From assembly GCF_000474945.1 (NCBI RefSeq), contig NZ_AXDW01000004.1, forward strand, positions 1-64,000: a DNA stretch of 64,000 nt, given 5' to 3'. The DNA is from Solimonas soli DSM 21787. Its GTDB lineage: Bacteria > Pseudomonadota > Gammaproteobacteria > Nevskiales > Nevskiaceae. Positions 1-64,000 of this stretch are shown piece by piece. Every line of letters begins with the position of its first letter. Position 1 is the stretch's first letter. The notes under the pieces were generated by a model. It saw nothing but the letters and a program-made list of their open reading frames with translations, had not been told where the DNA came from and searched no databases. A program made the translations under genes and the position numbers.

Positions 1-121
1 TGTGCGCGGGTGGGCGCATGAGCGTGCGACACGGTGCTTTGCGCGCAGCGCAAACGGGTGCGGGAGCACGCTCTCTCATGCGTGCGGCCGTGCGCATGGG
101 CGGCGGGGCGGGGGTGGCGGC

Positions 122-3100
122 ATGAGCGGCGCGCCGGCCTTCGTCCATCTGCGCCTGCACACCGAGTTCTCGCTGACCGACAGCGTGGTGCGCGTCGAGC
201 CGCCGAAGCGCAAGGGCGGCGGCGTCGGCGCGACCTTGGTGTCGAAGGCCGCCGAACTCGGCTTTCCGGCGATCGCCATCAGCGATCGCAGCAACACCTT
301 CGCGATGGTGAAGTTCTACAAGTCGGCCGAAGGCGCCGGCATCAAGCCGATCATCGGCTGCGATCTGTGGCTGGAACCGCGCACGACGGGCGACGGGCCG
401 GAGCGGCTGACGCTGCTGGTGCAGAACGAGGGCGGCTACCGCAACATCGCCAAGCTGCTGTCGCTCGCCTACACGGAAGGCCAGAAGAGCGGCGAGCCGC
501 TCATCGCACGCGCCTGGCTGCGCGAGCACGGCGACGGTCTGATCGCGCTCAGCGGCCGCGACGGCGCGATCTTCCGTGCCGCCGCGTCCGACAATGTCGC
601 CGCCGCGCGCGAGGCGCTCGGCGAGCTGCGCGCGCTGTTCCCGCAGCGCCTGTATCTGGAGATCTCGCGCTGCGGCCGCGCCGGCGACGACGAATGGGTC
701 GACGCCGCGGCGGCGCTGTCGCGTCACGAGCAGGTGCCGCTGGTCGCGACCAACGACGTGCGCTTCCTGACGCGCGAGGAGTTCGATTCGCACGAGGCGC
801 GCGTCTGCATCGCGCAGGGCCGCGTGCTCAACGATCCGAAGCGGCCGCGCGACTACACCGAGGAGCAGTACCTGAAGTCGGCGGAGGAGATGGCGGCGCT
901 GTTCGCCGACCTTCCGGAGGCGCTGGCGAATTCGGTGGAGATCGCCCGGCGCTGCTCGCTGACGCTGAAGTTCGCGCCGCCCTACCACCTGCCGAACTTC
1001 CCGGTGCCCGAAGGCCACGACGCCAACTCCTGGCTGCGGCGTCGCTCCGAGGAGGGCCTGCGCGAGCGCTTCACCATGATCACCTTGGCCGCGCCGGAGG
1101 AGGAGTACTGGAAACGGCTCGATTACGAGCTCGGCATCATCGAGAAGATGGGCTTCGCCGGCTATTTCCTGGTGGTGTCGGACTTCATCGAGTGGGCGAA
1201 GAACAACGGCTGTCCGGTCGGCCCGGGCCGCGGTTCGGGCGCCGGCTCGCTGGTCGCCTACGCGATCAAGATCACCGATCTCGATCCCTTGCCGTACAAC
1301 CTGCTGTTCGAGCGCTTCCTCAATCCGGAGCGCGTGTCGATGCCGGACTTCGACGTCGACTTCTGCATGGACAACCGTGACCGCGTGATCGACTACGTCA
1401 CGCACAAGTACGGTCGCGATCGCGTCGGCCAGATCATCACCTATGCGACGATGGCGGCGCGCGGCGTGATCCGCGACGTCGCGCGCGTCATGGGCCATGG
1501 CTACGGCTTCGCCGATTCGATCGCCAAGCTGATTCCCGGCACGCCGGGCGCAACGCTCGCCGACGCCATCGACTCGGTGCCGGAGCTCAAGCAGCGCTAC
1601 GAGGCCGAGGAAGACACGCGCGCGGTCATCGACATGGGTCTGGCGCTCGAAGGCGTGACGCGCGGCGTCGGCGTGCACGCCGGCGGCGTGGTCATCGCGC
1701 CGCAGCCCCTGAGCGACTACACGCCGATGTATTGCGAACCCGGCGGCGCCGGCATGCGCACGCAGTTCGACATGAAGGATCTCGAATCGGTCGGTCTCGT
1801 GAAGTTCGACTTCCTCGGCCTGAAGACGCTGACGGTGATCCAGGAAGCGGTCGTCAACATCGAGAAGACCTCGCGGCGCAGGATCGACGTGCTCAAGCTG
1901 CCGATCGACGACGCGCAGACCTACGCCTTGTACGCGAGCGGCGACACGACCGCGGTGTTCCAGATGGAATCGCCGGGCATGCAGCGCGCCTCGAAGGACC
2001 TCAGGCCGGACACCTTCGAGGACATCATCGCGCTGGTGTCGCTGTATCGACCGGGCCCGATGGAGCTGATCCCGGAGTATTGCGCGCGCAAGCGCGGCGA
2101 CGCGCCGGTCACCTACCTGCATCCGGAGATGGAGGCCGTGCTGCAGCCGACCTACGGCATCTTCGTCTATCAGGAGCAGGTGATGCAGATGTCGCAGCGC
2201 CTTGCCGGCTACACGCTGGGCGGCGCCGACCTGCTGCGTCGCGCGATGGGCAAGAAGATCAAGGCCGAGATGGACAAGCAGCGCGAGGTGTTCACCTCGG
2301 GCGCGATCGGCCGCGGCGTCGACGCGGGCATCGCCACGCAGGTCTTCGACCTGATGGACAAGTTCGCCAACTACGGCTTCAACAAGTCGCACGCCGCCGC
2401 CTATGCGCTGGTCTCCTACCAGACGGCGTGGCTCAAGACGCATTACCCGGCCGAGTTCATGGCGGCGGTGCTGTCCTGCGAAATGCAGCACACGGAAACG
2501 ATCGTCACCATGCGCGAGGAATGCCTGCGCATGGGCCTGACCATGCTGCCGCCGGACGTCAACCGCAGCCACTTCCGCTTCACCGTGCCGCAGCCGGGCG
2601 TGATCCGCTACGGCCTCGGCGCGATCAAGGGCGCGGGCGAGGCGGCGCTCGAAGGCATTCTCGACGAGCGCGAGCGCAACGGGCCGTTCAAGGATCTGTT
2701 CGACTTCTGCAAGCGGGTCGACACGAAGAAGGCCAACAAGCGCGTGCTCGAAGCGCTGATCTCGTCCGGCGCGATGGACGGCTTCGGTCTCAACCGGCCG
2801 TCGCTGCTGAAGACGCTGCCGAAGGCGCTGCAGCTCGCCGAGGCGACGGCGGCGAGCGCCGACTCCGGGCAGAACGACATGTTCGGACACGGCGGCGGCG
2901 CCGCGAAAAGCGACGCGCAGGTGTCGCCCGACCTCGAGGCCGACTGGTCGCAGCGCGAGCTGCTCGCCAAGGAGCGCGAGACGCTCGGCTTCTACCTCTC
3001 CGGTCATCCGATCGAAGCCTACGGCGAGATCATTTCCCAGGTCTGCAGCGGCCGGCTGCACGAGCTGGTGCAGCAGTACGCCGTGCCGCAGCCGGTCGAT

Positions 3101-3706
3101 GGCAAGGGCAAGCCGATCTGGCAGCCGCGCAGCAAGCTGATGTTCGCCGCCTGGGTCGGCGACGTGCGCTTCTTCAAGGGCGACGGCCGCGGCGGCGCCA
3201 GCTACAAGCTCACGCTCGACGATCGCGCCACGCAGCTGTCGACCTGGATCGACGCCGACAAGTGGTCCAGGTACGCGCCGTTCGTGAAGCCGGACCAGCT
3301 GGTGTTCGCCATCGCCGAGATCGGCCTGTCGCCGGCGCGCGACGGCCGCGAGCCAGAGCCGCGCCTCTACAACCCCGACTTCCTTTCGCTCGACGACGTG
3401 CTGCGCGATTACGCGACGCGCCTCGTGCTCGACTGGAAGAAGTCCGCCAGCGAGGTCGTCGCCCTGCGCAAGCGCCTGCTGGCGCGGCGCGGCGGGCAGA
3501 CGCCGGTGACGGTGCGCTATCGCGGCGCGAGCGCCGCCTGCGAGCTGGAATTCGGCGCCGACTGGAAGCTGCGCCTCGACGACGAAACGGTGCTGGCGCT
3601 GCAGCAGTGGCTCGGCGCCGACGGCGTGCAGCTGCAGTACAGGCGCTTCCAGCCGCCGATTCCCGAGCGGCGCTTCGCGGCGGCGGGCGGCCTGGACGAC
3701 GAATGA
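122..3706 (+). CDS. dnaE: DNA polymerase III subunit alpha
   Basis: Catalytic subunit of the replicative DNA polymerase III holoenzyme. The 1194-residue length is normal for the short DnaE1 type. The N-terminal PHP domain begins 'FVHLRLHTEFS'. The polymerase core has PDFDVDF at residues 408-414 with catalytic aspartates D411 and D413, as in E. coli DnaE. An internal clamp-binding motif QNDMFG lies at 917-922, where E. coli has QADMFG. The reading frame stays open to the left edge of the window, but homologues begin just before 'FVHLRLH', so the ATG at 122 with a GGGGGTGG stretch upstream is chosen. It is followed by a small gene and accA, the common gammaproteobacterial arrangement. Confidence 0.97.
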   Translation: MSGAPAFVHLRLHTEFSLTDSVVRVEPPKRKGGGVGATLVSKAAELGFPAIAISDRSNTFAMVKFYKSAEGAGIKPIIGCDLWLEPRTTGDGPERLTLLVQNEGGYRNIAKLLSLAYTEGQKSGEPLIARAWLREHGDGLIALSGRDGAIFRAAASDNVAAAREALGELRALFPQRLYLEISRCGRAGDDEWVDAAAALSRHEQVPLVATNDVRFLTREEFDSHEARVCIAQGRVLNDPKRPRDYTEEQYLKSAEEMAALFADLPEALANSVEIARRCSLTLKFAPPYHLPNFPVPEGHDANSWLRRRSEEGLRERFTMITLAAPEEEYWKRLDYELGIIEKMGFAGYFLVVSDFIEWAKNNGCPVGPGRGSGAGSLVAYAIKITDLDPLPYNLLFERFLNPERVSMPDFDVDFCMDNRDRVIDYVTHKYGRDRVGQIITYATMAARGVIRDVARVMGHGYGFADSIAKLIPGTPGATLADAIDSVPELKQRYEAEEDTRAVIDMGLALEGVTRGVGVHAGGVVIAPQPLSDYTPMYCEPGGAGMRTQFDMKDLESVGLVKFDFLGLKTLTVIQEAVVNIEKTSRRRIDVLKLPIDDAQTYALYASGDTTAVFQMESPGMQRASKDLRPDTFEDIIALVSLYRPGPMELIPEYCARKRGDAPVTYLHPEMEAVLQPTYGIFVYQEQVMQMSQRLAGYTLGGADLLRRAMGKKIKAEMDKQREVFTSGAIGRGVDAGIATQVFDLMDKFANYGFNKSHAAAYALVSYQTAWLKTHYPAEFMAAVLSCEMQHTETIVTMREECLRMGLTMLPPDVNRSHFRFTVPQPGVIRYGLGAIKGAGEAALEGILDERERNGPFKDLFDFCKRVDTKKANKRVLEALISSGAMDGFGLNRPSLLKTLPKALQLAEATAASADSGQNDMFGHGGGAAKSDAQVSPDLEADWSQRELLAKERETLGFYLSGHPIEAYGEIISQVCSGRLHELVQQYAVPQPVDGKGKPIWQPRSKLMFAAWVGDVRFFKGDGRGGASYKLTLDDRATQLSTWIDADKWSRYAPFVKPDQLVFAIAEIGLSPARDGREPEPRLYNPDFLSLDDVLRDYATRLVLDWKKSASEVVALRKRLLARRGGQTPVTVRYRGASAACELEFGADWKLRLDDETVLALQQWLGADGVQLQYRRFQPPIPERRFAAAGGLDDE

Positions 3707-3901
3707 GCCGCGTGCCCGTCGCGCCGCGCCCGATGCGCGGGCCGGCGGGATGGCGGCCGGCCATCGATGAAAATCTCTTCATGCAACCTCCCGCGCCGGG
3801 CCGAGTCTCTAGCTGCGTGAGTCGCGGTCCGCGCCGTCGCCCCGACGGCGCGGTCGACCGTGACGTGGCCGGGAACCGGGATCGGCCTGAAGGAGTCCGC
3901 C

Positions 3902-4093
3902 ATGACGATCAGCATCAAGTCGCGCGACGCGCAGCACATGTCGCACGAGGCCATCGAGATGGGCATCGAGCTGTGGGACGTGTACCAGGGGGAGGCGCTG
4001 GTCGGCGTCTTCCGCAGCGAAGCCGACGCGCTGGGCTACAAGGCCCTGCTCGAGAGCGGTGCGCTGGAGCGCCTGCAGGTGCATCACGCGTAA
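3902..4093 (+). CDS. small hypothetical protein (63 aa)
   Basis: Encodes an unrecognised 63-residue soluble protein, rich in acidic residues and alanine, with no signal peptide or membrane segment. A good ribosome binding site (AAGGAG) sits 7 bases before the ATG and supports translation from here rather than from an upstream in-frame ATG at 3860. The protein contains 'GEALVGVFRSEADALGYKAL', which could fold as a small alpha/beta unit. It lies between dnaE and accA on the same strand and is followed by a GC-rich hairpin. The function is unknown. Confidence 0.6.
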   Translation: MTISIKSRDAQHMSHEAIEMGIELWDVYQGEALVGVFRSEADALGYKALLESGALERLQVHHA

Positions 4094-4110
4094 GCCGCAG
4101 GCGCACGCGC

Positions 4111-4129
4111 GGCGCCGTGCGACGGCGCC
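4111..4129 (+). terminator. GC-rich hairpin after the small ORF
   Basis: Perfect 8-bp inverted repeat GGCGCCGT / ACGGCGCC with a 3-base loop, 17 bases after the stop of the 63-aa gene. There is no T-tract, so it may be a weak or Rho-assisted terminator or only a structured spacer. A possible -10 box for accA (TAAAGT, 4152-4157) follows it. Confidence 0.3.
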
Positions 4130-4237
4130 GGACCGGCGCCGGCAATTGCGGTAAAGTTCGGCTCCAGCGCCTTTTCGGCGCCGGGGCGGCGCGTGCCGCT
4201 TCGGCATTCCCCAAGCTGCGCCACGAACGATGACCGC

Positions 4238-5200
4238 ATGAACCTCAATTATCTCGACTTCGAACAGCCGATCGCCGAACTCCAGCAGAAGATCGAAGAA
4301 CTGCGCTTCGCCACGACCGGCAGCGGCGTCAACCTGACGGAAGAGATTTCGCGGCTCGAAGCCAAGAGCCGGCAGTTGACCGAGTCGGTGTTCTCGAAGC
4401 TGACGCCGTGGCAGGTCGTGCAGATCGCGCGTCATCCGCAGCGCCCGTACTCGCTCGACTACATCAAGGCGATGTTCACCGACTGGGAAGAACTGCACGG
4501 CGACCGTCACTTCGCCGACGATCCGAGCATCGTCAGCGGCGTCGCCCGTCTCGAAGGCCGCGCCGTCGTCGTCATCGGCCAGCAGAAGGGCCGCGACGCC
4601 AAGGAGCGCGTCTACCGCAACTTCGGCATGCCGAAACCCGAGGGCTACCGCAAGGCGCTGCGCCTGATGAAGCTCGCCGAGAAGTTCAATCTGCCGATCA
4701 TCACCTTCATCGACACGCCCGGCGCCTATCCGGGCATCGACGCCGAGGAGCGCAACCAGTCCGAGGCCATTGCCCGCAATCTGCTCGAACTGTCGAAGCT
4801 GCGCACGCCGGTGCTGGCGACGGTGATCGGCGAGGGCGGCTCGGGCGGCGCGCTGGCGATCGGCGTCGCCGACCACATCATGATGCTCCAGCACAGCATC
4901 TACTCGGTGATCTCGCCGGAAGGCTGCGCGTCGATCCTGTTCAAGGAGGCGAGCCGTGCGCCGGAGGCGGCCGAGGCCATGCGCATCACCGCGCCCGATC
5001 TCTATGAGCACAAGCTGATCGACGAAATCGTGCCGGAGCCGCTCGGCGGCGCACACCGCGATCCGCAGGCGATGATCGCCACGGTCCGCCAGAAGCTGGT
5101 CGCCAACCTCGAACGCCTGCGCCACACGCCGATGACGCAGCTGATGGCGACGCGTTATCAGCGGCTGATGTCGTACGGCTCCTTCGAAACCCTCCACTGA
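4238..5200 (+). CDS. accA: acetyl-CoA carboxylase carboxyltransferase subunit alpha
   Basis: Alpha subunit of the carboxyltransferase of acetyl-CoA carboxylase. With AccD it moves the carboxyl group from biotin to acetyl-CoA, giving malonyl-CoA for fatty acid synthesis. The 320-residue length matches the family (E. coli 319). It starts '[15 protein letters not shown]', and the glycine-rich '[12 protein letters not shown]' crotonase-fold segment begins near residue 198. The ATG at 4238 is chosen over an in-frame upstream ATG at 4193 because it gives the conserved N-terminus. tilS follows after 75 bases on the same strand. Confidence 0.97.
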
Positions 5201-5275
5201 CGATGCGAGATCGGCTCTGCTCACAACGGCCGCTTTCACATCGTCGGCGCCGCTCGCTGGTTTGCCGAGCGTGGC

Positions 5276-6550
5276 ATGAAGCTGGAAATCCCCGAACTCG
5301 CGCCGCGCGCCCACGTCTGGGTCGCGTTCAGCGGCGGGCTTGATTCCACGGTGCTGCTGCATCTGCTGCACGAGCGGCGGGTGCCGAACCTGCGCGCGGT
5401 GCACGTCCATCACGGCTTGCAGGATGCGGCGGACGACTGGGTGCGCCATGCGCGCCGCGTCTGCCGCGCCCTGGGCGTGCCGCTGACGGTGAAGCGCGTG
5501 ACGGTGCGCGACGCCGGCGAGGGGCCGGAGGCGGCGGCGCGCGCGGCGCGGCGCGCGGTCTTCGCGGCCCTGCTGCGGAAGGGCGATCTGCTGGCCACCG
5601 CGCACCATCGCGACGATCAGGCGGAGACCGTGCTGCTGCGGGCGCTGCGCGGCAGCGGCATGGCCGGACTGGCGGCGATGGCCACGCTGGCGGACTTCGG
5701 TGCCGGGCGGATCTGGCGGCCGCTGCTCGAGCTGCCGCGCGCCCGCCTGCGTGACTACGCACAGGCGCGCGGGCTCGGCTGGATCGACGATCCGCACAAC
5801 ACCGATGCGCGTTACGCGCGCGCCTATCTGCGCCAGGAAATCATGCCGCGCCTCGCCGCGCACTGGCCGCAGGCGGCGGGGAGCCTTGCCCATCTCGCGC
5901 AGCGCGCCGCCGCAGGCGCGCAGCTGCTGCGCGAGCTCGCCGCGATCGACCTGCAGGCGGCCCGCGCCGGCGACGGCCTGTCGGTCGCCGCGCTGCTGGC
6001 GCTGTCACCGGCGCGACGCCGCAACGCGCTCTACCACGCCTGGATCGCGCAGGGCTGGCCGGCGCCGTCGGACGACCGCCTGCAGCACCTCGAGCGCGAG
6101 GTGCTGGCGGCGCGCGCCGACGCCCAGCCGCTGCTGCGCCACGAACACGGCGAGCTGCGCCGCTACCGCGACCGGCTGTATCTGCTCGAAGCGCTGCCGC
6201 CGCTGCCGGCGCGCGGCGGGCGGATCTGGCCGGCGCGCCGCCGCGCGCTGGATCTGGGCGGCGGTCTCGGCCGCCTGCATCTCGGCGCGCCGCCGCCGCC
6301 GGGACTCGCGCTGCGCTATGCCGCCGGCGGCGAGCGCATCCAGCCGCAGGGCGCCGCCCACACGCGCAGCCTGAAGCAGCTCTGCCAGGCGCGCGGCCTG
6401 CCGCCCTGGGTGCGCCAGCGCATGCCCTTGCTCTATGAAAACAAGGAGCTGCTCGCAGTCGCCGGCTACTGGCGGAGCGCGCGCGCGGCCAGCCTGGGCC
6501 TCGATCCACGCTGGGAAACGACACTGCCCGGTGCCGCGCCGGCAGGCTGA
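5276..6550 (+). CDS. tilS: tRNA(Ile)-lysidine synthase
   Basis: Converts C34 of the CAU-anticodon tRNA-Ile to lysidine using ATP and lysine, so that the tRNA reads AUA codons. The N-type ATP pyrophosphatase P-loop SGGLDS is at residues 19-24. The protein is 424 residues, close to E. coli TilS (432), and includes the C-terminal substrate-binding region ending in 'LLAVAGYW'. Placement between accA and pyrG is usual in gammaproteobacteria. The gene is very GC-rich and has long open frames on the other strand that are composition artefacts. Confidence 0.95.
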   Translation: MKLEIPELAPRAHVWVAFSGGLDSTVLLHLLHERRVPNLRAVHVHHGLQDAADDWVRHARRVCRALGVPLTVKRVTVRDAGEGPEAAARAARRAVFAALLRKGDLLATAHHRDDQAETVLLRALRGSGMAGLAAMATLADFGAGRIWRPLLELPRARLRDYAQARGLGWIDDPHNTDARYARAYLRQEIMPRLAAHWPQAAGSLAHLAQRAAAGAQLLRELAAIDLQAARAGDGLSVAALLALSPARRRNALYHAWIAQGWPAPSDDRLQHLEREVLAARADAQPLLRHEHGELRRYRDRLYLLEALPPLPARGGRIWPARRRALDLGGGLGRLHLGAPPPPGLALRYAAGGERIQPQGAAHTRSLKQLCQARGLPPWVRQRMPLLYENKELLAVAGYWRSARAASLGLDPRWETTLPGAAPAG

Positions 6551-6588
6551 TCGGAAGCCGCTGTCCGCTTTTTGGGCACTTGCCCGCG

Positions 6589-8347
<1,759 letters not shown>

Positions 8348-8401
8348 AGCTGCGGCCGCGCCAACAGGGCCTGACAAAACCAAAGGCGCTGGAGCCCGGC
8401 T

Positions 8402-8704
8402 GTGACGGTGCTACAGGGTGTTCATCCGGTGAAATCTGGCCGAGCGAAGCGGTTCGACCTTTGGCTATTGGGCGCTGCCACAAATTTTCTCGGCGATAGC
8501 GGGGGCGGTAGCGGGATCTATCACCTTGTTACCGGAGCATGTCCCCCGGTTCGGGGAGGAATAGCTTGCTCTAGCGGAAATGGGCACCTCGCCGGCCTGT
8601 ATTACTTGGGGTTCTCTCTCCTGAGCGGGTGGGCCTGGACGACGCGCGTAATGGACGCGCGTCGCGAGCGGCGGCGCGACAAGAGTGTCGAGAACAAGCA
8701 ATGA
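8402..8704 (+). pseudogene. possible remnant of a small membrane protein
   Basis: The 416 bases between pyrG and kdsA contain no clearly intact gene and have visibly lower GC than the flanks. One frame from 8402 is open for 100 codons and ends with a membrane-like stretch 'LAGLYYLGFSLLSGWAW' followed by a charged tail rich in Arg, Glu and Lys. A second hydrophobic stretch, 'FSAIAGAVAGSITLL', appears nearby in a different frame and ends at a TAG. The two pieces look like one small membrane protein split by a frameshift, but no family is recognised. It could also be ordinary spacer. Confidence 0.25.
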
Positions 8705-8763
8705 CGCCGCGAAGAAACCGTACAGGGCCGCTTCGCCGGTACCGGCTCTCATTGCGCTCCGGA

Positions 8764-9747
<984 letters not shown>

Positions 9748-9795
9748 TCATTGTCGAGAGTAGCCGATCCGGGAGCGGCAAGGAGGTTCGAAAGG

Positions 9796-12142
<2,347 letters not shown>

Positions 12143-12155
12143 GGAGCGCGCGTCG

Positions 12156-12181
12156 CGGGTGCCGCCGTCCGGCGGCACCCG
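12156..12181 (+). terminator. stem-loop between eno and ftsB
   Basis: Perfect 11-bp inverted repeat CGGGTGCCGCC / GGCGGCACCCG with a 4-base loop, 13 bases after the eno stop. It is very stable but has no T-run, so it may act as an mRNA 3' end or processing signal that lets some transcripts continue into ftsB. Confidence 0.45.
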
Positions 12182-12217
12182 TGGCGTCCGCGGGGCCACT
12201 GGCTCTAGACTGCCGCC

Positions 12218-12496
12218 ATGACCCAACGCGTCGTCATTGCCGTGCTCGCCGTACTGCTGCTCGGACTGCAGTGGCGTCTGTGGGTCGCCAACGGCGGCAT
12301 CGCCCATACGCACCGGCTGAAGAACGAGGTTGCCGAGCAGCGCGCCGAGAACGAACGCCTGCAGGCGCGCAACGCGACGCTCGATGCCGAGGTCCAGGAC
12401 CTCAATGCCGGCACCGTCGCCATCGAGGGCCGCGCGCGCACGACGATGGGCATGATCAAGGAAGGCGAGACCTTCTACCTCGTCGTCCAGAAATAA
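12218..12496 (+). CDS. ftsB: cell division protein FtsB
   Basis: Small bitopic divisome protein that forms a complex with FtsL and FtsQ. The 92 residues show one N-terminal membrane segment ('VVIAVLAVLLLGLQW', residues about 5-19) followed by a periplasmic coiled coil rich in Glu, Arg and Leu (about 33-65). It ends with the conserved region around 'GRARTTMGMIKEGETFY'. The position between eno and ispD is characteristic. ispD begins 10 bases after the stop, suggesting one transcript. Confidence 0.93.
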   Translation: MTQRVVIAVLAVLLLGLQWRLWVANGGIAHTHRLKNEVAEQRAENERLQARNATLDAEVQDLNAGTVAIEGRARTTMGMIKEGETFYLVVQK

Positions 12497-12506
12497 GCGT
12501 CGACCC

Positions 12507-13229
12507 GTGCAGACTTCCGCGCGTTACTGGGCCGTGATTCCGGCCGCCGGCGGCGGCACGCGCATGGGCAGCGGCCGGCCGAAGCAGTACCTGCCGCTGC
12601 GCGGCCGCACCCTGATCGAATGGTCGCTGGCGCCGTTCCTCGAAGCCGAATGGATCGACGGCATCGTGCTGGTATTGCCGAAGAGCGACAGCGAATTCGC
12701 ACAGCTGCCGATCGCCCGCCATCCGCGCATCGTGCCCGTGGTCGGCGGCGCGGCGCGCGCCGAATCGGTGCTCGCCGGCCTGCGCGCGGTGGCGGCGCAC
12801 ACGCGGGCCTTCAGGGACGTCCGCGTGCTGGTCCACGACGCGGCGCGGCCCTGCGTGCAGGCGTCCGACATCGACCGTCTCTGCGAGGAAGCCGACGACG
12901 GGCATGGCGGCATTCTCGCGCTGCCGGTCACCGACACGCTCAAGCGCGGCAAGCCCTCGCGGCAATACACGGAGATCGCGGAAACCGTCGACCGCGCGCT
13001 CTACTGGCGCGCCCAGACGCCGCAGCTGTTCGGTCTCGAAAAGCTGATGCGGGCACTGCAGGAATGCGAGGCGCGCGGCCTCGAAGTGACCGACGAGGCG
13101 AGCGCGATGGAACGCGCCGGCTACCGGCCGCGCCTGGTGCGCGGCCGCGAATCCAACATCAAGGTCACCTATCCCGAAGACCTGCAGCTCGCCGAGTTCT
13201 GGCTGCAGCGGCAGGCGGAGCAACCCTGA
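12507..13229 (+). CDS. ispD: 2-C-methyl-D-erythritol 4-phosphate cytidylyltransferase
   Basis: Third enzyme of the MEP isoprenoid pathway; couples CTP to methylerythritol 4-phosphate. The 240-residue protein shows the nucleotidyltransferase signature 'PAAGGGTRMGSGRPKQYL' (about 12-29), 'VHDAARPC' and 'ESNIKVTYPEDL' near the C-terminus. The start is a GTG at 12507, 10 bases after ftsB. It is followed 6 bases later by ispF, the next-but-one enzyme of the pathway, as is usual. Confidence 0.96.
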   Translation: MQTSARYWAVIPAAGGGTRMGSGRPKQYLPLRGRTLIEWSLAPFLEAEWIDGIVLVLPKSDSEFAQLPIARHPRIVPVVGGAARAESVLAGLRAVAAHTRAFRDVRVLVHDAARPCVQASDIDRLCEEADDGHGGILALPVTDTLKRGKPSRQYTEIAETVDRALYWRAQTPQLFGLEKLMRALQECEARGLEVTDEASAMERAGYRPRLVRGRESNIKVTYPEDLQLAEFWLQRQAEQP

Positions 13230-13235
13230 ATCGCC

Positions 13236-13727
13236 ATGAAACTGCGCATCGGCCACGGCTACGACACGCACCGCCTCGAAGCGGACGAGGGCGACAACAG
13301 TGGAGTTCACCTCGGCGGCGTATTCATTCCCTGCGCCTACCGCATTGTCGCGCACTCGGACGGCGACGCCATCATCCACGCGCTCTGCGACGCCCTGCTC
13401 GGCGCGCTCGCCGGCGGCGACATCGGCAAGCTGTTCCCCGACCACGACCCGCAGTTCAAGGGCATCGACAGCCGCAAGCTGCTCGCCGAAGTGATGCGCC
13501 GCGTCGGCGCGGCCGGCTACGGCGTCGTCAACGCCGACATCAGCCTCATCGCGCAGGTGCCGCGCGTGTCGGCGCACACGGCGGTGATGTGCGAGCGGCT
13601 CGCCGGCGATCTCGGTGTGGCGCGCGACTGCGTCAACGTCAAGGCGACCACCAACGAAGGCATGGACGCCATCGGCCAGAAACTGGGCCTCGCCGCGCAC
13701 GCCGTCGTGCTGCTGCAGGGTCGCTGA
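13236..13727 (+). CDS. ispF: 2-C-methyl-D-erythritol 2,4-cyclodiphosphate synthase
   Basis: Forms the cyclic diphosphate in the MEP pathway, acting as a homotrimer with a metal site. The 163-residue protein starts 'MKLRIGHGYDTHRL', with metal ligands D10 and H12, and has 'AHSDGDAIIHALCDALLG', 'FPDHDP' and the C-terminal 'KATTNEGMDAIGQKLGLAAHA'. A short acidic insertion (about residues 15-22, 'EADEGDNS') replaces the usual shorter loop. It is spaced 6 bases from ispD, so the two are almost certainly co-transcribed. Confidence 0.97.
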   Translation: MKLRIGHGYDTHRLEADEGDNSGVHLGGVFIPCAYRIVAHSDGDAIIHALCDALLGALAGGDIGKLFPDHDPQFKGIDSRKLLAEVMRRVGAAGYGVVNADISLIAQVPRVSAHTAVMCERLAGDLGVARDCVNVKATTNEGMDAIGQKLGLAAHAVVLLQGR

Positions 13728-13768
13728 AGCGGCATTGCCGGGCTGACGAAGCGAGGCCTGCACAGCAC

Positions 13769-14404
13769 ATGCCGCATGCGAAACATCCCAAGCTGCGCCG
13801 CCGCCCGCCGGGCCAGCCCGACACGCGCGAGGCGATCCTGGTCTGCGCCGAGCAGCTGCTGCTGCGGCGCGGCTTCAACGGCTTCAGCTACCAGCACATC
13901 GCCACGCAGCTCGGCCTGCGCACGGCCGCCATCCATTACCACTTCCCGGCCAAGGACGACCTCGGCATCGCCCTGGTGCGCCGCTATCGCGACGGCTTCG
14001 ACGGCTGGGTGCGCCAACTGGCCTTCAGCGGCACCGCCTGGCAGCGCCTGCAGGCGTACTTCGCGACCTACGCGGAGCATCTGGAAACCGACGAGGGCCG
14101 GCTCTGCCCGGGCGGCGTGCTCGGCGCCGAGTTCGGCATCCTCTCCGACGCGATGCGCTTCGAGGCGCGCCTCCTGATGCGCGAGATCTACGCCTGGCTG
14201 GTGCTGACGCTCGAGGAAGGCCGGCGCGACGGCTCGCTGCGCTACGAGGGCGACGCCTACGACAAGGCCATCGTCATCGGCGCGGCGCTGCAGGGCGGCC
14301 TGCAGATCGCGCGGCTGGCCGGCGCGCGGCGCTTCCGCCAGATGCTCGATCAGCTCGAACTCGAACTGACCGGCCGCAAGCCGCAGAGCGGTCCGCTGCC
14401 CTAG
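13769..14404 (+). CDS. TetR/AcrR family transcriptional regulator
   Basis: A 211-residue one-domain regulator. The N-terminal TetR helix-turn-helix spans about residues 18-65 ('REAILVCAEQLLLRRGFNGFSYQHIA...YHFPAKDDL'). The C-terminal ligand-binding half has 'RLCPGGVLGAEF', a stretch common in TetR proteins of this subgroup. The ATG at 13769 lies 41 bases after ispF; no better start fits the HTH position. No obvious operator or target gene is adjacent. The gene runs tail-to-tail against the Smr gene, with 161 bases without visible signals between them. Regulated genes are unknown. Confidence 0.85.
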   Translation: MPHAKHPKLRRRPPGQPDTREAILVCAEQLLLRRGFNGFSYQHIATQLGLRTAAIHYHFPAKDDLGIALVRRYRDGFDGWVRQLAFSGTAWQRLQAYFATYAEHLETDEGRLCPGGVLGAEFGILSDAMRFEARLLMREIYAWLVLTLEEGRRDGSLRYEGDAYDKAIVIGAALQGGLQIARLAGARRFRQMLDQLELELTGRKPQSGPLP

Positions 14405-14565
14405 GCGCGTGGGCGGTAGAAACGCGCGCGGCTGCGGCTTCGCCCTTTCGGCCATCTTCGGCGCCGATTGCGGGCCAAGAGTCCCTGCCATTGCCCCAAA
14501 ATCGCCATCCGGACCTGTCCCGAAACGGCTTTGCCTCGCCTGCGCGGTTCCTGCCGTCCACGCGC

Positions 14566-15117
14566 CTAGGGTCGCCCCGGCGCGCGCAGCAGCACGTAGA
14601 CCGCGCCGGTGCCGCCGTCGACGGCGCGCGCCGAGCAGTAGGCGAGCACGTCGCGGCGCTTGCGCAGCCAGCTGCCGAGCAGGGCCTTGATGACGGGGCC
14701 GCTGTTCGGCGAGCCGTTGCCCTTGCCGTGCACGATGCGCACGCAGCGCTGGTCGCGGTCGTGGCAGCGCGCCAGGAACTGCGCGACGGCGAGCTTGGCG
14801 CGCTCGCGGTTCATGCCGTGCAGGTCGAGTTCGCTCTCGATACGGTAATGGCCGCGGCGCAGATGACGCAGCACGCCGTCCTGCACGCCGGGCGCGCGGT
14901 AGAGCAGGGTGTCGCCGCTCTCGATGTCGTCGGGCTCGGTGTCGCGCAGCAGCTCCTGCAGCACGGCAAGTTCATCGGCCTGGCGCTGGCGCGGCAGCGG
15001 TGCCGGCGTCGCGGCTTTCTCGCTGACGCGCGGCGACGGCGCGTGCACGCGCACGCCCTGCATCGCCAGGCGGAACAGCGTCGCGTCGTCGGGCGGGGTG
15101 GCGGAGTCGTCGTTCAT
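14566..15117 (-). CDS. Smr domain-containing protein
   Basis: A 183-residue protein with a C-terminal Smr (small MutS-related) domain, recognisable from 'DLHGM' near residue 97 and 'RIVHGKGNGSPN' near 128. Stand-alone Smr proteins are predicted nucleases or nucleic-acid binders; E. coli SmrB acts at collided ribosomes, but SmrB-type N-terminal features are not certain here. The ATG at 15117 gives an N-terminal tail of about 90 residues that is Pro- and Arg-rich. It is divergent from surE, leaving a 77-base shared promoter region. Confidence 0.85.
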   Translation of the reverse strand: MNDDSATPPDDATLFRLAMQGVRVHAPSPRVSEKAATPAPLPRQRQADELAVLQELLRDTEPDDIESGDTLLYRAPGVQDGVLRHLRRGHYRIESELDLHGMNRERAKLAVAQFLARCHDRDQRCVRIVHGKGNGSPNSGPVIKALLGSWLRKRRDVLAYCSARAVDGGTGAVYVLLRAPGRP

Positions 15118-15194
15118 CGCGCGCCTGTCACGGCCTTGTCCGTGGTCGGCGGAATCATATCCGGTAAACTGTCGGCGACCATCCGTTTCTCCCC

Positions 15195-15941
15195 ATGAAG
15201 ATCCTGCTTTCGAACGACGACGGCTGCCACGCGCCGGGGCTGCTGTGCCTGCGCGACCATCTCCAGGCCCGCCATGAAGTCCGCGTCGTCGCGCCGGACC
15301 GCAACCGCAGCGGCGCCAGCAATTCGCTGACCGTGCTGCGCCCGCTGCGCGCGCAGCACCACGACGATGGCCGCATCAGCGTCGACGGCACGCCGACCGA
15401 TTCGGTCCATCTCGCGCTCAACGGCCTGATCGATTTCAAGCCCGACATCGTCGTCTCCGGCATCAACGCCGGCGCCAACCTCGGCGACGATACGCTGTAT
15501 TCGGGTACCGTCGCGGCGGCGATGGAAGGCCGCCATCTCGGTTACGCGGCGATCGCCGTGTCGAACGTCTCGCACGCGCCGGAGCACTTCGACACCGCCG
15601 GCCGCGTCACGCTGCGCCTGCTCGACGCGCTCGCGCGCGATCCGCTGCCGGCCGACACCATTCTCAACGTCAACGTCCCCGATCTGCCGTTCGAGGCGCT
15701 GCAGGGCTTCGAGGTGACGCGCGCCGGGCGCCGCCATCTCGCCGAGCCGGTGCTGCCGTCGAAGGACCCGCGCGGCCGCACCATCTACTGGATCGGTCCT
15801 GCCGGTGCCGAGGCGGATTGCGGCGAGGGCACGGACTTCCACGCCGTGGCGCGCGGCCGCGTGTCGATCACGCCGCTGCTCGTCGATCTGACGCGCTACG
15901 CGCTGCTCGAGCGCGTCTCGCGCTGGGCGGACGGCCTGTGA
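15195..15941 (+). CDS. surE: 5'/3'-nucleotidase SurE
   Basis: Metal-dependent nucleotidase that releases phosphate from nucleoside monophosphates and polyphosphate, linked to stationary-phase survival. The 248-residue protein starts '[10 protein letters not shown]', giving metal ligands D8 and D9, and has 'RSGASNS' and '[19 protein letters not shown]'. A possible -10 box TAAACT (15165-15170) lies 24 bases upstream. Its stop overlaps the pcm start (GTGA), indicating translational coupling; the surE-pcm pair is widely conserved. Confidence 0.97.
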
Positions 15942-16606
15942 CGCCGCGCGCGCAGGCGCCGCGCCCGCCGGCCGGCGCGCTGGCGACGGCGCGCACGCGC
16001 CTGCTCGACGAGATCCGCGCCGCCGGCGTGCAGGACGCGGCGGTGCTCGCGGCGCTGGCCAGGGTGCCGCGCGAGAAGTTTCTCGACGACGCGCTGAAGA
16101 ACCGCGCCTACGAGAACAACGCCCTGCCGATCGGCCATGCGCAGACCATTTCGCAGCCGGTCGTCGTCGCCTTCATGACGCAGGCGCTGACGCAGGGGCG
16201 CCGGCTCGAGCGCGTGCTCGAAGTCGGCACCGGCAGCGGCTACCAGACGGCGGTGCTCGCCGAGCTGGTCGACACCGTATTCACGGTCGAGCGCATCAAG
16301 CCGCTGTCCGAGGTCGCGCGCACGCGGCTCGCCGCGCTCGGCTACCGCAACGTGCACTTCGGGTACGCCGACGGCATGAACGGCTGGCTGCCGTATGCGC
16401 CCTACAAGGGCATCCTGGTCACCGCCGGCGCCGAGCGCGTGCCTCCGGCGCTGCTCGAACAACTCGCGCCGGGCGGTCGGCTCGTCATGCCGGTCGGCCC
16501 GCAGGGACGCCAGTCCCTGAAGCTCGTCGAGCGGCGCGGCAGTTCGTTCCGCGAGCAGGATCTCGGCTGGGTCAGCTTCGTGCCGCTGTTGTCGGGGAAA
16601 GTGTGA
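15938..16606 (+). CDS. pcm: protein-L-isoaspartate O-methyltransferase
   Basis: Methylates L-isoaspartyl residues in damaged proteins using S-adenosylmethionine, allowing their repair. The 222-residue protein has the SAM-binding motif '[15 protein letters not shown]' (glycine loop at about 97-101) and the conserved '[20 protein letters not shown]'. The GTG at 15938 overlaps the surE stop by four bases and is preferred over a longer form that would run deep into surE. The last residues resemble the normal family C-terminus. Confidence 0.96.
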
Positions 16607-16742
16607 TGAACGGCCTTGAGGCGCAGCCGCGATCGCTCCGCCACGTTCCCCGCCGCCCGCTTGCGCAGGGAAGGGTCGGCGGCGGGCGAGCGCGGTTCGC
16701 GCCGCCCTTCGCGAGTCCGGCGGCGCAAGACTAGAGAGCCAC

Positions 16743-17342
16743 ATGCACCTCTTCACGGCCTGGATCGAGCAGTACGTCGCGCAGCTCGGCTATCTGGAAA
16801 TCTTTCTGCTGATGGCGCTCGAATCGAGCCTGTTGCCGGTGCCGTCGGAGCTGGTGATGATTCCCGCCGGCTATCTCGCCCGGCGCGGCGAGCTGAACCC
16901 GGCGCTGGCGGCGCTGTCCGGCGGCTGTGGCTCGCTGCTCGGCGCGAGCGTCAACTACGCGCTCGGCCGCTACGCCGGTCGCGCCTTCCTGCTGCGCTAC
17001 GGCAAGTGGCTGCTGATCGACGAGCGCAAGTACCACGAAGCCGAGAAGCTGTTCCTGCGCAACGCCGTGTGGGCGACCTTCCTCGGCCGCTTCATTCCGG
17101 TGATCCGCCATCTCATCTCGCTGCCGCCCGGCGTGTTCGGCATGCCCAGGGGCGCCTTCGCCGTCGCCACGCTGATCGGCGCCACGCTGTGGTGTACGGT
17201 GCTGGTCGGCATCGGCTGGTGGTTCGGCGAATCGGCGGCGCAGGTGATGCGGCATTATTCGGACGAGATCGGCATCGCCGCCCTTTTGCTGGCGGCGCTG
17301 TTTGTGCTGAGATTCCTGCTGAAGGGCCGCAAGACCCAGTGA
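16743..17342 (+). CDS. DedA family membrane protein
   Basis: A 199-residue polytopic inner-membrane protein of the DedA/SNARE-associated family; some members recycle undecaprenyl phosphate or support membrane homeostasis. Signature regions are 'ALESSLLPVPSELVM' (about 26-40) and 'FLGRFIPVIRHLISLPPG' (about 113-130), the latter the family G/F-x-R-x-x-P-x-x-R motif, plus 4-5 hydrophobic segments. It lies between pcm and nlpD on the same strand, a place often occupied by a DedA gene. The 136 bases before it are GC-rich spacer with no clear signal. Confidence 0.9.
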   Translation: MHLFTAWIEQYVAQLGYLEIFLLMALESSLLPVPSELVMIPAGYLARRGELNPALAALSGGCGSLLGASVNYALGRYAGRAFLLRYGKWLLIDERKYHEAEKLFLRNAVWATFLGRFIPVIRHLISLPPGVFGMPRGAFAVATLIGATLWCTVLVGIGWWFGESAAQVMRHYSDEIGIAALLLAALFVLRFLLKGRKTQ

Positions 17343-17384
17343 AACCGCGCCGACAGCGAGGTCGGCCATCAACGAGGGACCCGC

Positions 17385-18245
17385 ATGATCCGCGACACGA
17401 AGTTGCGCGCCGCGTGCCTGATCACCTGCCTGGCGGGCGCCGCGCTGAGCCTGCAGGGCTGCGCGGGCTGGTCGTCCTGGGAGAACGGCAAGAAGAAGGA
17501 CGTCGGGCCGGTGGTGCCGGAGCGCATGCCGGGGCCGCGCGAGTACGTCGTGCAGCGCGGCGACACCGTGTTCGGCATCGCCTTCCGCAACAATGTCGAC
17601 TACCGCGACGTGGCGCGCTGGAACGACATCGGTCCGGACTTCCTGATCCACCCCGGCCAGGTGCTGCGCCTGCGCGCGCCGAAGCAGGCGGCCGATGCGC
17701 CGCCGAAGCCGCAGACGCGCTTCCAGACCGACCAGATGCAGTCGCGCGCGATCGAGGACGCCGGCGTCGCCGCGCCGCAGGCGGTGACCGCCGACTCGCC
17801 GCCGCCGGCCATCGCGCCGCCGCCGCCGCCCAAGCCCGGCGACGACGACGTCAAGCCGGGCAGCTACGCCTGGGGCTGGCCGGTCGAGCGCGCGCCGGTC
17901 ATCCGCGGCTTCGGCCAGCAAGGCAGCAAGGGCGTCGACTTCACCGGCGTCGAGGGCCAGCCGGTGTTCGCGGCGGCGCCGGGCCGCGTGGTCTACAGCG
18001 GCAATGCGCTGAAGGGCTACGGCGAGCTGATCATCATCAAGCACGACGACGTCTATCTCTCCGCCTACGGCTACAACCGCAAGCGCTACGTCAAGGAAGG
18101 CGACGTCGTCACGACCGGCCAGCCGATCGCCGAGATGGGCCTCGGGCCGGAGAACAAGCCGCTCCTGCACTTCGAGATTCGCGAGAAGGGCGCGCCGATC
18201 AGCCCGGCCCTCAAGCTGCCGGCGCGGCTCAGCGCGGCGAAGTAG
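17385..18245 (+). CDS. nlpD: NlpD-like LysM/LytM lipoprotein, amidase activator
   Basis: Outer-membrane lipoprotein expected to activate a periplasmic amidase such as AmiC during cell separation. The signal peptide ends in the lipobox LQGC (lipidated C26). A LysM peptidoglycan-binding domain covers about residues 53-97, then a Pro-rich linker, then an M23/LytM domain (about 165-275). The domain is degenerate: 'SKGVDF' lacks the usual metal-binding His, and the second His pair is reduced to the one in 'LHFEIR', as in activator-type NlpD/EnvC proteins. The surE-pcm-nlpD order supports the assignment. Its 3' end overlaps the convergent desaturase by 17 bases. Confidence 0.9.
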   Translation: MIRDTKLRAACLITCLAGAALSLQGCAGWSSWENGKKKDVGPVVPERMPGPREYVVQRGDTVFGIAFRNNVDYRDVARWNDIGPDFLIHPGQVLRLRAPKQAADAPPKPQTRFQTDQMQSRAIEDAGVAAPQAVTADSPPPAIAPPPPPKPGDDDVKPGSYAWGWPVERAPVIRGFGQQGSKGVDFTGVEGQPVFAAAPGRVVYSGNALKGYGELIIIKHDDVYLSAYGYNRKRYVKEGDVVTTGQPIAEMGLGPENKPLLHFEIREKGAPISPALKLPARLSAAK

Positions 18246-19311
18246 CGGTGGCCAGGCCGGGGCGGCGCGGCACGCCGTCGTAGTCCGTCCACCGGCCTTC
18301 GTCGAGGTCGAACAGGCGGCAGTGCCGCGCGGTCGCGAAGTACCACTTCCAGGAGAAGCGCTGCACGACGATGCTTCCCGGCAGCGCGGCCTCGAGGCGG
18401 CGCTGCGCCGGCGTCAGGCCGTACAGCGGGATGCCCATGTCGACGTGATGCGCGGTGTGCTCGAGGATGTGGTGCAGCACGCCGCCGAGGCCGCCGGGCA
18501 TGCGCAGGTGCACGGTGGTGGAGACGAACGGCGCCGCCGCCGCCCACTGCGTCTTGTCGGCGTACCAGCGGATGCGCGGATGCGTGTGGTGCGCGTAGAC
18601 GACGAAGCCGATCAGCGTGTTCCAGGCCAGAAAGGGCACGGCGAAGCCGCACAGCAGCAGCGACCAGGCCGGCTGCGCGGTCAGCGCCGCGGCGGCGACC
18701 AGTCCGCCGATCCAGGCGAGCGCGTAGGCGCTGACCAGCAGACCGTCCCAGACAAAGGCGCGGCGCTGTGCCTTCAGGTAGCGCGCGCCGGGGAAGAACA
18801 TGCGCAGCCACCAGATCTCGACGAGGTAGTACAGGCCGGGCGCCCAGCCGCTGCGATACAGGCGTTCGAGCGCGCGCCGCCAGGACGGCAGCGCGCGGTA
18901 TTCGGCCGGCGTCAGCGGCGCCCAGACGAAGTCGAAGCCCTTGAGGTTCGTGTAGCCGTGGTGGACGACGTTGTGGCCGACCTCCCAGAGGCTGTACGGC
19001 GTCAGCGAGGGCAGGAACAGCAGGCGTCCGAGCACCTGGTTGAGCCGCTTGCGCGGCGTGAAGCTCTGGTGACAGGCATCGTGGCCGAGGATGAACAGGC
19101 GGCCGATGACCAGGCCGGCGGCGAGGCCGGCCAGCAGCTTGGCGAACAGCGAGGGCAGCACGACGACCGCGCTCATCAGCGCCGCGTAGAGCGCGAAATC
19201 GAAGGCGGAGAGGGCGAGGGCGCGCGGCGTGCTGCGCGTGCGGAATTCGTGCAGCCAGCTGCGGATCGTCTGGCGCGGCGGCAGTGCGGCGGCGCGGCGG
19301 GGGGAGGCCAT
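18229..19311 (-). CDS. fatty acid desaturase family membrane protein
   Basis: A 360-residue diiron membrane desaturase or hydroxylase-type protein. The three histidine boxes are clear: HDACHQ (77-82), HNVVHH (113-118) and HTAHH (285-289), with four or more membrane segments between them. Such enzymes introduce double bonds or hydroxyls into acyl chains or other lipids; the exact substrate cannot be told. The start at 19311 ('MASPRRAAAL') is chosen because it falls just before conserved sequence, but in-frame ATGs at 19329 and 19383 are possible. It is transcribed towards nlpD and divergent from alaC. Confidence 0.88.
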   Translation of the reverse strand: MASPRRAAALPPRQTIRSWLHEFRTRSTPRALALSAFDFALYAALMSAVVVLPSLFAKLLAGLAAGLVIGRLFILGHDACHQSFTPRKRLNQVLGRLLFLPSLTPYSLWEVGHNVVHHGYTNLKGFDFVWAPLTPAEYRALPSWRRALERLYRSGWAPGLYYLVEIWWLRMFFPGARYLKAQRRAFVWDGLLVSAYALAWIGGLVAAAALTAQPAWSLLLCGFAVPFLAWNTLIGFVVYAHHTHPRIRWYADKTQWAAAAPFVSTTVHLRMPGGLGGVLHHILEHTAHHVDMGIPLYGLTPAQRRLEAALPGSIVVQRFSWKWYFATARHCRLFDLDEGRWTDYDGVPRRPGLATATSPR

Positions 19312-19469
19312 GCGGTGCGTTCCGGGCATCGCGCCGCAAGCCGGCGCACCGCGATGCTGGCGGTCGGCGGCGCCGGCCGGCATTGACGGCGATCATTGCG
19401 ATTCCCGCCGTGTGCCTCGCCGGCACCGGCAAACCTTGCAGCGACAAGGGTTTGAAGAAGGTTTTTGGC

Positions 19470-19498
19470 TTGCGGGGAAACCCCCGACTTGCTCTAAT
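19470..19498 (+). promoter_or_regulatory. candidate sigma70 promoter of alaC-hom
   Basis: TTGCGG (19470-19475), a 17-base spacer, then TCTAAT (19493-19498), which is five of six to the -10 consensus. It would give a leader of about 60 bases before the alaC GTG. No leader peptide or attenuator was seen. Confidence 0.5.
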
Positions 19499-19566
19499 AC
19501 CGCCCCTTTTAAGCTCCGTCCCGGAGCCCGCGGTCGCGCAGTCCCTCCCATCCATCCAGGAATCCC

Positions 19567-20802
19567 GTGAACACCGTCTTCCCGCGCATCCAGCGCCTGC
19601 CTCCTTACGTCTTCAACATCGTCGGCGATTTGAAGAAGGCGGCCCGAGCTCGCGGCGACGACGTCATCGATTTCTCGATGGGCAATCCGGACCAGCCGAC
19701 GCCCAAGCACATCCTCGACAAGCTGGTCGAAGCCTCGGTGCGCGGCACCGATTCGGACTACGTGAAGCCGGAGCTGCACGACGAGGACGGCACGCACACG
19801 CACCGCTATTCGGTGAGCAAGGGCGTGCCGCGCCTGCGCCGCGCCATGGCGCGCTGGTACAAGACGCGCTACGAGGTCGAGCTCGATCCGGAGACCGAAG
19901 TCATCGCGACCATCGGTTCCAAGGAAGGCCTCGCGCATCTGGCTTTCGCGACGCTCGATGCCGGCGACGTGGTGCTGGTGCCGAACCCGGCCTATCCGAT
20001 CCATCCCTACGGCGTGGTGCTGGCCGGTGCCGACGTGCGCCACGTGCGGCTGACGCCGGACGTCGATTTCTTCGAGGAACTGCAGAAGGCCATCAAGGAA
20101 TCGTGGCCGACGCCGAAGATGCTGATCCTCAACTTCCCGGGCAATCCGACGACGCAGTGCGTCGAGCTGGATTTCTTCGAGAAGGTGGTGGCGATCTGCC
20201 GCGAGCACCAGATCTGGCTGGTGCACGACATCGCCTACGCCGACATCGTGTTCGACGGCTACACCGCGCCGAGCGTGCTGCAGGTACCGGGCGCCAAGGA
20301 CGTCGCCGTCGAGTTCTTCACGCTGTCCAAGAGCTACAACATGCCGGGCTGGCGCGTCGGCTTCATGGCCGGCAACCCGACGCTGGTCAGCGCGCTGGCG
20401 CGCATCAAGTCGTATCTCGACTACGGCATGTTCACGCCGATCCAGGTCGCCGCGATCGCCGCGCTCGAAGGCCCGCAGCAGTGCGTCGCCGAGGTCCGCC
20501 ACATGTACCAACAGCGCCGCGACGTGCTCTGCGACGGCCTCAACGCGGCCGGCTGGAAGGTCGACAAGCCGAAGGCGACGATGTTCGTCTGGGCCGAGAT
20601 CCCGGAGCCGTTCAAGGCGCTCGGTTCGCTCGAATTCTCGAAGCGGCTGATGGAACAGGCGCACGTTGCCGTCTCGCCGGGCATCGGCTTCGGCGAGTAC
20701 GGCGACACGCACGTGCGCTTCGCGCTGATCGAGAACGAGCAGCGCACGCGCCAGGCGATCCGCAACATCAAGAAGTTCCTCAAGGAAGCCAAAACGTCAT
20801 GA
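19567..20802 (+). CDS. alaC: alanine transaminase, AlaC type
   Basis: PLP-dependent class I aminotransferase, most like AlaC, which forms alanine from pyruvate and glutamate. The 411-residue protein has the PLP lysine K255 in '[15 protein letters not shown]', '[11 protein letters not shown]' and '[10 protein letters not shown]'. It starts at GTG 19567. Compared with AlaC sequences I remember, it carries an extra acidic stretch, '[17 protein letters not shown]', around residues 61-77 before '[14 protein letters not shown]'. The stop overlaps the hom ATG (ATGA), so the two are coupled, as in other proteobacteria that place this gene before hom. Confidence 0.93.
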
Positions 20803-22118
20803 CCGCGGTCCGTGTAGCTGTCATCGGCCTCGGCACCGTCGGTCAGGGCGTGGTTCGCCTGCTGAAGAACAACGCTGCGGAAATCGCGCGCCGCGTCGGC
20901 CGTCCGCTGGTCGTCACGCAGGTGTCGTCGCGCGATCCGCACAAGGCGCGCGATTGCGATCTGTCCGGCATCACCGTGGTCGGCGATGCGCTGCAGATCG
21001 CGCGCGAGGCCGACGTCGACGTGGTCGTCGAGCTGATCGGCGGCATCAGCCCGGCGCGCGAGCTGATCGAAGCCGCGCTGGCGCGCGGCAAGCCGGTGGT
21101 CACCGCCAACAAGGCGCTGCTCGCCGAGCACGGCAACCGTCTCTTCGCGCAGGCGCGCAAGGCCGGCGTCAGCATCGGCTTCGAGGCGGCGGTGGCCGGC
21201 GGCATTCCGGTCATCAAGGCGATTCGCGAAGGCCTCGCCGGCAACCGCATCGAACGTCTCGCCGGCATCATCAACGGCACCTGCAACTACATCGTCACGC
21301 AGATGCAGGAGAAGGGCCAGAGTTTCGCCGACGCGCTGCGCGACGCGCAGAAGCTCGGCTACGCCGAAGCCGATCCGACCTTCGACATCGAGGGCCTCGA
21401 TGCCGCGCACAAGCTGACCATCCTCGCCAGCATCGCCTTCGGCATGCCGCTCGACGCGAAGTCGGTGGCCGTCGAAGGCATCACCAAGGTGACGCCGCAG
21501 GACATCCAGATCGCGCAGGTGTTCGGCTACCGCATCAAGCTGCTCGGCATCGCCAAGCGCAGCGGCCAGGGCGCTGATGCCGGCGTCGAGCTGCGCGTGC
21601 ATCCGACGCTGATCCCGGAAACCACGCTGCTGGCCAAGGTCGACGGCGTGCTGAATTCGGTGCTGATCCGCGGCAACGCGGTCGGCGAGGTCGGCCTCTA
21701 CGGGCGCGGCGCCGGCGGCGACGCGACCGCCTCGGCGGTGGTCGCCGATCTGATCGACGTGGCGCGCGGCCTGGGCGCCGATCCGCGCCACGCCGTGCCG
21801 CCGCTGGCCTTCCAGCCGGACGCCGTGCAGGCCCTGCCGGTGCTGCCGATGGCGGCGGTCGCCAGCGCGTTCTATCTGCGCCTCAAGGTCGCCGACGAAG
21901 CAGGCGTGCTGTCGAAACTGACGACGATCCTGGCCGCGCATGACATCAGCGTCGAAGCGATCCTGCAGCGCGAGCCGCAGGGTCACGAGGACGCGCACGT
22001 CGCCCTGATCACCTCGGTCATCGAGCAGGGCCGCTTCGACCACGCGCTCGCCGAAATCCTGCGCCTGCCGTTCGTGCGCGAAGGCGCGGCGATGCTGCGC
22101 GTCGAGAAATTCGATTGA
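20799..22118 (+). CDS. hom: homoserine dehydrogenase
   Basis: NAD(P)H-dependent reduction of aspartate semialdehyde to homoserine, the branch point to threonine and methionine. The 439-residue monofunctional form has an N-terminal Rossmann motif '[10 protein letters not shown]', the catalytic region '[14 protein letters not shown]' and '[20 protein letters not shown]', and a C-terminal ACT domain (about 352-430) expected to bind threonine for feedback inhibition. It is not fused to aspartokinase. The ATG overlaps the alaC stop by four bases; a much longer upstream extension in the same frame lies inside alaC and is not real. Confidence 0.97.
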
Positions 22119-22134
22119 GAGGCGACTGAGCGCG

Positions 22135-22758
22135 ATGGGCCTGCCCGCTGCCAGCATCGATCTCTCGCCGGTGACGCTCGCCGGCCAGCACGTGCGTCTC
22201 GAACCGCTGCGCCACGAGCATCTCGACGCGCTGGCCGCGGCCGGCGCCGATCCGGCGATCTGGACCTGGTTTCCGCAGCAGTTCGGCACGCCGCAGGCGA
22301 TGCGCCGCTTCGTCGAGCAGGCGCTGGCCTGGCAGCAGGCCGGTATCGCGCAGGTCTTCGTGCAGATCGAGACGCAGGGCGGCCGGCTGGTCGGCAGCAC
22401 GCGCATCGCGCAGGTCGACACCACGCATCGCCGCGCCGAGATCGGCTGGACCTGGCTGGTGCCGGCGGCGCAGCGCACCGCCATCAACACCGAAGCGAAG
22501 TACCTGCTGCTGCGCCACGCCTTCGAGACCCTGGGCCTGATGCGCGTCGAGTTCAAGACCGACAGCCTCAACGACAAGTCGCGGCGCGCGCTGGCGCGCA
22601 TCGGCGCGACCGAGGAAGGCATCTTCCGCCGGCACATGCTGACCGAGTCCGGCCGCGTGCGCGACAGCGTCTACTTCAGCGTGGTCGACGTCGAGTGGCC
22701 GCGCGTGAAGGCGCACATCGAGCAGTTGCTGGCGCGCGCGCTGTCGGGCGACGCCTGA
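22135..22758 (+). CDS. GNAT family N-acetyltransferase, RimJ/RimL type
   Basis: A 207-residue acetyltransferase of the RimJ/RimL-like group that uses acetyl-CoA to modify an amino group on a protein N-terminus or small molecule. Family features are 'HVRLEPLRHEHLDAL' at the N-terminus, 'VGSTRIAQVDTTHRRAEIGWTWL', and 'LMRVEFKTDSLNDKSRRALARIGATEEG' near 139-166, the usual acetyl-CoA-binding end. It starts 16 bases after hom and ends 40 bases before thrC on the same strand, so it is probably part of that operon. The substrate is unknown. Confidence 0.87.
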   Translation: MGLPAASIDLSPVTLAGQHVRLEPLRHEHLDALAAAGADPAIWTWFPQQFGTPQAMRRFVEQALAWQQAGIAQVFVQIETQGGRLVGSTRIAQVDTTHRRAEIGWTWLVPAAQRTAINTEAKYLLLRHAFETLGLMRVEFKTDSLNDKSRRALARIGATEEGIFRRHMLTESGRVRDSVYFSVVDVEWPRVKAHIEQLLARALSGDA

Positions 22759-22798
22759 TTCGTCGAATCCATTTCCCGCCGTTCCAACGAGACCCGAA

Positions 22799-23917
22799 GT
22801 GACCCGCTATACCGGCCTGATCGAACACTACCGTGACCGCCTGCCGCTGGCTGCCGACGCCCGCGCCATTTCGCTCGGCGAGGGCCGCACGCCGCTGATC
22901 AAGCTCGACAACCTGCCGAAGAAGGTCGGCTTCGAGGGCGAGCTGTACGTGAAGTTCGAGGGCCTCAATCCGACGGGCTCGTTCAAGGACCGCGGCATGA
23001 CGGTCGCCGTCACCCAGGCCGTGCACGAGGGCGCCAAGGCCATCATCTGCGCCTCGACCGGCAACACCTCGGCGGCGGCCGCCGCCTACGCGGTGCGCGC
23101 CGGCGTCACCGCCTTCGTGCTGATCCCGGAAGGCAAGATCGCGCTCGGCAAGCTGGCGCAGGCCGTCGTGCACGGCGCCGTGGTGATCCAGATCCAGGGC
23201 AACTTCGACGACGGCATGCGCCTCGTCAAGGAGATCGGCCAGACCACGCCGGTGGCGATCGTCAACTCGATCAACCCGTACCGCCTGCAGGGCCAGAAGA
23301 CGGCGGCGTTCGAGATCGTCGAAGCGCTGGGCCGCGCGCCGGACTTCCACTGCATCCCGGTCGGCAACGCCGGCAACATCAGCGCGCACTGGATCGGCTA
23401 CAGCGAGATGGCCGGCATCGCGACACCGATCAGCGCGCAGCATCGCGAAGGCCGTTTCCTCGACCGGCCGCTGACCGACCGGCGTCCGCGCATGGTCGGC
23501 TACCAGGCCGCCGGCAGCGCGCCGTTCATGCGCGGCGGTCCGGTCAAGAATCCGGAAACCGTGGCCACGGCGATCCGCATCGGCGATCCGCAGTCCTGGG
23601 ATCTCGCCTGGACGCTGCAGAAGGAATCGAACGGCTGGTTCGACGAATGCACGGACGAGGACATCGTCGCCACGCAGAAGCTGCTGGCGGCGAGCGAGGG
23701 CGTGTTCTGCGAGCCGGCTTCGGCCGCCTCGCTGTGCGGCGCGCTGCGCGACATCAGGACCGGCAGGATTGCGCAGGGTTCGACGGTGGTCTGCACGCTG
23801 ACCGGCAACGGCCTCAAGGATCCGGACATCGTCATGAAGGACGGCCTGAAGTCGCTGATCCAGGTCGCGCCGGAACGCGCGGCCGTCGAGAAGGCATTGC
23901 TCGCGCATCTCAAGTAG
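22799..23917 (+). CDS. thrC: threonine synthase
   Basis: PLP enzyme converting O-phosphohomoserine to threonine. The 372-residue short form has the PLP lysine K63 in 'NPTGSFKDRGM', 'ASTGNTSAAAAAYA', 'PVGNAGNISAHWIGY' and 'LTGNGLKDP'. The start is GTG at 22799. Together with hom upstream it completes the threonine branch; the intervening acetyltransferase gene is unusual but short. A composite hairpin follows the stop. Confidence 0.97.
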   Translation: MTRYTGLIEHYRDRLPLAADARAISLGEGRTPLIKLDNLPKKVGFEGELYVKFEGLNPTGSFKDRGMTVAVTQAVHEGAKAIICASTGNTSAAAAAYAVRAGVTAFVLIPEGKIALGKLAQAVVHGAVVIQIQGNFDDGMRLVKEIGQTTPVAIVNSINPYRLQGQKTAAFEIVEALGRAPDFHCIPVGNAGNISAHWIGYSEMAGIATPISAQHREGRFLDRPLTDRRPRMVGYQAAGSAPFMRGGPVKNPETVATAIRIGDPQSWDLAWTLQKESNGWFDECTDEDIVATQKLLAASEGVFCEPASAASLCGALRDIRTGRIAQGSTVVCTLTGNGLKDPDIVMKDGLKSLIQVAPERAAVEKALLAHLK

Positions 23918-23924
23918 GCGGGAT

Positions 23925-23963
23925 CGCCGAGATGGCATCCCCACGGGGATTCGAAGCTCGGCG
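23925..23963 (+). terminator. composite hairpin after thrC
   Basis: Outer inverted repeat CGCCGAG (23925-23931) / CTCGGCG (23957-23963) encloses an inner perfect repeat ATCCCC (23937-23942) / GGGGAT (23945-23950). It starts 7 bases after the thrC stop. There is no T-run; the structure fits an mRNA 3' end but could be chance in this GC-rich gap. Confidence 0.35.
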
Positions 23964-24008
23964 AATGGGGGGCTCGACGCCGCGCCGCGCCGCGGCGACG
24001 CTACCGCC

Positions 24009-25697
24009 ATGATCGCGCCGCGCCTCGAACGCCGTCTCGCCGGCGATGCCGACGCCCTGCCGGCCTCGCTGCATCCGGTGCTGCGCCGCATCTACGCGGC
24101 GCGCGGCCTGAGCGCGGCCGAACTCGAACTCGAGCTCGCGCGCCTGCTGCCGCCGTCCGGGCTGCTCGGCATCGACGCCGCCGCGGCGCGCGTCGCGCAG
24201 GCCATCACGAGCGGCGAGGGCATCGTCATCGCCGGCGACTACGATGCCGACGGCGCGACCGGCGTCGCCGTCGCGGTCGCCGGCCTGCGCTCGCTCGGCG
24301 CGGCGCGCGTGTCGTATGTCGTGCCGGATCGCTTCCGCATGGGCTACGGCCTGTCGCCGGCGCTCGCCGAACGCGCCGCGCAGAGCGGCGCGAGCCTGCT
24401 CATCACCGTCGACAGCGGCATCAGCAGCCACGCCGGCGTCGCGCGGGCGAGGGCGCTCGGCCTGTCGGTGATCATCACCGACCACCATCTCGCGGCCGCC
24501 GCGCTGCCCGACGCCGACGCCATCGTCAATCCGAACCAGCCGGGCTGCACGTTCGCCTCGAAGCATCTGGCCGGCGTCGGCGTGATGTTCTACCTGCTGC
24601 TGGCGGTGCGCGCGCAACTGCGGGCCGGCGGCGCGTTCGCGACGCGCGGCGAACCGAATCTCGCCGAGCTGCTCGATCTGGTCGCGATCGGCACGGTCGC
24701 CGACGTGGTGCGCCTCGACCACAACAACCGCATCCTGGTTAGCCAGGGCCTCGCGCGCATCCGCGCCGGCCGCGCGCGGCCCGGCATCGCCGCGCTGCTG
24801 CAGGTCGCCGGCCGCGCGCACGCGCGGCTCGGCTCGCTCGATCTCGGCTTCGTGGTCGGGCCGCGCATCAACGCCGCCGGCCGTCTCGACGACATCCGCA
24901 CCGGCATCGACTGCCTGCTGGCGGCGGACCTGGCGACGGCGCTGCCGCTCGCGCAGCAGCTCGACCGCTTCAATCGCGAGCGCCGCGAGATCGAGGCGCA
25001 GATGCGCGAGGAAGCCCTGCTCATGGTCGAGGGCAGCGCGGCGACCGGCGTCTGCGTGTTCGAGGAAGCGTGGCACGAGGGCGTGGTCGGCCTCGTCGCC
25101 TCGAAGCTCAAGGAACGCCTGCACCGCCCGGCGATCGCGTTCGCGCGCGCCCAGGATCGGGGCCTGCTGAAAGGCTCGGGACGCTCGATCGCCGGGCTGC
25201 ATCTGCGCGACGCGCTGGTGCTGCTCGACGCGCGCCATCCGGGCCTCGTGCTGCGTTTCGGCGGGCACGCCATGGCGGCGGGCCTGACGATCGCCGAGGC
25301 GGACTACGCCCGCTTCGCGCTGGCCTTCGACGCGATCTGCGCCGAGCTGCTCGACGACGACGCCCTGGCGCGCGTCGTCCATACCGACGGCGAACTCGAT
25401 GCCGCGGAACTGGCGCTCGACACCGCGCAGGCGCTGGAGATGGCCGGTCCCTGGGGCCAGGGCTTCGCCGAGCCGCTGTTCGAGGGCCGCTTCCGCGTGC
25501 TGGGCCATCGCGTGCTCAAGGAACAGCACGTCAAGTACCGGCTCGACCACGCGGCCGGGCCGCTGTCGGCCATTCACTTCGGTGGCATCGACCGGCTGCG
25601 CGAGCGTGGCACACTGCACGCCACGTACCGGCTCGGCATCAGTCGCTGGCAGGACAGCGAGAGCCTGGAACTGCTGATCGTCGACGTCTGCGATTGA
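24009..25697 (+). CDS. recJ: single-stranded-DNA-specific exonuclease RecJ
   Basis: 5'-3' exonuclease on single-stranded DNA used in recombination and mismatch repair. The 562-residue protein shows the DHH phosphoesterase motifs: 'GDYDADGATG' (about 77-86), 'ITVDSGI', 'ITDHHL' and 'GTVADVVRL', followed by the DHHA1 domain with 'GRSIAGLHLRDAL' and 'RFGGHAMAAGLT' and the OB-like C-terminus. Length agrees with E. coli RecJ (577). It follows thrC by 91 bases. Start ATG 24009 fits the conserved N-terminus. Confidence 0.96.
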   Translation: MIAPRLERRLAGDADALPASLHPVLRRIYAARGLSAAELELELARLLPPSGLLGIDAAAARVAQAITSGEGIVIAGDYDADGATGVAVAVAGLRSLGAARVSYVVPDRFRMGYGLSPALAERAAQSGASLLITVDSGISSHAGVARARALGLSVIITDHHLAAAALPDADAIVNPNQPGCTFASKHLAGVGVMFYLLLAVRAQLRAGGAFATRGEPNLAELLDLVAIGTVADVVRLDHNNRILVSQGLARIRAGRARPGIAALLQVAGRAHARLGSLDLGFVVGPRINAAGRLDDIRTGIDCLLAADLATALPLAQQLDRFNRERREIEAQMREEALLMVEGSAATGVCVFEEAWHEGVVGLVASKLKERLHRPAIAFARAQDRGLLKGSGRSIAGLHLRDALVLLDARHPGLVLRFGGHAMAAGLTIAEADYARFALAFDAICAELLDDDALARVVHTDGELDAAELALDTAQALEMAGPWGQGFAEPLFEGRFRVLGHRVLKEQHVKYRLDHAAGPLSAIHFGGIDRLRERGTLHATYRLGISRWQDSESLELLIVDVCD

Positions 25698-25738
25698 CGC
25701 GGAACTTGCGCGCAGGCGAAGCGTTCGAACGGAAGATC

Positions 25739-26158
25739 ATGATCAAGCGCTGCGATGGCAGGGAGTCGCCCGCCGATGCGTCGTTCGCGACGCGTTGCGC
25801 CTTCGTCGTCGCCACGCTGTCGCTCGCCGGCGCGGCCTACGGGCAGGGGCCGCCGAAGGCGGCGGGCGACGGCCTGCTCGGCAAGGCGCTGTCGGCGGCG
25901 CAGAGTGCGGCACCGGCGGCGCCGGACGAGGACGTCGAAACCGTCGTCGTGCGCCCCGACGCCTTCGCCGAATCCGATCGCAAGCTGCAGAAGGTCAGCA
26001 AGGGGCTGCCGGGCGCCGACGACGCGGCCGCCGTCAAACGCGACATGGTCGACAACGTGAAGGACTACTTCGCCCGGCGCGAGGATCCCAACGCGCTCGA
26101 CGACGACACCAAGAAGACACTGCTGAAGTCCTTCGAGCCGGCCAACAACAACCCTTGA
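25739..26158 (+). CDS. hypothetical exported protein
   Basis: A 139-residue unrecognised protein. A likely Sec signal peptide runs from an Arg/Lys-containing start through 'FVVATLSLAGAAYG', with cleavage near residues 34-36. The mature part is small, charged and helical-looking, with Lys- and Asp-rich segments ('DAAAVKRDMVDNVKDYFARRED', about 98-119). A GGAAG sits just before the ATG at 25739. It lies 41 bases after recJ, so it may share that transcript. No family or function is recognised. Confidence 0.6.
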   Translation: MIKRCDGRESPADASFATRCAFVVATLSLAGAAYGQGPPKAAGDGLLGKALSAAQSAAPAAPDEDVETVVVRPDAFAESDRKLQKVSKGLPGADDAAAVKRDMVDNVKDYFARREDPNALDDDTKKTLLKSFEPANNNP

Positions 26159-26224
26159 GCGGCGCCGCCGGCGGGCCGGTGCGCGCGCTGCTAGCCTGAG
26201 GCGGTCCTCGCCGCCGAGTCCGCC

Positions 26225-27436
26225 ATGCGCTCCTTGCGCCCTGCCATCACGAACCTGTCGCGCCGCCTGCATCCGCTGTGCGCCGGCCTGGCGCTCGTGC
26301 TGCTCGCCGCCTGCCGCGCCGTGCCTCCCGCGGCAGCGGCGCATGCCGACATTGCGGACGGCGCCGTGCTGCCGCTGGTCCTGCTCGAAACGACCGATCT
26401 GCACAGCCGCGTGCTGAGCTACGACTACCAGGCCGCCGCAGCCGATCCGCGCTGGGGCTTCGAGCGCGTGGCGACGCTGATCGGGCGCGCGCGGACGCGC
26501 TATCCGAACAACCTGCTGTTCGACGTCGGCGACACCATCCAGGGCAACGCGCTGGCCGACTATCAGGCGCGCGTCGCGCCGCTGCCCTGCGACGAGGAAC
26601 TGGCGATCTACCGCGCCATGGACGTCGTCGGCTACGACGCCGCCACGCTCGGCAATCACGAGTTCAATTTCGGCCTGCCGTTCCTGGCGCAGGTCACCGG
26701 CACGCCGATGCCCGGCATCGAGACGCGGCGCTGCGCGGGTCCGCACTTTCCGCTGGTCTCGTCGAACGTCTACGCCGCGGCGGATGGCGAGCCGCTGTTC
26801 CGGCCCTGGCTGATCGTCGACAAGACCCTGCGCGCGACGCTGCCGGACGGCACGACGCGGCCGGTGGCGCTGCGTGTCGGCCTGCTCGGCTTTGCGCCGC
26901 CGAAGATCATGAAATGGGACCGCGCCAACCTGCAAGAGCGGGTCCGCGTCGACGGCGCCGTCGAGGCGGCGCGGCGCTGGCTGCCCGAGCTCGAAGCGCA
27001 GCATCCCGATCTGATCGTCGCGCTGATCCACGGCGGCCCGGATGCGTCGCCGTATGACGCCGATCTCGAGGACGCCGCCTGGTATCTCGCCGCCGTGCCC
27101 GGCATCGACGCGCTGCTGATGGGGCACACGCATGCGCTGTTCCCCGGCGCGTTCGGCGACGTGCCGCAGGTCGACGCGACGCGCGGCCTGGTGCGCGGCG
27201 TGCCCGCGGTGATGGCCGGCTACTGGGGACGATCGCTGGGCCTGGTGCACCTGCGCCTGCGCCGCGAAGGCGGGCGCTGGCACAGCGAGCGCGCGCTGGC
27301 GTACAGCGAGCTCTGGCCGGTCTGCAGCGCGCCGAGCATCTGTGTCGCGCCGGATCCGCGCATCGCGCCGTTGCTGCGGGAGCTGCACGAGCGCGTCATC
27401 GCGCACGGCGCAAAGTCCGGCCAAGAGCGGCACTGA
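26225..27436 (+). CDS. 5'-nucleotidase-type metallophosphoesterase lipoprotein, metallophos domain only
   Basis: A 403-residue exported phosphoesterase resembling the N-terminal domain of CpdB/UshA-type nucleotidases, which hydrolyse nucleotides or 2',3'-cyclic nucleotides in the periplasm. Metal-site motifs are present: 'ETTDLHSR', 'VGDTIQGN', 'LGNHEFNFG', 'IHGGPD' and 'GHTHALFP'. The N-terminus ends in a lipobox-like LAAC (C30). Family members usually have about 500-650 residues with a C-terminal 5'-nucleotidase substrate domain; here the protein stops soon after the catalytic domain. It may be a natural short form or a truncation, since the following 330 bases hold gene debris. Confidence 0.8.
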   Translation: MRSLRPAITNLSRRLHPLCAGLALVLLAACRAVPPAAAAHADIADGAVLPLVLLETTDLHSRVLSYDYQAAAADPRWGFERVATLIGRARTRYPNNLLFDVGDTIQGNALADYQARVAPLPCDEELAIYRAMDVVGYDAATLGNHEFNFGLPFLAQVTGTPMPGIETRRCAGPHFPLVSSNVYAAADGEPLFRPWLIVDKTLRATLPDGTTRPVALRVGLLGFAPPKIMKWDRANLQERVRVDGAVEAARRWLPELEAQHPDLIVALIHGGPDASPYDADLEDAAWYLAAVPGIDALLMGHTHALFPGAFGDVPQVDATRGLVRGVPAVMAGYWGRSLGLVHLRLRREGGRWHSERALAYSELWPVCSAPSICVAPDPRIAPLLRELHERVIAHGAKSGQERH

Positions 27437-27482
27437 AGCGCGGCCGAGGCGGGCGCCGTCGCGCGGCCGGCGCCGCCCGGCG

Positions 27483-27659
27483 GCGACCCGCGTTTCGCCG
27501 GCCAGCGGCTTGCCGATCTCCTTGAGCCCGGCGCCCGCGATGAAGCCTGGCATGCCGAGCACGCCGAGCGCCGTGCTCATGCCGCCGCGCATGTGCGGAT
27601 CGCGCGAGCGATAGACCGTGCGCAGCGCAGGCTCGCCGTCGCGCCGCTCGCGCGTGGGT
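27483..27659 (-). pseudogene. fragment of a broken gene on the opposite strand
   Basis: The 332-base gap between the phosphoesterase and the next lipoprotein gene holds no intact gene. On the - strand one frame, opening directly after a TGA near 27665, reads as protein-like sequence: 'LRTVYRSRDPHMRGG' then 'STALGVLGMPGFIAGAGLKE'. It then degrades into low-complexity Arg/Ala sequence antisense to the phosphoesterase gene. The protein-like part looks like an internal or C-terminal piece of a larger protein left by a rearrangement. I do not recognise the family, and a chance frame in GC-rich DNA is possible. Confidence 0.3.
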
Positions 27660-27768
27660 CAATTCTACTGTCGCCGAGGTCCGGGTCCGGTCCTACGATG
27701 ACGAGGGGATGACAGCATGATCGCATCCGGGCATCGAACCCGGGCATCGGCATAACAGGGAGAGCGCC

Positions 27769-29964
27769 TTGCGCGACATCATCGGTGGCTTGGGGATTCT
27801 GGCATTGGTGGCGCTGCTGGCGGCCTGCGGCAGCAGCAGCCCGTCGTCCCGTGACGCCGACGGCAGTTCGTCCGCCGTGCCGCGGACGCGCTACGACATG
27901 GCCAACGGCTGCTACGCGATGCAGTCGGTCGTCAGCAAGGCTTTCGTCGTGCGCGACGGCGACGGTTACCGCGCCAGCGCCGGCACGCTCGCCGAGGCCG
28001 AACCGTTCTACATGAAGCCGACCGCGCTCGGCCGCTATCTCTTCAACTGCCCGGACGCCAAGCTGCTGGCCGCCGGCGACAGCGCCGCCGGCCGCGCCGA
28101 CGCGCCGTCCGACGCCGTCGACTGGACGGTCGAGGAGGCCGCCGGCGGCGGCTTCGCGGTCGCGCAGCAGGTCGACGGCCGCAAGCTCGGCCTCGACGCC
28201 GGCGGCAGGCTCGTGCTCGGCGAGCGCGCCGATGCCGTGCGCTTCGTGCCGACCACGGGATGCACGCCGTATCCGGAAATCAGCGACGACGTCGAGGGCA
28301 CGACCTACAAGGGCCGCGGCGTCGACAAGCCGGTGGTCGGCTTCGCCGAAGTGCACACGCACATGGCGATGGGCAACGAGATGTCCGACGGCACGCATCC
28401 GGTCGGTCCCTCCGCCGGCGGCGTGCTGTACGGGCAGATGTTCAACCGCTTCGGCGCGCCGGAAGCGCTGAAGAACTGCGAGCTCGCGCACGGCCCGGAC
28501 GGCATCCTCGATCCGGAAGCGCTGGTGCTCGACTTCACGCCGCTGAAGACGCACGACACGCAGGGCTGGCCGACCTTCGTCGACTGGCCGGCCTACGATT
28601 CGCAGCTGCACCAGGCCATGTATTACAAGTGGGTCGAGCGCGCCTGGAAGGCCGGCCTGCGCATCATGGTCTCGGAAGGCACCAACATCGCGGCGCTGTG
28701 CGATCTGGCCAAGACGCTGGAAGTCACGCACAACCCGGCGGCGGCGAGCTATGACTGCAACGACATGCGGCTCGGCATTGCCCAGATCCAGTATCTCAAG
28801 ATGCTGCAGGACTACGTCGATGCGCAGGAAGGCGGTCCTGGCAGGGGCTGGTTCCGCATCGTCGGCAGCCCGGCCGAGGCGCGCCAGGTGATCAACGACG
28901 GCAAGCTCGCGGTGGTGCCGGGCCTGGAGTTCTCGAACCTGTTCGACTGCACGACGAAATCGGTCGCCGGCATCGGCGAGCAGGACGGCTGCACGAAGGA
29001 AGACATCGACCGCCAGATCGACGAGATCTGGGATCTCGGCGTGCGCGAGCTGTTTCCGTATCACGACGTCAACAGCGCGCTCGGCGGCACCGGCATCTTC
29101 GACGGCCTCGCGCTCAATTTCATCGGCTTCCTCGGCACCGGCTCGTTCTGGAAGACCTACGACTGCCCGAACGGCGGCGAGGGCGACACCTACTTCTACT
29201 CGGCCGGCGCGGTGATGACGACGGCGCTGCCGGGCACCGGCAACGATCCGCTGACGCAGGCCGTGCTGGCGCTGAGCAACGGCACGCTGCCGCTGTACCC
29301 GGCCGGCAAGCGCCAGTGCAATGCGCGCGGCATGACCGAGCTCGGCCGCTACGCCGTGCAGCAGCTGATGAAGAAGAAATTCATCATCGACATCGACCAC
29401 GCCGAGCTGTCGATCAAGAGCGACATGATCGAGCTCGCCAGGCAGCAGACGCCGGCCTATCCGCTGATCTCCGCGCACGGCGGCCACGGCGGCATCAGCA
29501 ACGAGCAGGCGACCGACATCCTCCGGCTCGGCGGCCTGATCTATCCGTTCAAGCCGAACGGCAAGGGCCACGTCGAATTCATGCAGAAGCTGAAGCCGAT
29601 CTGGCAGGCCGCCGGCCGCAGCGATCCGCTCGCGGTCGGCTACGGCATGGATGCCAACGGCATCGCCGATCGCGCCGGTCCGCGCGGTGCCGGCTCGCAG
29701 CCGGTCGTCTATCCGTTCACGCTGTTCAAGGGCGCCGACTGGGGCGCGCAGTTCAAGGGCTTCGCGCCGGTGACCTTCGAGCTCGAAACGATTCCGCAAA
29801 GCGGCAAGACCTGGAACATCGACGAAGTCGGCACCGCGCACTACGGCCTCGTCGCCGACTACGTCGAGGAAATCCGTCTCGAAGGCGGCAAGGAAGCGCT
29901 CGACGCGCTGTACAACTCCGCCGAGGCGTATCTGCGCATGTGGGAAAAGACGGAGGACCGCTGA
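27769..29964 (+). CDS. M19 (membrane dipeptidase)-like metal-dependent hydrolase lipoprotein
   Basis: A large, 731-residue exported lipoprotein. The signal peptide ends in LLAAC (lipidated C20), followed by a Ser-rich linker. After an N-terminal region of about 170 residues comes an amidohydrolase-like domain with 'EVHTHMAM' (H196, H198), 'IDIDHAELS' and 'LISAHGGHGG', spaced like the metal ligands of M19 dipeptidases and related amidohydrolases. Several Cys residues ('DYDCNDM', 'NLFDCTT', 'QDGCTKED') suggest disulphides. The start is TTG at 27769 with GGGAGAG upstream. The substrate is unknown. A cupredoxin-like gene follows 5 bases later. Confidence 0.72.
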   Translation: MRDIIGGLGILALVALLAACGSSSPSSRDADGSSSAVPRTRYDMANGCYAMQSVVSKAFVVRDGDGYRASAGTLAEAEPFYMKPTALGRYLFNCPDAKLLAAGDSAAGRADAPSDAVDWTVEEAAGGGFAVAQQVDGRKLGLDAGGRLVLGERADAVRFVPTTGCTPYPEISDDVEGTTYKGRGVDKPVVGFAEVHTHMAMGNEMSDGTHPVGPSAGGVLYGQMFNRFGAPEALKNCELAHGPDGILDPEALVLDFTPLKTHDTQGWPTFVDWPAYDSQLHQAMYYKWVERAWKAGLRIMVSEGTNIAALCDLAKTLEVTHNPAAASYDCNDMRLGIAQIQYLKMLQDYVDAQEGGPGRGWFRIVGSPAEARQVINDGKLAVVPGLEFSNLFDCTTKSVAGIGEQDGCTKEDIDRQIDEIWDLGVRELFPYHDVNSALGGTGIFDGLALNFIGFLGTGSFWKTYDCPNGGEGDTYFYSAGAVMTTALPGTGNDPLTQAVLALSNGTLPLYPAGKRQCNARGMTELGRYAVQQLMKKKFIIDIDHAELSIKSDMIELARQQTPAYPLISAHGGHGGISNEQATDILRLGGLIYPFKPNGKGHVEFMQKLKPIWQAAGRSDPLAVGYGMDANGIADRAGPRGAGSQPVVYPFTLFKGADWGAQFKGFAPVTFELETIPQSGKTWNIDEVGTAHYGLVADYVEEIRLEGGKEALDALYNSAEAYLRMWEKTEDR

Positions 29965-29969
29965 GGCGC

Positions 29970-30362
29970 ATGGTGATGAAGCGCGCGCTCCTGTTCCTGA
30001 TCGCCGCCGCCGCCGTGCTCGGCGGACTGTGGCTCGCGCTGCGCCCGCCGCCGGCGGATCTGTCGGCGCCCGCCGCAGCGCCGGCGCCGGCGGCCGGCGC
30101 CGTGAAACGCTTCGAACTGCGGCCGCTGCCGGCCGAAGCGCTGACGCCGGTGCTGCACGCGCGGCAGGGCGACACGATCGAATTCGTCGTCACCGCTGCC
30201 GGCGACGACGAGCTGCACCTGCACGGCTACGACCTGGCGCTGGACCTGAAGGCCGGCGAACCCGGCACGCTGCGCTTCGTCGCCGAGCATGCCGGCCGCT
30301 TCGATCTGGAGCTGCACCATGCGCACGCCGAACTCGCCGTGCTCGAAGTGCAGCCGCGCTGA
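29970..30362 (+). CDS. cupredoxin-like membrane-anchored protein
   Basis: A 130-residue protein with an N-terminal membrane anchor ('ALLFLIAAAAVLGGLWLAL', about 5-23), an Ala/Pro linker and a small beta-sandwich domain. The domain reads 'QGDTIEFVVTAAGDDELHLHGYDL', then 'EHAGRFDLELHHAHAELAVLEV', the layout of cupredoxin-like domains where the His residues could bind copper; the Cys of classical blue copper proteins is absent. ATG 29970 or 29976 are both possible. It lies between the M19-like lipoprotein and a polytopic membrane protein, on one strand with short gaps. Confidence 0.65.
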   Translation: MVMKRALLFLIAAAAVLGGLWLALRPPPADLSAPAAAPAPAAGAVKRFELRPLPAEALTPVLHARQGDTIEFVVTAAGDDELHLHGYDLALDLKAGEPGTLRFVAEHAGRFDLELHHAHAELAVLEVQPR

Positions 30363-30480
30363 GGCGTCGACGATCGGCATCGCCGCGCTTCCCGCACCTT
30401 GCGTCAGCCCCGCGCCAGCGGGAACCCGGGCGCGGTGTGCGCCGGCCCTGGCCGCGGGCTTCCGCACGCGCAGCCATGAA

Positions 30481-31938
30481 ATCGCGCGATGCCGCGCGCC
30501 GCTCGCGCTTCGCCTCGCCGCGCTGTCGCTGTTCCCGCCCGCGGCGAGCGCCCATTCCTTCGGCCGCATCTACAACCTGCCGGTGCCGTTCTGGCTCTAT
30601 GCCTACGGCGCTGCTGCGGCGCTGCTGCTGTCCTTCCTGATCGCGGCGTGGTTCGCGACCGCGGCGCCGCCGGCGCCGTCAGCCGCGCACGGCGCGCCCT
30701 CGCTCGACGGCCTGCGCGCGACGCTGCGGCGCCTGCGCCTGCCGGCGCTGCTGCGCGGCGTCTCGCTGCTCGGCCTGCTGCTGTGCATCGCGACCGGCTT
30801 GTTCGGCGTGCGCGATCCCTACCGCAATCTCGACATGACCCTGTTCTGGGTCGTGTTCGTGCTCGGCTTCGCCTATCTGAGCGCGCTGATCGGCGACCTG
30901 TATGCGCTCGTCAATCCCTGGCGCGTGCTCGCCGATCTGCTCGGCCGCGTCTGGCGCGGCTACACGCAGGGCCGCCTGCGCTACCCGCGGCGGTTGGCGT
31001 ACTGGCCGGCGCTCGCGCTGTACATGCTGTTCATCTGGGCCGAGCTGTTCGGCAACACGCGGCCGTTCTCGCTTGCCGTCTGGCTCGGCGCCTACACGCT
31101 GCTGAACCTCGCCGCGGTCGGCGTGTTCGGCGCGGCCGACTGGTTTCGCCACGGCGAGTTCTTCGCGGTGTTCCTGCGCCTGATCGCCAGGATGGCGCCG
31201 CTCGACTACGCGCCGGGCCGGCATCTGCGCCTGCGCCGGCCCTTCGCCGGCCTCTCGCAGGAACGCGCGAGCTCGTGGAGCGAGCTCGTGTTTGTGCTGT
31301 TCATGCTGTCGTCCACCGCTTTCGACGGCCTGCGCGCGACCAAGGTCTGGTACAGCCTCGTCTGGGCCGACGCGACCGGCCTGCTGACGCCATGGCTCGG
31401 ACAGCGGCCGATCTATCTCTACCCGCGGCTGCGCGCCTGGTATCTGCTCTACGAGAGCGTGTGCATGGTGCTGTCACCGTTCGTCTATCTGGCGGTGTAC
31501 CTGCTGTTCGTCGGCATCGCGCGCCGGCTCGGCGGCCGGCGACATTCCCTGCGCGAGCTGGCCTTGTCGTTCACCTACTCGCTGCTGCCGATCGCGCTCG
31601 TCTACCACGTCACGCACTACTACACGCTGCTGCTGACGCAGGGCGTGAAGATCGTCAGCCTGCTGTCGGATCCCTTCGGCTACGGCTGGAATCTGTTCGG
31701 CACGGCCGGTCTGCTGCGCGCGCCGTTCCTGCCCGATCTCGGCACCGTGTGGCACACGCAGGTGGCGCTGATCCTGTTCGGCCACATCGTCAGCGTCTGG
31801 GTCGCGCACGCCGAGGCGCTGCGCCTGTTCCCGTCGCGTGGCCGGGCATTGCTCAGCCAGCTGCCGATGCTGGTGCTGATGGTGTCGTTCACGACGGCCG
31901 GCCTGTGGATTCTCGCGCAGCCGATCCAGGGGCGCTGA
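30481..31938 (+). CDS. polytopic membrane protein with unresolved 5' end
   Basis: About 485 residues with a signal-peptide-like start ('RLAALSLFPPAASAHSFG') and about 10-11 membrane segments up to 'FTTAGLWILAQPI'. From memory, the 'AHSFGRIYNLPVPFWLY' start resembles membrane proteins often labelled fenitrothion hydrolase; this is weak evidence for function. No ATG, GTG or TTG lies in this frame between the previous gene and the signal-like sequence. The only nearby ATG (30476) is in another frame, giving 'MKSRDAARRS', a typical positively charged signal start. The gene therefore looks frameshifted near 30480-30510, or starts at a rare codon; 30481 is only the frame position nearest that ATG. 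Confidence 0.6.
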   Translation: MARCRAPLALRLAALSLFPPAASAHSFGRIYNLPVPFWLYAYGAAAALLLSFLIAAWFATAAPPAPSAAHGAPSLDGLRATLRRLRLPALLRGVSLLGLLLCIATGLFGVRDPYRNLDMTLFWVVFVLGFAYLSALIGDLYALVNPWRVLADLLGRVWRGYTQGRLRYPRRLAYWPALALYMLFIWAELFGNTRPFSLAVWLGAYTLLNLAAVGVFGAADWFRHGEFFAVFLRLIARMAPLDYAPGRHLRLRRPFAGLSQERASSWSELVFVLFMLSSTAFDGLRATKVWYSLVWADATGLLTPWLGQRPIYLYPRLRAWYLLYESVCMVLSPFVYLAVYLLFVGIARRLGGRRHSLRELALSFTYSLLPIALVYHVTHYYTLLLTQGVKIVSLLSDPFGYGWNLFGTAGLLRAPFLPDLGTVWHTQVALILFGHIVSVWVAHAEALRLFPSRGRALLSQLPMLVLMVSFTTAGLWILAQPIQGR

Positions 31939-32094
31939 GAAACGAGCACACGCCGCTGTGGCCGAAGTCGCCGATGCAATCTGCGTGTTGCGCGGTATCG
32001 ATGCATTGCCGAAGATAACCCCGATGGGGCCGTAGACCCGGCAAGAGAGGGCACGGAGCAAGCATCAACCAGAAACGCAGGGTGAGACGGGACA

Positions 32095-35000
32095 ATGTCC
32101 GAGCAGTTCTTCGAGAGGCCGATCCTCAACTCCCCCTACGAATACCCGTCGCGCCACTGGGAACTGGATGCCACCGGACAGCCCACGCAGCTGATCAAGG
32201 AGAGCCGGCGTCCCGCCGAATTCATCACGCCGATCCCGAAGCCGAAGAAGCGCAAGGGTGGCGGCGATCAGGCCGCGCTTCAGTTCGATGATGGCAAGGG
32301 CCTGTCTTCCAAAGAGCAGCAGTACGCCCACACCGCGATCATCAACGGTGTCCGCCAGGAGGTGGACCGCTGGCGGCGGATTCCGAACCCTGCCGACTGG
32401 CGCGTCACCCCGGAGACCGCGCGCCTCCTTCAGCACTGGCGGAGCCACCCGTTCAGCAGCATCCGGCCATTTTTCTGTCAGGTGGAAGCCGTGGAGACGG
32501 CCATCTGGCTGACGGAAGTCGCACCGCAGATCGGCAAGAACGGCGAGCGCTTCCTGGAACATCTGGCCAACGCCAACCGCGATGCCAACCCGGAGTTGAT
32601 GCGCCTCGCGCTCAAGCTCGCGACCGGCGCCGGCAAGACCACGGTCATGGCGATGCTGATCGCGTGGCAGACCATCAACGCCGTGCGCCGTCCGACCAGC
32701 AAGCGATTCACCCGCGGCTTTCTGATTGTCACGCCGGGCCTGACGATCCGGGATCGCCTGCGCGTCCTGCAGCCCAACGATCCGGACAGCTACTACGCCA
32801 GCCGCGAACTGATCCCGAGCGATCTGATCCCGGACCTGGAACGCGCCAAGATCGTCATCACCAACTACCACGCCTTCAAGCTGCGCGAACGCATGGAGCT
32901 GTCCAAGGGCGGCCGCCTGCTGCTCCAGGGTCGTGGCGGCGACGAGCTGGACACTCGCGAGACCGAAGGCCAGATGCTGCAGCGGGTCATGCCGGAACTC
33001 ATGGGCATGAGCAACATCCTGGCGATCAACGACGAGGCCCACCACTGCTATCGCGAGAAGCCCCGGGATGAGGATCAGGACGACGACGCCGACCTGAAAG
33101 GTGACGAGAAAAAGGAGGCCGAGGAAAACAACGAGGCCGCGCGCCTCTGGATTTCCGGCCTGGAAGCGGTCAACCGCAAGCTCGGATTGGCGCGGGTCAT
33201 GGACCTCTCGGCGACACCTTTCTTTCTCAGTGGCTCGGGCTATGCGGAGGGCACGCTGTTCCCCTGGACCATGAGCGACTTCTCGCTGATGGATGCCATC
33301 GAGTGCGGCATCGTCAAGCTGCCGCGCGTGCCCGTGGCCGACAACCTGCCCGGCACGCAGCCGGGCGACATGCCGATGTTCCGCAACTTGTGGGAGCACA
33401 TCCGCAAGGACATGCCCAAGAGCGGGCGTGGCAAGGGATCGAAGCTCGATCCGCTCAAGCTGCCGGCGCCGCTTATCACGGCACTGGAAGCGCTGTACGG
33501 GCACTACAAGCAAACGTTCGATCTCTGGCAGCAGGCCAAGATCAATGTGCCGCCCTGCTTCATCATCGTCTGCCAGAACACCGCCATCTCGAAGCTCGTT
33601 TATGACTTCATCTCCGGCTTCGAGCGAGATAACGGTGACGGCACCACATCGTTCGAGAACGGCCGTCTGGAGTTGTTCCGAAACTTTGACGAGCACGGCA
33701 ACCCGCTGGGCCGCCCCAAAACGCTGCTCATCGACAGCGAGCAACTGGAATCCGGCGAGGCGCTGGACGATAACTTCCGCGCGCTGGCCGCGCTGGAAAT
33801 AGACCGCTTCCGCCGCGAGATCATCGAGCGCACGGGCGATCTCCACGCCGCCGACAACATCACCGATCAGGACCTCCTGCGCGAGGTGATGAACACCGTC
33901 GGCAAGCACGGCCGCCTGGGCGAGTCGATCCGCTGTGTGGTCTCGGTCTCGATGCTGACGGAAGGCTGGGACACCAACACCGTGACCCATGTTCTCGGCA
34001 TCCGCGCCTTCGGCACGCAGCTGCTCTGCGAGCAGGTCATCGGCCGCGCGCTGCGCCGCCAGTCTTATGACCTGAACGAAGACACCAAGCTCTTCAATGT
34101 CGAGTACGCCGACGTGCTCGGCATCCCCTTCGACTTCACCGCCAAGCCTGCTGTGGCGCCGCCGCAGAAGCCGCGCGAAACCATTCAGGTCAAGGCCGTG
34201 CGGCCGGAGCGCGACCACCTGGAAATCCGCTTCCCGCGTGTGCAGGGCTATCGCGTGGAGATGCAGGACGAGCAGCTGACGGCTGAGTTCAACGAAGACT
34301 CGATTCTGGAACTGACGCCCGATCTGGTCGGCGCCACGGAAACCCGCAACTCCGGAATCATCGGCGAGACGGTCGATCTCACGCTGGCCCACACCGGCGA
34401 CGTGCGCCCGTCGCAGATCGTCTACGAACTGACCTCGCATCTGATCCTCGCCAAGTACCGCGATCCGGGCGAGGCGCCCAAGCTGCACCTCTTCGGCCAG
34501 CTCAAGCGCATCGCGCGGCAATGGCTGGACCAGTGCCTGGTCTGCAAGGGCGGCACCTACCCGGCGCAGCTCAAATACAAGTCGCTGGCCGACATGGCCT
34601 GCGAGCGCATCATCGCCGGCATCAACCGCTCGCTGGTCGGCACCAAGCCGATCAAGGCCGTGCTCGATCCGTACAACCCCACCGGCTCCACGCGGCACGT
34701 CAGCTTCAACACCTCCAAGACGGATCGCTACGAAACCAGCGGCCCGCCGCCCAAGAGCCATATCAACTGGGTGATCCTGGACAGCGACTGGGAGGCGGAA
34801 TTCTGCCGCGTCGCCGAAAAACACCCCCGCGTCCGTGCCTACGTGAAGAACCACAACCTGGGCCTGGAAGTGCCGTACCGCTACGGCTCGGAAACGCGCA
34901 TCTACCGCCCGGACTTCATCGTGCAGATCGATGACGGCCACGCCGATCCCCTGAACCTGATCGTGGAGATCAAGGGCTTCCGCCGGGAAGACACCAAGGA

Positions 35001-35193
35001 GAAGAAGGCCACGATGGACGTGTACTGGGTCCCCGGCGTCAACAACCTGAAGAGCTACGGCCGCTGGGCCTTCGCCGAGTTCGGCGATGTCTGGCAGCTC
35101 GACACCGACTTCACGGCCAAGGTGGAGGCCGAGTTCGAAAAGATGCTGGCTGCCAGTGCCCCGGCCGCCGAACCCGTCGCATCAGCGGCCTGA
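32095..35193 (+). CDS. Type III-like restriction enzyme, SF2 helicase plus PD-(D/E)xK nuclease
   Basis: A 1032-residue DNA translocase-nuclease, the restriction subunit of a Type III-like system; I recall such proteins being named the BPTD_3080 family. Walker A is ATGAGKT (176-182) and the DEAD-type motif is NDEAH (312-316). Helicase C-terminal motifs include 'MLTEGWDTNTVTHVLGIRAF' and 'QVIGRALRR'. The nuclease end has D940 in 'YRPDFIV' and E958-I-K960 in 'VEIKGF'. It opens the accessory island; its partner methyltransferase is two genes downstream with a Fic gene between. ATG 32095 gives a plausible N-terminus. Confidence 0.88.
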   Translation: MSEQFFERPILNSPYEYPSRHWELDATGQPTQLIKESRRPAEFITPIPKPKKRKGGGDQAALQFDDGKGLSSKEQQYAHTAIINGVRQEVDRWRRIPNPADWRVTPETARLLQHWRSHPFSSIRPFFCQVEAVETAIWLTEVAPQIGKNGERFLEHLANANRDANPELMRLALKLATGAGKTTVMAMLIAWQTINAVRRPTSKRFTRGFLIVTPGLTIRDRLRVLQPNDPDSYYASRELIPSDLIPDLERAKIVITNYHAFKLRERMELSKGGRLLLQGRGGDELDTRETEGQMLQRVMPELMGMSNILAINDEAHHCYREKPRDEDQDDDADLKGDEKKEAEENNEAARLWISGLEAVNRKLGLARVMDLSATPFFLSGSGYAEGTLFPWTMSDFSLMDAIECGIVKLPRVPVADNLPGTQPGDMPMFRNLWEHIRKDMPKSGRGKGSKLDPLKLPAPLITALEALYGHYKQTFDLWQQAKINVPPCFIIVCQNTAISKLVYDFISGFERDNGDGTTSFENGRLELFRNFDEHGNPLGRPKTLLIDSEQLESGEALDDNFRALAALEIDRFRREIIERTGDLHAADNITDQDLLREVMNTVGKHGRLGESIRCVVSVSMLTEGWDTNTVTHVLGIRAFGTQLLCEQVIGRALRRQSYDLNEDTKLFNVEYADVLGIPFDFTAKPAVAPPQKPRETIQVKAVRPERDHLEIRFPRVQGYRVEMQDEQLTAEFNEDSILELTPDLVGATETRNSGIIGETVDLTLAHTGDVRPSQIVYELTSHLILAKYRDPGEAPKLHLFGQLKRIARQWLDQCLVCKGGTYPAQLKYKSLADMACERIIAGINRSLVGTKPIKAVLDPYNPTGSTRHVSFNTSKTDRYETSGPPPKSHINWVILDSDWEAEFCRVAEKHPRVRAYVKNHNLGLEVPYRYGSETRIYRPDFIVQIDDGHADPLNLIVEIKGFRREDTKEKKATMDVYWVPGVNNLKSYGRWAFAEFGDVWQLDTDFTAKVEAEFEKMLAASAPAAEPVASAA

Positions 35194-35194
35194 A

Positions 35195-35247
35195 TCTATA
35201 CACGTTCTGTGTGACGTGTATAGAAAACAGGCAATATCTATACACGT
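35195..35247 (+). promoter_or_regulatory. triple TCTATACACGT operator upstream of fic
   Basis: Three copies of the 11-mer TCTATACACGT fill the 75-base gap between the restriction gene and fic. Copy 1 (35195-35205) and an inverted copy (35214-35224) form a perfect 11-bp palindrome with an 8-base spacer. A third, direct copy is at 35237-35247, 42 bases from copy 1, about four helical turns. TATAGA (35219-35224) and TATACA (35239-35244) inside the repeats could serve as -10 boxes. The likely reader is the winged-helix end of the adjacent Fic protein, but this is inference. Confidence 0.65.
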
Positions 35248-35268
35248 CCCCCGCCTGAAGCACACAAA

Positions 35269-36363
35269 ATGAGCATTTTGTCGCCGCCCCCGCAGCTCGC
35301 ACAGGCCGTCAGCCCGGCCCGGTTCGAGACGCCGGCCGTGCTCAAGAAGCTGGTTGCCGCCAACCGCCAGCTGGCGGAACTCAAGGGCGTGGCCGCCTCG
35401 ATCCCGAATCAAGGCATCCTGATCAGCACCCTCGGCTTGCAGGAGGCCAAGGAAAGCTCGGCGATCGAGAACATCGTCACCACCCATGACGAGCTGTTCC
35501 GGGAAAACACCCCGGATTCGCCCGGCAGCGCGGCGGCAAAGGAAGTGCGGCAGTACGAGCACGCCCTTCAGATCGGCTACGCGGCCGTCCGCCAGACCGG
35601 CCTGCTGACCGGCAATCACATCCTGGAGATTCAGGCGGCACTGGAACAGAGCCGCCCGGGCTATCGCAAGCTGCCCGGCACCACGCTCAAGGACGGCACC
35701 GGCCGCGTCATCTACACGCCGCCGTCGCCGGAGTTATTGCCGGACCTGATGAGCGACCTCGAACGCTTCATCAATGACGCCGCGCTGTTCGATGCCGACC
35801 CGCTGGTGAAGATGGCGCTGATCCACCACCAGTTCGAAAGCATCCACCCGTTCTACGACGGCAACGGCCGCACCGGCCGCATCATCAACGTGCTGTACCT
35901 CGTCAAGGAAAAGCACCTGGACATCCCGGTGCTTTATCTCAGCCGCGCCATCGTGCGCACCAAGGCGGATTACTACAGCAAGCTGCAAGCCGTGCGCGAG
36001 CGCGATGCCTGGGAAGACTGGGTGTTGTACATGCTCGATGCGGTCGAGACGACGGCCGCCGAAGGCATCACCACCATTCAGGACATCAAGGCCCTGTTGC
36101 TGGACTACAAGCACCGCATCCGCGCCAAGCACCGCTTCTACAGTCAGGACCTCATCAACAACCTGTTCTCGTTTCCGTACACCAAGATCGAGTTCATCCA
36201 GCATGACCTCAAGGTCTCTCGCCTGACGGCGACGCGTTACTTGGATGCGCTGGCCGCCGACGGCCTGCTGCGCAAGCGCAAGCTCGGCCGCAGTAACTAC
36301 TACATCAACGAACCCCTGTTCCGCATTCTCACGGGAGAAGCGCCGCCCACGGGCGAGCAGTGA
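35269..36363 (+). CDS. Fic family protein with inhibitory motif and winged-helix C-terminus
   Basis: A 364-residue Fic-domain protein, predicted to transfer AMP or another nucleotide to a protein target. The active-site motif HPFYDGNGRTGR is complete at 193-204. The autoinhibitory motif S63-S-A-I-E67-N68 is in the N-terminal part, so activity should be self-restrained. The C-terminal 80 residues ('IEFIQHDLKVSRLTATRYLDALAADGLL') look like a winged helix-turn-helix, suggesting DNA binding, perhaps at the three TCTATACACGT repeats just upstream. It lies inside the restriction-modification pair and stops 1 base before the methyltransferase ATG. Confidence 0.88.
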   Translation: MSILSPPPQLAQAVSPARFETPAVLKKLVAANRQLAELKGVAASIPNQGILISTLGLQEAKESSAIENIVTTHDELFRENTPDSPGSAAAKEVRQYEHALQIGYAAVRQTGLLTGNHILEIQAALEQSRPGYRKLPGTTLKDGTGRVIYTPPSPELLPDLMSDLERFINDAALFDADPLVKMALIHHQFESIHPFYDGNGRTGRIINVLYLVKEKHLDIPVLYLSRAIVRTKADYYSKLQAVRERDAWEDWVLYMLDAVETTAAEGITTIQDIKALLLDYKHRIRAKHRFYSQDLINNLFSFPYTKIEFIQHDLKVSRLTATRYLDALAADGLLRKRKLGRSNYYINEPLFRILTGEAPPTGEQ

Positions 36364-36364
36364 A

Positions 36365-39133
36365 ATGGCAAAAAAAGAAAAAGCACCGCTCAAGGTGGAA
36401 GCCCTCAAGCACGAGGACGCCACGCGCAAGAACATCCCCACCGCCGAACACCAGTCGGTGATGGATGAAAAGACCAAGACGCCCATCCGCGTCGCCTACG
36501 AGCGCCGCAACAAAGACCTTGATCCGCAATTGGTCTGGCGCGGCAAGGACGAACAGGATTGGTCCGATCTCGTCGTACATGCACCGCCGCTGTATATCCA
36601 AGAGAAGGTGCATCCCAAGGCGCTGATCGACGATCTGCGCAAGCAGAGCGAAGCGGGCGCGCAGCAGCAGGCCGGCGGCATGGCGGACCTGTTCGCAGAC
36701 TTCAACGGCGTGCCGGATGGCGCGAAGACCGACTTCTACCAGCACGATGCGCACTGGTCGAATCGCATGATCCTCGGCGACAGCCTGCAGGTGATGGCCT
36801 CACTGGCCGAGCGCGAGGGCCTGCGCGGACAAGTGCAGTGCATCTACTTCGATCCGCCCTACGGAATCAAATTCAACAGCAACTTTCAGTGGTCGACGAC
36901 CAGCCGCGATGTGAAGGATGGCAGCGCCGAGCACATCACGCGCGAGCCGGAACAGGTCAAGGCCTTCCGCGACACCTGGCGCGACGGCATTCATTCCTAC
37001 CTGACCTACCTTCGCGACCGGCTGACGGTGGCGCGGGATTTGTTGACGGACTCAGGCTCGATCTTTGTGCAGATCGGGGATGAGAACGTACACCGTGTGC
37101 GGGCGGTTATGGATGAGGTGTTTGGGGAAGACAACTTCATCGGCTTAATCTGGTTCCGCAAGAAGACGATGCCCCTCGGAGCAACCTATCTGGAGCGGAT
37201 GGGGGACTACATCGTCTGGTTCGGGAAGAACACCAAAAACACCAAGTTCAGGCGGCTATTCAAGGAAATCGATATTCAAGGCGATTTTCATTGGAATTGG
37301 CGTCAAGTTGACGGAACAACTCGAAAGAAATTCTCCAAAAGCGAGCTAGAGCAGAACCCTGCCGGCGACCCTTTGCGATTGGTTTCGATGTGGCCTCCGT
37401 CTTTTAGTGCAAAAGATGTATACGGCCTACCTTTCCAAGGTAGGACTTGGCCTCCCGCTCCCGGTCAGTGTTATCCATCGGGAATGGAGAAGTTGGAACG
37501 AGTGGCAAAGGCTGATCGTTTTGAGATCGAGGGCAACTATCTTCGCTACGTAATGAAGCTGTCTGATGACAACACTACGAAACTAAATCTCACTTGGACG
37601 GATACCACCGGCGCTCGCGATCAGCGATACGTAGTCGAAACGAATGAGTTTGTAGTTCAGCGTTGCATTCTGATGGCAACCGATCCCGGCGACTTAGTGC
37701 TCGACCCCACCTGCGGTTCCGGCACCACCGCCTACGTCGCCGAACAATGGGGACGCCGCTGGATCACCATCGACACCTCGCGCGTCGCGCTCGCGCTGGC
37801 CCGCGCCCGCATCATGGGCGCGCGCTATCCCTACTACCTGCTGGCCGACAGTCCGGAAGGACAGTTGAAGGAGGCGGAAATCACCCGCACCGCGCCGGCC
37901 GCCAAGCCCACGCGCGGCAGCGTGCGGCAAGGCTTCGTCTACGAGCGCGTACCGCACATCACGCTCAAGTCCATCGCAAACAACGCTGAGATCGACGTGA
38001 TCTGGGACAAGTTCCAGAAAGTGCTGGAACCGCTGCGCGCCTCGCTGACTGCAGCGCTCGGCAAGAAGTGGGAGGAATGGGAGATTCCGCGCGAGACCGA
38101 CGCCAAGTGGCCGGACGCCGCCAAGAAGGCGCACGCCGACTGGTGGCAGCAGCGCATTGCCCGCCAGAAAGAGATCGACGCCTCCATCGCTGCCAAGGCG
38201 GATTCCGAATATCTCTACGACAAGCCCTACGAGGACAAGAAGCGCGTCCGCGTCGCCGGCCCGTTCACCGTGGAAAGCCTGTCGCCGCACCGCGTGCTGG
38301 CCGTCGATGAGAACGACAACCTGATCGACAAGCTCGCCGAGCCAGAACCGGACTACGGCAAGCCCCGCGACTTCGTCTCCATCATCCTCGACAACCTCAA
38401 GACTGCGGGCGTGCAGCAGGCGCACAAAGAAAATCGCATCAGCTTCACCAGCCTCACGCCCTGGCCCGGTGACCTGATCTGTGCCGATGCGCGCTATCAG
38501 GAAGGCGAAACCGAAAAGCGCGCCGCCATCTTCATCGGTCCCGAGTTCGGCACCGTCTCACGCCCGGACCTCGTCGCGGCCGCCCGCGAAGCCGCCGACG
38601 CCGGCTTCGACGTGCTGATCGCCTGCGCCTTCTCTTACGATGCCCATTCCACGGAATTCGAAAAGCTCGGCCGCATCCTCGTGCTCAAAGCGCGCATGAA
38701 CGCCGACCTGCACATGGCCGAAGACCTCAAGAACACCGGCAAGGGCAACCTATTCGTGATCTTCGGCGAGCCGGACATCGACATCCTGCCGGCAGAGAAG
38801 GACCAGATTCGCGTCAAGGTCAACGGTGTGGATGTCTTCCATCCCCAGACCGGCGAAGTCCGCAGCGACGGCGCCGACGGTATCGCCTGCTGGTTCATCG
38901 ATACCGACTACAACGAAGAAAGCTTCTTCGTCCGCCACGCCTACTTTCTCGGCGCCAACGACCCCTACAAATCGCTGAAGACCACCCTGAAGGCCGAAAT
39001 CAACGAAGACGCCTGGGCCACGCTCAACAGCGATACCTCACGGCCATTTGATAAGCCGAAGAGCGGGCGGATCGCAGTCAAGGTTATCAATCATCTCGGG
39101 GATGAGGTCATGAAGGTGTTCAGAGTGGCATGA
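36365..39133 (+). CDS. site-specific DNA methyltransferase, Type III Mod-like (beta class)
   Basis: A 922-residue N6-adenine or N4-cytosine DNA methyltransferase. The catalytic motif DPPY is at 163-166 and the SAM-binding motif DPTCGSGTT at 447-455, the beta-class order of Type III Mod proteins. The region between (about residues 256-442, bases 37130-37690) is the target recognition part and has clearly lower GC (about 52% in sampled lines) than either flank. The C-terminal 450 residues extend well beyond a usual Mod and may contact the restriction subunit. It protects host DNA from the nuclease encoded at 32095-35193. Confidence 0.88.
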   Translation: MAKKEKAPLKVEALKHEDATRKNIPTAEHQSVMDEKTKTPIRVAYERRNKDLDPQLVWRGKDEQDWSDLVVHAPPLYIQEKVHPKALIDDLRKQSEAGAQQQAGGMADLFADFNGVPDGAKTDFYQHDAHWSNRMILGDSLQVMASLAEREGLRGQVQCIYFDPPYGIKFNSNFQWSTTSRDVKDGSAEHITREPEQVKAFRDTWRDGIHSYLTYLRDRLTVARDLLTDSGSIFVQIGDENVHRVRAVMDEVFGEDNFIGLIWFRKKTMPLGATYLERMGDYIVWFGKNTKNTKFRRLFKEIDIQGDFHWNWRQVDGTTRKKFSKSELEQNPAGDPLRLVSMWPPSFSAKDVYGLPFQGRTWPPAPGQCYPSGMEKLERVAKADRFEIEGNYLRYVMKLSDDNTTKLNLTWTDTTGARDQRYVVETNEFVVQRCILMATDPGDLVLDPTCGSGTTAYVAEQWGRRWITIDTSRVALALARARIMGARYPYYLLADSPEGQLKEAEITRTAPAAKPTRGSVRQGFVYERVPHITLKSIANNAEIDVIWDKFQKVLEPLRASLTAALGKKWEEWEIPRETDAKWPDAAKKAHADWWQQRIARQKEIDASIAAKADSEYLYDKPYEDKKRVRVAGPFTVESLSPHRVLAVDENDNLIDKLAEPEPDYGKPRDFVSIILDNLKTAGVQQAHKENRISFTSLTPWPGDLICADARYQEGETEKRAAIFIGPEFGTVSRPDLVAAAREAADAGFDVLIACAFSYDAHSTEFEKLGRILVLKARMNADLHMAEDLKNTGKGNLFVIFGEPDIDILPAEKDQIRVKVNGVDVFHPQTGEVRSDGADGIACWFIDTDYNEESFFVRHAYFLGANDPYKSLKTTLKAEINEDAWATLNSDTSRPFDKPKSGRIAVKVINHLGDEVMKVFRVA

Positions 39134-39161
39134 TGCGACGGTCCTGAGAGATCAGCGCTTG

Positions 39162-40310
39162 ATGACTCGTGTTTCTGTCAATCCCATGATGTTGCGCTGG
39201 GCGCGCGAACGCTCCGGCAGGGACATGGCTGACCTGATGATCCAGTTTCCGAAACTGCCGGAATGGGAACAACAGGCGCGGCAGCCAACCCTGAAGCAGC
39301 TGGAACAGTATGCGCGCGCGACTTACACGCCCATCGGCTATTTGTTTCTTCTCGAGCCCATCGTCGAATCCGTCCCCATACCGGATTTTCGGACCTTCGC
39401 GGATCGCGGGGTCCGGCGCCCCAGCCCGAACCTGCTGGACACGGTCTATTTGTGCCAGCAGCGCCAGGAGTGGTATCGCGAGTACGCCCAGGAGCAAGGC
39501 CTGCAGCCGGCGGACTTCGTCGGCTCCATGCGTCTGGACACACCGATCGAACAGGCTGCGACGAGAATCCGCCAGTGGCTCGGTTTCGATCTGGCTGCGC
39601 GGCGCAGTTGTGCGACTTGGGAGGATGCACTGCGGCAATTCATCAGCCAGGCGGATTCCGCGGGGGTGATGGTCATGTGCAGCGGAGTTGTGGGCAGTAA
39701 CAATCGCCGATCGCTCGATCCGTCCGAGTTCCGAGGGTTTGCGCTTTCTGACCGCCTGGCGCCGCTGGTGTTCATCAATGGCAGCGATACCAAGTCTGCG
39801 CAGATGTTCACGCTTGCGCATGAAATTGCGCATCTGTGGGTGGGTCAGACGGCCCTATCCAATGCCGACGTTTCCGGTGACGATACGAACGAGCTTGAAA
39901 GCTGGTGTAACCGCGTCGCGGCGGAGTTGCTGGTGCCGCTGGACTCGCTGCGGGGCGAACTGCACGCAGATGAGGAGTTGGGCCAGCGAACCAAGCGGCT
40001 CGCGCGGACTTTCAAGGTCAGCACTCTTGTCGTATTGCGTCGCCTGCTGGATGTCGGCGTGATTCGTCGAGAGGATTTCTGGCCGATCTATCAGGCCGAA
40101 GTTGAACGCCTGCTCGCTCTGCAGGGTGCCGGTTCGGGCGGGAACTTCTACCTTTCGCAGGCTGCGCGTGTCAGCAAGCGATTCGCGCGGGCGCTGGTCG
40201 AGAGCGCGCTTGAGGGACGGACGCTGTACCGCGATGCCATGCGCATGGTGGGCGTCGCCAAGGTGGAGACGCTTCACGAGCTGGGTCGCAGCGTAGGAGT
40301 TCTGATCTGA
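39162..40310 (+). CDS. ImmA/IrrE family metallo-endopeptidase with HTH-like N-terminus
   Basis: A 382-residue zinc peptidase-type regulator. The metal site HEIAH is at 220-224, and the N-terminal part ('LRWARERSGRDMADLM') resembles an XRE helix-turn-helix. ImmA/IrrE proteins often cleave repressors or antitoxins to relieve repression. ATG 39162 is used; a TTG three bases upstream is an alternative. Its stop overlaps the ATG of the PIN-like gene (TGATG), so the two are coupled, a pairing I recall as common for DUF4411 genes and suggestive of an antitoxin-toxin unit. Confidence 0.85.
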   Translation: MTRVSVNPMMLRWARERSGRDMADLMIQFPKLPEWEQQARQPTLKQLEQYARATYTPIGYLFLLEPIVESVPIPDFRTFADRGVRRPSPNLLDTVYLCQQRQEWYREYAQEQGLQPADFVGSMRLDTPIEQAATRIRQWLGFDLAARRSCATWEDALRQFISQADSAGVMVMCSGVVGSNNRRSLDPSEFRGFALSDRLAPLVFINGSDTKSAQMFTLAHEIAHLWVGQTALSNADVSGDDTNELESWCNRVAAELLVPLDSLRGELHADEELGQRTKRLARTFKVSTLVVLRRLLDVGVIRREDFWPIYQAEVERLLALQGAGSGGNFYLSQAARVSKRFARALVESALEGRTLYRDAMRMVGVAKVETLHELGRSVGVLI

Positions 40311-40816
40311 TGGCCTACCTGCTCGACGCCAACGTCTTCATTCAAGCCAACCGGTTTCACTACGGGTTCGACATCTGCCCCGGTTTCTGGGAATGGGTTG
40401 AGGTCCGAGCGGGGCAAGGATCGGTGCTGAGCGTTGCGCAGGTCGGGCGCGAGCTGCAAGCGGGCAATGACCGTCTTGCCGACTGGGCGGGAGAGCGAGA
40501 CACCCGGTTCTTTCTGGAGCCGGACGCTGCAAGCCTGCAGTCGATGGTCGCTGTTTCGCAATGGGTTCTACAGCAAGGCTACGAACCCGCAGCAGTCAAC
40601 ACCTTTCTCCAGGTGGCCGACTACTTCCTCGTGGCTACAGCTCACGCTCACAGTCACACTGTCGTGACGCACGAGCGTCCGCAGGCCAATGCGGTTCGTC
40701 GGGTCATGATTCCCAATGCCTGCGTGGGGATGGGAGTCCGGTTCATGAATCCTTTCGAGATGCTGCGCGTAGAACGTGCGAGCTTTGTTCTGGCACAGGC
40801 TGAGCGCAACCGATAG
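40310..40816 (+). CDS. DUF4411 family PIN-like protein
   Basis: A 168-residue PIN-fold protein, a probable metal-dependent RNase toxin. The N-terminal 'MAYLLDANVFIQANR' places the first PIN acidic residue at D6. Further acidic residues follow at 'GRELQAGND' and 'VADYFLVATA', and the C-terminal 'VVTHERP' fits the DUF4411 pattern. It is translationally coupled to the upstream ImmA/IrrE gene, which would then be the antitoxin or regulator. The helicase gene starts 8 bases downstream. Confidence 0.8.
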   Translation: MAYLLDANVFIQANRFHYGFDICPGFWEWVEVRAGQGSVLSVAQVGRELQAGNDRLADWAGERDTRFFLEPDAASLQSMVAVSQWVLQQGYEPAAVNTFLQVADYFLVATAHAHSHTVVTHERPQANAVRRVMIPNACVGMGVRFMNPFEMLRVERASFVLAQAERNR

Positions 40817-40824
40817 CCACTACC

Positions 40825-42909
40825 GTGAACTTCCGCATTGCCGACACCTTTACCGGCAGCCTCGCGCGCCTGACTGGCGAGGAACAGAAAGCGGTTAAAA
40901 CCACCGCATTCGACCTGCAGATAGATCCGGCCCAGCCAGGGATGAGCTTCCACAAGCTCGATCGCGCCAAGGACAAGAACTTCTGGTCTGTCCGCGTCAG
41001 CAGCGACATCCGGATCATTGTTCATAAAACGGATTCCAGCCTGCTGCTCTGCTACGTCGACCACCACGACAAGGCTTATCAATGGGCCGAACGCAGGAAG
41101 CTGGAGACACATCCTGCGACCGGCGCTGCGCAGCTGGTCGAGATTCGGGAGCGTGTGCAGGAAGTCGTCATTCCGAAGTATGTGGAGATTCACGAGCCTG
41201 CGCCGACGCGTGCCGTAACGGCGACTAAGCCACCGCTGTTTGCGAATCGAACGGATGCGGAACTTCTCTCTTATGGTGTTCCAGAGGAATGGCTTCCGGA
41301 TGTTCGCGCGGCTGACGAGGATAGCCTTCTGATGCTGGCGGATCATCTGCCGGGGGAGGCGGCCGAAGCGCTCCTTGAGCTGGCAGTCGGTGGTATGCCT
41401 AAGGTCGCGACGGCAAAGGTCGCCGATCCATTCGAGCATCCGGACGCGCAACGTCGCTTCCGCGTGATGAAGGACGTGGAAGAGCTGGAACGCGCTCTGG
41501 CCTTCCCCTGGGAGAAGTGGACTACCTTCCTGCATCCTGCGCAGCGGCAATGGGTGGAGCGGGAATACACTGGCCCGGCCCGCATCGCCGGGTCGGCTGG
41601 CACGGGCAAGACCATTGTCGCTCTGCATCGCGCCGTGTTCCTTGCGCGCAGTCAGCCGGAATGTCGGGTGCTGTTGACGACGTTTTCGGAGACTCTTGCG
41701 AATGCGCTGAGGACCAAGCTCCGTCGCCTGATCGGCAGCGAGCCGCGGCTTGGCGAAAGGATTGATGTCCATTCGATCGATGCCATCGCATCGCGGCTAT
41801 TCGAGAAGCATATTGGCAAGCTGAAGTTGGCTGATGAAGGCGTGGTCAAAAGCGGCATGCAGGCGGCGATGGCTGCTGGTGATTCGGGCAAGTTCACAAT
41901 CGGTTTCTTGCTGTCGGAATGGACCGATCTGGTTGATGCATGGCAGCTCGACAGTTGGGAGGCGTACCGTGACATCAAGCGCCTGGGGCGCAAGACGAGG
42001 CTGTCGGAGGCGCAGCGCAACACCTTATGGACGCTGTTTGGCGCCGTGCGCAAGCAATTGGCAGCGGATGGATACACGACTCGATCAGGCATGTTCACCG
42101 CTTTGGCTGAAAAGCTGAAAGGGCTTGCGCAAAGGCCATTCGATTTCATCGTTGTTGATGAGGCGCAGGACCTTGGCGTTGCTCAGCTACGCTTCCTCGC
42201 CGCGCTCTGTGAAGGCGGTCCCAACAGTCTGTTCTTCGCCGGCGACCTTGGTCAGCGAATCTTCCAGCAGCCGTTCTCATGGAAGGCGCTGGGTGTGGAT
42301 ATTCGGGGGCGGTCGCGGACTTTGCACATCAACTACCGGACTTCCCATCAGATCAGGGCACAGGCGGATCGGCTGCTCGGCCCAGAGATTTCGGATGTCG
42401 ATGGCAACACAGAAGAGCGCAAAGGCACGATCTCGGTCTTTAACGGACCGGTGCCGGAGGTTGGCACTTTCGATTCCGTGTCAGCGGAAGCGGCGGCGGC
42501 TTCTGCGTGGATCAAAGAGCGTCAGGCCGAGGGCTACCTGCCTCATGAGCTAGGGGCATTCGTGCGCTCAGGCGCTGAACTATCACGCGCCATCGCAGCG
42601 GTTGCGGCCGCCGGTCTTCCATACAAGGTCCTGGATGATGGCGTCGAGACGATTGCTGGCCATGTCTCCATCGGCACGATGCACCTCGCCAAAGGGCTCG
42701 AATTCCGCGGCGTCGCGGTCCTGGCGTGCGACGATGAGGTGATTCCGCTTCAAAGTCGCATCGACGGCATCGGTGATGAGGCCGACCTCGAAGAGGTTTA
42801 CAGCACTGAGCGTCATTTGCTCTACGTCGCTTGTACCCGCGCACGTGATCGCCTGTTCGTCAGCGGCGTCGGTCCGGCGTCGGAATTTCTGGACGACCTG
42901 TTGGCGTAG
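40825..42909 (+). CDS. RelE-like domain fused to UvrD/Rep-type SF1 helicase
   Basis: A 694-residue fusion. The first 90 residues ('FHKLDRAKDKNFWSVRVSSDIRIIVHKT') look like a RelE/ParE toxin fold. After a linker comes a complete SF1 helicase with Walker A GSAGTGKT (256-263), Walker B DEAQD (445-449), 'RTLHINYRTSHQIR' and 'STERHLLYVACTRARDRL'. Only some UvrD-like proteins carry such a domain, and they occur in defence islands. It starts at GTG 40825, 8 bases after the PIN gene, and ends 29 bases before the convergent sufS stop, marking the right edge of the island. Function in phage defence is inferred. Confidence 0.85.
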   Translation: MNFRIADTFTGSLARLTGEEQKAVKTTAFDLQIDPAQPGMSFHKLDRAKDKNFWSVRVSSDIRIIVHKTDSSLLLCYVDHHDKAYQWAERRKLETHPATGAAQLVEIRERVQEVVIPKYVEIHEPAPTRAVTATKPPLFANRTDAELLSYGVPEEWLPDVRAADEDSLLMLADHLPGEAAEALLELAVGGMPKVATAKVADPFEHPDAQRRFRVMKDVEELERALAFPWEKWTTFLHPAQRQWVEREYTGPARIAGSAGTGKTIVALHRAVFLARSQPECRVLLTTFSETLANALRTKLRRLIGSEPRLGERIDVHSIDAIASRLFEKHIGKLKLADEGVVKSGMQAAMAAGDSGKFTIGFLLSEWTDLVDAWQLDSWEAYRDIKRLGRKTRLSEAQRNTLWTLFGAVRKQLAADGYTTRSGMFTALAEKLKGLAQRPFDFIVVDEAQDLGVAQLRFLAALCEGGPNSLFFAGDLGQRIFQQPFSWKALGVDIRGRSRTLHINYRTSHQIRAQADRLLGPEISDVDGNTEERKGTISVFNGPVPEVGTFDSVSAEAAAASAWIKERQAEGYLPHELGAFVRSGAELSRAIAAVAAAGLPYKVLDDGVETIAGHVSIGTMHLAKGLEFRGVAVLACDDEVIPLQSRIDGIGDEADLEEVYSTERHLLYVACTRARDRLFVSGVGPASEFLDDLLA

Positions 42910-42938
42910 CTGCAAAGGGAGCTGCTAGGCCTCCGCCA

Positions 42939-44168
42939 TTACGCGAACAGCCGTGCGACTTTCTGCAGTGCCGCGAGCAGCTGGTCGATGTCGTCCTCGC
43001 CGTTGTAGACCGCCAGCGAGGCGCGCGCCGTCGCCGGCACCTGGAAGCGCTCCATCAGCGGCATCGTGCAGTGATGGCCGGTGCGGATCGCGACGCCTTC
43101 CATGTCGAGGACCGAGCCGATGTCCTGCGGATGCGCCTTGTCCATCACGAACGACAGGATGCCGGCCTTGTGCGGCGCGGTGCCGATGATGCGCAGGCCC
43201 GGCACTTCGGCGAGGCGCCGCGTGCCGTATTCGAGCAGCGCATGCTCGTGCGCGGCGACCGCGTCGAGGCCGATATCGTCCAGCCAGTCGATCGCCGCGG
43301 CGCAGCCGATCGCGCCCGCCATGTCCGGCGTGCCCGCTTCGAACTTGTACGGCACCTCGTTCCAGGTGCTGCCGGAAAACGCGACGGTGCGGATCATGTC
43401 GCCGCCGCCCTGCCAGGGCGGCATCGCTTCGAGATGCGCGCGCTTGGCGTACAGTGCGCCGAAGCCGGTCGGCCCGTAGAGCTTGTGCGCCGAGAACGCG
43501 TAGAAGTCGACGTCGAGCGCCTTCACATCGACCGGCAGATGGGCGATGCCCTGCGCGCCATCGACCAGCACCGGAATGCCGCGCGCATGCGCCTCACGAA
43601 TGATGTCGGCGACCGGATTGATCGTGCCCAGCGAATTCGAGACCTGCGCGACGGCGACCAGCTTCGTGCGCGGGCCCAGCAGTTTCTTCCAGGCGTCGAG
43701 ATCGAGCGAGCCGTCGTCGAGCACCGGCGCCGCGACGGTTTTCGCGCCGGCGAGCTGCCAGGGCACGATGTCGGAATGATGTTCCATGCCGGTGACGAGC
43801 ACCTCGTCGCCGGGCTGCAGGCGCGGCTGCAGGAAGCTGCGCGCGACCAGATTGATGCTCTCCGTCGTGCCGCGCGTGAAGACGATTTCCTCGCGGCTCG
43901 CCTTGATGAAGGCGGCGATGCGATCGCGCGCACCCTCGTAGGCGGTGGTCGCGCGCTCGGCGAGCTCGTGCACGGCGCGGTGCACGTTGGCGTTCTGGTG
44001 GCGGTAGTAGTAGTCGATGGCCCGCAGCATCGCTTCGGGCTTCTGTGTGGTCGCCGCGTTGTCGAGATAGGCGAGGCGCTTGCCGCGCACCTTCTCCTGC
44101 AGGATGGGGAACTGCGCGCGGATCGCCGCGAGATCGAGCGGCTTCGCCGCGGACGCGACGGCGCTCAT
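42939..44168 (-). CDS. sufS: cysteine desulfurase SufS
   Basis: PLP enzyme that takes sulphur from cysteine for iron-sulphur cluster assembly by the SUF system. The 409-residue protein has the PLP lysine K229 in 'AFSAHKLYGPTG' and the catalytic C367 in 'IRTGHHCTMP', as in type II desulfurases, which need a SufE or SufU partner. The ATG at 44168 overlaps the sufD stop (ATGA). It is the last gene of the visible suf operon; no sufE, sufU, sufA or sufT follows, because the accessory island begins immediately downstream on the other strand. Confidence 0.97.
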   Translation of the reverse strand: MSAVASAAKPLDLAAIRAQFPILQEKVRGKRLAYLDNAATTQKPEAMLRAIDYYYRHQNANVHRAVHELAERATTAYEGARDRIAAFIKASREEIVFTRGTTESINLVARSFLQPRLQPGDEVLVTGMEHHSDIVPWQLAGAKTVAAPVLDDGSLDLDAWKKLLGPRTKLVAVAQVSNSLGTINPVADIIREAHARGIPVLVDGAQGIAHLPVDVKALDVDFYAFSAHKLYGPTGFGALYAKRAHLEAMPPWQGGGDMIRTVAFSGSTWNEVPYKFEAGTPDMAGAIGCAAAIDWLDDIGLDAVAAHEHALLEYGTRRLAEVPGLRIIGTAPHKAGILSFVMDKAHPQDIGSVLDMEGVAIRTGHHCTMPLMERFQVPATARASLAVYNGEDDIDQLLAALQKVARLFA

Positions 44169-45441
44169 GCCGGTTCTCCTTCTGCTTCGACTGCGCCGGG
44201 CGGAACGCGCAAGGCGTCGAGGTCCAGGTCGGCGCCGAGCGCGGCGGTGATGCGCTGCGCGACGCGCGTGCGCAGGCCGGCGTGGGGAATCTTCTCGATC
44301 ACGTCGTTGGCGAAGCTGTAGGTGAGCAGCGCGCGCGCCGTGGCTTCCGACACGCCGCGCGCGCGCAGGTAGAACACCGCGGCCGGATCGAGCTGGCCGC
44401 AGCTGACGCCGTGCGCGGCCTTGACGTCGTCGGCATAGATTTCGAGTTCGGGCTTGGCGTCGATTTCGGCGCCCTTGGCCAGCATCAGGCTGGCGATGCT
44501 CTGTTCCGAGTCGCTCTTCTGCGCGCCGCGCTGCATGACGACGCGACCGTTGAGCACCGACCGGCTCGGCCCGAAGCCGAGGCCGCGGAAGAACTGCCGG
44601 CTGGTGCCGTGCGTGGTGGCGTGGTCGATCTCGTACTGGTTGTCGAGATGGACCTTCTGCTCCGAGGCGAACAGCCCGGCCAGCTCGGCGTAGGCGCCCG
44701 GCGCGTCGAGGCGTACGCGCCAGTCGTTGCGGATCAGCTGGCCGCCGAGATCGACGTTGACCAGCGAAAGGCGCGCGTCGCGGCCGACCGTGGCGGCGCA
44801 GTGCAGCCACTGCGTCGTCGCGCGGCTTTCGTCCTGCACGCGGACGAGCGTCAGCCGCGCGCCCTCATCGAGTTCGATCGCCAGGCTCTGCGTGCCGAGG
44901 CGTTCCGCGCCGGGCAGGCCGACGTTCTGCACGATCAGGGTCGCCTGCGCGCCGCGCTCCAGCTTGACGCGATGCGCGAGATGCGTCATCTCGCCGGTGT
45001 CCTGCGCGTTCGATACCGTGAGCAGGTGCACCGGCTGCGCGAGCGTCGCGCGGCGCGCGACGACGAGCTGCAGGCCGGGCTGCGCGAAGGCGCGATGCAG
45101 GCCGGCGAGACCGGCATGCGTGTCGGGCAGCGGCAGCGTGTCTTCCACCGTGTCGGCGCCGGCCACGCGGCGGCCGTTGACGAAGACGTGCTCGTCGCAG
45201 CCGGCGAGTCGCCAGCTTCCGTATGGCGTGTCGACCGCCGCCGCGAGCCGCACCGGCCGCGCGGGCAGGGCCGCGAGATTCGTGTAGTGCCAGCGCTCGA
45301 TCGAATCGTCCGGCAGGCCGAATTCGAGGAAGGCGTCGAAGGCCGCGGCGCGCGCGCTGCGCTCGATGCCGGACAGCGAGCCGGCGAGCTGCGCGAAGGC
45401 CTCGCCATACGAGGCGTGAATGCTGTCGCTTGCCTTCGTCA

Positions 45442-45442
<1 letters not shown>
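44165..45442 (-). CDS. sufD: Fe-S cluster assembly protein SufD
   Basis: Scaffold subunit of the SufBC2D complex. The 425-residue protein belongs to the SufB/SufD beta-helix family ('HLDNQYEIDHATTHGTSRQFF' and 'GRVVMQRGAQKSDSEQS' near residues 265-305, then 'DPAAVFYLRARGV'). The ATG at 45442 overlaps the sufC stop; an adjacent GTG at 45445 is an alternative start. It is encoded between sufC and sufS with four-base overlaps on both sides, so translation is tightly coupled. Confidence 0.96.
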
Positions 45443-46194
<752 letters not shown>

Positions 46195-46302
46195 CTCTCG
46201 TTCCAGCTGATGCGTGGGGCGGGTGCAACCCGCCTTCCGCGGTGTTTGTTTTCGCGCCGGCAGGCCGTCCATGTCGCGACTTCGGTTCCTGATCCGGCCC
46301 CG

Positions 46303-46324
46303 GCCCGGTCATCCATGACCGGGC
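46303..46324 (-). promoter_or_regulatory. hairpin in the sufB-sufC gap
   Basis: Perfect 10-bp inverted repeat GCCCGGTCAT / ATGACCGGGC with a 2-base loop, placed between sufB and sufC in an otherwise tightly packed operon. No T-run follows, so it is more likely an mRNA processing or stability element, or a partial terminator, than a full terminator. Confidence 0.4.
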
Positions 46325-46372
46325 GTTCGCCGGCGCCGATTGCCATTCAAGGCAATCGTCGACAACTCCGGC

Positions 46373-47866
<1,494 letters not shown>

Positions 47867-47899
47867 GAGGTCGCTATCCGTAGGTTCGGCCGGTCCCGG

Positions 47900-48358
47900 T
47901 CAGGCCCGGACCAGCGGGAATTCTCGAGGGCTGAGGCGCGGCGGGGGCGTAGCCGCGCCCTGCGCCATCTGCGCGAGCGTGACGGCTTCCAGCGCTTCGC
48001 GAATGGCCGTATTGATGAGCCGCCAGTTGGCGCGCGTCGCGCAGTCGGTCTCGATGCTGCAGGGCTCCGGGCCGTGCGCCGAGCAGGTGGTGACGGCGAT
48101 CGGCCCTTCCAGCGCCTTGATGATGTCGGCGATCGAGATGCGCTCCGCCGCGCGCCCCAGCCGATAGCCGCCGTGGGCGCCGCGCAGCGATTCGAGCAGG
48201 CCGTCCTTGGTCAGCACTTTCAGCAGCTTGGCGACGGTCGGCGACGGAATCCGGGTGCGTTCGGCGAGTTCCTGGCCGGTGTGCGTGCGGCCGGGCTCGC
48301 GCGCCACCGCCGTCATCAGGACGGTGGCGTAGTCGGCGAGTTTGCTCAGCTTCAGCAC
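47900..48358 (-). CDS. Rrf2 family SUF system Fe-S regulator
   Basis: A 152-residue Rrf2/IscR-like regulator placed directly before sufB. The winged HTH spans about residues 10-60 ('TRIPSPTVAKLLKVLTKDGLLES'), and three cysteines C92, C100 and C106 ('TTCSAHGPEPCSIETDC') could bind a [2Fe-2S] cluster, as in IscR. It should repress the operon when clusters are plentiful. The start is GTG at 48358. An AT-richer patch just upstream (about 48366-48405) is the likely promoter-operator, but no clear consensus was identified. Confidence 0.9.
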   Translation of the reverse strand: MLKLSKLADYATVLMTAVAREPGRTHTGQELAERTRIPSPTVAKLLKVLTKDGLLESLRGAHGGYRLGRAAERISIADIIKALEGPIAVTTCSAHGPEPCSIETDCATRANWRLINTAIREALEAVTLAQMAQGAATPPPRLSPREFPLVRA

Positions 48359-48502
48359 GGGCGGAACCTAAATGGGACCAGATCAGTACGGATTGCCAGT
48401 TTAGCGGATGCGGCGTGCGGTTTGAAGATGAAGGCGGCCATGCGGCCGAAGCGTTTCCGCGCGCGCTTGGTCGCGGGCCGGCGACTGCCGCATCATCCGC
48501 GC

Positions 48503-48979
48503 ATGAACCCTGACATCGAAACGATCGCCGCCGATGCGGTCTGGGACGTCGAACGGCCGTTCGTCGAAATCGCCGTGATCGGCGCGGCCGACATCGACCG
48601 CTTCGGTCACACCAACAACGTCGTGTATCTGTCCCTGCTCGAGCGTGTCGCCTGGTCGCACTCGGTCAGCCTCGGCCTCGATTTCGAGTCCTACGAACAG
48701 CTCGGCAGCGGTTGCGTGGCGCGCCGCCACGAACTCGATTACCTGGCGCCGACCTTCGCCGGCGACACGCTGTGGCTGGCGACCTGGGTGCACGAGAACG
48801 ACTTCCGCCTCAGCATGTGGCGTCGCTACCAGATCGTGCGTGCGGCCGACCGCAAGACCGTGCTGCGCGGCCAGACGCAATGGGTCTGCGTCGACATGAA
48901 GAGCGGCCGGCCGAAGCGCATGCCGCCCGCGTTCCGGGCCTACCGGCCCTGGCCGCGGCGCGAGGGCAGCGCGGCATGA
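48503..48979 (+). CDS. acyl-CoA thioesterase, 4HBT (hotdog) family
   Basis: A 158-residue hotdog-fold protein. The catalytic-region pattern 'IDRFGHTNNVVYLSLLERVAW' (about 32-52) matches 4-hydroxybenzoyl-CoA/YbgC-type thioesterases, with the acidic D33 and GHTNN. It hydrolyses acyl-CoA or acyl-ACP thioesters of unknown chain. The ATG at 48503 is divergent from the suf regulator. The stop overlaps the next start (ATGA), coupling it to the Rdx protein. Confidence 0.87.
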   Translation: MNPDIETIAADAVWDVERPFVEIAVIGAADIDRFGHTNNVVYLSLLERVAWSHSVSLGLDFESYEQLGSGCVARRHELDYLAPTFAGDTLWLATWVHENDFRLSMWRRYQIVRAADRKTVLRGQTQWVCVDMKSGRPKRMPPAFRAYRPWPRREGSAA

Positions 48980-49278
48980 GCATCGATCACCGGCGCGGCG
49001 CGCGCGTCGTCATCGAATACTGCCCGCGCTGCCGCTGGCTGCTGCGCGCCGCCTGGACCGCGCAGGAATTGTTGACGACTTTCGAGAACGAACTCGCCGA
49101 GGTCGCGCTGCGGCCGGCCGACAGCGGCGTGTTCCGCGTGTATCTCGACGACGAGCTGCTCGCCGATCGCAAGCGCGACGGCGGCTTTGCCGATCTGCCG
49201 GCGCTCAAGCAGGCGATCCGCGACCGCGTCGCGCCCGGGCGCGATCTTGGCCACAGCGAACGCAAGGCGGCGGACTGA
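48976..49278 (+). CDS. SelT/SelW/SelH (Rdx) family protein
   Basis: A 100-residue thioredoxin-like protein with the redox motif C-P-R-C in 'VIEYCPRCRWLLRAAWTAQELL' (about 16-37), the Cys-for-Sec form of selenoprotein W-like proteins. The end 'RKRDGGFADLPALKQAIRD' is also typical. It is probably involved in thiol redox reactions. It is coupled to the upstream thioesterase by a four-base overlap and runs tail-to-tail against the DUF3293 gene. Confidence 0.87.
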   Translation: MSIDHRRGARVVIEYCPRCRWLLRAAWTAQELLTTFENELAEVALRPADSGVFRVYLDDELLADRKRDGGFADLPALKQAIRDRVAPGRDLGHSERKAAD

Positions 49279-49285
49279 GGCGGCT

Positions 49286-49708
49286 TCAGGCGCCGAGCCA
49301 GACCAGCTGCGGCGCCGCGCCGAGCGCGCCGCGCAACAGCGCCCGCTGGCCGTAGCGCCGGGCGAGGGCTGCGATCGCCGCCTCGGGCGCATCGAACACG
49401 CAGCGGCCGGCTTCATCCCATTGCGCGTCGTCGCCGCGGTTCAGGCTCGGCACGTGGCGCCAGCCGGCCGCGTCCAGTTCGTGCACGAAGGCGGCGAGGC
49501 GCGCCGCGTTGTGCGCCGCCGGCCGGCGCTGGGCGCCGGGATTGCAGGGCGTGACGATGTGCCAGTGCGCGCGGCAGCCGGCGGCGCGCAGCGCGGCATC
49601 GGCCGCGGCGTCGATCGCGCCGACGCGGCGCGTCCAGCGTTGCCCGCCGAGCTCGCAGTCGTAGCGCGCGTCGGCGAAGGCCGCGGCCAGTGCCGTGTCG
49701 CGTGTCAT
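49286..49708 (-). CDS. DUF3293 family protein
   Basis: A 140-residue cytoplasmic protein fitting DUF3293, recognised from 'HIVTPCNPGAQRRPAAHNAARLAAF' (about 49-73) and the late 'WDEAGRCVFDAP' segment. No biochemical function is established for this family to my knowledge. The ATG overlaps the stop of the alpha/beta hydrolase gene at 49705 (ATGA), so the two are co-translated. Confidence 0.75.
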   Translation of the reverse strand: MTRDTALAAAFADARYDCELGGQRWTRRVGAIDAAADAALRAAGCRAHWHIVTPCNPGAQRRPAAHNAARLAAFVHELDAAGWRHVPSLNRGDDAQWDEAGRCVFDAPEAAIAALARRYGQRALLRGALGAAPQLVWLGA

Positions 49709-50214
49709 GCGGCGAGCACGTCGGCCAGCAGGCGGTCGAGCAGCAGGTCGAGCATCGGCAGCTGGTCGTTCAAGGTGTGGCCGGAATCGAGAACGTGCAG
49801 CGCCGCGCGGTGCTTCTGCGCGAAGCGCTGCACCTGCGCCAGCGGCACGATGTCGTCGTGCCAGCCGTGCACGACGGTGCAGCGCTGCGGAATATCCTGC
49901 GGTTCGCCGTCCCAGCCCGGGTAGGGGAAGTAGAGCGCGGGCGCCATGAGGAACAGCGCCTGCGGCCGCAGCGCCGCGCAGGCCATCGCCGACACGTAGC
50001 CGCCCATGCTCGAGCCGGCGAGCACCAGGCGTCGCGCCTGCGGACGCAGATCGAGCAGCTGGGCGATGCGGGCCTGCGGGTCCTGCGTGTGACTATAATC
50101 CGGGCTGATGACGGCGAAGCCGCGCCGTTCGGCGGTGGCGGCGAGGTGCCGGATCTTGATGCCCCACGGCCCGCTTTCCTTGCCGTGCGCGAAGACGATC
50201 AGAGGGTCGGTCAT
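49705..50214 (-). CDS. small alpha/beta hydrolase
   Basis: A 169-residue alpha/beta hydrolase with the oxyanion 'VFAHGKESGPWG' region, the nucleophile elbow GSSMGG (about residue 68), an acidic residue in 'HGWHDDIVP' and the final His in 'DSGHTLND', a complete catalytic triad. It resembles the compact YqiA/UPF0227-like esterases. In-frame extension upstream would run into the divergent gene's leader; ATG 50214 gives the natural 'MTDPLIVFAHG' start. The substrate is unknown. Confidence 0.82.
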   Translation of the reverse strand: MTDPLIVFAHGKESGPWGIKIRHLAATAERRGFAVISPDYSHTQDPQARIAQLLDLRPQARRLVLAGSSMGGYVSAMACAALRPQALFLMAPALYFPYPGWDGEPQDIPQRCTVVHGWHDDIVPLAQVQRFAQKHRAALHVLDSGHTLNDQLPMLDLLLDRLLADVLAA

Positions 50215-50266
50215 CGTGTTAGCTTTCCCGCTTGAAGAGGCACACCGCAGCTGAGAAGGTCGGCGC

Positions 50267-50584
50267 ATGATACGCAAAGGCAAGGGCGGGGCAGACGAGC
50301 AGGCGAATGCCGGCGGCCGCCGCGCGCGGCGTCGCGCCAAGGATCCGCTCGACGTGCAGCTGACGGTGCGCTTCAAGTTCGGCACCGAGGCCGATGACCA
50401 GGTCACCGTCATCAACAATCGCCGCGTGCCGATGGTGGGCAGCGTGATCAGCAACCGCGACCGCATCGTCAAGGGCTTCGTCAATCTGCTGATCCGTACC
50501 GCGCTGAAGCAGCCGCGCGTGGCGCGCGAGCTGTTTCCGCTGCTGACCCTGCCGGTGCGCCGGCGCCTTCCGCAATCGAGCTAG
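50267..50584 (+). CDS. hypothetical basic protein
   Basis: A 105-residue protein with a Gly/Arg/Lys-rich, probably disordered N-terminus ('GRRARRRAK', about 17-25) followed by a compact part 'LDVQLTVRFKFGTEADDQ' and 'RIVKGFVNLLIRTALKQP'. GAGAAGG upstream supports the ATG at 50267. No family is recognised; the basic tail could suit nucleic acid binding, but that is speculation. It lies 52 bases from the divergent hydrolase and 11 bases before a small membrane protein gene. Confidence 0.5.
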   Translation: MIRKGKGGADEQANAGGRRARRRAKDPLDVQLTVRFKFGTEADDQVTVINNRRVPMVGSVISNRDRIVKGFVNLLIRTALKQPRVARELFPLLTLPVRRRLPQSS

Positions 50585-50595
50585 TTCGCGCGGCA

Positions 50596-50898
50596 ATGAA
50601 AGCGCTCCATCTCTTCAACGGCGTGATGCTGTGCCTGACGGCGACTTTCGCCGTCACGCTCGGCGCCGTCTGCGTGATGTACCTGGTCCATCTCGACGAG
50701 CTGCCGCGGCTGCGCGGCGAATGGCATCTCGTGCTGCAGGTCACCGTGCTGTTCACGGTCCTGACCGCGATGTCGGCCGCCGCCTTCTGGGCGCAGTGGC
50801 GGCACTACGCCTGGCGCTGGCCGGCCGAAGGCGCCCTGCTGCTGGCGCTGGCCGTCGGCGGCTGGCTGCTGCAGCGAACCCTGGGCGGATCGCCCTGA
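50596..50898 (+). CDS. small membrane protein, three predicted TM segments
   Basis: A 100-residue protein with hydrophobic segments near 8-31 ('VMLCLTATFAVTLGAVCVMYLV'), 46-64 ('VLQVTVLFTVLTAMSAAAFW') and 76-94 ('EGALLLALAVGGWLLQ'). No family is recognised. It begins 11 bases after the preceding basic protein and ends 10 bases before the membrane alpha/beta hydrolase, so the three probably form one transcript. Confidence 0.65.
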   Translation: MKALHLFNGVMLCLTATFAVTLGAVCVMYLVHLDELPRLRGEWHLVLQVTVLFTVLTAMSAAAFWAQWRHYAWRWPAEGALLLALAVGGWLLQRTLGGSP

Positions 50899-50908
50899 CG
50901 AGGAGCGC

Positions 50909-52321
50909 ATGGAATATCCCAAGCCCAAGCAGTGGGATGCGCTGAGCTGGGTGCCGATCGTCGCCGGCCTGTACTGGCTGCTCGCGCACCACGGACTCGG
51001 CTGGCTGGTGTGGGCGCTGCTGCCCGGCGCGCTGCTGCTCGCCGCCGGCGTCGGCCTGCTGATGACGCCCGGCGATCCGCGCACGATCAGCCTGATGGCG
51101 GTCGGCGGCCTGCTCGGCATGCTGTTCACCCTGCCGGCCTGGTGGGTCGCCGATCTCGGCACGGCATTCTTCACCGCACTGCTCTCGTTCGGCAGCTTCC
51201 TGGCCTCCGGCCGTGCCGCCGTGCAGCGCTCGCCGCTCTATCTCGGCGCGACGCCGCCCGACCTGTCGACGCGCATGGACATCAAGGTCGCGATCGACGA
51301 GGCCGTGCTCGGTTACTTCGTCGGCGCCGCGCGCATTCCGAGCGGGCAGGCGGCACTGCGCACCTGCGAGGATTCGCTGCGCATGGAGGAGGCGATCCGC
51401 GCGCGCGGCTGGGATCGCGACCCGGAGTCGATGCATCTTGCGCCGCCGGCGCCGGAGGAGACCTACATCGATCGCGGCCGCATCTACGGCCACGACTACG
51501 AGGTGCTGCGCTTCGACAGCGCCTACGCGCCGCCCGGCGACCTGCCGAACGCCGTGGTGTGGAAGAGCCATGTCAACAACACCGAGTGCCACGTGCGCAT
51601 CCTGCGCCACGCCGGCAAGCCTCGCCCCTGGCTGATGTGCGTGCACGGCTACCGCATGGGCGCGCCGTGGGTCGACATGAGTCTGTTCTCGCCGGGCTGG
51701 CTGCACCACAGGCTCGGCCTCAACATCATCCAGCCGGTGCTGCCGCTGCACGGTCCGCGCAAGGCCGGGCTGCGCTCCGGCGATCATTTCCTCGACGGCG
51801 ATCTGTCGGATCTGGTCTACGCCGAGTCGCAGGCGCTCTGGGATCTGCGCCGCACGCTGGCCTGGCTGCGTGCCAGCGAGCCGGGCGCGCGCGTCGGCGT
51901 GTTCGGCATCTCGCTCGGCGGCTACAACGCGGCGCTGCTGTCGGCCTACGACGGCGAGCTCGATTTCGTCGTCGCCGGCATCCCGGTGATCGATCTCGCG
52001 CACGCCCTGTGGAGCGTCGCGCCGCCGGCGCATCGCGCCTACTACGCGCAGAACGGCCTCGACGAGGCGCGCTACCGCAACATCCTCGGGCCGGTGTCGC
52101 CGCTGACGCGGCCGCCGCTGGTGGCGCGCGAGCGCCTGTTCGTGGTCGGTGCGACGGCGGACCGCATCGCCGTGCCGCTGCACGCGCTCGAGCTCGGCCG
52201 GCACTGGAACGTGCCGGTGCAGTGGTACCAGGGCTCGCACCTGTCGGTCCGCCACGAGCACGAGATGCGCGACACGCTGAATCTGGCGATCGCCCGGGCC
52301 GGCTGGACCACCGCGGAGTGA
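50909..52321 (+). CDS. membrane-anchored alpha/beta hydrolase
   Basis: A 470-residue protein with three or four N-terminal membrane segments (about 12-110), a soluble linker, and a C-terminal alpha/beta hydrolase domain. 'PWLMCVHGYRMGAPW' is the oxyanion region, GISLGG (about 333-338) the nucleophile elbow, and 'GSHLSVRHEHEM' could supply the His. The domain recalls ABHD18-type hydrolases, but the membrane region is not usual there. ATG 50909 has GAGG just upstream. Substrate and physiological role are unknown. Confidence 0.75.
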   Translation: MEYPKPKQWDALSWVPIVAGLYWLLAHHGLGWLVWALLPGALLLAAGVGLLMTPGDPRTISLMAVGGLLGMLFTLPAWWVADLGTAFFTALLSFGSFLASGRAAVQRSPLYLGATPPDLSTRMDIKVAIDEAVLGYFVGAARIPSGQAALRTCEDSLRMEEAIRARGWDRDPESMHLAPPAPEETYIDRGRIYGHDYEVLRFDSAYAPPGDLPNAVVWKSHVNNTECHVRILRHAGKPRPWLMCVHGYRMGAPWVDMSLFSPGWLHHRLGLNIIQPVLPLHGPRKAGLRSGDHFLDGDLSDLVYAESQALWDLRRTLAWLRASEPGARVGVFGISLGGYNAALLSAYDGELDFVVAGIPVIDLAHALWSVAPPAHRAYYAQNGLDEARYRNILGPVSPLTRPPLVARERLFVVGATADRIAVPLHALELGRHWNVPVQWYQGSHLSVRHEHEMRDTLNLAIARAGWTTAE

Positions 52322-52406
52322 GCGTCATCGCCGCGCTGACGCATTCAGAGTTTCGTCGGGATCGTGGGGTAGAATCGGGCACGACCTTTTTGGATTTCCC
52401 GAACCC

Positions 52407-53528
52407 ATGATCAAAGCCGCGATCACCGGCACCGGCCTCTATACGCCGCCGCAGTCGATCTCGAACGACGAACTCGTCGCCTGCTACAACGCCTACGTCG
52501 AGAAGAAGAACGCCGAACGCGCCGAGGCGATCGCCGCCGGCAGTGCCGAAGCGCTGCAGCCTTCGAGCAGCGAGTTCATCGTCAAGGCTTCGGGCATCAA
52601 GGCGCGCTACGTGGTCGACAAGAGCGGCGTGCTCGATGTCGACATCATGCGGCCGCGCATCGCCACGCGCGGCAACGACGAGCCTTCGCTGCTCGCCGAA
52701 ATGGGCGTCAGCGCCGCCAGGCAGGCGCTCGAACGGGCCGGTCGCACGGCGGCCGACATCGACTTCGTCATCGCCGCCTGCTCGAACATGCCGCGTCCGT
52801 ATCCGGCGCTCGCGGTCGAGATCCAGAACCTGCTCGGCATCCAGGGCTACGCCTACGACATGAACGTGGCCTGCGCCTCGGCCGCCTTCGGCATCCAGGC
52901 CGCGGTCGACGCGGTGCGCCTCGGCAACGCGCGCGCCGCGCTGGTCGTCAATCCCGAGGTCTGCAGCGGTCACCTCAACTGGCGCAACCGCGACTGTCAC
53001 TTCATCTTCGGCGACGCCGCCACCGCCGTGGTCGTCGAGCCGCTCGACGGCGCCGTGTCGCAGGACAAGTTCGAGGTGCTCGGCACCAGGCTGCAGACGC
53101 AATTCTCGAGCAACATCCGCAACAACTTCGGTTTCCTCAACGAATGCGAGATCACGCCGCGTCCCTGGGACGACGTGCTGTTCCGCCAGGAAGGTCGCAA
53201 GGTGTTCAAGGAAGTCGTGCCGATGGTTTCCGATCTGCTCGGCGCGCACCTGGCGTCGCTCGGCATCGAGCCGGCCGACGTGCGCCGCTTCTTCCTGCAT
53301 CAGGCCAATCTCAACATGAACGAGCTGATCGCGCGCAAGGTCCTGGGCCGCGATCCGTCGGTCGAGGAAGCGCCGGTGATTCTCGACGAGTACGCGAACA
53401 CCAGCTCGGCCGGCTCGGTCATTGCATTTCACAAGCACCACGCCGATCTGGCGCCCGGCGATGTCGCCGTGCTCTGTGCGTTCGGCGCCGGCTATTCGGC
53501 CGGTTCGGTGGTGATGAAGCGGGTCTAA
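52407..53528 (+). CDS. beta-ketoacyl-ACP synthase III, FabH2 type
   Basis: A 373-residue thiolase-fold condensing enzyme. The catalytic triad is C156 ('NVACASAAFGIQ'), H298 ('FLHQANLNMN') and N331 ('EYANTSSAGS'). Overall length and the N-terminus 'GTGLYTPPQSISNDELV' resemble the Pseudomonas PA3286-type enzyme, which I recall channels medium-chain acyl-CoA into fatty acid synthesis, rather than standard FabH of about 320 residues. A TAGAAT -10 box (52370-52375) lies 31 bases upstream, with a poor -35. sppA follows 30 bases after the stop. Confidence 0.9.
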   Translation: MIKAAITGTGLYTPPQSISNDELVACYNAYVEKKNAERAEAIAAGSAEALQPSSSEFIVKASGIKARYVVDKSGVLDVDIMRPRIATRGNDEPSLLAEMGVSAARQALERAGRTAADIDFVIAACSNMPRPYPALAVEIQNLLGIQGYAYDMNVACASAAFGIQAAVDAVRLGNARAALVVNPEVCSGHLNWRNRDCHFIFGDAATAVVVEPLDGAVSQDKFEVLGTRLQTQFSSNIRNNFGFLNECEITPRPWDDVLFRQEGRKVFKEVVPMVSDLLGAHLASLGIEPADVRRFFLHQANLNMNELIARKVLGRDPSVEEAPVILDEYANTSSAGSVIAFHKHHADLAPGDVAVLCAFGAGYSAGSVVMKRV

Positions 53529-53558
53529 GCGGCATAAGCGTCGAAGGACAAGGCAGTC

Positions 53559-55442
53559 ATGAGTGACACTCACAATCCGGTGCGCGGCCGTTCGGTGCTT
53601 GGCCGCCTGTTCCATTTCCTGTGGATGCTGGTCAGCGGTCTGCTCAAGCTGATCATCATCGTCAGCGTGCTCGGCACACTGGCGATCGCATGGTTCGCGC
53701 TGCGCAGCGGCCACGGCGCCAAGGTGGAAGACAACATGCCGCTGGTGCTGGCGCCGACCGGCGCGCTGGTCGAGCAGATCGACGAGGACCCGGGCCAGCG
53801 CCTGCTGCAGAACCTCAACGGTCAGCCGCCGCAGCAGTCCTCGCTGCGCGATCTGATCGACGCGCTGGACGCCGCCAAGGACGATCCGCGCATCCCGTTC
53901 GCGGTGCTCAAGCTCGATGGCCTGAGCGACGCCGGACTGCCGCAGCTCGAGGAACTGGTCGCGGCGATGAAGGAATTCCGCGCCAGCGGCAAGAAGATCA
54001 TCGCCTGGGGGCCGTCATACGAGCAGGCGCCGTACTACGCCGCGGCGCAGGCCGACGAAATCGTGCTGGACCCGATGGGCAGCCTGTCGATCGAAGGCTT
54101 CAGCACCTACAACAACTACTTCAAGGACGGCCTCGACAAGCTCGGCGTCGACGTGCACGTGTTCCGCGTCGGCGAGTACAAGTCGGCGGTCGAGCCGTTC
54201 ACGCGCAACGACATGTCGCCGGACGCGCGCGCCGCCAACGTCGACTGGCTCGGCGATCTGTGGAAGGACTACGGCAAGGGCATCGGCGAAGGCCGCAAGC
54301 TGCCGGAAACCGCTGCCGACGACTACGTGCGCAAGCTGGGCGCCGGCCTCGAGGCGCACGGCGGCGACAATGCCGCCTATGCCAAGGCCGCCGGCCTGGT
54401 CACCAGCGTCGAGACGCTCGGCGACTTCCGCAAGCGCATGGGCGCGCAGGTCGGCATGGACGACGACCTCGGCAGCTTCCGCCAGATCCACTATCTCGAC
54501 TATCTCGCGGCGATCGACTACGAAGCGTCCAAGAAGAAGCAGAGCGCGAAGAACACGATCGCGATGGTCGCCGTGCAGGGCGAGATCGTCGACGGCAGCG
54601 GCGAAGTGGGCCAGGCCGGCGGCGACGCGATCGCCGATCTGCTCGACCGCGCGCGCCGCGACGAGGACATCTCCGCCGTCGTGCTGCGTGTCAATTCGCC
54701 GGGCGGCAGCGTGTGGGCCTCCGAGCAGATCCGCCGCGCGGTCGATGCGCTGAAGGCCGACGGCAAGCCGGTCGTGGCGTCGATGTCGACGGTCGCGGCA
54801 AGCGGCGGCTACTGGGTATCGATGGACGCCGACCAGATCTTCGCGCACGACTCGACGGTGACCGGCTCGATCGGCATCTTCGGCATGATTCCGACCATCG
54901 ACCGCGGCCTCGCCAAGCTCGGCGTGCACACCGACGGCGTCGGCACCACGCCGCTGGCCGGCACGCTGCGCATCGACCGGCCGATGTCGGCGGAACTGAG
55001 CCACATCATCCAGGCGCAGATCGACAAGGGTTATCGCGATTTCATCGGCGGCGTGTCGAAGGCACGCAACATTCCGGTCGACAAGGTCAACGAGATCGCG
55101 CGCGGCCGCGTGTGGAGCGGCGAGAAGGCCAAGCAGCTGGGCCTGGTCGACGCGATCGGCGGACTCGACGAGGCCGCCGACGCGGCGGCCAAGCTGGCCG
55201 GCATCGAGGACGGCGAGTACGAGCTCGAGGAAATGACGCCGGAGCGCGATTTCGCCAGCGAGCTGCTGTCGCGCTTCTCCGGCGAGGCGCGCTACGCCTG
55301 GATGCCGGCGCGTACCGCGAGCTGGCTGCGCACGATGCTGGAGAAGACCGACATCGAGCACTGGCTGTCCTCGTTCAACGATCCGCGCGGCATGTACGCG
55401 CAGTGCTTCTGCACGCCGCAGCAGGGCGGACGCGGTCGCTGA
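53559..55442 (+). CDS. sppA: signal peptide peptidase SppA, 67K type
   Basis: Membrane-anchored S49 serine protease that degrades released signal peptides. The 627-residue double-domain form matches E. coli SppA. One N-terminal membrane segment covers about 25-48. The Ser/Lys dyad is split between the repeats: K208 in '[13 protein letters not shown]' and S415 in 'AASGGYW', as in the E. coli enzyme. '[16 protein letters not shown]' is the conserved core. It starts 30 bases after the FabH2-like gene. Confidence 0.95.
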
Positions 55443-55452
55443 TCGCGCGGCG

Positions 55453-56334
55453 ATGCCGAAGCTGCGCGTCGACGATTTCGACATGCATTACGTGGAGGCG
55501 GGCGCCGGCCCGCCTCTGCTGCTGATCCACGGTCTCGGCGGCAGCCATCTCGACTGGGAGCACCAGATCGCGCACTTCGCGCGGCAGTACCGCGTCATCG
55601 CCCCCGATCTGCGCGGCTTCGGGGCGAGCGGCGCCGGACGTCGCCTGTACTCGATCCGCCGCCTGGCGCGCGACGTCACCGCGCTGCTCGCGCAGCTCGG
55701 CGTCGAGCGCTTCGCGCTCGTCGGCCATTCGATGGGCGGCGCGGTCGCCCAGCAGCTCGCCCTCGATACCGAGGGCCGCGTGCAGAAACTCGTCGTCGCC
55801 AACAGCATGCCGATGTTCCGCCCGCAGACGCTGCGGCACTGGATGGAATTCTCCTACCGCTGGGCGGTGATGGGGCTGCTCGGCCCGGCGCGTCTCGCGC
55901 GCATCGGCGCCTGGCGCATGTATCCCGGCGACGCGCACGCCGCCGAGCGCGAGAAGAGCATCGCGCGCGGCGCGCGCAACACGCGCTATGCCTATCTCGC
56001 GGCGCTCGCCGCGCTCGGCCGCTGGTCGGTGATGCTGCGCCTCGGCCAGCTGCGCATGCCGGTGCTGGTCATCGCGTCCGAGCACGACTACTTCACGCGC
56101 GAGGAGACCTTGCGCTTTGCGCATGCGCTGCCGCGCGGCCGCTTGCGCATCATCGCCGGCGCGCATCACGGCTTGCCGGCGGAAATGCCCGAGGTCTTCA
56201 ATGCGCTGGTGACACGCTTCCTGCGCGCGCCGCACACGGTGCGCGACCAGGCGCCGCGCCACGCGGCGGCGGGCGGCGAGACGCCCGCGCACGCAGCGGC
56301 GGCCGTGCTCGCCGAGACGGGCGGCGAGCCGTGA
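55453..56334 (+). CDS. alpha/beta fold hydrolase
   Basis: A 293-residue hydrolase of the classical type: 'LLIHGLGGSHLDWEHQ' (oxyanion), GHSMGG (about 95-100, nucleophile Ser), 'IASEHDYF' (acid) and 'GAHHGLPAE' (His). The last 40 residues are an Ala-rich tail. It could be an esterase or lipase; the substrate cannot be told. It starts 10 bases after sppA, and its stop overlaps the murI GTG (GTGA), placing it in one transcript with both. Confidence 0.85.
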   Translation: MPKLRVDDFDMHYVEAGAGPPLLLIHGLGGSHLDWEHQIAHFARQYRVIAPDLRGFGASGAGRRLYSIRRLARDVTALLAQLGVERFALVGHSMGGAVAQQLALDTEGRVQKLVVANSMPMFRPQTLRHWMEFSYRWAVMGLLGPARLARIGAWRMYPGDAHAAEREKSIARGARNTRYAYLAALAALGRWSVMLRLGQLRMPVLVIASEHDYFTREETLRFAHALPRGRLRIIAGAHHGLPAEMPEVFNALVTRFLRAPHTVRDQAPRHAAAGGETPAHAAAAVLAETGGEP

Positions 56335-57113
56335 ACGAGGGCGGGGCTGCGCCGATCGGCGTCTTCGATTCCGGCGTCGGCGGTCTTTCGGTGCTCGCCG
56401 ACCTGCGGCGCGAGCTGCCGCACGAATCGTTCATCTACTACGCCGACAGCGGCCATTGCCCTTACGGCGGCAAGCCGGCCGCCGAGATCGCGGCGCGCGC
56501 CTTCGCGATCAGCGACGAGCTGATCGCCGCCGGCGCCAAGCTCATCGTCGTCGCCTGCAACACGGCGACGATCGCCGCCGTCGAGCAGCTGCGCGCGACC
56601 TATCCCTTGAGCTTCGTCGGCATCGAGCCGGCGATCAAGCCGGCCGTGACGCAGACGAAGTCCGGCGTGGTCGGCGTGCTGGCCACCGGCGCGGCGCTGG
56701 CCGGCGACAAGTTCCTGCGCCTGCAGGCGCAGCACGGCGGCAAGGTGCGCGTCATCACCCAGCCTTGTCCGGGGCTCGTCGAATACGTCGAGCGCGGCGA
56801 GCTGGAGGGGCCGGCCGTGCGGGCGCTGGTCGAGCGCTATGTCGAGCCGCTGCTGCGCGACGGCGTCGACACTCTGGTGCTCGGCTGCACGCACTATCCG
56901 TTTCTGCGACCGCTGATCGCCGACGTCGCGGGATCGGGCGCGACCTTAATCGATACCGGCGCCGCAGTCGCGCGCCAGACGCGGCGCGTGCTCGATCGAG
57001 AGGGCTTGCTCAGCGCGAGCAGCGCACCTGGCAGCCTGCAATGGCGGACCAGTGGCGATCGCACCGTGGTCGCGCCGGTTGTCGAAAGGCTGTTGACTCT
57101 TTCGCCGAAGTAG
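56331..57113 (+). CDS. murI: glutamate racemase
   Basis: Makes D-glutamate for peptidoglycan. The 260-residue protein has 'GVFDSGVGGLSVLADL' and 'YYADSGHCPYG' at the N-terminus and the two catalytic cysteines C76 ('ACNTATIAAV') and C186 ('LGCTHYPFLRP'). The start is GTG 56331, overlapping the upstream hydrolase stop. It ends tail-to-tail against nadC, with a 125-base repeat-like gap between. Confidence 0.95.
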   Translation: MNEGGAAPIGVFDSGVGGLSVLADLRRELPHESFIYYADSGHCPYGGKPAAEIAARAFAISDELIAAGAKLIVVACNTATIAAVEQLRATYPLSFVGIEPAIKPAVTQTKSGVVGVLATGAALAGDKFLRLQAQHGGKVRVITQPCPGLVEYVERGELEGPAVRALVERYVEPLLRDGVDTLVLGCTHYPFLRPLIADVAGSGATLIDTGAAVARQTRRVLDREGLLSASSAPGSLQWRTSGDRTVVAPVVERLLTLSPK

Positions 57114-57238
57114 AAGGCGCCGAAGAAGCGTCGCGAGCGAAGGCAGCTCGTGCGAGGACGGAGCACGGCAAGCGCAACGTACATCGGTACGTGAGCATTG
57201 CGAGCACCGCCCGCGTGCAAGATGCCGAGCGCAGCAGC
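57114..57238 (+). repeat. repeat-like gap between murI and nadC
   Basis: This 125-base convergent gap has an unusual texture: purine-rich 'GAGCGAAGGC', several GAGC/GCTC pieces and a small palindrome ACGTAC-ATCG-GTACGT (57177-57192). It looks like an interspersed intergenic repeat of the kind seen at gene ends in some proteobacteria, or a two-way terminator. Only one copy is in the window, so repeat status is unproven. Confidence 0.3.
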
Positions 57239-58102
57239 TTATTCGTCGCTTTCGAAGCGCATCGACAGATCGACGGCGCGCACGTGCTTGGTGATGGCGC
57301 CGATGGCGATGCGGTCGACGCCGCATTCGGCGATCTCGCGCACGCTTTCGAGCGTCGCGCCGCCGGAATATTCGATGACGGTCCTGCCGCCGCGCGCGCG
57401 GTGCGCGCGCGTGAGCTGGACGGCCTCGCGGATCTGCGGCAGCGTGAAGTCGTCGACGAGCAGCAGGTCGACGTCGGCGTCCAGCGCCGCGCGCACCTGG
57501 TCGAAGTCCTCGGCCTCGGTCATCAGCGGCACGCCGGCGTCCAGGGCGCGCGCGTTGGCGATCGCTGCGCGGATGCCGCCGGCGGCGGCGACGTGGTTTT
57601 CCTTGATGAGGATGCCGTCGTAGAGGCCGATGCGGTGGTTGATGCCGCCGCCGCAGAGCACGGCGTATTTCTGCGCGTTGCGCAGGCCGGGCAGGGTCTT
57701 GCGCGTGTCGGCGATCCGGCAGCCGGTGCCGGCGATGGCGTCGACGTAGCGGCGCACGCTGGTCGCGGTACCGGACAGCGTCTGCAGGAAGTTCAGCGCC
57801 GGCCGCTCGCCGCTCAGCAGCGGCCGCGCCGGGCCGCGCAGGGTGTAGAGGCGCTGGTCGGCCCGCACGCGCTCGCCTTCGCCGACATGCCAGGTGATGA
57901 CGATGGCCGGATCGAGCTGGCGGAACACTTCGTCGACCCAGGGCCGGCCGCAGATCACGGCGTCCTCGCGCGAGATGACGTGCGCGACCGAGGTCTGTGC
58001 GGCCGGCACCAGCCGCGCGGTGACGTCGCCGCTGCCGATGTCCTCGGCGAGGGCGCGGCGCACGCAGTCGGCGACATCGGCGGCGTTGGGAGCAGGAATC
58101 AT
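57239..58102 (-). CDS. nadC: nicotinate-nucleotide pyrophosphorylase (carboxylating)
   Basis: Converts quinolinate and PRPP to nicotinate mononucleotide in NAD synthesis. The 287-residue protein shows 'RPALNFLQTLSGTAT', the hallmark 'DTRKTLPGLRNAQKYAV' followed by 'GGGINHRIGLYDGILIKENH', and 'EYSGGATLESVREIAECGVD' near the end. The ATG at 58102 overlaps the stop of the dedA-type gene by four bases. nadA and nadB are not in the window. Confidence 0.96.
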   Translation of the reverse strand: MIPAPNAADVADCVRRALAEDIGSGDVTARLVPAAQTSVAHVISREDAVICGRPWVDEVFRQLDPAIVITWHVGEGERVRADQRLYTLRGPARPLLSGERPALNFLQTLSGTATSVRRYVDAIAGTGCRIADTRKTLPGLRNAQKYAVLCGGGINHRIGLYDGILIKENHVAAAGGIRAAIANARALDAGVPLMTEAEDFDQVRAALDADVDLLLVDDFTLPQIREAVQLTRAHRARGGRTVIEYSGGATLESVREIAECGVDRIAIGAITKHVRAVDLSMRFESDE

Positions 58103-58794
58103 GGCGCGGTTTCCGGTGTGGCGTTTTTCGGATGGCCGCTTCCGGCTCGCTGCCGCCGGCGGCGCAGTTCGCGGCGCTCCTGCACGGTGCGATGCCGGGC
58201 GTCACGGCGCAGCAGCCAGACCAGCGCGGCGACGAGCAGCAGGGCGACCAGGACCAGCAGCACGGTCTTGCCGCGCTTGAGCCAGAGCAGCAGCCAGTCG
58301 TGGTTCTCGGCGCCGTAGTAGCCGAGATAGACCCACAGCGGCACGCTGATCAGCGCGGCGAGGCCGTCGAGCGCGAGAAAGCGCCAGAACGGCACGCGGC
58401 GCGTCATGCCGGCGGTGAGGTAGATCGGCGTGCGCAGGCCGGGAAGGAAGCGGGCGATGAACATCAGGCGGTTGCCGTGCAGCCGGTAGAGCTGTTCGAT
58501 GCGCAGGTAGCGGCGCGGCGTGACGAGCCAGGCGATCCAGCGCAGCTGCCGTGCGCGTTCGCCGAAGTGGCGGCCGACCCAGAACATCAGCGCGTCGCCC
58601 GACAGCACGCCGGCGATGCCGACCAGGCACATCAGATGCACGTTGGCGGCGCCGACGCCGGCGATGATGCCGCCGGCCGCCAGCGTGATGTCCTCGGGCA
58701 CCGGCAGGCCGCAGCCGCAGGCGAGCAGCATCAGCAGCACGGCGAGATAGCCGTTGGCGGTGAACAGGCCGATCAGCGTGTCGAGCAGTTGCAC
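58099..58794 (-). CDS. DedA family membrane protein (second copy)
   Basis: A 231-residue polytopic membrane protein with DedA features: 'CGCGLPVPEDITLAAGG' (about 26-42) and 'FIARFLPGLRTPIYLTAG' (about 112-129), and several hydrophobic segments including 'TVLLVLVALLLVAALVWLL'. Unlike the copy at 16743 it has an Arg-rich C-terminal tail (about 195-231). It is coupled to nadC by a four-base overlap and lies 25 bases downstream of argF on the same strand. Confidence 0.88.
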   Translation of the reverse strand: MQLLDTLIGLFTANGYLAVLLMLLACGCGLPVPEDITLAAGGIIAGVGAANVHLMCLVGIAGVLSGDALMFWVGRHFGERARQLRWIAWLVTPRRYLRIEQLYRLHGNRLMFIARFLPGLRTPIYLTAGMTRRVPFWRFLALDGLAALISVPLWVYLGYYGAENHDWLLLWLKRGKTVLLVLVALLLVAALVWLLRRDARHRTVQERRELRRRRQRAGSGHPKNATPETAP

Positions 58795-58819
58795 GGCAAG
58801 TGCGGCGCGGCGGCGGCTT

Positions 58820-59713
58820 CTACTGCAGCAGGAACTCGAGCAGGGCCATCTGCGCCCACAGACGGTTCTCCGCCTCGTCGTAGATCACCGACTGCGGACC
58901 GTCGATGACCTCGGCGGCGACTTCCTCGCCGCGATGCGCGGGCAGGCAATGCAGGAAGATCGCCTCGGGCCTGGCCAGCTTCATCAGCGCCGCGTCGACC
59001 TGATAGCCGGCGAAGGCCTGCAGGCGCTTCTGCGTCTCCGCTTCCTGTCCCATGCTGGTCCAGGTGTCGGTGACGATCAGATCGGCGCCCGTCGCGGCGA
59101 GCTGCGGCGTGTCGACCAGCTCGACGGCGCCGCCGGCGGCGCGGACCAGCTGCGCGTCCGGCGCGTAGCCGATCGGCGCGGCGATCTTCAGCTTGAACTC
59201 GAACAGCGCCGCGGCTTCGATGAACGAGTGGCAGACGTTGTTGCCGTCGCCGATCCAGGCGGCGGTCTTGCCGCGCGGATCGCCGCGGTGCTCGAACCAG
59301 GTCTGCAGGTCGGCGAGCAGCTGGCAGGGATGATGCAGATCGGAGAGCCCATTGATGACCGGCACGCGCGAATTCGCGGCGAGTTCCTGCTGATCGCGCT
59401 GCGAGTCGTTGCGGATCATGATGGCGCTGCACATGCGCGACAGCACCTGCGCGGTGTCGCTGATCGGTTCGTCGCGGCCGAGCTGCGTCGCCGCCGAATG
59501 CAGGAACAGGGCGTGACCGCCGAAGCGCGCCATGCCGGCCTCGAAGCTGACGCGCGTGCGCGTCGAATTCTTGGTGAAGATCATCGCCAGCGTCTTGCCG
59601 GTGAACGGCCGGTAGCCGGTGTCCGTCTGCCGCTTCAGCGCGCTGGCACGGGCGACGACCTGCCGCGCCTCGGCGGGTGCGAGATCGGACAGCTTGAGGA
59701 AATGGCGCGGCAT
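58820..59713 (-). CDS. argF: ornithine carbamoyltransferase
   Basis: Arginine biosynthesis enzyme forming citrulline from ornithine and carbamoyl phosphate. The 297-residue protein has the carbamoyl-phosphate motif STRTR ('KNSTRTRVSFE', about 48-58), 'HHPCQLLADL' and the ornithine-site 'FLHCLPAHRGEE'. The ATG at 59713 starts 'MPRHFLKLSDL', a normal beginning. It is separated from sodB by that gene's terminator, so it must have its own promoter within 59714-59754. Confidence 0.96.
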   Translation of the reverse strand: MPRHFLKLSDLAPAEARQVVARASALKRQTDTGYRPFTGKTLAMIFTKNSTRTRVSFEAGMARFGGHALFLHSAATQLGRDEPISDTAQVLSRMCSAIMIRNDSQRDQQELAANSRVPVINGLSDLHHPCQLLADLQTWFEHRGDPRGKTAAWIGDGNNVCHSFIEAAALFEFKLKIAAPIGYAPDAQLVRAAGGAVELVDTPQLAATGADLIVTDTWTSMGQEAETQKRLQAFAGYQVDAALMKLARPEAIFLHCLPAHRGEEVAAEVIDGPQSVIYDEAENRLWAQMALLEFLLQ

Positions 59714-59754
59714 GACAACTCTCTTCTACGTCGGCAGCGGACGCGGCGACATCG

Positions 59755-59787
59755 AAAAACGGCGAGGGCCGCGCAAGCGCGGCCCTC
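59755..59787 (-). terminator. Rho-independent terminator of sodB
   Basis: Read on the - strand: a perfect 10-bp stem GAGGGCCGCG / CGCGGCCCTC with a CTTG loop, then GCCG and TTTTT. On the + strand the stem is 59764-59787 and the A-run 59755-59759. It lies 44 bases after the sodB stop. Confidence 0.85.
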
Positions 59788-59831
59788 GGCCCAACAGGCT
59801 GGGGGATTTTACCCCAACGGGCAAGATCTCA

Positions 59832-60407
59832 TCAGGCGAGATTCTTCTCGGCGAAGTCCCAGTTGGCGAGCGCCCAGAAATGCTCGAGGAAGCTCGGGCG
59901 GGCGTTGCGGTAGTCGACGTAGTAGGCGTGCTCCCAGACGTCGCAGGTCAGCAGCGGCTTCTGGCCCTTGGTCAGCGGGTTGTCGGCATTGGCGGTCGTG
60001 GTGATCGCCAGCGAGCCGTCGGCGTTCTGCACCAGCCAGGCCCAGCCCGAACCGAACTGGCCGATCGCGGCCTCGGTGAACTGCTTCTTGAAATCCTCGA
60101 CGCCGCCGAACTGTTTGACCAATGCGTCGGTCAACTTCTTGCCCGGGGCCTTCTGGTTCGGGGTCAGCGAGTTCCAGAAAAAGTTATGGTTCCAGACCTG
60201 CGCGGCATTGTTGAAGATCTTGCCGGAGGACTTCTTGACGATGTCCTCGAGCGCCATGTTCTCGAATTCGGTGCCGGCGATCAGCTTGTTGCCGTTGTCG
60301 ACATAGGCCTTGTGATGCTTGCCGTAGTGGAAGTCGAGCGTTTCGGCGGACATGTGGGGAGCGAGCGCGTCGCGGGCGTACGGAAGCTCGGGAAGAGTCA
60401 AAGCCAT
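59832..60407 (-). CDS. sodB: superoxide dismutase, Fe type
   Basis: Converts superoxide to oxygen and hydrogen peroxide in the cytoplasm. The 191-residue length is that of Fe-SOD. Metal ligands are H27 ('DFHYGKHH'), H74 ('VWNHNFFW'), D156 and H160 ('[11 protein letters not shown]'); the residues around them fit the iron form better than the manganese form, though this is not certain from sequence alone. It has a clear promoter and terminator and appears monocistronic, divergent from grxD. Confidence 0.95.
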
Positions 60408-60469
60408 GTGATTTTTCCTCGTGGTGCTGGTTCGGCGCGGAAAGCGCTTACTGGCTCGTGGGGCCTCAC

Positions 60470-60499
60470 AAAATAGGCGAATACCACCAGCGATATCAA
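60470..60499 (-). promoter_or_regulatory. candidate sigma70 promoter of sodB
   Basis: On the - strand: TTGATA (60499-60494), an 18-base spacer, then TATTTT (60475-60470), with AGGA just before the sodB ATG. It shares the intergenic region with the grxD promoter on the other strand. Confidence 0.55.
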
Positions 60500-60541
60500 T
60501 ACCAGAGGAAAAGACCGGCAGCAGCGCGCGAGGCGCGCGCG

Positions 60542-60547
60542 TATAAT
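60542..60547 (+). promoter_or_regulatory. -10 box of grxD
   Basis: A perfect TATAAT, 36 bases before the grxD ATG. No good -35 hexamer is seen at the usual distance, which may mean activator dependence. Confidence 0.5.
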
Positions 60548-60583
60548 CCGCGGCCGTCTGGACTCCTCGTCTCGGAGAGCACC

Positions 60584-60910
60584 ATGGATGCCCTGGAAAG
60601 AATCAAGAAGCAAGTCACTGACAACCCGATCATTCTGTACATGAAGGGAACGCCGGATTTCCCGCAGTGCGGCTTCTCGGCGCGTGCCGTGCAGGCCCTC
60701 AAGGCCTGCGAGGTGCCGTTCTCCTACGTGAACATCTTCGAGGACGAAGAGATCTATCGCGCCCTGCCGAAGTTCGCCAACTGGCCGACCTTCCCGCAGC
60801 TCTACGTCAAGGGCGAACTGGTCGGCGGCTGCGACATCACGCTCGATCTCTATCAGAGCGGCGAGCTGCAGAAGATGCTCAGCGAGGCGGTCGGCAAGAA
60901 GGCCGCCTGA
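60584..60910 (+). CDS. grxD: monothiol glutaredoxin, Grx4 type
   Basis: A 108-residue CGFS-type glutaredoxin, which binds a glutathione-ligated [2Fe-2S] cluster and helps Fe-S delivery. The active site C29-G-F-S is in '[14 protein letters not shown]', followed by '[20 protein letters not shown]'. The ATG at 60584 is used; an upstream in-frame ATG at 60458 lies before the -10 box. It has its own promoter and a strong terminator. It fits functionally with the suf genes elsewhere in the window. Confidence 0.96.
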
Positions 60911-60926
60911 AGCCCGCCGGATACGG

Positions 60927-60957
60927 AAAACGCCCGCTTTGAGCGGGCGTTTTCGTT
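60927..60957 (+). terminator. Rho-independent terminator of grxD
   Basis: A 7-bp stem CGCCCGC / GCGGGCG with a 5-base loop, flanked by AAAA on the left and TTTTCGTTT on the right, 17 bases after the grxD stop. The flanking runs would let it also end transcription from the - strand gene at 61001-61546. Confidence 0.85.
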
Positions 60958-61000
60958 TGCCGGCCCGATCGCGCCGCGCCGGCATTTTGCACGGCGCCGC

Positions 61001-61546
61001 TCAGCGCTCGGCGAGCATCGCCGTCGCCACGTCGTGGCGGGTGACCTCGCCGGCGAGCTTCTCGAGCAGGCCGAGGCCGAAGTCGATCGCCGTCGCCGGC
61101 CCCTGGCTGGTGATGCAATGGCCGTCGGCGACCACCGGCTGGTCGACCCAGTGCAGCAGCTGATCGCGGAAGGCCGGGTAGCAGGTCGCCTGCTTGCCGT
61201 CGAGCAGACCGTGCGGCGCCAGCGCCAGCGCCGGCGCGGCGCAGATGCCGCCGAACCAGCGATGCGCGAGACGCTGCGCCTTCAGCTTCTCGACGAGCGG
61301 CGCGTGCGCGCCGAGCGCGCGCGCGCCGGCCTCGCCGCCCGGCAGGACGATGGCGTCGAACTCGCGGCCGGCGACCTCGTCGAACAAGGCGTCGGCGAGC
61401 AGCGCGATGTCGCGGGTGCCGCGCACCTCGCGGCTTTTGCCGATGGCGGCCACGGTCGCCTCGATGCCGCCGCGGCGCAGGACATTGACGATGGCGACGG
61501 TTTCCAGCGATTCGGAACCATCGGCGATCGGGATCAGCACGTTCAT
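61001..61546 (-). CDS. DJ-1/PfpI family protein, YajL-like
   Basis: A 181-residue DJ-1 superfamily protein. The reactive cysteine is C102 in 'GGICAAPALAL', with E12 in 'DGSESLETV' placed to activate it, and 'TSQGPATAIDFGL' completes the pattern. YajL-type proteins protect against oxidative or carbonyl stress; the exact activity is debated. The start is ATG 61546. Its 3' end faces the grxD terminator, which may serve both genes. Confidence 0.9.
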   Translation of the reverse strand: MNVLIPIADGSESLETVAIVNVLRRGGIEATVAAIGKSREVRGTRDIALLADALFDEVAGREFDAIVLPGGEAGARALGAHAPLVEKLKAQRLAHRWFGGICAAPALALAPHGLLDGKQATCYPAFRDQLLHWVDQPVVADGHCITSQGPATAIDFGLGLLEKLAGEVTRHDVATAMLAER

Positions 61547-61683
61547 CGCTTTTTCTCCGGTGCGTGAAGCGTTTTGTTATCGGTGCCGCAGCATGACGGC
61601 AGGGACGCCGTGCCGGCAAGCGCTGCGAGCCGGCCGCGCGTCGTCGTAAGATCGCCGGCATCCGTCCCCGGTCGAGGAAACGC

Positions 61684-62058
61684 ATGGCGCGCCGCAGTGA
61701 ATTCGTCGCGTATGTCTGCGAACTGCTGGCGCCGCTCGGCGCGCTGCGCGCCAAGGCCATGTTCGGCGGCTGGGGGCTATACGCCGACGAGCTGTTCTTC
61801 GCCATCGTGCTCGACGATGTGCTGTATCTGAAGGCGGACGACGAGAGCCGCGAGCGTTTCGTCGCCGCCGCGCAGCGCCCCTTCACGGTGACGATGCGCG
61901 GCATCGAGCAGCGCATGGATTACTACACGGTGCCGGAAGCGGCGCTCGACGACGGCGACGAACTGCTGCCCTGGGCGCGTCTGGCGCTGGCGGCGGCGCG
62001 GCGCAAGGCGGCGCGCGGCACGCGCGTCGCGAACAGGCCGGCGCGCCGCCGGCCATGA
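61684..62058 (+). CDS. TfoX N-terminal domain protein
   Basis: A 124-residue protein consisting of the TfoX N-terminal domain ('LRAKAMFGGWGLYADELFFAIVLDDVLYLKAD', about 20-52) and an Arg/Ala-rich tail. The TfoX C-terminal domain is missing, so it is not a full competence regulator; stand-alone N-domains are common and of unclear role. GAGGAAACGC precedes the ATG. It may be co-transcribed with the following gene, 16 bases away. Confidence 0.83.
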   Translation: MARRSEFVAYVCELLAPLGALRAKAMFGGWGLYADELFFAIVLDDVLYLKADDESRERFVAAAQRPFTVTMRGIEQRMDYYTVPEAALDDGDELLPWARLALAAARRKAARGTRVANRPARRRP

Positions 62059-62074
62059 AGTGCAGGGAGACGAC

Positions 62075-62836
62075 ATGAAGGTGGGTCTGCTCGTCATCGG
62101 CGACGAGATTCTCAGCGGCAAGCGGCAGGACCGGCATTTCGCCAAGGTGATCGAGCTGCTGCGCGCGCGCGGTATCGAGCTCGGCTGGGCGCAGTTCCTC
62201 GGCGACGACGAGGCGGCGATCGCCGCGGCGCTCGCCGCGGCGGCGGCGCGCGGCGACGTCGTACTGTCCTGCGGCGGCATCGGTGCGACGCCGGACGACT
62301 GCACGCGGCAGGCCGCGGCGCGCGCTTTCGGCGTGCCGGTGGAGCGGCACCGCGAGGCCGAGGCGCTGATCACCGGACAGTACGGCGCCGCGGCGTTTCC
62401 GAACCGCGTGCTGATGGCGGATTTCCCGCGCGGCGCGGCGCTGATCCCGAATCCGGTGAACCGCGTCGCCGGCTTCTCGATCGGCCGCTGCTATTTCGTG
62501 CCGGGCTTTCCGGAGATGGCGTGGCCGATGCTGGAATGGGTGCTCGACACCGAGCTGCGCGCGCTGCATCGCGCCGATCCGGACGTCGAATTCCGCCTGC
62601 GCGTGATCGGCACCAGCGGCGAGGGCGACCTTCTGCCGCTGATGCAGGAGACGCTGCGCGTGCAGCCGCAGATCAAGCTGTCGAGCCTGCCGTCGCGCGG
62701 CGGCCCCGAGCGGCCGCGCCACATCGAGTTCGGCTTCAAGGGGCCGCGCGCCGCCGCCGCGGCCGCCTACGCGCACTTCCTCGACGGCCTGTCGGCCTGG
62801 CCTGACGCGCGGGTCGAGGTGCTGGCGGCGCCCTGA
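62075..62836 (+). CDS. MoaB/CinA N-terminal-like molybdopterin-binding domain protein
   Basis: A 253-residue protein of the MoCF-biosynthesis fold, as in the first half of CinA (competence/damage-inducible protein A). It has 'IGDEILSGKRQDRHF' (about 8-22), 'VVLSCGGIGATPDDCTRQA' and 'YFVPGFPEMAWPML'. The C-terminal nicotinamide-nucleotide amidase domain of full CinA is absent. The GGGAGA before ATG 62075 decides the start over a GTG at 62060. Catalytic role unknown. Confidence 0.85.
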   Translation: MKVGLLVIGDEILSGKRQDRHFAKVIELLRARGIELGWAQFLGDDEAAIAAALAAAAARGDVVLSCGGIGATPDDCTRQAAARAFGVPVERHREAEALITGQYGAAAFPNRVLMADFPRGAALIPNPVNRVAGFSIGRCYFVPGFPEMAWPMLEWVLDTELRALHRADPDVEFRLRVIGTSGEGDLLPLMQETLRVQPQIKLSSLPSRGGPERPRHIEFGFKGPRAAAAAAYAHFLDGLSAWPDARVEVLAAP

Positions 62837-62843
62837 GCGCGCC

Positions 62844-63710
62844 TCAGGCGGTGCGCGGCGCCGCGCGCCGGCTGATCAGCACGCAGGTCGCGATCACCAG
62901 CGCCACGCCGAGCCCGGCCCAGCGATCGAGGCGTTCGCCCCAGAGCAGCCAGGCCAGCGCCGCCGAGAACAGCACCGAGGCATAGGTGAAGGGCCCGACC
63001 TGCGCGGCCGGCGCCCAGCTGTAGGCGCGCGTCAGGTGCAACTGGCCGACGGTGGCGGCGATGCCGGCGGCGATCAGCAGCAGCAGCGCGCGCGGCTCCG
63101 GCGTCTGCCAGCGCCACGGCAGCGGCAGCGCGGAGACCAGCGTCGCCAGCAGGGCGAAGTAGAAGACGATGCGCTCGGCCGGCTCGGAATCGGAGATGCG
63201 GCGGACGCTGACCATGGCGCAGGCGGCGAGCAGGCCCGAGCCGGCGCCGACGATGCCGGCGAGGCCGAGCGCGCCGAAGTCGTTGCCGCGCGGATGCACG
63301 ATGAGCGCGACGCCGGCGAGACCGATGAGCGCGGCCGGAAAAGCCATCGCCGTCGGCCGCTCGCCGAGCCACCACCAGGCGATGAAGGGCAGCCACAGCG
63401 GCGTCGAATAGGTCAGCAGCATGGCCGAGGCCAGCGGCAGCTGGGCGATCGCGTAGAAAAAACAGTACATCGCGGCGACGCCGAAGACCGAGCGCCAGAG
63501 GTGGCCGCCGAGGCGCCGCGTGCGCAGGCCCTGCGATCCGTGTCGCAGCAGCCAGGGCGCAAAAGCCAGTAGGCTGACCGCGCAGCGGATGAAGACCACC
63601 ATCTCGTTGGCCGTGGTCGCCGCGGCGGCCTTGATGCAGACGCCGGTCGCGGAGAAGGCGGCGGCGGCATACAGCGCGTGCAGGGCGCCGCGGCGAAGAT
63701 CGTTGCGCAT
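62844..63710 (-). CDS. EamA/DMT family transporter
   Basis: A 288-residue inner-membrane protein with about ten hydrophobic segments arranged as two EamA repeats, ending with 'GVALVIATCVLIS'. The second repeat contains 'WAPAAQVGPFTYASVLFSAALAWLLWGE', typical of drug/metabolite or amino acid exporters. The ATG at 63710 ('MRNDLRRGALHALY') puts a charged start before the first segment; an upstream in-frame ATG at 63860 would add 50 unlikely residues. Substrate unknown. Confidence 0.88.
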   Translation of the reverse strand: MRNDLRRGALHALYAAAAFSATGVCIKAAAATTANEMVVFIRCAVSLLAFAPWLLRHGSQGLRTRRLGGHLWRSVFGVAAMYCFFYAIAQLPLASAMLLTYSTPLWLPFIAWWWLGERPTAMAFPAALIGLAGVALIVHPRGNDFGALGLAGIVGAGSGLLAACAMVSVRRISDSEPAERIVFYFALLATLVSALPLPWRWQTPEPRALLLLIAAGIAATVGQLHLTRAYSWAPAAQVGPFTYASVLFSAALAWLLWGERLDRWAGLGVALVIATCVLISRRAAPRTA

Positions 63711-63843
63711 CGTGGGCCAGGGGCGGCGAAGGAGGATCGGTGAACGGCGGTTTTTCAGGGGACGAACGGAATGTCTGGCCGCCGCCGCGCATTCTACGAT
63801 CGCCGCGGCGGTCGCAGGATGCACCGGCTTTTGCGCGGAACTC

Positions 63844-64000
63844 ATGGAATCAGTGAACACGCTGTCGCTTCTCCACGGTCTCGTCGCGGCGGCCTGCCTG
63901 CTCGCCGCGGTCGCCGGCCTGTTCGCGACGTGGAACGCGCGCCAGCGGCCGTTCGACTGGCCGCGGGCCGGGGCGATCTGCGTGCTGCTGGCGATCGGCG
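63844..64000 (+). CDS. start of a membrane or exported protein, cut by the window end
   Basis: An open frame from ATG 63844 to the window edge gives 52 residues. A hydrophobic segment 'LLHGLVAAACLLAAVAGLF' (about 9-27) is followed by 'ATWNARQRPFDWPRAG' and a second hydrophobic start. It could be a small membrane protein. No family can be assigned from the fragment. It is divergent from the EamA gene; the 133 bases between them hold no obvious consensus promoter. Confidence 0.4.
   Translation, partial: MESVNTLSLLHGLVAAACLLAAVAGLFATWNARQRPFDWPRAGAICVLLAIG

Follow-up and report, generated by a model that had tools for sequence, protein, structure and literature searches.

Restriction loci and Fic proteins closest to the locus

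In classical type III restriction-modification systems the genes stand in the order mod-res, and cleavage takes place 25-27 bp from paired head-to-head sites. Defence genes embedded in restriction loci are already known. In the parts of the published accounts on which this comparison draws, PrrC lies inside EcoprrI and TgvAB and DarTG2 lie inside type I loci, each placing a second defence gene within a restriction operon (PMC3710099, PMC11411939, PMC12255303), and Hma (helicase, methylase, ATPase), likewise a three-gene carrier with embedded defence genes, has an m5C methylase (PMC8565338). Among Fic proteins, SoFic of Shewanella and E. coli is a class II enzyme (PDB 3eqx, 3zcn, 9vjc), and CccR of Yersinia is, in the portion of its description used here, both toxin and autorepressor, a class II Fic with a C-terminal HTH that acts on inverted repeats to repress its own promoter (PMC9755527).

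The locus described here lies in a 64,000-nucleotide stretch of Solimonas soli DSM 21787 (the window, meaning the whole of the DNA analysed). It has in common with classical type III systems an SF2-PD-(D/E)xK Res and a beta-class Mod, and differs from them in its res-mod order, in an extra helicase gene (Hel) and in a Res that scores far under the type III cut-offs. Whereas the hosts of PrrC, TgvAB and DarTG2 are type I systems, many cargo families here occupy two separate slots of another system; in contrast to the m5C methylase of Hma the window Mod is an N6/N4 enzyme, and no HmaA, HmaB or HmaC model was among the Res, Mod and Hel matches listed (best 25 of 41 for Mod, best 25 of 40 for Hel). 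The window Fic is like SoFic in its Fic_N, Fic and SoFic-like_C domains, but its gene sits between res and mod, and with mod beginning 1 bp behind fic a small AS1-type gene would not fit downstream. It is like CccR in being a class II Fic with a C-terminal DNA-binding domain and promoter inverted repeats; as far as the CccR account drawn upon extends (PMC9755527), the operators differ in sequence and spacing, and CccR is a secreted effector for which no restriction genes are described. A literature search found no account of this layout; a preprint on embedded genes of immune systems (doi 10.1101/2024.01.29.577857) may list some of the cargo or the locus.

With a probability of about 0.6, we read the locus as a mobile restriction-modification platform in which Res, Mod and a RelE-UvrD helicase would carry two variable slots for second-layer defence modules. 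This reading starts from what was observed: the order of the genes, the variability of the slots, the preference of cargo for one slot, the turnover of several slot 1 cargoes, the conserved SoFic operator and the empty site. The sequence-only reading had divided the locus otherwise, into a type III-like pair interrupted by fic and two unrelated pairs, a cut that proved wrong: the locus behaves as three core genes with two slots.

The island and its three core genes

The island of about 11 kb (Table 1) holds six genes, all present and all on the + strand between core genes, as the sequence-only reading had them. Its acquisition, also proposed there, is supported by a GC content of 0.615, the flanks having 0.701 and 0.686, and by an empty site in two of the four congener regions compared, where the distance between the flank genes is about 117 bp in L181 and 41 bp in L184. 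For the congeners L182 and L183 the upstream flank alone was matched within 10 kb of sequence compared. Of 14 families of direct repeats, none places one copy at each end of the island.

Table 1. Features of the island and its surroundings, with positions in the window
Feature	Position	Strand	Evidence or detail
Acquired island, ends approximate	31940..42941	+	flanks near-adjacent in two congeners; GC contrast
Island neighbours			upstream, + strand core gene; other side, sufS-like gene
Core gene 1, Res, BPTD_3080 family restriction endonuclease (SF2 helicase + PD-(D/E)xK)	32095..35193	+	NF046055, motifs
Start of slot 1, intergenic stretch with operator	35194..35268	+	upstream of fic
Predicted triple operator TATACA-14-TGTATA-16-TATACA	35197..35244	+	0 mismatches
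Slot 1 cargo, SoFic-like class II Fic adenylyltransferase, C-terminal SoFic-like_C domain	35269..36363	+	PADLOC SoFic, domains
fic-mod gaps (bp)			window 1, L049 3, L055 5, L065 24, L068 2, L077 4, L098 1
Core gene 2, Mod, beta-class N6/N4 DNA methyltransferase	36365..39133	+	PDLC03632, motif order; best start ATG 36365 (922 aa), 1 bp downstream of fic
Slot 2 cargo, M78 (ImmA/IrrE-like) peptidase	39186..40310	+	PF06114 3.6e-15; HEIAH; start ATG 39186, listed start TTG 39159
Slot 2 cargo, DUF4411 PIN-like protein	40310..40816	+	PF14367 7e-52
Core gene 3, RelE-like domain fused to UvrD-type SF1 helicase (Hel)	40825..42909	+	UvrD 4.9e-18; RelE fold; Res co-occurrence

Res belongs to the BPTD_3080 family, scoring 1372.6 bits against NF046055 over residues 6-1009 (curated cut-off 800), and carries the SF2 motifs GAGKT, DEAH, SAT and QVIGRALR with PD-x-ExK at its C-terminus; a text search for the name BPTD_3080 gave no literature match. 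It passes the broader ResIII domain PF04851 (31.1, cut-off 22.5) and falls outside the type III Res models, with 17.5 bits for NF012027 (cut-off 564), 21.7 for PF19778 (cut-off 23.4) and only 5.2e-5 for PADLOC REase_III. Mod is a type III-family beta-class methyltransferase (1402 bits against PADLOC MTase_III PDLC03632) in which DPPY precedes DPTCGSG, the beta order; a fold model of its C-terminal 440 residues (pLDDT 53.5) was set aside. Of the type III-like pair claimed earlier, the restriction-modification pair and its beta-class Mod stand. In the window, and in all 16 loci with Res and Hel on one contig, res comes first; mod precedes res only in the distant L023 and L025 (33% and 32% identity, Res over the cut-off). 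Thirty classical type III loci were compared by eye, with 1.5 kb flanks that miss mod in several. In two loci with classical type III Res (L138, L141) embedding was also seen, a DinD-like C-terminus and a RhuM-like frame, named by eye, adjoining Res.

The RelE-fused SF1 helicase of the sequence-only reading was recovered, both by the UvrD match and by a fold model of the N-terminus (pLDDT 87.7) with a RelE fold, whose best PDB matches are the toxins YoeB, RelE and YafQ. Most of the 34 PDB matches at E <=1e-3 are RelE, YoeB, YafQ or ParE toxins, the remainder being Helicobacter entries and one complex labelled only toxin-antitoxin; against a HigB-like HMM the same region reaches E 2.1e-4 and 22.1 bits, under the family cut-off of 27. 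The earlier view of this gene as a separate add-on fails on its distribution: of 398 genomes, 20 have a Hel relative (E <=1e-100) and 18 of these 20 also have Res over the cut-off (Fisher 1.3e-22), and all 16 loci with Res and Hel on the same contig have the order Res-Mod-Hel on one strand. Nine of the 27 Res genomes are without Hel at E 1e-100. Of 56 loci that have Mod and, behind it, a Hel frame or no less than 4.1 kb of sequence, 12 have no called Hel frame (two of these hold Hel pieces), and some of the other 44 have only a partial Hel. Hel behaves as a third core gene beside Res and Mod.

Slots, cargo and the SoFic operator

Two variable slots separate Res, Mod and Hel, which behave as three core genes and keep a fixed order. 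Slot 1 (Res-Mod) was measurable in 94 of 117 loci and is loaded in 64 (>=286 bp), the other 30 junctions being under 200 bp and 24 of those <=21 bp. Slot 2 (Mod-Hel), measurable in 44, is loaded in 37 (>=308 bp) and <=101 bp in 7. Relatives were taken from a contig set comprising the best 80 of at least 574, which leans to close relatives, and from a 398-genome draw (L002-L030 and L210-L225, the latter being longer stretches of L002-L030 loci); L001 and L148, the window itself, were left out. Matches also occurred in 37 plasmid records, of which seven were inspected. Open reading frames were called with our own codon-score script, and the cluster names DinD-like, NYN, BRO and AlbA come from Pfam/PADLOC tallies and reading of the sequences.

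Slot 1 carries Fic in 10 of the 94 loci (or 11, counting L068, where fic follows what is left of a mod) and elsewhere DinD-like, BRO-N, NYN, AlbA, PD-(D/E)XK, VapC and other cargo. Slot 2 cargo includes SIR2-HerA, DarTG, Thoeris-like, IetS-like and peptidase-PIN modules and matches to the HEC-01A/B models; among the cargo are relatives of the known stand-alone systems SIR2, HerA, DarT, DarG, ThsB and IetS. The peptidase-PIN pair of the window was correctly recognised from sequence, its adjoining genes matching PF06114 and PF14367 (DUF4411), which we take to be PIN-like. Called frames lie on the operon strand in 73 of 73 cases in slot 1 and 51 of 53 in slot 2, and 27 of 29 cargo clusters keep to a single slot (10.7 expected; 0 of 2000 shuffles reach it). 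On the Res tree (94 rows), Fic (10 changes in 10 rows), DinD-like (8 in 8), AlbA (5 in 5) and empty junctions (25 in 30) are distributed as in shuffles, and NYN (3 changes in 6 rows), PD-(D/E)XK (3 in 5) and VapC (3 in 4) follow the tree; all slot 1 labels jointly need 50 changes against 58.7 shuffled, with 0 of 200 shuffles as low. Several slot 1 cargoes turn over relative to the Res tree, and the placement of Fic does not follow it.

The window Fic combines Fic_N, the motif HPFxDGNGRxGR as HPFYDGNGRTGR and SoFic-like_C, scores 384 bits against PADLOC SoFic and has 9vjc as its best PDB relative (E 1.8e-75); since it reaches only 338.2 bits against the NCBIfam SoFic model (equivalog cut-off 550), it is a SoFic family relative and not an equivalog by NCBI's rule. 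The class II inhibitory motif SSAIEN agrees with the autoinhibited Fic seen earlier between res and mod. The proposed res-fic-mod order does recur, and fic is not so rare between these genes as to refute it; it is, however, a minority load, found in none of 16 overlapping phylum loci, and Fic was rejected as a fixed part of the restriction pair because of its restriction to the 10 loci. Besides the window, 24 SoFic places were collected: none has this Res, and L150 alone has a methylase-like match (26%), on the opposite strand. A search of the window fic DNA against E. coli genomes gave no match.

Slot-resident and free SoFics, drawn from different collections, are separated on a tree by 2 changes against 7.0 shuffled (18 of the 24 free places in this tree, 19 in another), which leaves repeated capture from a free pool unsupported. 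A single slot SoFic clade is not rejected (p-AU 0.24), yet appears in only 19% of bootstrap trees. Slot preference and this nearly slot-restricted lineage hint at some coupling of cargo to core.

The claim that fic has its own operator was upheld by triple inverted half-sites before the gene, as CccR has inverted repeats before its own; 0 of 200 shuffles reach this arrangement, which is the single match in its genome allowing <=2 mismatches. Because the three half-sites are conserved at slot-borne and free-standing SoFic genes, with <=2 mismatches at 8 of the 20 free SoFics (of 24) used for this comparison, the operator belongs to SoFic; the alternative that it is a feature of the restriction locus was rejected.

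Competing explanations and meaning

A bolder version of the platform reading, which we hold to be doubtful, makes it a widespread new three-gene class with dedicated bays, slot 1 for a single-gene regulator or toxin and slot 2 for complete modules, its cargo swapped by recombination through res and mod, and SoFic both poisoning the cell and, via its operator, controlling mod. It seems rather unlikely that Res-Mod or its complex silences the cargo until a phage anti-restriction protein frees SoFic or the PIN toxin. PrrC inside EcoprrI is reported to act so (PMC3710099, PMC12707154), and both the tight packing of the cargo (29 starts and 38 ends no more than 20 bp from Res or Mod across 57 slots with called cargo) and the clustering of slot SoFics apart from free ones would fit; but the cargo families are mutually unrelated, which makes it unlikely that all touch Res-Mod by a shared surface. 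SoFic, moreover, carries an inhibitory motif itself and an operator common to free-standing SoFics, and 30 of 94 slot 1 junctions are empty.

Control of Mod by SoFic, as by a type II controller, is quite improbable. Predicted autorepression at the operator 1.1 kb upstream of mod would set Mod expression, and in a newly entered cell the open promoter would yield Mod first. The end of fic lies 1-24 bp before mod in 7 of 8 SoFic loci, the 49-218 bp between res and fic in the seven loci with fic directly after res leave room for a promoter, and CccR uses inverted repeats to repress the promoter of its own gene (PMC9755527). Against this, a 487-aa repetitive frame separates fic from mod in L071, the operator also stands at free SoFics without such a mod nearby, a promoter scan of the island found no sigma-70-like site, and most platforms are without Fic. 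That the genes are adjacent merely through the clustering of defence genes, with no platform, is highly improbable and already disfavoured: defence islands are common and embedding occurs elsewhere, beside classical type III Res, but here core order and strand recur, junctions are <=21 bp in 24 of 94 loci and cargo prefers its slot, while genes outside are mixed in strand (+ in 75 of 106 upstream of Res and 16 of 29 downstream of Hel).

In the preferred reading of a mobile platform, Mod would mark the cell's own DNA, and unmarked DNA would be destroyed by Res, perhaps together with the helicase. Binding to its own operator would keep SoFic at a low level, and the inhibitory helix would keep it inactive; infection may break this control, leading to AMPylation of host targets and a stop of growth. 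The PIN nuclease would be held back by its peptidase partner. The cargo would thus consist of autonomous back-up modules that share a carrier, and probably a transcript, with the restriction system, and not of fixed machine parts.

An odd gene order may in this way become a testable rule, a restriction family with interchangeable second-layer defences at two fixed places. Uncharacterised genes in the slots become candidate defence genes, the RelE-UvrD helicase a candidate third subunit of the restriction system, and the SoFic operator a sequence-level handle on the silencing of a Fic toxin, free or embedded.

Res-Mod-Hel, a three-gene architecture

Res (a restriction endonuclease of the BPTD_3080 family), Mod (a beta-class methyltransferase) and Hel (a RelE-like plus UvrD-type SF1 helicase) form a three-gene architecture. 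Among the 398 sampled genomes of the phylum, Res scores over its cut-off in 27 and Hel is found at E <= 1e-100 in 20; the two occur together in 18 (own genome included), with Hel alone in two and Res alone in nine (Fisher 1.3e-22). Sixteen of the 17 other genomes with both genes carry them on one contig, and all 16 loci of this kind show the order Res-Mod-Hel on one strand; in the 17th genome (G018) they lie on separate contigs. In a larger set, Hel was called 3' of Mod in 44 loci, partial in some, while none was called there in 12 loci spanning at least 4.1 kb beyond Mod; tblastn recovered Hel pieces in two of these 12 (L044, L052). In distant L023 and L025 mod precedes res, and both Res proteins are over the cut-off, with 33% and 32% identity to the window's Res.

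The six genes claimed by the sequence-only reading are present in the window (see table), with intact catalytic sequence motifs, and the lower GC claimed for the block holds at 0.615 versus 0.701 and 0.686 in the flanks. Two of the four regions fetched from other Solimonas (L181, L184) contain an empty site, with the flanking genes approximately 117 bp and 41 bp apart respectively; because the flanks are nearly adjacent there, the island is taken to extend over ~31940-42941. In the remaining two (L182, L183), the upstream flank alone was matched within the 10 kb fetched. The empty site of L181 also contains a partial tandem duplication of the upstream flank's end.

The putative RelE-like domain at the N-terminus of Hel was modeled as 117 residues from 24 sequences (pLDDT 87.7), and the model returned 34 PDB matches at E <= 1e-3, with YoeB, RelE and YafQ on top. 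Against the HigB-like toxin HMM, the N-terminus of the window's Hel scores 22.1 bits (2.1e-4), under the cut-off of 27, and that of L112 scores 27.9 bits, over it.

Features, locations and basis or content
Feature	Location	Strand	Basis or content
Six-gene block	window, 32095-42909	+	
Res	window	+	NF046055, 1372.6 bits
Fic	window	+	domains Fic_N, Fic, SoFic-like_C
Mod	window	+	PADLOC MTase_III, 1402 bits
M78 peptidase	window	+	domain match
DUF4411 protein	window	+	domain match
UvrD helicase (Hel)	window	+	domain match
Slot 1 cargo	between Res and Mod		Fic 10, DinD-like 8, AlbA-type 7, NYN 7, BRO-N 6, PD-(D/E)XK 5, VapC PIN 4
Slot 2 cargo	between Mod and Hel		AAA/SMC ATPases, SIR2, TIR, subtilase + AAA, DarT + macro domain, M78, DUF4411
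Tandem duplication	L181:6187-6440		
Thoeris-like frames	L041:14886-17642		
CBASS parts	L116:12675-15075		
Mod remnant, fic, mod	L068:6252-10667		
Short Fic-domain gene	G000:C6:253986-254222		
Fic family protein	L117:1258-3174		

Two variable slots and their cargo

The two slots of this architecture are variable. The 117 rows compared comprise 29 phylum loci (L002-L030), 80 relatives (the best 80 of at least 574), seven plasmid loci (from 37 plasmid records) and the window. Slot 1 was measurable in 94 of the 117, and in this set, which includes the best 80 of at least 574 relatives, it is shorter than 200 bp in 30 and 286-3372 bp long in 64; slot 2, measurable in 44 loci of the same set, is at most 101 bp in seven and at least 308 bp in 37. 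Among 16 longer stretches of phylum loci, a sample that overlaps the first locus set, slot 1 measures at least 403 bp in 13 and at most 85 bp in three, and slot 2 at least 229 bp in 13 and at most 177 bp in three.

The 147 cargo proteins of at least 60 aa, named from Pfam and PADLOC tallies, fall into 82 clusters, 29 of which have at least two members. Of the latter, 27 are confined to one slot versus 10.7 expected (0 of 2000 shuffles), a contrast that near copies inflate. The clusters found in both slots are AlbA-type, with one further member in slot 2, and M78; the M78-PIN pair lies in slot 1 of L094 but in slot 2 of both the window and L070. Individual slot 2 proteins include matches to SIR2 (L045) and HerA (L053), whose partner genes cluster with one another, to DarT and DarG (L064) and to IetS (L036); in the Pfam tally for slot 2, ThsB_TIR is counted twice and SLOG cluster3 once. 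Slot 2 of L041 contains frames resembling a Thoeris system, one matching ThsB. On a Methylomagnum plasmid (L116), in which Hel was not seen, a patatin phospholipase and a SMODS nucleotidyltransferase lie directly 3' of mod.

Label changes on the 94-row Res tree were compared with those of shuffled labels. Fic requires 10 changes for 10 rows (shuffled 9.7), DinD-like 8 for 8 (7.8), AlbA 5 for 5 (4.9), BRO-N 5 for 6 (5.9) and an empty slot 1 25 for 30 (25.6). NYN, PD-(D/E)XK and VapC are clustered, with three changes each for 6, 5 and 4 rows, and all labels jointly require 50 changes versus 58.7 shuffled (0 of 200 as low). Thus, part of the cargo tracks the Res lineage and part, including Fic, does not. 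The res-fic-mod order, proposed earlier for a conservation check, does recur, with Fic in slot 1 of 10 rows of this tree, but no Fic is found in the 16 longer phylum stretches. In L068, fic is preceded by a 284-bp remnant of the mod 5' end and followed by a mod (two called frames) to which the remnant is 86.6% identical; this arrangement is likely the trace of a fic-mod cassette exchange.

Fic relatives and the operator before fic

Relatives of SoFic, the class II Fic with a C-terminal SoFic-like_C domain, occur at E <= 1e-60 in 24 of the 398 genomes, own included. At the 24 SoFic places besides the window, neither this Res nor a Mod on the same strand occurs within 1.5 kb on each side, some of these flanks being cut by contig ends. 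On a tree of eight slot SoFics (including L068) and 18 free ones, the two positions require 2 changes versus 7.0 shuffled, and grouping all slot SoFics in a single clade is not rejected (p-AU 0.24). The fic gene ends 1-24 bp 5' of mod in seven of the eight SoFic loci, and in L071 a 487-aa repetitive frame separates them. A second, short Fic-domain gene is present in the own genome, and a Rhodococcus plasmid (L117) encodes a 638-aa Fic family protein 5' of res, outside the slots.

The operator before fic, claimed by the sequence-only reading, is conserved. In the window it consists of three half-sites, TATACA / TGTATA / TATACA, with start-to-start distances of 20 and 22 bp. A search that tolerated up to 2 mismatches in 18 and distances of 19-21 and 20-23 bp found the triple at six of eight slot SoFics and eight of 20 free ones, and in every one of these cases it was equaled by 0 of 200 shuffles. 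At this tolerance it was not found at slot SoFics L077 and L098, and it is missing at three more distant Fics (L039, L063, L103); by eye, a TGTTAA/TTAACA variant is seen at four free SoFics from another clade. Because the triple is present at both slot and free SoFics, and only once in the own genome, the operator can be said to travel with SoFic.

Precedents and proposed activities

Judging from their families, Mod would methylate DNA and Res would cleave it; by analogy, SoFic may repress its own expression and could act through abortive AMPylation. CccR provides the experimental precedent of a Fic autorepressor (PMC9755527), and the C-terminal domain of SoFic is reported to be necessary for toxicity (PMC12249575). 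The same source describes a small antitoxin gene, AS1, 3' of E. coli SoFic, whereas the window's fic has no such gene there; mod begins only 1 bp 3' of fic, so there is no room for one.

Defence genes embedded in restriction loci are already known. Reported cases include PrrC, TgvAB and DarTG2 (PMC3710099, PMC11411939, PMC12255303). Embedded defence genes are also reported for Hma loci (PMC11411939, PMC12111858; the Hma system itself, PMC8565338) and embedded nucleases for BREX loci (PMC12839542), and Fic/DOC genes have been noted in loci that also encode restriction and RloC-like proteins (PMC3710099). No description of a third gene or of two slots for this Res family was found in the literature searched, whose coverage did not extend to the key embedded-gene preprint. 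In L138 and L141, DinD-like and RhuM-like frames adjoin classical type III Res genes (by eye), and thus embedding is not limited to the BPTD_3080-type Res family.
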